DNA from: Bacteroidaceae bacterium
GTDB lineage: Bacteria; Bacteroidota; Bacteroidia; Bacteroidales; Bacteroidaceae
Length of the DNA: 6,438 nucleotides
Assembly (NCBI GenBank): GCA_017961965.1
Contig: JAGCWG010000569.1
Span: forward strand, 1-6,438
Reading direction: 5' to 3'
Part shown: positions 1 to 6,438 of the stretch, one piece after another
Layout of the letters: every line of letters begins with the position of its first letter
Numbering within the stretch: the first letter of the stretch is position 1
The notes under the pieces: model-generated
The model's database searches: none
What the model was told of the DNA's origin: nothing
Seen by the model: only the letters and a program-made list of their open reading frames with translations
Made by a program: the position numbers and the translations under genes

Positions 1-1
1 C

Positions 2-79
2 ATAGACCACTACCCTCTCATCCGTCCTAACCTCTCACGCGACTTCGCCTTCCACTTCGCTGTGGGACTACCGTTCTAA
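2..79 (+). CDS. C-terminal end of an upstream outer-membrane beta-barrel protein (partial)
   Basis: An open frame enters from the left edge and stops at TAA 77-79, giving 25 residues that end DFAFHFAVGLPF. The alternating hydrophobic and polar residues and the terminal aromatic Phe are what is expected for the last transmembrane strand of an outer-membrane beta-barrel, where the C-terminal Phe helps recognition by the BAM machinery. The other two forward frames do not give a comparable ending; one stops at base 30. The family cannot be told from so little. A BamA/TamA-like (Omp85) barrel would fit, but that is a guess. No terminator hairpin is visible directly after the stop; the sequence passes into AT-rich heptamer repeats within a few bases. 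Confidence 0.6.
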   Translation: MDHYPLIRPNLSRDFAFHFAVGLPF

Positions 80-82
80 GGA

Positions 83-120
83 ATTCAAAATGCAAAATTC
101 AGAATTCACAATTCAGAATG
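83..120. repeat. Period-7 AT-rich tandem array (left array of repeat region 1)
   Basis: Five successive heptamers, ATTCAAA, ATGCAAA, ATTCAGA, ATTCACA and ATTCAGA, run without a register change from 83 to 117, followed by a partial ATG. The array starts three bases after the upstream stop codon (77-79). It closely resembles the array at 4438-4468, which also contains ATGCAAA units. The period of 7 is read directly from the sequence. Replication slippage is the simplest origin. Confidence 0.75.
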
Positions 121-153
121 TAAAGTTTATGAATGCCCGCAAAACCACAAATT

Positions 154-192
154 TTAATTACTTCCCTACGGTCAGTGAGACCGCTTCGCTAA
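154..192 (+). repeat. 39-bp dispersed core repeat, copy 1
   Basis: This stretch matches the reverse complement of 3361-3399 at 35 of 39 positions by direct comparison. Both copies contain an inner hairpin of CGGTC and GACCG; here the arms are 169-173 and 179-183 with loop AGTGA. The shared part ends in GAGACCGCTTCGCTAA. Heptamer arrays lie on both sides, 34 bases away on the left and directly adjacent on the right. It has the look of a REP-like or MITE-like intergenic element. I cannot name the family. Confidence 0.75.
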
Positions 193-193
193 G

Positions 194-242
194 TTCTCAA
201 CTCTCAATTCTTAACTCCTAATTCCTAATTCTTAATTCTTAA
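194..242. repeat. Period-7 AT-rich tandem array (right array of repeat region 1)
   Basis: Seven uninterrupted heptamers are present: TTCTCAA, CTCTCAA, TTCTTAA, CTCCTAA, TTCCTAA, TTCTTAA and TTCTTAA. In another register the consensus is AATTCYT. The array abuts the core repeat that ends at 192. Reverse-complemented, its units resemble those at 83-117, so the two arrays could act as imperfect inverted arms around the core. Confidence 0.75.
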
Positions 243-266
243 TTTCCATTTTTCTGCTAATTTTGA

Positions 267-294
267 ATTATGAATTATAAATTATGAAATTAAA
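267..294. repeat. Period-7 array immediately upstream of the aspS -7 box
   Basis: The heptamers ATTATGA, ATTATAA, ATTATGA and AATTAAA run in one register and end four bases before the aspS -7 promoter box at 299. The array therefore fills the place where a -33 element and any upstream promoter contacts would lie. A gain or loss of one unit would shift upstream sequence by 7 bp relative to the -7 box. Confidence 0.65.
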
Positions 295-298
295 ACGC

Positions 299-306
299 TA
301 TCTTTG
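299..306 (+). promoter_or_regulatory. aspS promoter, Bacteroidota -7 box TATCTTTG
   Basis: TATCTTTG matches the TAnnTTTG -7 consensus of the Bacteroidota primary sigma factor. No convincing TTG or TTTG is seen 19-21 bp upstream, because that interval is filled by AATTATGA-type heptamers. Transcription would be expected to begin around 311-315, leaving a leader of about 25 A-rich bases before the ATG at 337. This placement argues against any translation start upstream of 337. Confidence 0.65.
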
Positions 307-336
307 CACGGAAAATATAAATACAACAAAAAAGAT

Positions 337-2121
337 ATGTACAGATCACATACAGCAGGAGAGCTTCGCCTCTCTGATGCAGGCAAGACAGTGACTCTTG
401 CAGGATGGGTACAGCGCACACGAAAGATGGGTGCTTTGACATTCGTTGACCTTCGTGACCGCTACGGCATTACCCAGCTCGTGTTCAACGAGGAAACAAA
501 TGCCGAACTCTGCGCTGAAGCTAACAAGCTCGGACGTGAGTACGTCATTCAGGTAACTGGTGAGGTTGCTGAGCGCTACTCAAAGAACCAGAACATCCCA
601 ACTGGTGAAATCGAAATAAACGTAAACGAACTCGTCGTTCTCAACAAGTCTGTCACTCCTCCATTCACTATCGAGGACGAGAGTGACGGTGGCGACGATA
701 TCCGTATGAAATACCGTTACCTCGACCTTCGTCGTAACGCAGTACGCAAGAACCTTGAGCTTCGTCACAAGTTCTGCATCGCAGTACGCAACTACCTCTC
801 TAACCTCGGATTCCTTGAGGTTGAGACACCTATGCTCATCGGTTCTACACCAGAAGGTGCACGCGACTTCATCGTACCTTCACGCATGAACCCAGGACAG
901 TTCTATGCTCTTCCACAGTCACCTCAGACACTCAAGCAGCTCCTCATGGTAGCAGGCTTCGACCGTTACTTCCAGATTGTTAAGTGTTTCCGTGACGAGG
1001 ACCTCCGTGCTGACCGCCAGCCAGAGTTCACACAGATTGACTGTGAGATGTCATTCGTTACACAGGAGGACATCATCCAGACATTCGAGGGTATGGCAAA
1101 GCACCTCTTCAAGGAGCTTCGCGGTGTTGAACTCAACGAGCCATTCCTCCGTCTCCCATGGATTGAGTGTATGAAGCGTTTCGGTTCAGACAAGCCAGAT
1201 ATGCGTTTCGGCATGGAGTTTGTTGAGCTCAAGACTACAGGCAAGGATGGCGACGCTAATATCTTCCCAGCAGGATTCTCTGTATTCGACGAGGCTGCAT
1301 ACGTAGGTGGTATCTGCGCTACAGGCTGTGCATCATATACACGTAAGGATATCGACAAACTCACAGAGTGGGTTAAGCGTCCACAGATTGGCGCAAAGGG
1401 TCTCGTATATGCACGTGTTGCAGAGGATGGCTCAGTCAAATCTTCTGTTGACAAGTTCTATGGTCAGGACACACTCCAGGCTATCAAGGAGAAGATGAAC
1501 GCACAGCCAGGCGACCTCATCCTTATCCTCTGTGGCGACGATGCAATGAAGACACGCAAGCAGCTTTGCGAACTTCGTCTTGAGATGGGTGAGCGTCTCG
1601 GTCTCCGTGACAAGAACAAGTTTGCCCTCCTTTGGGTTACAGAGTTCCCAATGTTCGAGTGGAGCGATGAGGAAAACCGTCTCATGGCTATGCACCACCC
1701 ATTCACACATCCAATGGACGAGGATATTCCAATGCTCGACACAGACCCAGCAGCAGTACGTGCTGATGCATACGACATGGTATGTAATGGTATCGAAGTC
1801 GGTGGTGGTTCAATCCGTATCCACGACCCTAAGCTTCAGGCTAAGATGTTCGAGATTCTTGGTTTCACACCAGAGAAGGCAGAGGAGCAGTTCGGCTTCC
1901 TCATGAATGCATTCAAGTACGGTGCACCTCCTCACGGTGGTCTCGCTTACGGTCTCGACCGTTGGGTATCAATCTTCGCAGGTCTCGACTCAATCCGCGA
2001 CTGTATCGCATTCCCTAAGAACAACAGTGGACGTGATGTCATGCTCGATGCTCCATCATTCGTTGACCAGAAGCAGCTCGACGAAGACTTCATCGCAATC
2101 AATCTTCCAAAAGAGGACTAA
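337..2121 (+). CDS. aspS: Aspartyl-tRNA synthetase (class II, bacterial type)
   Basis: This cytoplasmic enzyme charges tRNA-Asp with aspartate using ATP. The product is 594 residues, close to the roughly 590 of E. coli AspRS. Domains in order: N-terminal OB-fold anticodon-binding domain (about residues 1-110, with [20 protein letters not shown] near 23-42); class II catalytic core with motif 1 around FLEVETPML (159-167), [10 protein letters not shown] (195-204) and motif 2 [16 protein letters not shown] (218-233); the bacterial GAD insertion (about 281-400); and motif 3 GLAYGLDRW (535-543). All signature residues are intact. The frame is open upstream to a TTG at 304, but that codon lies inside the -7 box, so ATG 337, which begins [11 protein letters not shown], is preferred. 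There is no Shine-Dalgarno sequence, only an A-rich leader. Codon use is strongly biased to CTC, CGT, GAC and AAG, as in a highly expressed gene. It is monocistronic, with its own promoter and terminator. Confidence 0.98.
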
Positions 2122-2125
2122 CGCT

Positions 2126-2143
2126 TTAGCCATCCTCGGCTAA
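2126..2143 (+). other. Small hairpin directly after the aspS stop
   Basis: TTAGCC (2126-2131) and GGCTAA (2138-2143) form a perfect 6-bp stem with a 6-base loop, five bases after the aspS stop codon. No T-tract follows, so it is not a terminator by itself. It could help protect the mRNA 3' end or cooperate with the stronger hairpin 18 bases downstream. Confidence 0.35.
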
Positions 2144-2160
2144 GAAACATATAAAATAAG

Positions 2161-2195
2161 GGCAGGAGGCAACATCGCTTCCTGCCTTTTCTTTT
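2161..2195 (+). terminator. Intrinsic terminator of aspS
   Basis: GGCAGGAGGC (2161-2170) pairs with GCTTCCTGCC (2177-2186) through 10 bp including one G-U, with loop AACATC, followed by TTTTCTTTT. The preceding AAG can pair with the first T residues and lengthen the stem. This is a textbook rho-independent terminator about 40 bases after the aspS stop. Confidence 0.9.
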
Positions 2196-2322
2196 CCCAT
2201 TCACCTCGGCAGAAACAGGACGGAAGACAATATTTATCACACACAAATTGCCTAATTTCTCTTTCATTATTCTAAAAACTTACTTTTTTTACTTTTTTCA
2301 ACAAAAAAAGTTTGTGGAACGC

Positions 2323-2352
2323 TTGCCAGTTCGGCAAAAGTCCTTACCTTTG
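2323..2352 (+). promoter_or_regulatory. tRNA-Lys promoter (-33 TTG, 19-bp spacer, -7 TACCTTTG)
   Basis: TTG at 2323-2325 and TACCTTTG at 2345-2352 are separated by 19 bp, matching the Bacteroidota layout of a -33 TTG/TTTG and a -7 TAnnTTTG. It is the best-formed promoter in the window, as expected for a stable RNA gene. An A/T-tract region upstream contains a possible hairpin, ACTTTTTT (2291-2298) with AAAAAAGT (2304-2311), which could act as an UP-like element; that role is inferred. The start of transcription would be near 2358-2360, leaving about 40 bases to be removed from the tRNA 5' end. Confidence 0.8.
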
Positions 2353-2397
2353 CACCGCAATTGAGAAAAACAACATAATGTAGCTCTCAACAAGCAT

Positions 2398-2470
2398 GCG
2401 TCCTTAGCTCAGCTGGTAGAGCAATTGACTCTTAATCAATGGGTCCAGGGTTCGAGCCCCTGAGGGCGTA
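2398..2470 (+). tRNA. tRNA-Lys, anticodon CUU
   Basis: The 73-nt cloverleaf is complete apart from the CCA tail. The acceptor arm is GCGTCCT (2398-2404) with AGGGCGT (2463-2469). The D arm is GCTC/GAGC with the GG of the D loop. The anticodon stem is ATTGA/TCAAT around loop CTCTTAA, with anticodon CTT at 2431-2433, which reads AAG. The variable loop is GGGTC, and the T arm is CAGGG/CCCTG around TTCGAGC. Discriminator A73 is at 2470. CCA is not encoded (CAA follows), so it must be added by the nucleotidyltransferase. Two acceptor pairs are wobbles, G1-U72 and U4-G69. It has its own promoter and terminator. Confidence 0.97.
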
Positions 2471-2471
2471 C

Positions 2472-2506
2472 AAAGAGGAGGATAACATTTGTCTTCCTCT
2501 TTTTTT
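2472..2506 (+). terminator. Intrinsic terminator of tRNA-Lys
   Basis: AAAGAGGAGGA (2472-2482) pairs with TCTTCCTCTTT (2492-2502) through 11 bp with one G-U, with a 9-base loop. The T run covers 2500-2506, four of which lie beyond the stem. It starts two bases after the tRNA 3' end and finishes 19 bases before the next start codon. The loop reads TAACATTTG, which is the -7 box pattern with one extra base. Confidence 0.85.
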
Positions 2507-2525
2507 ATACAAATAATCTAAACTA

Positions 2526-3335
2526 ATGCTCACATTCTTCAGTTTCGGAAGTGGCAGTTGTGGCAACTGCTATTACATAAGTACTGGAACCGACGCCATC
2601 CTCGTAGATGCAGGCGTGGGCATTAGGCGTTTTAAAAAGAATGTGCGTGAGTACGGACTCAACACATCCATCATCCGCGGTGTACTCATCACTCACGACC
2701 ATGCCGACCACATCAAGAACGCAGGTCTTCTGAGCAATGAATATCATATACCAGTGTATGCCACGGCACTTGTACACGAGGGAATCAACCGCAATTATCA
2801 GGTCAAGAACAAGGTGGATGCAGAACACGCCGTCAAGATTATTCCTGACGAGCAATTCGAGGTAGGCCCATTCAAGGTAACACCTTTCATCCTTCCTCAC
2901 GACGCATCCGAGAACGTAGGCTACCACATCGAGGCGGAAGACACAACGTTCACCGTGATGACTGACGTAGGTGCAGTCACTGACAACGTGAACAAGTACA
3001 TACGCCTCAGTCACAACCTCGTCATTGAGGCAAACTACGACAGCGAAATGCTGAAGCAGGGACGCTACCCTGAGATTCTCAAGCAACGTATCAGTTCTGG
3101 CAACGGACACCTTGCCAACTCCCAAACGGCAGAAGCACTCTCCGCCAACTTCCATGAGAATCTCAAACGTGTATGGCTCTGTCACCTCAGTGAGGAGAAC
3201 AATCACCCAGAACTTGCACGCAAGACAATAGATACCCATCTTCGCTCCTTCGGTATCATTGCCGGAGCAGACTACCAGTTGGAAGTGCTGAGAAGAAAGA
3301 TTCCGACAGGACCGTTCAATTTAATTAACAATTGA
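2526..3335 (+). CDS. Metallo-beta-lactamase-fold hydrolase, WalJ/YycJ-like
   Basis: A 269-residue cytoplasmic MBL-fold protein with no signal peptide. The N-terminus FFSFGSGSCGNCYYI is typical of the YycJ/WalJ group. The metal-binding motif HDHADH is at residues 57-62, with further likely ligands at His125 (PHDA), Asp147 (TDVG) and His220 (LCHLSEENNHPE). The segment GNGHLANSQ (192-200) is also characteristic. Homologues are predicted dinuclear-metal phosphodiesterases or nucleases; Bacillus WalJ is linked to cell-wall signalling and DNA replication coordination, and the Bacteroidota substrate is unknown. The start ATG 2526 directly precedes the conserved N-terminus. No TAnnTTTG promoter is seen between the tRNA terminator and this gene, so it may depend on read-through. 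The last residues, NLINN, and the stop codon lie inside an AATT heptamer repeat array, so the C-terminus has probably been remodelled by the repeat. Confidence 0.9.
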   Translation: MLTFFSFGSGSCGNCYYISTGTDAILVDAGVGIRRFKKNVREYGLNTSIIRGVLITHDHADHIKNAGLLSNEYHIPVYATALVHEGINRNYQVKNKVDAEHAVKIIPDEQFEVGPFKVTPFILPHDASENVGYHIEAEDTTFTVMTDVGAVTDNVNKYIRLSHNLVIEANYDSEMLKQGRYPEILKQRISSGNGHLANSQTAEALSANFHENLKRVWLCHLSEENNHPELARKTIDTHLRSFGIIAGADYQLEVLRRKIPTGPFNLINN

Positions 3336-3350
3336 CAATTGATAATTGAT
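3321..3350. repeat. Period-7 array overlapping the end of the MBL gene
   Basis: The units TTAATTA, ACAATTG, ACAATTG and ATAATTG run in a 7-bp register from 3321 to 3348. The first ACAATTG (3328-3334) and the next base carry the end of the MBL reading frame: the stop TGA is 3333-3335. Since 7 is not a multiple of 3, a change of unit number upstream of the stop would alter the reading frame and the C-terminal residues. Confidence 0.7.
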
Positions 3351-3360
3351 TTTTGATAAT

Positions 3361-3399
3361 TTAGCGAAGCGGTCTCTCCGACCGTAGAGAAGAAATTAA
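3361..3399 (-). repeat. 39-bp dispersed core repeat, copy 2 (inverted relative to copy 1)
   Basis: The reverse complement of this segment matches 154-192 at 35 of 39 bases. The inner hairpin CGGTC (3370-3374) and GACCG (3380-3384) is conserved, while the loop differs (TCTCC here). One mismatch to copy 1 is at the left end, one is near the middle, and two are in the hairpin loop, so the stem itself is kept. A heptamer array ends about 12 bases to the left, and a long perfect hairpin overlaps its right end. Confidence 0.75.
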
Positions 3400-3436
3400 G
3401 CCATTCGGATACGTTTAGCATCCGAATGGCTTAATT
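3394..3436. terminator. Perfect 17-bp inverted repeat, likely bidirectional terminator
   Basis: AATTAAGCCATTCGGAT (3394-3410) and ATCCGAATGGCTTAATT (3420-3436) are exact reverse complements, separated by the 9-base loop ACGTTTAGC. The AT-rich outer arms on both sides could supply U-rich 3' ends in either direction (TTAATTATTATT follows on the + strand). It is the only plausible terminator for the MBL gene, 58 bases after its stop. The T-tract is weak compared with the aspS and tRNA terminators. A regulatory palindrome or part of the mobile-looking repeat is an alternative. Confidence 0.6.
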
Positions 3437-3449
3437 ATTATTCGCCACT

Positions 3450-3491
3450 CACTATCAATTCCTCATTCCACATTCCTAATTCCTAATTGTA
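3450..3491. repeat. Period-7 array upstream of the GT5-like gene
   Basis: The heptamers CACTATC, AATTCCT, CATTCCA, CATTCCT, AATTCCT and AATTGTA follow each other in register. The units are nearly the same as those in the right array of region 1 (AATTCCT, AATTCTT). This array closes repeat region 2, which has the same plan as region 1: array, core with hairpin, array. Confidence 0.7.
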
Positions 3492-3557
3492 AAAAAGTTA
3501 AATTTCCTCAATTTTTACCCAAATAACATTCTATAAATCTTAATTATACTGAAAAGC

Positions 3558-3590
3558 TTGCATATTTGTCATATTTTTTATATATCTTTG
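3558..3590 (+). promoter_or_regulatory. Promoter of the GT5-like gene (-7 box TATCTTTG)
   Basis: TATCTTTG at 3583-3590 fits the TAnnTTTG box exactly. A TTG at 3558-3560 lies 22 bp upstream, slightly longer than the usual 19-21 bp. A TTTG at 3565-3568 is too close, at 14 bp. Transcription would start near 3596-3598, giving a leader of roughly 20 bases before ATG 3616. Confidence 0.65.
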
Positions 3591-3615
3591 CATAACTTTT
3601 CGTAAAATTTCGACA

Positions 3616-4437
3616 ATGAAGGCAAAGAAAATATTATTCATCACACAGGAAATGGTTCCATTCGTGCCAGAGAGTCCAAAGGCCCTCATGGGACGATACC
3701 TTCCTCAGGCAATACAAGACAGAAAGCACGAAATCAGAACCTTCACTCCTAAGTGGGGTATCATCAATGAACGTCGCAACCAGTTGCACGAGGTTATCCG
3801 CCTCTCTGGTATGAACCTCATCATCGACGAGACTGACCATCCGCTCATCGTCAAGGTTGCCTCTCTTCAGGCTGCGCACATGCAGATTTACTTCATCGAC
3901 AACGATGACTACTTCATGAAGCGCGACATGACTACCGATGCTGAAGGCAACGAGTACGATGACAACGGCGAAAGAGCCATCTTCTACGCTCGTGGCGTAC
4001 TTGAGACTGTCAAGAAGCTCCGCTGGGTACCAGATGTAATCCACTGTCACGGATGGATTTCTGCCCTTGCGCCACTATACATCAAGAAGGCATACAAGGA
4101 TGAGCCATCATTCTGTGACAGCAAGGTAGTGTTCTCCGTTTCTGCAGGCGACTTCAAGAACGACCTCGGTAAGCACAGCCTTGAGTGCATCCCATTCAAG
4201 GAAGCCGTGATGGAAGACCTCACAGACGTGTGCGGCGATAAGTTCGGCTATACAGAACTTGCCAAGCTTGCCACTAAGTTCTCCGACGGTATCATCCTCG
4301 AAGACCCTAATGTCGATCCATCTATCGTGGAATATGCCAAGGCAAACAACATCCCTGTACTCGACTACGTAGAAGGCGATGCATTCAAGGATGCCTACGA
4401 CGCATTCTACGAGACTGTGATGGGAGGAGAAGAATAA
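3616..4437 (+). CDS. Glycogen/starch synthase-like protein, N-terminal GT5 half only, catalytic residues missing
   Basis: A 273-residue cytoplasmic protein related to the N-terminal Rossmann domain of glycogen synthase GlgA (about 480 residues in full). Seen: KKILFITQEMVPFV at 4-17 matches the first strand of GlgA, and WVPDVIHCHGWISALAPLYI (137-156) matches the GlgA segment containing HAHDWHAGLAP. The family's ADP-glucose motif KxGG is replaced here by PESP (18-21). The position of E. coli Asp21 is Leu24, and the position of catalytic His161 is Ile148. The whole C-terminal domain, which would carry the Lys305 and Glu377 equivalents, is absent. I infer it is not a working glycosyltransferase and may bind a ligand or partner. 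Nothing suggests recent decay: the frame is clean, the codon bias matches its neighbours and the promoter is good. It probably shares a transcript with the DUF4270 gene 96 bp downstream. Annotation pipelines usually call it glycogen synthase, which overstates the evidence. Confidence 0.85.
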   Translation: MKAKKILFITQEMVPFVPESPKALMGRYLPQAIQDRKHEIRTFTPKWGIINERRNQLHEVIRLSGMNLIIDETDHPLIVKVASLQAAHMQIYFIDNDDYFMKRDMTTDAEGNEYDDNGERAIFYARGVLETVKKLRWVPDVIHCHGWISALAPLYIKKAYKDEPSFCDSKVVFSVSAGDFKNDLGKHSLECIPFKEAVMEDLTDVCGDKFGYTELAKLATKFSDGIILEDPNVDPSIVEYAKANNIPVLDYVEGDAFKDAYDAFYETVMGGEE

Positions 4438-4468
4438 ATTAAAAATGCAAAATTCAAGATGCAAAATG
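4438..4468. repeat. Period-7 array directly after the GT5-like stop codon
   Basis: ATTAAAA, ATGCAAA, ATTCAAG, ATGCAAA and a final ATG begin on the base after the stop codon TAA (4435-4437). The units match those of 83-117. No terminator hairpin with a T-tract lies between this gene and the next, consistent with co-transcription. A short TTCCC/GGGAA stem (4472-4476 with 4488-4492) is all that is seen. Confidence 0.7.
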
Positions 4469-4490
4469 CTGTTCCCTGTCAAGTGATGGG

Positions 4491-4533
4491 AATTGAATAA
4501 TTTTGATTATTGAATTCTAAATTATTAATTTAA
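4491..4533. repeat. Period-7 array ending at the DUF4270 start codon
   Basis: AATTGAA, TAATTTT and GATTATT are followed, after a one-base shift, by AATTCTA (4513-4519), AATTATT (4520-4526) and AATTTAA (4527-4533). The next base is the A of the ATG. The array therefore makes up the ribosome-loading region of the DUF4270 gene. It also contains TAATTTTG (4498-4505), which fits the TAnnTTTG promoter box; no -33 element is seen, so an internal promoter is only a weak possibility. Confidence 0.6.
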
Positions 4534-5925
4534 ATGTATTGGAAACAATTAATTGCTTTAATCACAGCAAGCATAGCGTTCGTATCATGCGATGACAACA
4601 CGTCAACGCTCGGTATGGACATGATACCAGCATCTGACCTCGTAACCAAGACATACAGGACTTACGAAGTCAAGACATCATCATTCGCAGTAGGCGACTC
4701 TGTGCTCTCACGCACAAGTACATCCTACTTCGGACAGTACACCGACCCTATAACCAGCTCAACCGTGAAGAGCGACTTCCTCTCACAGTTCAACAGCCCT
4801 ATGCACAAGGTTGAAGGCACATTGGTGGGCGACACAGCATTCTCCACAAGCATCGTACTGACCATCGATAAGTTCGTAGGCGACTCACTCGCACCACTCA
4901 GCGTCGAGGTATATGAACTTGACTCACTTCTCGATGCCAACAAGGATTACTACACCAACATCGACCCTTCAAAGTTCATCAAGAAGGGAGCAAAGCCTGT
5001 TGGCGTGGCACGCTTCACTGCATCCGACCGTTCACTCGCTGACACCACACGCCAGCGTTACCATACAAACGGAATTAAACAGGTGACCATACCCCTCAAC
5101 AACGAGATTGGCACAAGCATCATCAAGGCAGTAAGCCAAGACCCAACACTCACAGAGCCAGAGAACTGGCACAAGAGTGGCGTAAGAGGCAGCAAAGGCT
5201 TCTACTTCAAGTTGAGCAGTGGCGACGGAGCTATGTTCTACATCAGCAGTAGCTACATTTACATTCCATACATGGCAAAGCAGGAAGATGGAGATATAGA
5301 CACTCTCTACAACATCCTTGAGGGAACAGAAGAAGTGGTACAGGCATCACGCTTCGAGTCACACAATATCGAGGCTCTCATGAAAGATACTGATGCAACA
5401 TATCTCAAGTGTCCAGCAGGTGTATTCACAATGGCAGAACTGCCAATCGACAGCATCAGCGCAAACGACACCATCAACTCAGCATCCATCAAGTTCACAC
5501 GCTACAACGATGATGCAGAGACGCTCAACAAGATTGACAAGCAGTATCGCCTCGGTGTTCCTACCACTGTACTCTTGGTACGTTATGATGACTACATCAA
5601 CGGTTTCTTCGAGAGCTACAAGCTGGCTGACAACGTGACATCATATCTCACAACATTCAATGCGAGCACCAACAGTTACACGTTCAACAACATATCACGT
5701 CTCATCACAACCATGCTTCAGGAAAAGAAGAATGGTACAGCCACAGCCAACTGCAACAAGGTACTCATCATCCCTGTTGAGACGACCACAGTACAGGCAA
5801 GCGCCTACTCTGCAGAAACCGTGGTAAAGATAAACCACGACTTCAGTATGAAGAGCGCTCGTCTCGTAGGCGGAAAGGACGGAGGTGTCCAGATTGAAGT
5901 GATTTACAGCAGATTCATAAGATAA
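4534..5925 (+). CDS. DUF4270-like lipoprotein
   Basis: A 463-residue predicted lipoprotein. The N-terminus MYWKQLIALITASIAFVSC has a short basic start, a hydrophobic stretch and a Cys at residue 19 followed by DDN. Signal peptidase II cleavage before Cys19 is expected, and the acidic residues after Cys resemble surface-export signals of Bacteroidota lipoproteins. The mature start, DDNTSTLG, and the early pattern SYFGQYTDPITSSTVKSDFLSQF (about residues 64-86) are what I associate with DUF4270 proteins, a family of unknown function found in Bacteroidota. The rest is rich in Ser, Thr, Asn and Asp with alternating beta-strand patterns, suggesting an extracytoplasmic beta-rich protein. There are no catalytic motifs I recognise and no other membrane segments. 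ATG 4534 is the only start that gives the signal sequence. It lies 96 bp after the GT5-like gene and is probably co-transcribed with it. A terminator follows. Confidence 0.85.
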   Translation: MYWKQLIALITASIAFVSCDDNTSTLGMDMIPASDLVTKTYRTYEVKTSSFAVGDSVLSRTSTSYFGQYTDPITSSTVKSDFLSQFNSPMHKVEGTLVGDTAFSTSIVLTIDKFVGDSLAPLSVEVYELDSLLDANKDYYTNIDPSKFIKKGAKPVGVARFTASDRSLADTTRQRYHTNGIKQVTIPLNNEIGTSIIKAVSQDPTLTEPENWHKSGVRGSKGFYFKLSSGDGAMFYISSSYIYIPYMAKQEDGDIDTLYNILEGTEEVVQASRFESHNIEALMKDTDATYLKCPAGVFTMAELPIDSISANDTINSASIKFTRYNDDAETLNKIDKQYRLGVPTTVLLVRYDDYINGFFESYKLADNVTSYLTTFNASTNSYTFNNISRLITTMLQEKKNGTATANCNKVLIIPVETTTVQASAYSAETVVKINHDFSMKSARLVGGKDGGVQIEVIYSRFIR

Positions 5926-5945
5926 GTGAAGAGTGAAAAGTGAAA
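5925..5945. repeat. Three AGTGAAR heptamers starting in the DUF4270 stop codon
   Basis: AGTGAAG, AGTGAAA and AGTGAAA follow each other exactly. The first A is the last base of the stop codon TAA (5923-5925). The unit differs from the AATT heptamers elsewhere but shares the 7-bp period and the position at a gene boundary. The last units can pair imperfectly with TTTTACTTTT about 10 bases downstream. Confidence 0.6.
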
Positions 5946-5986
5946 AAAATATTTTACTTTTTCGATGACTTATCAAAAAACAATAT

Positions 5987-6021
5987 AAGTGGAATGGCAG
6001 TTTAGTCATTCCACTTTTTTT
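5987..6021 (+). terminator. Intrinsic terminator after the DUF4270 gene
   Basis: AAGTGGAATG (5987-5996) and CATTCCACTT (6007-6016) form a perfect 10-bp stem around a 10-base loop, followed by TTTTT to 6021. This ends the likely GT5-like/DUF4270 transcription unit, 62 bases after the stop. Confidence 0.9.
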
Positions 6022-6162
6022 ATACTATCATCTTCCAAAACAGCGATAGAGAGCCCTCGCCACATCCTGAAATATAGGGATTTGGGGTAGGTCATGGAGC
6101 ACTTGTTTTCTTTTGTCCTATCATTTAACGAAAAAATGCACTCATAATTATATAATAGTTCG

Positions 6163-6170
6163 TATTTTTG
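6163..6170 (+). promoter_or_regulatory. Promoter box TATTTTTG for the last gene
   Basis: TATTTTTG matches TAnnTTTG and is followed by CAG, giving a predicted transcription start near 6176-6178 and a leader of about 23 bases to ATG 6200. No TTG is present at the expected -33 distance, which may mean an activator is needed. The rest of 6022-6162 holds no ORF, RNA gene or repeat that I can support. Confidence 0.5.
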
Positions 6171-6199
6171 CAGTTATTCCTATACTAATAAAAATAATT

Positions 6200-6438
6200 A
6201 TGAGAAAATTATTCATTACTACCATTGCATGCCTGACCTGCTTGAGCGTCAGCGCACAACCAACACTGAAGGAAGGAGAAATGCCACAGTTACCAGCATT
6301 TCCCGACATTCCTGCACCACAGCCATTAGGGTCTGTGACGATGGGTGACAACAAGACATTCCAGGAAGTACAACTCGACATACCAATCACGCAAGGTCCG
6401 TACCGTGCAAGCTGGGCGTCAATAGAGAAGAACTATCC
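6200..6438 (+). CDS. Secreted protein, N-terminus only; possibly GH29 alpha-L-fucosidase
   Basis: The frame is open from ATG 6200 to the window edge (79 full codons). Residues 1-19 form a type I signal peptide: basic MRK, a hydrophobic core, then SVSA before Gln20, so export to the periplasm or beyond is expected. After a Pro-rich linker (PQLPAFPDIPAPQPLG), the segment ITQGPYRASWASIEKNYP (62-79) resembles the stretch just before the catalytic domain of Bacteroidota GH29 alpha-L-fucosidases, where a GP-x(4)-W-x-S motif precedes PEWFRDAKFGIW. That resemblance is from memory, and the catalytic domain lies outside the window, so the family is tentative. The CDS itself is well supported by its promoter box, leader and signal peptide. 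Confidence 0.75.
   Translation, partial: MRKLFITTIACLTCLSVSAQPTLKEGEMPQLPAFPDIPAPQPLGSVTMGDNKTFQEVQLDIPITQGPYRASWASIEKNY

Follow-up and report, generated by a model that had tools for sequence, protein, structure and literature searches.

Period-7 AT-rich arrays at gene ends in a rumen Bacteroidaceae bacterium and its relatives

Heptad arrays in the window

The window, the whole stretch of 6,438 nt analysed here, carried aspS, a tRNA and genes for MBL, GT5 and DUF4270 proteins, and the tRNA was the sole match to Rfam at gathering scores. A previous sequence-only reading had described eight degenerate period-7 arrays lying against gene ends and absent from coding interiors. TRF recovered all eight, with edges within a few bases and at period 7 or 14, at 82-119, 194-244, 259-288, 3322-3361, 3457-3488, 4436-4469, 4506-4541 (period 14) and 5924-5946. 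The placement was borne out by the stop codon at 77-79, the MBL stop at 3333-3335 (within an array), the GT5 stop at 4435-4437, and the DUF4270 ATG at 4534 and stop at 5923-5925, and TRF found no period-7 arrays inside the genes of the window.

The first array, a left arm on the plus strand (82-119, period 7, score 48), began 3 nt past the stop codon and was purine-leaning (0.58). Upstream of aspS, the array at 194-244 (minus strand, period 7, score 60) was pyrimidine-rich on the plus strand (0.27 purine). It was followed, immediately ahead of the -7 box of aspS, by an unstranded array at 259-294 whose 5' edge lay 40 nt before the box and which broke the pyrimidine rule for right-side arrays because its purine content was 0.58. 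The -7 box itself, TATCTTTG (299-306, plus strand), fits the Bacteroidetes consensus TAnnTTTG as given in PMC4747536. The left arm over the MBL stop (3322-3361, plus strand, period 7, score 45) encoded the last MBL residues, so that it fell partly outside the intergenic region 3336-3615, and was balanced in purines and pyrimidines (0.50). It adjoined a copy of a dispersed palindromic micro-element (3363-3392, plus strand), which was missing from the L002 site. Next came an unstranded core hairpin, GCCATTCGG/CCGAATGGC, with perfect 17-bp arms (3394-3436), and a right arm (3450-3491, minus strand, period 7, score 43) that was pyrimidine-rich on the plus strand (0.31 purine) and 32 bp long in the TRF call. 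The left arm abutting the GT5 stop (4436-4469, plus strand, periods 7 and 14) was purine-rich (0.68), and the unstranded right arm abutting the DUF4270 ATG (4491-4533) was balanced (0.49) and paired with that left arm in the predicted fold. The last left arm, starting in the DUF4270 stop (5924-5946, plus strand, period 7, score 39), was purine-rich (0.87) and of AAGTGAA type. The unit form AATTnnn proposed earlier was therefore too narrow, both for this array and for the relatives, which followed A-R-T-K-N-R-N.

In the six intergenic regions pooled, identity at lag 7 was 0.377, compared with 0.287 in dinucleotide shuffles (z 6.8); z was 4.4 at lag 14 and 3.4 at lag 8. Lag-7 identity was not raised in the genes of the window (z -0.5). 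By region, the signal was strong at 80-336 (z 7.3) and 4438-4533 (z 4.5) and weak at 3336-3615 (z 2.1) and 5926-6199 (z 1.9), with z values of 1.3 at 2122-2397 (aspS/tRNA) and -0.6 at 2472-2525.

Period, placement and change in relatives

When the comparison with random sequence that the sequence-only reading had proposed was run on relatives, 112 period-7 segments were found, 93 of them intergenic, versus one in Markov sequence (882 kb each). Four consecutive AATTN3 units occurred in 12 of 14 relatives' genomes, with 221 matches in the closest one; the equivalent pattern occurred in none of the 14 at period 6 and in three at period 8. On the purine strand, 246 of 276 arrays followed the grammar A-R-T-K-N-R-N, compared with 27% of random heptamers, and the motif GCCAT[TC]CGG lay within 28 of 293 arrays versus a 2.0% background. 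Arrays were present in 124 of 296 genomes of the phylum, in greatly differing numbers, and in G180, from a set of ten more distant genomes, at least three pairs of inverted arrays with spacings of 14-45 bp could be seen by eye. Gene calls followed a simple longest-ORF rule, and sister genomes do not make independent samples. Mismatches were spread unevenly over the columns of the arrays (z 10), which was not taken as a sign of selection because duplicated variants inflate this value.

Array length peaked at 30-35 bp, near 32 bp, in both genome pairs and in promoter and non-promoter contexts alike, which corresponds to about 4.5 heptads and most commonly to about four units; promoter-linked arrays measured 32.1±2.4 bp. 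Uniform input lengths did not yield the peak, so it was not an artefact of the detector, and the open-ended, decaying distribution expected of a slippage microsatellite was not seen. In two smaller sets the peak was not clear (9 of 36 arrays, and 13 of 38 in G004).

Array ends lay within 15 nt of a stop codon in 59 of 151 cases (24.5±3.9 expected), and in 17 cases in convergent regions (7.2±1.9 expected); 39 arrays started within the end of the preceding gene. The excess at stop codons was weak in G333 (15/47 versus 11.7±2.0). Gene 5' ends showed no significant excess (24 of 127 versus 18.9 expected), and thus the proposal of non-random placement at gene ends held for 3' ends but not for 5' ends, which were near chance. 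Three further properties, namely orientation, inverted pairing and the shared grammar, had no counterpart in the sequence-only reading. Near gene edges, left arrays were purine-rich in a ratio of 37:8 and right arrays pyrimidine-rich in a ratio of 49:5. In the window, the arrays at 3322 and 4491 were exceptions in being purine-balanced, and those at 194-244 and 259-294 in forming an inward pair. Arrays after a stop contained stops in all three frames on the sense strand in 53 of 67 cases, versus 33 of 67 on the opposite strand. In G333 and G336 the orientation rule also held at distances above 30 nt from a gene edge, where selection at edges alone would not predict it. Adjacent arrays in relatives faced outward in 55 pairs, inward in one and in the same direction in 21, these 77 being the only neighbouring pairs, with many arrays having no partner within 200 bp. 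The arms of 32 of the 55 outward pairs agreed at 6-7 of the 7 unit positions, compared with 24.8% in controls, and the other 23 had no common unit.

A first ortholog set, from G001 and G002, was too small, with only 10 region pairs. In the comparison of sister genomes, from which 34 of 68 region pairs were excluded (shorter than 100 bp with flanks, or below 85% identity), six of nine indels inside arrays were multiples of 7 (7, 7, 7, 14, 14 and 21), versus none of 29 outside (Fisher p 3e-5). Substitutions numbered 39/570 inside arrays versus 263/6936 outside. In one sister pair the repeat word of an arm was replaced with its length unchanged, and the arms of a pair varied independently. The suggestion of old slippage arrays was thus supported, and the 7, 14 or 21 bp differences between sister genomes indicated that they are not merely old. 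The alternative suggestion, selection on spacing rather than on sequence, found partial support, for the spacing itself but not for a functional need of it, in the peak near 32 bp, the equal-length word swap and the non-random phase to the -7 box described below.

Possible origins of the arrays

A -7 box lay within 22 nt of 18 of 83 arrays in G336 (3.8 expected) and 15 of 59 in G333 (3.5 expected), so that 33 of 142 arrays in the two genomes pooled were just upstream of a box (7.3 expected); in G001 and G002 the count was 9 of 123 (3.8 expected). Of the box-linked arrays, 37 of 41 started 36-43 nt before the box, and the phase was not random (coherence P 0.007; Rayleigh about 0.0015). These excesses and spacings, the word swapped at equal length and the fit of the aspS promoter in the window would agree with phased heptads acting as a binding platform or UP-like element whose spacing is selected. 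As an account of the arrays this is very improbable, since 109/142 and 114/123 arrays had no -7 box, the strongest excess sat at gene 3' ends, non-promoter arrays also peaked near 32 bp, and orthologous promoters of sister genomes gave non-independent counts. Arrays at stops had an antisense -7 box in only 3 of 109 cases (0.6 expected), and antisense promoters were rejected as their general explanation. Hairpins pairing the arms in transcripts, which would set gene 3' ends by termination or processing, are likewise very improbable in our estimate. The predicted folds of four window regions did exceed shuffles (z -5.6, -3.2, -2.6 and -6.5), 4436-4536 was predicted to fold as a single hairpin from stop to start, and left and right arms in tandem regions were more complementary than cross-region controls. 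On the other hand, the predicted energy of 3316-3495 came mostly from the core hairpin, its two arms not pairing with each other, convergent array regions (n=7) had no excess of complementarity, and arms changed independently in sister genomes. Self-complementarity scores of at least 15 occurred in regions without arrays (12.4% versus 0.6%) as well as in regions with them (22.1% versus 9.4%, with 5 of 109 array regions having too few controls); hairpin arms were rejected as a rule for all arrays, as self-complementarity was not specific to array regions.

It is improbable, too, that the arrays are the inverted ends of mobile MITE- or REP-like elements spread by a transposase. Their dispersal, inverted arrangement and common core motif would fit, and the block by the MBL stop was an addition relative to the short 84-107 bp regions found there in 17 of 32 rows of relatives (13 distinct sequences). 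The end words nevertheless differed between copies, the arms being inverted with words that vary by locus instead of terminal repeats common to all copies, and the micro-element, but none of the arrays, offered a clean empty and filled site with a target duplication. Neutral heptanucleotide microsatellites, piling up by slippage where harmless, with neither element nor function, appear somewhat unlikely. They would explain the unit-sized indels, the higher substitution inside arrays, the intergenic location, the highly variable numbers across the phylum and, through selection alone, the orientation at gene edges. They would not explain the length peak, the ratio of outward to inward pairs with words common to both arms, the abutment to stops in convergent regions, or the single grammar covering nearly all arrays.

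We favour, with about even confidence, the reading that the arrays of this rumen bacterium and its relatives represent slippage-renewed heptad arms of a dispersed, non-coding, roughly palindromic intergenic element bounded by gene edges. The properties behind it, namely period, grammar, length peak, stop abutment, orientation, pairing and whole-unit gain or loss, were demonstrated in the relatives. The element would consist of blocks of typically about 32 bp, with four to five heptads, frequently arranged as inverted pairs that face outward from a core of mostly 30-60 bp, and would lie in the space separating a stop codon from the next functional boundary, a -7 box or start codon. Replication slippage by 7-nt steps would renew the units of an arm and make them alike, which would leave different words in the arms of different loci. 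Purifying selection at gene edges would act as a filter on where arrays lie and how they are oriented; after a stop, the purine orientation probably supplies stop codons in all frames. Any role is expected to be structural, as a spacer or hairpin between transcription units, instead of a sequence-specific code, and in some lineages may include the AT-rich upstream part of promoters.

Relation to other heptad repeats

The sequence-only reading knew of no named family; heptad relatives have in fact been described (PMC4692102, PMC4679880), and no paper on the present arrays appeared among the matches listed for heptamers and intergenic repeats of this group in a literature collection with few subscription journals. 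The closest known system is the GGGAATC heptamers of Xanthomonas, (GGGANTN)n repeats reported as mostly four-unit, often inverted and linked to G-quadruplexes, with GGGGA(C/T)T repeats in Nostoc (PMC4692102). Like these, the present arrays were dispersed, mostly intergenic tandem 7-nt units, most commonly about four, with inverted pairs close together. Unlike them, the units were AT-rich, with many words under one grammar, and divergent promoter regions, described as under-represented in Xanthomonas (PMC4692102), were used by arrays in G333 and G336. Among arrays of G001 and G002, the nearest relatives of the window, 2 of 151 contained any GGG and none had four GGG tracts; in G333 and G336 the counts were 37 and 6 of 151. 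G-quadruplexes therefore cannot be the general cause here.

The TAACTGA repeats of Beggiatoaceae, Cyanobacteria and five Bacteroidetes are likewise intergenic heptads, with 7-nt indels between close Cyanothece strains and mixed heptamers in some Bacteroidetes, but PMC4679880 describes one fixed word, which in the main genome lies chiefly a short way before start codons, and one inverted repeat in 170 sets; our arrays had neither that unit nor a significant excess at start codons. Among long SSRs, 7-nt units are the commonest class in many bacteria, with polymerase slippage proposed (Mrazek et al. 2007, via PMC4679880, PMC4692102 and PMC4060949); those are open-ended simple repeats, whereas the arrays here have typical length, pairing and orientation. 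The BrickBuilt MITE of Porphyromonas gingivalis, also in a Bacteroidales host, is a tandem repeat within an intergenic inverted-repeat element, but is described with a 23-nt unit, a single sequence and 19 copies (PMC4596501).

The AT-rich Bacteroidota arrays match the G-rich Xanthomonas arrays in block size, orientation and pairing. Such blocks of about four heptads, with purines outward and frequent inverted pairing, might therefore belong to a single class of intergenic module, widespread in bacteria and produced or maintained by a shared 7-nt process, an idea that we consider unlikely. Were it true, the four-unit size would have a cause other than G-quadruplex formation, and the missing part would be an enzyme or replication step, so far unrecognised, by which some 30 bp of heptads are put down or maintained. 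AT-rich blocks that share the layout without GGG tracts in any case weaken the explanation of four-unit blocks by G-quadruplexes. Comparable blocks were already known in unrelated bacteria, and what is new here is the AT-rich, many-worded form. For annotation, the arrays often span the stop codon of the gene before them or directly trail it. PMC4692102 and PMC4679880 leave open why longer bacterial repeats so often have seven-base units; with more than 100 arrays per Mb, one grammar, unit-sized indels and a typical block size, this clade makes the question testable.

Period-7 arrays in the window and its relatives

Besides aspS (337-2121), the window carries tRNA-Lys, genes for an MBL-fold, a GT5-domain and a DUF4270 protein, and two further partial genes. 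TRF recovered all eight period-7 arrays claimed by the sequence-only reading, and the lag-7 autocorrelation check agreed: intergenic identity reached z 6.8 over dinucleotide shuffles, and the genes showed no rise. The closest relatives via the GT5 gene were two rumen MAGs (L001 = G001 and L002 = G002; 94% protein identity). Among the Bacteroidales matches to the GT5-domain protein was a contig titled Clostridium sp. (L043, JAMPGY010000002.1; 64% identity), possibly a mislabelled MAG.

G001 had 221 occurrences of four AATTnnn units in strict 7-bp register and G002 had 197; 12 of the 14 relatives had at least one, whereas the period-6 version occurred in none of the 14 and the period-8 version in three (15 matches). 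In the phylum sample, 124 of 296 genomes had at least one match, with the highest count in G001; in the genus of G001, 42 of 45 did. A motif-free scan of 882 kb from four genomes returned 112 period-7 segments, 93 of them mostly intergenic, versus 1 in Markov sequence. G001 and G002 together had 144 arrays of period 7 versus 63, 39 and 64 of periods 8, 10 and 11; the corresponding numbers in G336, which forms a sister species pair with G333, were 105 versus 14, 4 and 3. Degenerate period-8 arrays (GAGTTTTT/AAAAACTC) were also seen as paired arms of intergenic palindromes (L103, L111, L123, L160 and other G001/G002 regions), and degenerate arrays of period 10-11 (GGAGTTAAAAA) likewise formed both arms of such palindromes in G001/G002 regions.

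Placement, unit grammar and promoters

Non-random placement at gene ends had also been claimed. Against uniform positions within the same region, this stood for 3' ends (59 of 151 arrays within 15 nt, versus 24.5±3.9) but not for 5' ends (24 of 127 versus 18.9±3.5). The 3'-end excess was reproduced in G336 (29/77 versus 16.1±2.7) and was weak in G333 (15/47 versus 11.7±2.0). In convergent regions, where no promoter constrains placement, 17 arrays lay near 3' ends versus 7.2±1.9 expected. Within 30 nt of an edge, arrays on the left of the intergenic region were purine-rich (37:8) and those on the right pyrimidine-rich (49:5); the purine fraction of array-free background by stops and starts was 0.52-0.53. 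In the window, the left arrays at 82, 4436 and 5924 and the right arrays at 194 and 3450 obeyed this rule; those at 3322 and 4491 were balanced, and 259-294 (0.58 purine), which forms an inward pair with 194-244, broke it. The array at 3322 encodes, at 3322-3335, the final residues of the MBL protein, which terminates sooner at the same place in L002. Since the post-stop arrays carried stops in all three frames on the sense strand in 53 of 67 cases versus 33 of 67 on the opposite strand, the orientation may be partly due to selection at gene ends. Beyond 30 nt the rule was gone in G001 and G002 (purine:pyrimidine left 6:8, right 7:10) and kept in G336 (left 13:6, right 3:13) and G333 (left 13:2, right 1:8), and this persistence counts against a pure edge-selection account.

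The unit A-R-T-K-N-R-N fitted at all five fixed positions in 137 of 145 array consensus units of G001+G002 and 109 of 131 of G333+G336, versus 26.5% of random AT-rich heptamers with rotation and strand chosen likewise, although the test was not blind because the grammar was first derived from a smaller subset of these arrays. Positions 1 and 3 were almost invariant, and within-array variation was greatest at position 7 (0.206 and 0.135). Lengths peaked at 30-35 bp (95/211 arrays in G001+G002, 82/233 in G333+G336), where the detector places about 15% of uniform lengths. Neighbours within 200 bp faced outward in 55 cases, inward in 1 and in the same direction in 21. The paired arms had a median of 32 bp each around a median core of 40 bp, with a core of only 2 bp in nine pairs. 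In 32 of the 55 outward pairs, the units of the two arms matched at six or seven of their seven positions, as against 24.8% in controls; the mean agreement exceeded all 2000 permutations. With one mismatch allowed, the word GCCAT[TC]CGG lay within 60 nt inside the array in 28 of 293 cases, against a background of 2.0%, and it is contained in the window core hairpin at 3394-3436. The predicted RNA folds of window regions were better than shuffles; 4436-4536 was predicted as a single hairpin, and arm-to-arm pairing was absent from the predicted fold of 3316-3495.

The box TAnnTTTG, the Bacteroides -7 consensus according to an excerpt of PMC4747536, faced the start within 22 nt after the array in 18 of 83 cases in G336 (3.8 expected), 15 of 59 in G333 (3.5) and 9 of 123 in G001+G002 (3.8). 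The 41 promoter arrays were 32.1±2.4 bp long, and 37 of them started 36-43 nt upstream of the box. Phase to the box was non-random (P 0.007; 35 promoters, near-identical ones removed), as in a second test (Rayleigh about 0.0015; 37 cases, sister genomes counted in). The words varied by locus (AATTCCT, AACTCTC, CACTTTT, AATTGTC and others). The window aspS array fitted this pattern, with its 5' edge 40 nt upstream of TATCTTTG (299-306). Several array promoters in the divergent promoter regions L235, L238, L250, L253 and L268 had a similar core of TTTTTCnnnGAAAAAG / GAAnnGCAAAnAA type between the arms, as if the whole cassette were dispersed.

Turnover between relatives

In 17 of 32 rows, or 13 of the 25 distinct sequences, the MBL-GT5 junction was just 84-107 bp. 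An extra block lay beside the MBL stop in the window, L001 and L002, and the junctions of L010 and L021 had other short arrays. Upstream of aspS, arrays were found in the window and L001; L002 differed, with a period-8 stretch where the window carries heptads. In the GT5-DUF4270 region, 96 bp of heptads (4438-4533) stand in the window in place of a 154-bp region with CCCCCAAAGGGGG-type ends that is 98% identical between L001 and L002; upstream of this replacement the window is nearer to L001.

The sisters G333 and G336 were 97.2% identical across 3.2 kb, and 34 of 68 orthologous regions were aligned, 13 of them containing arrays. The array indels were 1, 7, 7, 7, 14, 14, 21, 29 and 33 bp, whereas none of the 29 non-array indels was a multiple of 7; substitutions reached 6.8% in arrays and 3.8% outside. 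The arm word changed between the sisters in two divergent promoter regions, in one of them at equal length (AATTCCT to AACTCTA, L238|10 versus L253|1). In L235|3, the partner arm was unchanged when one arm switched word.

A dispersed palindromic, REP-like micro-element (AGCGAAGCGGTCTCnnTGACCGYAGGGAAG-like) lies at 3363-3392 (+) and 161-190 (-), and was also seen in L116, L136, L138, L169, L189, L193 and L195. The window plus about 1.44 Mb held 25 copies (G001 12, G002 11, window 2), with none in the relatives G004 and G007 in the same survey. Sixteen of the 25 lay beside a period-7 array, versus 16% of 1070 random intergenic places; by eye, the element often sat within an array with heptads in register on either side. 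At the MBL-GT5 junction L002 had an empty site for the element, whose copies inserted there in the window and in L001 were bordered by AA on either side.

Relation to known heptamer repeats and overall reading

The layout was shared with the GGGAATC-type arrays of Xanthomonas, as far as these are described in an excerpt of PMC4692102: 186 and 183 arrays in two genomes, mostly of four units, mainly intergenic and close to gene ends, with 70 and 75 cases of inverted pairing; the G-rich strand there coincides with the coding strand for arrays downstream of genes and with the non-coding strand for those upstream. The four-unit size there matches the G-quadruplex requirement according to its authors, who found no function. 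Unlike those arrays, none of 151 in G001+G002 and six of 151 in G333+G336 had four GGG tracts. At least four GG tracts were present in 8 arrays of G001+G002 and 44 of G333+G336, so weaker two-layer structures may form in the latter pair. The TAACTGA repeats, as excerpted from PMC4679880, have 7-nt indels in common with the arrays here and differ in unit and layout. We file the arrays as a variant within the heptamer-repeat kind, outside the G-rich family.

The slippage origin proposed from the sequence was upheld in part: unit-sized indels, alike units within a block and words differing among blocks agree with it, but it leaves the typical length, the outward orientation and the pairing unexplained. 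For this reason, the arrays are described as arms, renewed by slippage, of an intergenic palindrome with a putative role, whose outer ends would be fixed by gene edges or promoter boxes.
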